Assembly (NCBI GenBank): GCA_910586425.1
Contig: CAJUHL010000072.1
Span: 1-8,223, forward strand
DNA length: 8,223 nt
Source of the DNA: an uncultured Bacilli bacterium
Lineage (GTDB): Bacteria; Bacillota_I; Bacilli_A; RF39; UBA660
Direction: 5' to 3'
In this document: in pieces, positions 1-8,223 of the stretch
Layout of the letters: each line of letters begins with the position of its first letter
Position numbering within the stretch: position 1 is the stretch's first letter
Translations under genes and position numbers: made by a program
Notes under the pieces: generated by a model
What the model was told of the DNA's origin: nothing
Databases searched by the model: none
The model's input: only the letters and a program-made list of their open reading frames with translations

Positions 1-47
1 AAAAGTGAAACTGTCGCTTCACGATTTTTCAATCGTTAGTGCGACAG
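1..47 (-). terminator. Rho-independent terminator of the minus-strand regulator-like gene
   Basis: Read on the minus strand, CTGTCGC (47-41) pairs with GCGACAG (17-11) and an inner ACGATT pairs with AATCGT around a short loop. The hairpin is followed by a T-rich tail (10-1). It lies 12 bases past the stop codon of the 60-1052 gene. The plus-strand side also runs into T-rich sequence, so weak bidirectional action is possible. Confidence 0.75.
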
Positions 48-59
48 CCTCATTTTAAG

Positions 60-1052
60 TTATTTTATTTTCAGCTTTTTCTTCACAGCAAGCCATGTTC
101 TGTATGCGTCAATAGAGCAGGTTAGGGAGTATTTTTCTAATAAATCATCAATTTTCATGTCGGCAATGTTGCAAAGCAGAGTATTTTGTTTCCAAAAGTC
201 TTTGCTCAGATCCTTATCCAAAGCTAATGCTTCAATACTGCTTTCAGTAAATAAGGGGGTGGCATCCTTATAAAATGTTTCTAAATCAAAAGCAAGTGGG
301 CGTTTTTTGGGCTTGTTTATCAGTTCAGGATAGAGCTTACAGTATTCAGCGAAAAAGGGATGTTGCTCAAATTCATCAAAATAGCGATACAGGGTGCGCC
401 TGTTCAAACTGCTTTCATCTACGACCGCCGCAATTACCTTTTTGCTTTGCTGAATCTGATAGTAATAATAGATAAATTCCTTGGTGGCACTTTCGATAGG
501 TTCTTCTTTTACAGATATATACATATTTTCAAGGAATGCTATCAGTCTATCATATTCCATATCAGAAAAGGCTGTTTGTATTGCCAGTGCCTTAATACCA
601 TCATCGGAGACAGATTCAAGTTTAGGAGTAAGAAGCGTGTCGGTAGTGTTATCTAAGAAAATTGGTTTTATGCTGGCATATTTTTTTATCATACATAGCC
701 GTCTGATAAATTTTTCAATAGAGTGATCCGCCAGTACATTAATATCTCTTATAACCACTTCAAAGACAGTCTCTTTAAAGTTTGCCATACTCTGGCACAT
801 CATTTCAAATAAAGTATCCTCTGTATTGTCATCAATATTTGTCTTAGGGAGATTTCTCCATAAGATAATGAAGTATCGGCTCATGGCAAATGCTAAAGGT
901 GGAGTTTTCCCCTCTTTTTCATAGTAGGCTCTTAGGTCTTCTTGATATTCTTCTATAACTAATCTTGTCTTTTCCTGCAAGGAAAGCTCTTTATGTGCCT
1001 GAAAATCAGCACTTACAAGGTAATATCTGGGGTAATTATCTAGGAAATACAT
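60..1052 (-). CDS. Unknown 330-aa protein with a probable helix-turn-helix
   Basis: I do not recognise a named family. The protein is mostly helical and soluble, with no signal peptide or membrane segment. Residues about 203-230 (KKVIAAVVDESSLNRRTLYRYF) read as a helix-turn-helix: a first helix with small residues, a turn at DESS, and a recognition-like helix LNRRTLYRYFDEF. A role as DNA-binding regulator is therefore an inference. The C-terminus is basic (KKKLKIK). The ATG at 1052 has the ribosome site AAGGAGA about 7 bases upstream on the minus strand, and a good promoter lies at 1104-1076. The gene is transcribed away from the four-gene operon starting at 1317, and the shared control region carries repeats that could be its binding sites. 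It could instead be a replication or partition accessory protein. Confidence 0.85.
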   Translation of the reverse strand: MYFLDNYPRYYLVSADFQAHKELSLQEKTRLVIEEYQEDLRAYYEKEGKTPPLAFAMSRYFIILWRNLPKTNIDDNTEDTLFEMMCQSMANFKETVFEVVIRDINVLADHSIEKFIRRLCMIKKYASIKPIFLDNTTDTLLTPKLESVSDDGIKALAIQTAFSDMEYDRLIAFLENMYISVKEEPIESATKEFIYYYYQIQQSKKVIAAVVDESSLNRRTLYRYFDEFEQHPFFAEYCKLYPELINKPKKRPLAFDLETFYKDATPLFTESSIEALALDKDLSKDFWKQNTLLCNIADMKIDDLLEKYSLTCSIDAYRTWLAVKKKLKIK

Positions 1053-1075
1053 AGGCGTTCTCCTTTCGTGAGACT

Positions 1076-1104
1076 AGTATAACATAAAAAATATTCTACC
1101 TCAA
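1076..1104 (-). promoter_or_regulatory. Promoter of the minus-strand HTH-like gene
   Basis: On the minus strand, TTGAGG (-35, positions 1104-1099) is followed by a 17-base spacer and TATACT (-10, 1081-1076). The start codon lies about 24 bases downstream of the -10. The -35 falls within one of two imperfect direct repeats in this intergenic region, so a protein bound there should block this promoter. Confidence 0.65.
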
Positions 1105-1206
1105 CAAGAAAATGCGAATAAAAGTGTTGACATCCTAACACATATGTGCTATTGTATGTTCATCGAAAGAAAAAATTCTACTTTCAACGGAAAATGAGAA
1201 CGAAAT
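1093..1206. repeat. Pair of imperfect direct repeats in the divergent control region
   Basis: Copy 1 (1093-1124) and copy 2 (1175-1206) share ATTCTAC, then TCAAC, then GAAAATG, then GAA and an A-rich end, about 82 bases apart. Copy 1 overlaps the -35 of the minus-strand promoter and copy 2 lies just downstream of the plus-strand promoter. This arrangement suits a two-site operator, perhaps for the neighbouring HTH-like protein. That link is inferred. Confidence 0.5.
1127..1155 (+). promoter_or_regulatory. Promoter of the four-gene plus-strand operon, with a palindrome in its spacer
   Basis: A perfect TTGACA (1127-1132) is followed by a 17-base spacer and TATTGT (1150-1155). The spacer contains the 10-base perfect palindrome CACATATGTG (1139-1148), a typical position for a repressor site. 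The untranslated leader to the ATG at 1317 would be about 155 bases. It contains copy 2 of the direct repeat and a short inverted repeat, ATAGGT/ACCTAT (1211-1233). Confidence 0.65.
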
Positions 1207-1316
1207 AGAAATAGGTAGTGTCAAGTGACCTATGAAAAACAGAGCCAGAGAAAAAGGCACAGATGAACCTTGAAAATTTCATACATTTTACTAAAAACAA
1301 AAGGAGGGCAAAGAAT

Positions 1317-1838
1317 ATGACAGTTGAAGAATTTAAGGACTTATTTGAGAAAGAAATAGCATACCCAATAGAAAATGAAAGCCAGAATCACTGTGAAGTA
1401 TTAGATTGGTTTTTGTACAATATATCAGATGAAGAAGCGATTTTGGGAAAACATCATTTTGCATGCGTGAAGATTAGAGAACAGCTTATGAGCAAAAAGC
1501 TCATGATAGTAAAGAGCGAATTTGTATTTATCGAAAGAGAGACAAAAATGCCAGCGGCTTTTACTGTAGGTGTTCAGTCAACCGTTGATTCATTAGATGC
1601 AGATCATATGGAGTACACAAATTGTATGAACTATACCCTTAGAGAATCCTCAAAAGAGGATTTGGCGATGATATATTCTGTTATGCAATTTAAAGCGGAA
1701 CATCCCCATATTAGTAATTTATTGAGCTTTGCTTACAGGTTTGATAATATGACTCAGCAAGAGAAGATTAAATATCGCAGAGGATTAATTGATAGTTGCC
1801 AAATGGAAGAAGTCGGAGAACTGGCAATAGCCGTTTAA
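1317..1838 (+). CDS. Unknown 173-aa protein, first gene of the four-gene operon
   Basis: I do not recognise a named family. The start at 1317 is chosen because the strong ribosome site AAGGAGGG (1301-1308) sits 8 bases upstream. It also gives the N-terminus MTVEEFKDLF, which resembles MTVKEFIKEA of the third gene of the operon. An in-frame ATG at 1263 would add 18 residues but has only a weak AAGG upstream. The protein is acidic, soluble and without signal or membrane segments. The middle (WFLYNIS, VKSEFVFIERE) suggests alternating strands, and the C-terminal half (HISNLLSFAYRF to YRRGLIDSCQ) is helical. It ends 31 bases before the zinc-ribbon gene. The shared promoter, spacing and ribosome sites point to co-expression. 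Its function is unknown, and an accessory or anti-defence role would be context-based speculation. Confidence 0.85.
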   Translation: MTVEEFKDLFEKEIAYPIENESQNHCEVLDWFLYNISDEEAILGKHHFACVKIREQLMSKKLMIVKSEFVFIERETKMPAAFTVGVQSTVDSLDADHMEYTNCMNYTLRESSKEDLAMIYSVMQFKAEHPHISNLLSFAYRFDNMTQQEKIKYRRGLIDSCQMEEVGELAIAV

Positions 1839-1869
1839 TATAGAAGAAAAGAGAAAGGAGATTATGATT

Positions 1870-2238
1870 ATGAGTAAGGTTATTGGAGAATGGAGAAATA
1901 CATGGAAGTGTGCGCTGTGCGGAGAAGAACATGAGGGCTGGGGGAGTAATCCTGCACCTCTTCTGGACTACAATTCAGCTTTGGTTTGTCCTGAGTGCAA
2001 TCAGATAGTTGTTGCTTTTCGTATGTTGCTAATACGTATGGGAGAAAAAAACTGGTATAAAACGATTGACCGCAGCATGTATGCAAAAATCAAAAAGTAT
2101 GCTAAGAAGCACAAAGATGCAAGACCATATGTGGAGTTTTTGGATGGATATTTTAAGAATCCACTTATTAACAAGATAACTGATCCAGTGAATTACGGTG
2201 ACTTAGTAGAAGTTGATGAATTAGATGATATAGCATAA
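1870..2238 (+). CDS. Small zinc-ribbon protein (122 aa)
   Basis: The N-terminal half contains C14-x2-C17 and C40-x2-C43, a four-cysteine zinc-binding knuckle, with an intervening GWGSNPAPL segment. The second pair continues as CPECNQIVV. This arrangement is common in small proteins from Gram-positive phages and integrative elements, but I cannot give a specific function. The C-terminal half is basic then acidic: a lysine-rich helix (about 70-85: AKIKKYAKKHKDAR) precedes a DELDD tail. The start at 1870 is preferred over the ATG at 1864. The ribosome site AAAGGAG (1854-1860) is 9 bases from 1870 but only 3 from 1864. It is the second gene of the operon, followed after 18 bases by the acidic gene at 2257. 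Nucleic-acid or protein binding through the ribbon is a reasonable inference. Confidence 0.86.
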   Translation: MSKVIGEWRNTWKCALCGEEHEGWGSNPAPLLDYNSALVCPECNQIVVAFRMLLIRMGEKNWYKTIDRSMYAKIKKYAKKHKDARPYVEFLDGYFKNPLINKITDPVNYGDLVEVDELDDIA

Positions 2239-2256
2239 TAGAGAAAGGAGATTGAC

Positions 2257-2628
2257 ATGACAGTTAAAGAATTTATTAAAGAAGCGATAACTATTGGCGA
2301 TGCGGATGATTTATTACAGTTTTTGACTGAAAAAGACTTTTCAGTGATTGAAGCAGATTTTCCAACAGAAAACCACCTAGCAGCACTGCTTGAGTATCGT
2401 GGTCATGATGAGGAAATGGATGGCATAGATGACTACTATATAGAGTTGCATTTTAACTACTGCCTTGATGCAGAAAGCGATGATTACGATGATTTGGAAG
2501 ATGAAATATCTGGCTATTGCTTATCTGAGAATTGGTATGAATTGCTTGAATATGGCGAAGATTTTTATATCTGGATTTACAATGATGAAATGGAAGAAGA
2601 ATATGTGACTGAGGGTGTAACGCTTTAG
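2257..2628 (+). CDS. Extremely acidic small protein (123 aa), possible DNA mimic
   Basis: By hand count the protein has 38 Asp/Glu and only 4 Lys/Arg in 123 residues, a net charge near -34. The acidic residues are spread throughout and densest at about 66-80 (DAESDDYDDLEDE) and near the C-terminus (NDEMEEEYV). Interspersed aromatics (DDYYIELHF, ENWYELLEY, FYIWIY) indicate a folded domain rather than a disordered acidic tail. This composition is shared with DNA-mimic proteins such as ArdA and Ocr, but I see no specific ArdA signature, so that role is an inference. The N-terminus MTVKEFIKEA resembles that of the operon's first gene. AAAGGAG (2244-2250) lies 6 bases before the ATG. The next gene follows after 18 bases. 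It could alternatively be an immunity-type or adaptor protein. Confidence 0.88.
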   Translation: MTVKEFIKEAITIGDADDLLQFLTEKDFSVIEADFPTENHLAALLEYRGHDEEMDGIDDYYIELHFNYCLDAESDDYDDLEDEISGYCLSENWYELLEYGEDFYIWIYNDEMEEEYVTEGVTL

Positions 2629-2646
2629 GAAGAAAGGAGATAACGG

Positions 2647-3228
2647 ATGAATATAAAAGGAATGAAGAATATTTTAAGGGAAGTTGATAAGGAGCTAATG
2701 GTTCTGCTTTATGATACAGACGATAAGGAATTATTTAGAAAACCGCTGGAAGAACTCATGGAAGATACTGCCTTTGACAAGTATCATTGTGAACAGATGT
2801 CATGTGTCCTTAACTATGACAGTGATGCAGGATACAAGAATCCAGAGGAACTAAAGAAACAATTTCTGATTAGCATTGGCGTGAGTAATAAAGTTGATAC
2901 TTCAGATAGACTGACAATAGGCGATTTTGAAGATGGTTTCTGGGATTGTGATGGAATAGCATATAGCAACTTGATGCATAAAAATCTTGTTTACGATATA
3001 GAACATTTTGATGATTGTGACAAAGAAGCACAAAAGGAAATAAGGCATATGATGAAAAAGTATAATAAATTTCCGCTTGATTATATTGAATTGTATTTTG
3101 ATGAATATGACGTATTTGATATGTATGAGGATGATCCAGAAGCAGTCTATGATGAAATAGACTTTGGAAACATTTTATCGGTAAATATGTTTCCGCTTCT
3201 TCCAGAGGGAATGTTGCTCTTTGGATAG
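2647..3228 (+). CDS. Acidic unknown protein (193 aa), last gene of the operon
   Basis: I do not recognise a named family. It is acidic overall (about 45 Asp/Glu against about 20 Lys/Arg), with the densest acidic run at about 145-170 (YFDEYDVFDMYEDD). A central region (about 85-115) contains DRLTIGDFEDGFWDCDGIAY, and the C-terminus ends in a hydrophobic segment (NMFPLLPEGMLLFG) too short to be a membrane anchor. There is no signal peptide. AAAGGAG (2633-2639) lies 7 bases before the ATG, and the gene is 18 bases from its upstream neighbour, so it is very probably co-transcribed and perhaps translationally linked. A weak hairpin with a T-rich tail begins about 20 bases past its stop. The acidic pair 2257/2647 may share a role, but this is inferred from composition and position only. 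Confidence 0.87.
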   Translation: MNIKGMKNILREVDKELMVLLYDTDDKELFRKPLEELMEDTAFDKYHCEQMSCVLNYDSDAGYKNPEELKKQFLISIGVSNKVDTSDRLTIGDFEDGFWDCDGIAYSNLMHKNLVYDIEHFDDCDKEAQKEIRHMMKKYNKFPLDYIELYFDEYDVFDMYEDDPEAVYDEIDFGNILSVNMFPLLPEGMLLFG

Positions 3229-3241
3229 AATTTCGGCAGAA

Positions 3242-3275
3242 CAGCATCGCTGTAGAGCTACGCTCAGTTTTATTT
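3242..3275 (+). terminator. Weak terminator-like hairpin after the four-gene operon
   Basis: ACAGC-atc-GCTGT and an overlapping GAGC-tac-GCTC stem precede GTTTTATTTCCTTT, about 20 bases after the stop at 3228. The stems are short and compete with one another, so termination may be partial and transcripts could continue into the structured region downstream. Confidence 0.35.
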
Positions 3276-3360
3276 CCTTTAAGTGACTATTTGGCTGTTT
3301 GAAACATTTAAAAACGATTGTACAGAATTTTTACAATTCTATACATATAAATGAACACTC

Positions 3361-3408
3361 TTTTGCTTACGGAGTGGGTATGTTATATATAAAAAATAGT
3401 AAGCAAAA
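3361..3408. repeat. Perfect 10-base inverted repeat enclosing a promoter-like sequence
   Basis: TTTTGCTTAC (3361-3370) and GTAAGCAAAA (3399-3408) are exact reverse complements separated by 28 bases. The enclosed AT-rich segment offers a possible plus-strand promoter: TTGCTT (3363-3368), a 17-base spacer and TATATA (3386-3391). The arms could be a two-half-site operator or an RNA stem. The -35 is poor, so the promoter call is tentative. Confidence 0.45.
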
Positions 3409-3440
3409 ACCTTTTCTCTTAGTATTTTTTAGTCTGGAGA

Positions 3441-3475
3441 GGGATTCTGGAGTAATGTCTGGAATCCCTTTTCGG
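3441..3475 (+). terminator. Terminator-like hairpin in the intergenic region
   Basis: GGGATTC (3441-3447) pairs exactly with GAATCCC (3462-3468) across a 14-base loop, followed by TTTT. The T run is short, so efficiency is uncertain. With the possible promoter at 3363-3391 it would bound a transcript of roughly 75 bases. Confidence 0.45.
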
Positions 3476-3483
3476 TGTTAAAA

Positions 3484-3610
3484 GTCAAAGAGTAGAGGTG
3501 TACTCCTTTAAAGGGCGTATATGATTCTTTGATGGTGGCTACTCCCCCAAACCCCAGTGTACTCACTAAATAAGAACAGCCGAAAAGATGGCTATTCTTA
3601 TTTAGCGAGT
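3484..3610 (+). ncRNA. Structured intergenic region, candidate RNA or leader
   Basis: The segment is dense in complementary elements. TCAAAGA (3485-3491) pairs with TCTTTGA (3526-3532). GAGTA (3490-3494) can pair with any of three TACTC copies (3501, 3540, 3560). CCTTTAAAGG (3505-3514) is a palindrome, and GTGTACTC occurs at 3498 and 3557. A long hairpin (3561-3610) closes the region. No open reading frame with a ribosome site overlaps it. It matches no riboswitch that I can name, so the RNA call is an inference from pairing potential alone. Confidence 0.3.
3561..3610. repeat. Long hairpin with 21-position stem
   Basis: ACTC-a-CTAAATAAGAA-c-AGCC (3561-3581) pairs with GGCT-a-TTCTTATTTAG-c-GAGT (3590-3610) around an 8-base loop. 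Only two internal mismatches interrupt the stem. There is no T tract on the plus strand (TTAAAGAG follows), so it is not a standard terminator there. It could be an RNA-stability element, a processing site or the remnant of a small inverted-repeat element. Confidence 0.65.
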
Positions 3611-3709
3611 TTAAAGAGTGCTTACCCGATAGACTGCTGGCAGGCTATAATCTTGATATTTATAAGGTGCGTCCCCTTCCATTTTCTGCTATCCAATTAT
3701 TCCAATATA

Positions 3710-3718
3710 TGGTATATT
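3710..3718 (+). promoter_or_regulatory. Possible extended -10 promoter of the 3749 gene
   Basis: TG-g-TATATT (3710-3718) fits an extended -10 motif and lies about 30 bases before the ATG at 3749. No convincing -35 is found at the expected distance, so the call rests on the TGnTATATT motif and its position. Confidence 0.4.
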
Positions 3719-3748
3719 AAAGAACGGAGAGAATAGGAAAGGAGATTG

Positions 3749-4054
3749 ATGAAGCGAATATTAGATTTTAATGAAGAAGGACTCAAAGGACTTCACTTTT
3801 TTACGGAACACCTGAATTTCCCTATTGTAGCGGCATCTTACAGCGATTGGGAGAAACAGCAACTTTCTTATCTGGAGCATAATTTCCAGTCAGGAGGGTT
3901 CACCACAACAAGTCTCTGCCAGTGGTGTATCTACCATCATATCCAGTATCGGATAGTATACCCCCTTAGTATCAGGAGCATTTTTAGAAATCCTTACAAG
4001 TACATGAAGTATCTACAGCTAAAGCAAATGCTTAATAAAGCGGCAATGCAGTGA
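3749..4054 (+). CDS. Unknown 101-aa protein
   Basis: I do not recognise a family. The start ATG at 3749 follows AAAGGAG (3738-3744) by 4 bases. A TTG at 3746 is an alternative but has worse spacing. The sequence is mixed helix and strand, with a single CxxC (CQWC, about 57-60) beside a histidine pair (IYHHIQ). The C-terminal third is basic and tyrosine-rich (IFRNPYKYMKYLQLKQ). One CxxC plus HH could bind a metal, but no second pair of cysteines exists, so this stays speculative. There is no signal peptide or clear membrane segment. It stands alone between the structured intergenic region and a strong bidirectional terminator, converging with the XRE gene at 4119-4355. The basic C-terminus would suit a small nucleic-acid-binding protein. 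Confidence 0.75.
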   Translation: MKRILDFNEEGLKGLHFFTEHLNFPIVAASYSDWEKQQLSYLEHNFQSGGFTTTSLCQWCIYHHIQYRIVYPLSIRSIFRNPYKYMKYLQLKQMLNKAAMQ

Positions 4055-4081
4055 GCATAGCTCAGTATTCTCTCTATAATG

Positions 4082-4117
4082 AAAAAGCTACTGGATATGT
4101 GCGTCCAGTAGCTTTTT
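4082..4117. terminator. Bidirectional terminator between convergent genes
   Basis: AAAAAGCTACTGGA (4082-4095) and TCCAGTAGCTTTTT (4104-4117) form a perfect 14-base stem with an 8-base loop. A-tract and T-tract arms serve both strands. It separates the plus-strand 3749-4054 gene from the minus-strand XRE gene, whose stop codon begins 2 bases away. Confidence 0.9.
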
Positions 4118-4118
4118 G

Positions 4119-4355
4119 TCAGTCCTTTTCTTTAGCTGGTACAAATTCGAGTAAATCTTCAATACGGCAGTCCAGAGCAGTACAGATCCTTGCCAGAACA
4201 GCAGTATCAAGCCTCGTAGCCTCATTGTTACAGTAATTATTAATCTGCGTTCTTTGCATCTCAGCCCTGTGAGCCAGTTTATTCTTGCTTATTCCTCTTT
4301 CCTTGAGCAATTCATCCAGTTTGATTTTAATATACCCATAGTCATACTCTTCCAT
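4119..4355 (-). CDS. Small XRE/Cro-type DNA-binding regulator, copy 1 (78 aa)
   Basis: This is a single-domain Cro/C1-type helix-turn-helix protein. Helix 1 is about residues 7-22 (GYIKIKLDELLKER), helices 2-3 form the HTH at about 24-45 (SKNKLAHRAEM, then QRTQINNYCN), and the helical end reads LARICTALDCRIEDLLEFVP. Such proteins bind operators as dimers and usually repress their own promoter. It is about 81% identical (59/73) to its neighbour at 4475-4723. Differences fall in and around the recognition helix (T36/S, N40/H, N43/S, N44/G). The ATG at 4355 is preferred because AAGGAG lies 9 bases upstream. An ATG at 4373 would add MKEWNI but would place that ribosome site at its own start. A 64-base operator-like repeat lies upstream (4393-4456). 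Confidence 0.9.
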   Translation of the reverse strand: MEEYDYGYIKIKLDELLKERGISKNKLAHRAEMQRTQINNYCNNEATRLDTAVLARICTALDCRIEDLLEFVPAKEKD

Positions 4356-4392
4356 AATATTCCACTCCTTCATGCTTTAATACCTGTATAGA

Positions 4393-4456
4393 TATAGTGT
4401 AAGAAATGTAATATAGAAATATAAGTTATTAGAAATCTGATTAGACTTCTTGCACA
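4393..4456. repeat. Operator/promoter repeat, copy A
   Basis: This 64-base block matches 4785-4848 at 58 of 64 positions without gaps. It contains arms GTGTAAGAAATGTAAT (4397-4412) and ATTAGACTTCTTGCAC (4440-4455), complementary at 13 of 16 positions with 27 bases between. It sits upstream of XRE copy 1. It lacks the TTGACA that precedes copy B, so plus-strand transcription from here is probably weak or lost. Confidence 0.8.
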
Positions 4457-4490
4457 ATCATGAGGGGAAGAAGATTATGAAGAACTAATT
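4457..4490 (+). pseudogene. Remnant of a duplicated ribosome site and gene start
   Basis: After copy A the sequence GAGGGGAAGAAGATT-ATGAAGAACTAATT (about 4461-4490) parallels the ribosome site and start of the gene at 4867 (GAAGGAGGAGAGGAC-ATGGAACAACTAATT). One base is missing after the ATG, so the remnant would read only M-K-N-stop. Similarity ends near 4490, marking the duplication junction. On the minus strand this remnant supplies the last codons (about ISSS-stop) of XRE copy 2. Confidence 0.6.
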
Positions 4491-4723
4491 TTTGTACTTT
4501 CTTTCGGCACAAATTCCAATAAATCTTCAATCTTACATCCCAGAGCCGTACAAAGCCTTGCCAGAACAGCAGTATCAAGCCTCGTGATTTCACCACTACA
4601 GTAATGATTAATTTGTGAACGCTGCATTTCAGCCCTGTGAGCCAATTTATTTTTGCTGAGTTTTTTAGCCTTTAGAAGCTGATCCAGTTTGATTTTTATA
4701 TATCCGTAGTCTTTTTCTTCCAT
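4475..4723 (-). CDS. Small XRE/Cro-type DNA-binding regulator, copy 2 (82 aa)
   Basis: It has the same single HTH domain as its neighbour: GYIKIKLDQLLKAK, then SKNKLAHRAEM and QRSQINHYCS as the DNA-reading helices, then LARLCTALGCKIEDLLEFVP. After the shared EFVP the C-termini differ (KESTKISSS here, AKEKD in copy 1). The last residues here are encoded by the antisense of a broken gene-start remnant, so this tail arose at the duplication junction. AGAGG lies about 6 bases before the ATG at 4723. The gene is divergent from the pair at 4867/5186. Its likely promoter (TATAAT on the minus strand, 4788-4783) is embedded in operator repeat B, which suggests autorepression and co-control of the divergent pair. 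This is inferred from layout and from the known behaviour of XRE repressors. Confidence 0.92.
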   Translation of the reverse strand: MEEKDYGYIKIKLDQLLKAKKLSKNKLAHRAEMQRSQINHYCSGEITRLDTAVLARLCTALGCKIEDLLEFVPKESTKISSS

Positions 4724-4776
4724 ATATACCTCTTCTGGATTGTCGAAAATTGACAGTTATTGTAAATTAAAAATAG

Positions 4777-4806
4777 TTGACAATTATAGTGTAAGAAATC
4801 TAATAT
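4777..4806 (+). promoter_or_regulatory. Plus-strand promoter of the 4867/5186 pair
   Basis: A perfect TTGACA (4777-4782), an 18-base spacer and TAATAT (4801-4806) lead to the gene at 4867. The -10 and most of the spacer lie within operator repeat B, with the -10 overlapping the left inverted-repeat arm. A bound repressor should therefore block it. Confidence 0.6.
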
Positions 4807-4811
4807 ATAAA
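4783..4811 (-). promoter_or_regulatory. Minus-strand promoter of XRE copy 2
   Basis: Read on the minus strand, TTTATA (4811-4806), a 17-base spacer and a perfect TATAAT (4788-4783) lie about 60 bases upstream of the start at 4723. This promoter overlaps the plus-strand one face to face: its -10 abuts the TTGACA. Both sit inside the same operator repeat. Confidence 0.5.
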
Positions 4812-4848
4812 TATAAGTTCTTAGAAACTAGATTAGACTTCTTGCACA
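4785..4848. repeat. Operator/promoter repeat, copy B
   Basis: It matches copy A at 58 of 64 positions, 392 bases away. Its arms GTGTAAGAAATCTAAT (4789-4804) and ATTAGACTTCTTGCAC (4832-4847) are complementary at 14 of 16 positions, separated by 27 bases. The arms overlap both divergent promoters. It is the likely operator of one or both XRE proteins. Confidence 0.8.
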
Positions 4849-4866
4849 CCCGAAGGAGGAGAGGAC

Positions 4867-5199
4867 ATGGAACAACTAATTGATAAGTTACTGGAGATGG
4901 GGATGGGGCAATTTATGGATCATAGCCGACAAGACCTTATTATGACTGATGAGGTATACCTCAAGGACATAGAAGATGAGGGGGAGCTGGAACAGCGGTA
5001 TATGAGATTAGATTTGCCAGACAAGAAAAGAATCCTGATAAATGATTATATAGCCTGTGTAAAGACCTGTGATAATCGTTATTCAGACATTTCCTATATG
5101 GCTGGCATTAAAGATGCTGTAAGAATGTTTGTGTATTTGGGATTGCTAAAAGATTATGATTCGTCAGAACAGAAAGTAGGTGCGAATGGACAGGTTTGA
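4867..5199 (+). CDS. Unknown 110-aa helical protein, first of an overlapping pair
   Basis: I do not recognise it with certainty. It is an acidic, mainly helical small protein, with MEQLIDKLLEMGMGQF at the N-terminus and a C-terminal helix-rich segment NRYSDISYMAGIKDAVRMFVYLGLLKD. This layout, with a C-terminal Y-x2-G-x2-D-x2-R pattern, is common in short phage- and element-borne proteins often paired with small regulators. AAGGAGGAGAGG (4853-4864) provides a strong ribosome site before the ATG. The gene is transcribed divergently from XRE copy 2 under a promoter inside operator repeat B, so it is probably repressed by that protein. Its stop overlaps the start of the next gene by 14 bases. A broken copy of its start survives at 4477-4490. 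Confidence 0.87.
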   Translation: MEQLIDKLLEMGMGQFMDHSRQDLIMTDEVYLKDIEDEGELEQRYMRLDLPDKKRILINDYIACVKTCDNRYSDISYMAGIKDAVRMFVYLGLLKDYDSSEQKVGANGQV

Positions 5200-5539
5200 A
5201 AATCTTACCAGAAGAGAAAAAGAGAGACTGACTGAATTTGTCAAAGAAGCAATCTATTTGACTGAGGAAGAAAATGCTGTTATTGAGCATCAGATTCCTA
5301 TGACGCAGGAGCTTTTTGAACAATGTGTGGGGCATTGTGTGGAGATTGGGGCATATTTTCGGCTAAACTGCCTTTTGAATGAGTTTTCCTATTTTGCCGA
5401 TGAATATGTTAGAAAGATTGAGGATGAAGTGGAGAACAGCGATATTGAAATTCCTGAATCTACACCAGAGGAATTAGAAGCAAGCTGGCAGAGATTTCGT
5501 GCAAAGGTAAAGGCAAGATACGGGGAGGATGCAATATAG
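5186..5539 (+). CDS. Unknown 117-aa helical protein, second of an overlapping pair
   Basis: I do not recognise a family. It is helical and charged: MDRFENLTRREKERLTEFVKEA, then LTEEENAVIEHQIPMTQELFEQCVGHCVEIGAYF, then LNEFSYFADEYVRKIEDEVE, ending in a basic helix SWQRFRAKVKARYGEDAI. There is no membrane segment or signal. The ATG at 5186 is chosen because GTAGGTG (5175-5181) lies a few bases upstream and an overlap of 14 bases with the upstream stop allows translational coupling. A GTG at 5180 in the same frame would add two residues. A strong terminator follows the stop (5548-5585), so the pair 4867/5186 forms a complete two-gene unit controlled by the XRE operator. Such a unit could be a regulator-guarded toxin or helper pair, which is speculation. 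Confidence 0.87.
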   Translation: MDRFENLTRREKERLTEFVKEAIYLTEEENAVIEHQIPMTQELFEQCVGHCVEIGAYFRLNCLLNEFSYFADEYVRKIEDEVENSDIEIPESTPEELEASWQRFRAKVKARYGEDAI

Positions 5540-5547
5540 ACATACAG

Positions 5548-5585
5548 ATAGCTACTGATCCAGTGAGGTTGGTAGCTATTTTTAT
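5548..5585 (+). terminator. Terminator of the two-gene unit
   Basis: ATAGCTAC (5548-5555) pairs with GTAGCTAT (5572-5579). Five further pairs including G-U pairs extend the stem to a 6-base loop, and TTTTTATAG follows. It separates the 4867/5186 pair from the AbiH cassette. Confidence 0.85.
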
Positions 5586-5604
5586 AGTTTCAAAATTTTC
5601 ACCA

Positions 5605-5628
5605 TTACAAAAATGTTTTTATATGTAA
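5605..5628. repeat. Nested inverted repeat, possible operator of the AbiH cassette
   Basis: TTAC-AAAAA-TG-TTTTT-ata-TGTAA is an imperfect palindrome (outer TTACA 5605-5609 with TGTAA 5624-5628). It ends 6 bases upstream of the TTGACA at 5635, a plausible binding site for the XRE regulator encoded next. AT-richness makes chance palindromes likely, so confidence is low. Confidence 0.3.
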
Positions 5629-5634
5629 AATTAT

Positions 5635-5663
5635 TTGACAAAAGAAAATAATTATGTTATTCT
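5635..5663 (+). promoter_or_regulatory. Promoter of the XRE-membrane protein-AbiH cassette
   Basis: A perfect TTGACA (5635-5640), a 17-base spacer and TATTCT (5658-5663) lie directly before the ribosome site AGGAGGTGAT (5670-5679) and the GTG start at 5683. Transcription should begin about 5669-5671, leaving a leader of only about 12-14 bases that is essentially just the ribosome site. Confidence 0.75.
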
Positions 5664-5682
5664 TTTTGCAGGAGGTGATTAA

Positions 5683-6222
5683 GTGGAAAATAGGAATGAG
5701 GAAGAAATAATTTCTTTCCTACAAGATAATTTATCTTCTGTAAGAAAAATAGCGGGTTGGACAACAGAAGAATTTGGAGACAAAATAGGTGTTACTAAGC
5801 AGACCATTAGCAATTTGGAAAATAAAAAGACTGTTATGACTCGTACACAGTATATTGCTATTGGGGCAGTATTGAAATATGAAATTCCTAATAACAAAAA
5901 TAGTGAAGTTTTGGCATATGTAGTAAATATTTTACTTGATAATGATAAAAGCTATTCTGCTGAAGAAAGGAGGAAAATCAAAGAAAATATTGATATGCTA
6001 GCGATAGCTTCAATGGGGGGCATGAAAGGAAAGAAACTGACGGATTTTTCTGAAAAAATAGGAATAGCTTTAGTTGGAGCAGGTGTGGCAAGTATAGCAA
6101 GTGCAGGAGGTGTAATATCTGGTGTGGTGGCAGCAACAGCCGCCTCCACGGTGTGGCTTGGAGCAATTTTAGGGACAAAAGCAAATAAAAAAGTAAAAAA
6201 CAAGACAGATAAAAATAAGTAG
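5683..6222 (+). CDS. XRE regulator with hydrophobic glycine/alanine-rich C-terminus (179 aa)
   Basis: Residues about 17-70 form a Cro/C1-type helix-turn-helix, with TTEEFGDKIGVTKQTISNLEN as helices 2-3. A charged helical linker (about 88-120) follows. Residues about 126-164 are hydrophobic and rich in Gly/Ala/Ser (IGIALVGAGVASIASAGG and onwards), enough for one or two membrane-spanning helices. The protein ends in a strongly basic tail (KANKKVKNKTDKNK). A DNA-binding domain joined to a membrane segment would place it at the cytoplasmic face of the membrane, where it could link a membrane signal to transcription or act as part of the effector. The GTG start is set by a near-perfect ribosome site, AGGAGGTGAT. 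The next gene starts 12 bases after the stop, and its ribosome site overlaps that stop. Autoregulation is inferred. Confidence 0.92.
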   Translation: MENRNEEEIISFLQDNLSSVRKIAGWTTEEFGDKIGVTKQTISNLENKKTVMTRTQYIAIGAVLKYEIPNNKNSEVLAYVVNILLDNDKSYSAEERRKIKENIDMLAIASMGGMKGKKLTDFSEKIGIALVGAGVASIASAGGVISGVVAATAASTVWLGAILGTKANKKVKNKTDKNK

Positions 6223-6234
6223 GAGGACATAGCG

Positions 6235-6573
6235 ATGGAAAAAATAGTTTCAAAGGTAGCAGGCTTAGGTGTGCCTGGATTAATTTTGGTAGTTGCCATA
6301 TCAGCTACAGGGTTAGCTGGTGGAGCAGCAATAACGACAGCATTAGCAGCTATAGGTCCAGGTGGGATGATTGGTGGTATTGTCACATTGGGTGTAATTG
6401 CTTTATTATCAGAAGGCTTAACAGAGTATGGTTTTGATGCTATTTTTACAGGTGTTGTCAAAGAACTTTATAAAAGGGGAGAGAATAAAGCAAGTATATT
6501 AAGAAAAATTGAGAAATATCCAGTATCTAAAGGTCTTAAAAGAAAATTGAAAGAAGAGTTGGAAAAGGTATAA
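6235..6573 (+). CDS. Small glycine-rich membrane protein (112 aa)
   Basis: Residues about 8-58 are almost wholly hydrophobic and rich in glycine and alanine: VPGLILVVAISATGLAGGAA, then TTALAAIGPGGMIGGIVTLG and VIALL. This predicts two membrane helices around a GPGG turn, with glycine-zipper-like spacing. The C-terminal part (about 60-112) is soluble, helical and charged (EYGFDAIFTGVVKELYKRGE, SILRKIEKYPVSKGLKRKLKEELE). I do not know a named family. Together with the hydrophobic end of the upstream regulator it forms a membrane module beside AbiH. AGGAGG (6221-6226) overlaps the previous stop, so translation is probably coupled. A strong hairpin follows and separates it from abiH. It could be an effector that disturbs the membrane, a sensor or an anchor. 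This is inferred from composition only. Confidence 0.9.
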   Translation: MEKIVSKVAGLGVPGLILVVAISATGLAGGAAITTALAAIGPGGMIGGIVTLGVIALLSEGLTEYGFDAIFTGVVKELYKRGENKASILRKIEKYPVSKGLKRKLKEELEKV

Positions 6574-6581
6574 TCATAAAT

Positions 6582-6635
6582 ACTGGAAAGAATTTTTGAT
6601 ACATTGTTTGATAAAGATTCTTTCCAGTTTTGTTT
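6582..6635 (+). terminator. Strong hairpin with T tract inside the cassette, before abiH
   Basis: ACTGGAAAGAATTTTTG (6582-6598) pairs with TAAAGATTCTTTCCAGT (6612-6628) over 17 positions, 12 of them perfect outer pairs, around a 13-base loop. TTTTGTTT follows. It lies between the membrane-protein stop (6573) and the abiH start (6668), with no clear promoter after it. It should reduce or condition read-through into abiH. Confidence 0.8.
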
Positions 6636-6667
6636 GGAATAAATTGAACAAGAGAGGAAAATAGCGA

Positions 6668-7828
6668 ATGAATATTTTAGCAATTGGGAATGGATTCGAT
6701 TTAGCGCATGGATTACAGACTACCTATAAGGACTTTTTGAGGTTTACAGATGAATTTATGATTTATAAAACTGCAAAGGAAAATAGACAGGAGCTTGGTT
6801 GGAGTGATGCTGAAGATACTCGCTTTTACAAATATTTTATAAGTCTTTTCAATGAAAGTCAGAGAAGCAAGGATGCAAGGAAAATAGTTGAAGAATTTGA
6901 TATGCTAATCAGAGAAAATGTATGGCTGGAACATTTTAAGAATGCACAGATAGAAAATGGTTGGATTGATTTTGAAAGTGAGATTTCTAGGGTAATTCAG
7001 ACATTAGAGGAAGTACGCAAAATAGCAGATGATGCTTTAAAACAGGGAACAAGTAAAATTGAGTTAGATCGACGTCAGAAAGGAATATTACGATATGTAG
7101 GTGCTGGCGTGCAAGAAATTGAGGATGCTATTAGTATACCAAAGGAAAGAGGGCTGAAAGATTTAGATAGACTGATTAGATGTTTGGAAATATATCTGAG
7201 CGATTATGTCAATAATTATTCGGTGGAAAACACATTGCCAGATATTAAGAACCTTCCATATCTTGATAAGGTACTATCATTTAATTATACAAATACTTAC
7301 GAGAGATTATATAATAATCATTCATTTTTAGAATTTGATTATATTCATGGTAAAGCAGATATTAATAATACAGTAGATACCAATAATATGGTTTTGGGAA
7401 TTGATGAATATTTGAAGGGTGATGAGAAAAACGAAAATATAGAATTTATCGAATTTAAAAAGTTTTATCAGAGGATACATAAGGAAACAGGATGCTTATA
7501 TAGAAATTGGATTGGTGACATTAGATCAAATAAGAAAATAACAGAAATGATTGTATTATATGATGAAGCTGGCAAACCAACAAAAGCAACTAGAAAACAG
7601 GTAGATTTTCATAAACTTTTCATTTTTGGTCATTCTTTGGATGTTACGGATAAGGATGTGCTTAGAGATTTGATTTTAAATGATAATGTTCAAACCACGA
7701 TTTTCTATATGAATAAAAAAGACTACGGAAGAAAAATTATGAATTTAGTAAAAGTCATAGGACAAAATGAGCTTATTAGGAGAACTGGTGGAGAAACAAA
7801 AACCATATCATTTGAGAAAATAAAATAA
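6668..7828 (+). CDS. abiH: AbiH-family abortive phage infection protein (386 aa)
   Basis: The family call rests on the N-terminal signature MNILAIGNGFDLAHGLQTTYKDF (residues 1-23), the WIDFE motif (99-103), FNYTNTYERL (205-214), YIHG (225-228) and the C-terminal FIFGHSLDVTDKDVL (318-332). This is the typical AbiH order, and the length is in the usual range. AbiH proteins, first described in Lactococcus, stop phage multiplication by killing or arresting the infected cell. Their biochemistry was not well established to my knowledge. The motif series (GNGFD, FNYT, HG, GHSL-x3-D) recalls SIR2-like NAD-binding domains. It has no signal or membrane segment and is presumably cytoplasmic. GAGAGG (6652-6657) lies 10 bases before the ATG. 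Expression probably depends on read-through of the hairpin at 6582-6635. The symbol is family-level. Confidence 0.95.
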   Translation: MNILAIGNGFDLAHGLQTTYKDFLRFTDEFMIYKTAKENRQELGWSDAEDTRFYKYFISLFNESQRSKDARKIVEEFDMLIRENVWLEHFKNAQIENGWIDFESEISRVIQTLEEVRKIADDALKQGTSKIELDRRQKGILRYVGAGVQEIEDAISIPKERGLKDLDRLIRCLEIYLSDYVNNYSVENTLPDIKNLPYLDKVLSFNYTNTYERLYNNHSFLEFDYIHGKADINNTVDTNNMVLGIDEYLKGDEKNENIEFIEFKKFYQRIHKETGCLYRNWIGDIRSNKKITEMIVLYDEAGKPTKATRKQVDFHKLFIFGHSLDVTDKDVLRDLILNDNVQTTIFYMNKKDYGRKIMNLVKVIGQNELIRRTGGETKTISFEKIK

Positions 7829-7934
7829 TAAATGACAATATATTATATCTTGTTTTAGACATTATCCTGTTATATACTAAAATTGTACTGAGAAATTTTT
7901 GTTTTTAATCACCTTCTTTTTATCGTGAAATAAA

Positions 7935-7979
7935 CCATAGGATAGGTCAATAGAAATTGACTAATACCTATGGCTTTTT
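7935..7979 (+). terminator. Terminator of the AbiH cassette
   Basis: CCATAGG (7935-7941) pairs with CCTATGG (7967-7973). Inside it, GTCAAT (7946-7951) pairs with ATTGAC (7956-7961) around a 4-base loop, and CTTTTTG follows. It lies about 105 bases past the abiH stop. The stretch between (7829-7934) is AT-rich and shows nothing else. Confidence 0.85.
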
Positions 7980-7990
7980 GATTAATTATT

Positions 7991-8012
7991 TTTGAAATTT
8001 TATTGTTTCAAA
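7991..8012. repeat. Inverted repeat upstream of the last promoter
   Basis: TTTGAAA (7991-7997) and TTTCAAA (8006-8012) are perfect reverse complements 8 bases apart, ending 3 bases before the TTGACA at 8016. Position and symmetry suit a regulator site. Part of the motif (GTTTCAAA) also occurs at 5587-5594 upstream of the AbiH cassette promoter, which could mean a shared regulator or chance in AT-rich DNA. Confidence 0.4.
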
Positions 8013-8015
8013 TGC

Positions 8016-8042
8016 TTGACAAAAATATATATTCATTATAAA
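8016..8042 (+). promoter_or_regulatory. Promoter of a transcript running out of the window
   Basis: TTGACA (8016-8021) and TATAAA (8037-8042) are good hexamers but their spacer is only 15 bases, shorter than ideal. Transcription would start near 8049 and meet the hairpin at 8075. Confidence 0.5.
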
Positions 8043-8074
8043 CTTCAGTAAGTAGTTAATAAGTGTTCGATTTC

Positions 8075-8120
8075 AAGTGTAGATTTTATCTTTTTCAAGG
8101 AGATAGATCTATACTTTTTT
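8075..8120 (+). terminator. Leader hairpin with T tract, candidate attenuator
   Basis: AAGTGTAGAT (8075-8084) pairs with ATCTATACTT (8107-8116). TATCT (8087-8091) pairs with AGATA (8101-8105) inside it, and TTTTTT (8115-8120) follows. It lies about 30 bases after the predicted transcription start and about 90 bases before the ribosome site at the window end. A second small hairpin, GCAAGT/ACTTGC (8148-8166), follows. Confidence 0.6.
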
Positions 8121-8207
8121 ATTGAATAAATTACTACTATTGGAAATGCAAGTAAAAAAGACTTGCTTAGAATAAAAAATTTAAAATATAGAATAATTGA
8201 AAAAATG

Positions 8208-8214
8208 AAAGGAG
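8208..8214 (+). promoter_or_regulatory. Ribosome-binding site of a gene starting beyond the window
   Basis: AAAGGAGG is followed by AGCCAGAA to the window end, so a start codon just after 8223 would have ideal spacing. No part of that coding region is visible. Confidence 0.6.
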
Positions 8215-8223
8215 GAGCCAGAA

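Follow-up and report, generated by a model that had tools for sequence, protein, structure and literature searches.

An AbiH gene preceded by a putative self-regulated module of regulator and membrane-type protein genes in an uncultured Bacilli bacterium

AbiH (PF14253) is an abortive-infection family described from Lactococcus lactis. The member examined here is encoded in a contig of an uncultured Bacilli bacterium (CAJUHL010000072.1, 8,223 nt, analysed in full and hereafter called the window). It is a full-length match with the conserved segments of the family but, as known here from sequence, its gene is preceded by genes for a regulator (g1) and a membrane-type protein (g2). Its predicted fold is closest to those of the SIR2-type NAD-consuming defence proteins (SIR2-HerA, ThsA, DSR2, SPARSA and Avs5), whose partners (HerA, Argonaute and others) were not found among the ten window ORFs compared with Pfam or the four compared with PADLOC. 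Regulators of the g1 type also head the genes of Bunzi (locus L152) and of the PADLOC candidate systems PDC-M09 (L153/L117) and PDC-M40 (L111), whereas the effector in the window is AbiH, and none of g1, g2 and AbiH matched BnzB or a PDC family in PADLOC at E values up to 1. Additionally, g2 occurs near LeoA/LeoBC-like genes, from the dynamin-like LeoABC system, in L021, and adjoins a dynamin-like gene in L009, the similarity of the window g2 to LeoBC being weak (E 0.046, 10.8 bits, g2 residues 23–94). The literature searched contained no mention of PDC-M09 or PDC-M40, no earlier description of a modular defence chassis and no description of the g1-g2-AbiH arrangement, the last being sought through AbiH and not through any names of g1 or g2. 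Predicted SIR2-superfamily enzymes have already been named as AbiH components (PMC3506569), and in S. thermophilus AbiH showed activity towards one genus of phages (PMC12322248).

We tentatively favour the reading that g1 and g2 form a self-regulated module with interchangeable partners, joined here to a semi-independent, SIR2-like AbiH effector; it draws on the genes themselves, a conserved palindrome, a conserved hairpin, the predicted AbiH fold and the variety of partners. The same five genes as in the window are carried by L001, a contig from the genome of an uncultured Eubacterium sp. (G001), which was used for comparison. The features of the locus are:

5546–5581, plus strand: terminator-like hairpin with a U-rich tail, ending the preceding transcription unit; largely retained in L001.
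5623–5641, no strand assigned: predicted g1 operator, a 19-bp imperfect palindrome, ATGTAAAATTATTTGACAA, on the -35 box; common to most g1-type promoters examined.
5635–5663, plus strand: g1-g2 promoter, TTGACA-17-TATTCT; TTGACA and spacing conserved in L001.
5670–5675, plus strand: ribosome-binding site of g1, AGGAGG, from the sequence; conserved in L001.
5683–6222, plus strand: g1, GTG start, 179 aa, XRE (Cro/C1-type, HTH_3) protein with a glycine-rich hydrophobic C-terminus; HTH_3 at 30.5 bits.
6235–6573, plus strand: g2, 112 aa, glycine-rich and all-helical by prediction, having two hydrophobic stretches and ending in a basic helix; model pLDDT 78.7.
6547–6574, plus strand: candidate AbiH promoter, TTGAAA-16-TATAAT, overlapping the end of g2; 11/12, the best promoter-like site in the window.
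6582–6628, plus strand: conserved hairpin before AbiH, with perfect 12-bp arms, a 23-nt loop and a short U-rich tail; from folding and comparison with L001.
6668–7828, plus strand: AbiH (PF14253), 386 aa, predicted SIR2-like fold; 140.3 bits, model pLDDT 79.9 and pTM 0.80.
7935–7973, plus strand: terminator-like hairpin followed by CTTTTT, after AbiH; absent from the sites of the terminator scan and outside the stretch shared with L001.

The first-pass annotation had described three genes on one strand forming a self-contained unit, with one promoter, coupled starts and a terminator on each side. The three ORFs were confirmed, and all are under purifying selection with respect to L001 (dN/dS of 0.15 for g1, 0.03 for g2 and 0.15 for AbiH). 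That the unit is self-contained is uncertain, because the BLAST similarity to L001, which falls in two pieces (window 4796–6989 and 7253–7851), includes two small genes upstream of g1, both with a dN/dS of 0.11. The g1 promoter stood, its -35 box and spacing being kept in L001; its being the only one is uncertain in view of the candidate second promoter before AbiH, whose -35 box reads TTAAAA in L001. Promoter-like sites, as a class, are not above chance in the window (36 found versus 34.1 expected). Hairpins with U-rich tails do flank the genes, at 5546–5581 and after AbiH, but such sites are weak evidence because the window scan found four, the one after AbiH not among them, versus 3.8 expected by chance, and because folding of the 175 nt that follow AbiH is no more stable than that of shuffled sequences (z -0.68).

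Coupling of the starts held for g1 and g2 only, which are 12 nt apart. AbiH starts 94 nt past g2, behind a conserved and perfect 12-bp inverted repeat (arms at 6582–6593 and 6617–6628, followed by UUUGUUUGG), and is therefore not translationally coupled to it. The stretch folds with a z of -3.75, none of 200 shuffles being as stable, and the differences between the window and L001 affect 0 of the 24 arm positions and 5 of the 23 loop positions. The hairpin is likely to be a leaky terminator or attenuator, which would let part of the transcripts through and result in low AbiH expression; alternatively, AbiH may have its own promoter. Among 150 loci, the pattern of this hairpin was restricted to L001 and the copies that overlap it (L066, L070 and L074), and it was not found in the viral collection.

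Silent divergence between the window and L001 was not distributed evenly: dS was 0.26 for g2 and 0.44 for residues 1–110 of g1, versus 1.64 for the hydrophobic tail of g1 and 1.50 for AbiH. Likewise, amino-acid identity was 99 % for g2 and 68 % for AbiH, although gene order, spacing and hairpin are kept. From these dS values, the locus seems to be a mosaic whose pieces were exchanged independently of one another: g2 was retained, while AbiH and the tail of g1 were changed. The cassette DNA had no match among phage records. Because a homologous 3-kb stretch is common to both, the window and L001 are not independent cases of g1-g2-AbiH.

The identity of the third gene as AbiH is well founded, its product matching PF14253 along profile positions 2–260 of 260 with 140.3 bits, against a cut-off of 30.9, and the PADLOC AbiH model with an E of 1.7e-11 (42.2 bits). 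Segments GNGFDLAH, SFNYT, HG and GHSLD are conserved across 28 relatives, and residues N206 and H227 are invariant in the 28 aligned sequences, in an order that we take to resemble that of SIR2 motifs. The predicted fold is of the Rossmann-type SIR2 kind, and its best structural matches are the five SIR2-type proteins named above; Foldseek gave no match reaching an E of 1e-3 with this model and TM-scores were low, which counts against the modular reading, and a sequence search of solved structures returned unconvincing matches only (GYP1, E 0.005). AbiH would be the effector, a SIR2-type enzyme probably degrading NAD+ or ADP-ribosylating a target, and the ensuing abortive infection would stop phage production.

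A 19-bp palindrome, TTGTCAAATNATTTGACAA, is situated on the -35 box in most of the g1 promoters examined, and the palindrome common to the regions upstream of g1-type genes is TTGTCAAATaATTTGACAA. From our reading of the sites, one half of it is the TTGACA-like -35 box of the g1 promoter itself in 18 of 20 loci; in L058 and L060 it is the -35 box of a facing promoter. A motif search with the 20 upstream regions reached a log-likelihood of 141, versus 28–41 in eight shuffled sets, the search being wider on the real set (several widths, many starts) than on each shuffled set (one width, nine starts), an unequal tuning that also counts against the modular reading. Since TTGACA is itself a promoter box, only the other half was scored in a leave-one-out test, in which 17 of the 20 loci ranked among the highest 4 % when compared with 128 control promoters having an exact TTGACA, the sites themselves having been picked with the full model; the p-value of 4e-11 is not literal, because the loci are related and the sites were chosen by score. 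Loci L116, L153 and L156 failed this half-site test, against the modular reading. The palindrome is present as well in L119 and L151, which are distant HTH relatives outside the training set.

In the window, the palindrome scores 19.6 and the next best site 10.3, the latter within the maxima of shuffled windows (mean 9.5, highest 12.7). A second palindrome before AbiH was sought in the window and not found, another point against modularity. When all loci were scanned, best sites scoring at least 16 were at g1-type promoters, except for those of AbiH loci L105 (16.1) and L134 (18.9), the site of L134 lying, by its coordinates, inside the AbiH match. These sequences predict that g1 autoregulates through the palindrome over its own -35 box: g1 would bind there and keep transcription of g1-g2 low. 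The -35 box covered by the palindrome in S. infantis and S. australis, in which g1 is divergent, belongs to the promoter that faces the g2 operon; g1 is thus probably tied to g2 by regulation also outside a shared operon.

The proposed DNA-binding protein with a hydrophobic C-terminus is borne out in its first half, the HTH_3 match being above the cut-off (23 bits) over profile positions 4–35 of 55 only; the hydrophobicity of the tail, which may insert in the membrane, is borderline (19-residue Kyte-Doolittle maximum of 1.86). There are 1144 relatives of g1 at E up to 1e-3, and it matched four plasmid records and one phage record; matches to RmrA, CapH and other PADLOC models were weak (best E 1.4e-6) and involved chiefly the HTH. 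In 21 of 25 loci, two of which (L119 and L151) contain HTH-domain relatives with another C-terminus, a script located the next same-strand gene within 150 bp downstream of the g1-type gene. Strongly hydrophobic products were encoded by 13 of these 21 adjacent genes, compared to 75 of 235 ORFs from the same loci (p 0.007), a comparison set that includes most neighbour genes and some spurious ORFs. The compact operons headed by genes of the g1 type differ in their cargo, which comprises g2, zinc-ribbon membrane proteins, BnzB, PDC-M09A/B and PDC-M40B. For instance, PDC-M09A and PDC-M09B are in such an operon in genome G395 (L153/L117), and in Acutalibacteraceae phage PV036426 (L152) the g1-headed chain ends in BnzB of Bunzi. 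In a Paraclostridium plasmid (L111), the operon contains a glycine-zipper gene and PDC-M40B after a Sau3AI gene; here the neighbour gene was taken from the record annotation, the script having missed it because of a longer antisense ORF. Partners also include membrane proteins with cysteine pairs, which g2 follows in two loci (L038 and L110).

The combination of a regulator with a hydrophobic tail, a glycine-rich membrane protein and an effector therefore recurs with BnzB, PDC-M09B and PDC-M40B. The g1-g2 pair would exemplify a broader arrangement, in which an operon headed by a g1-type regulator also encodes a small hydrophobic partner together with an effector that varies. Repression might be relieved upon infection or membrane damage, and the pair may have a sensing role and a functional link with AbiH. 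A bolder version, which we consider rather doubtful, is a widespread defence chassis: a fixed unit of g1 and palindrome would be combined with small glycine-rich, g2-like membrane proteins and swappable effectors (AbiH, BnzB, PDC-M09B and PDC-M40B), and the repressor, tethered to the membrane, would detect infection at the envelope together with the membrane protein, releasing whichever effector is present. If our preferred reading of a self-regulated module is correct, AbiH, Bunzi, PDC-M09 and PDC-M40 would have a common control module in some bacteria, phages and plasmids, and the conserved palindrome would serve as a simple DNA signature by which more members could be found. The palindrome would also allow the idea of a membrane-linked repressor arming abortive-infection effectors to be tested directly, and the reading would provide a first handle on g2 as a conserved protein family.

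The g2 product matched no family of Pfam or NCBIfam at E up to 1; it has 735 relatives at E up to 1e-3. Its hydrophobic stretches are strong (19-residue Kyte-Doolittle maximum of 2.21), and it would probably be inserted in the membrane as a helical hairpin. A profile search with one genome per species identified 63 g2 loci, in Bacillota, Bacteroidales, cyanobacteria, Poribacteria, spirochaetes and Actinomyces, and also two viral contigs (L064 and L065), where g2 is among phage tail genes, an observation against the modular reading. With tblastn (E up to 1e-5), g2 matched no plasmid or phage record, and the profile revealed a more distant relative in an L. lactis plasmid (L110); the scan of genome contigs, being based on two peptide patterns, misses relatives. 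Gene g2 is situated beside MerR-type regulators in L004, L006 and L013 and adjoins PDC-M09B in L006; the g2 of Moorena (L011) is part of a fusion with an Mrr nuclease domain, and similar ORFs occur in L024.

Small, hydrophobic and glycine-rich, g2 could be imagined as a toxin damaging the membrane and silenced by the adjacent g1, which is predicted to control the promoter. We regard such a toxin-antitoxin-like pair as improbable. Only seven of 68 g2 loci contain g1 (the window, L001, L038, L058, L059, L060 and L110) and, given the other 61 and the Mrr fusion, g2 needs no dedicated g1 partner, a scarcity of pairs that counts against the modular reading as well. Furthermore, comparison with solved structures by sequence gave nothing significant, the best matches being pore-forming proteins over the glycine-rich stretch (E 0.11).

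In the pooled loci, AbiH was found with g2 in two of the 68 g2 loci and with g1 in two of the 25 g1 loci, in both cases the window and L001; g1 was present in two of 43 AbiH loci, and the other 41 lacked g1 and g2. That AbiH joins the pair in the window and L001 only is a further observation against the modular reading. This count omitted 18 loci as duplicates or shorter copies, including four without a longer copy in the pooled set (L072, with g2, and L067–L069, other AbiH places of G001 lacking g1 and g2); several loci are cut by contig ends, and the AbiH loci from the genome search have flanks of 1.5 kb only. Among 295 genomes from the order of G001, AbiH was found in 33, g2 in four (E up to 1e-3) and g1 in seven (E up to 1e-15), G001 being the only genome listed in any two of these searches. 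Gene g1 was found in four of 398 genomes from the phylum of G001, and g2 in two of 22 genomes from the genus of G001.

In the loci examined, homologues of g1 and g2 thus occur mostly without AbiH, an outcome that the first-pass annotation had itself named as refuting its dedicated three-component system, in which g1 and g2 would sense or cause membrane damage and be needed for AbiH activity. With AbiH, in addition, not coupled to g2, we hold such a system to be improbable, even though the cassette is kept in L001 and its general composition recurs with other effectors. A more plausible alternative, and a serious one, is that a mobile element carries g1-g2 and AbiH side by side without any relation between them, with AbiH acting alone from its own promoter and g1-g2 being a separate self-regulated membrane module. 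It would fit the 94-nt gap with its conserved hairpin, the candidate AbiH promoter, the 41 AbiH loci without g1 or g2, the contrasting dS of g2 and AbiH, as expected for separately exchanged pieces, and the activity of AbiH in S. thermophilus (PMC12322248, the available portion of which leaves other content of the construct unstated). On the other hand, order, spacing and hairpin are maintained in L001 in spite of the divergence of AbiH. Equal-sized contigs (31019 and 3059 bases) also hint at g2 beside AbiH twice more, a weak hint because a third coincidence (759 bases) is too short for both genes; one of 120 g1 values was left out of this comparison.

Enrichment in defence genes beside g2 was considered and ruled out, since PADLOC families were no commoner near g2 (129) than farther off (154; 146 genes each, E up to 1e-10), which counts against the modular reading too. 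The lists started from 152 near genes and 152 controls drawn randomly from 187, and six were dropped from each: four of L001 and two of L019 from the former, and two of L001, L019:12287-13789, L019:950-1483, L045:1990-2451 and L037:1279-1662 from the latter. Pfam families HTH_3 (five members), MerR_1 (three) and Dynamin_N (three) were among the commonest near g2 and outside the top 25 of the control families; of the five HTH_3 members, four are probably g1 genes themselves.

When the cassette was compared with its counterpart in an uncultured Eubacterium sp. contig (L001), the only relative found with the same arrangement of XRE regulator (g1), small glycine-rich predicted membrane protein (g2) and AbiH, the coding region for the hydrophobic tail of g1 (window 6000-6180) ranked with the segments that differ most within the common stretch, and it was bordered on both sides by highly conserved sequence. 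The 19-bp palindrome predicted to be the g1 operator was also kept upstream of two relatives of the g1 HTH domain (L119 and L151). The C-terminus of these two proteins differs from that of g1 and, judged by eye, appears PIN-like.

Regulators of the g1 type also head operons with other partners, as in a phage locus (L152):

246-3011, phage PV036426: a single run of genes for a g1-type regulator, a glycine-rich 203-aa protein, a 115-aa protein and BnzB of Bunzi

In four further loci (L038, L110, L113 and L114) the gene directly 3′ of g1 encodes a conserved protein that bears HPFFGNQY close to its N-terminus and also contains a hydrophobic segment as well as cysteine pairs. Additionally, a SIR2 and HerA gene pair is convergent with a g1-type operon in L154 (695-5116).

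Among the relatives of g2, a Moorena protein (L011, 6986-7945) combines a g2-like domain with an Mrr restriction-endonuclease domain at its C-terminus, as identified by a Pfam match; judged by sequence, Moorena ORFs at L011 8425-9189 and L024 5300-8972 resemble this fusion. The g2 proteins of Poribacteria (L018, L020, L028 and L031) are longer, with an N-terminal extension, and the next gene in each encodes 276-284 aa, that of L018 being a PhyH-type oxygenase. Two viral contigs (L064 and L065, ca. 7001-7378) contain a g2 relative amid phage tail genes, with no defence context visible.

The genome containing L001 holds an additional, full-length AbiH match (C2) and a further one that is split into two fragments (C8), of which the smaller contains stop codons.

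Outside the cassette, the minus strand of the window contains a tandem pair of small, closely alike Cro/C1-type genes (4119-4373 and 4475-4723), the second with a strong HTH_26 match.
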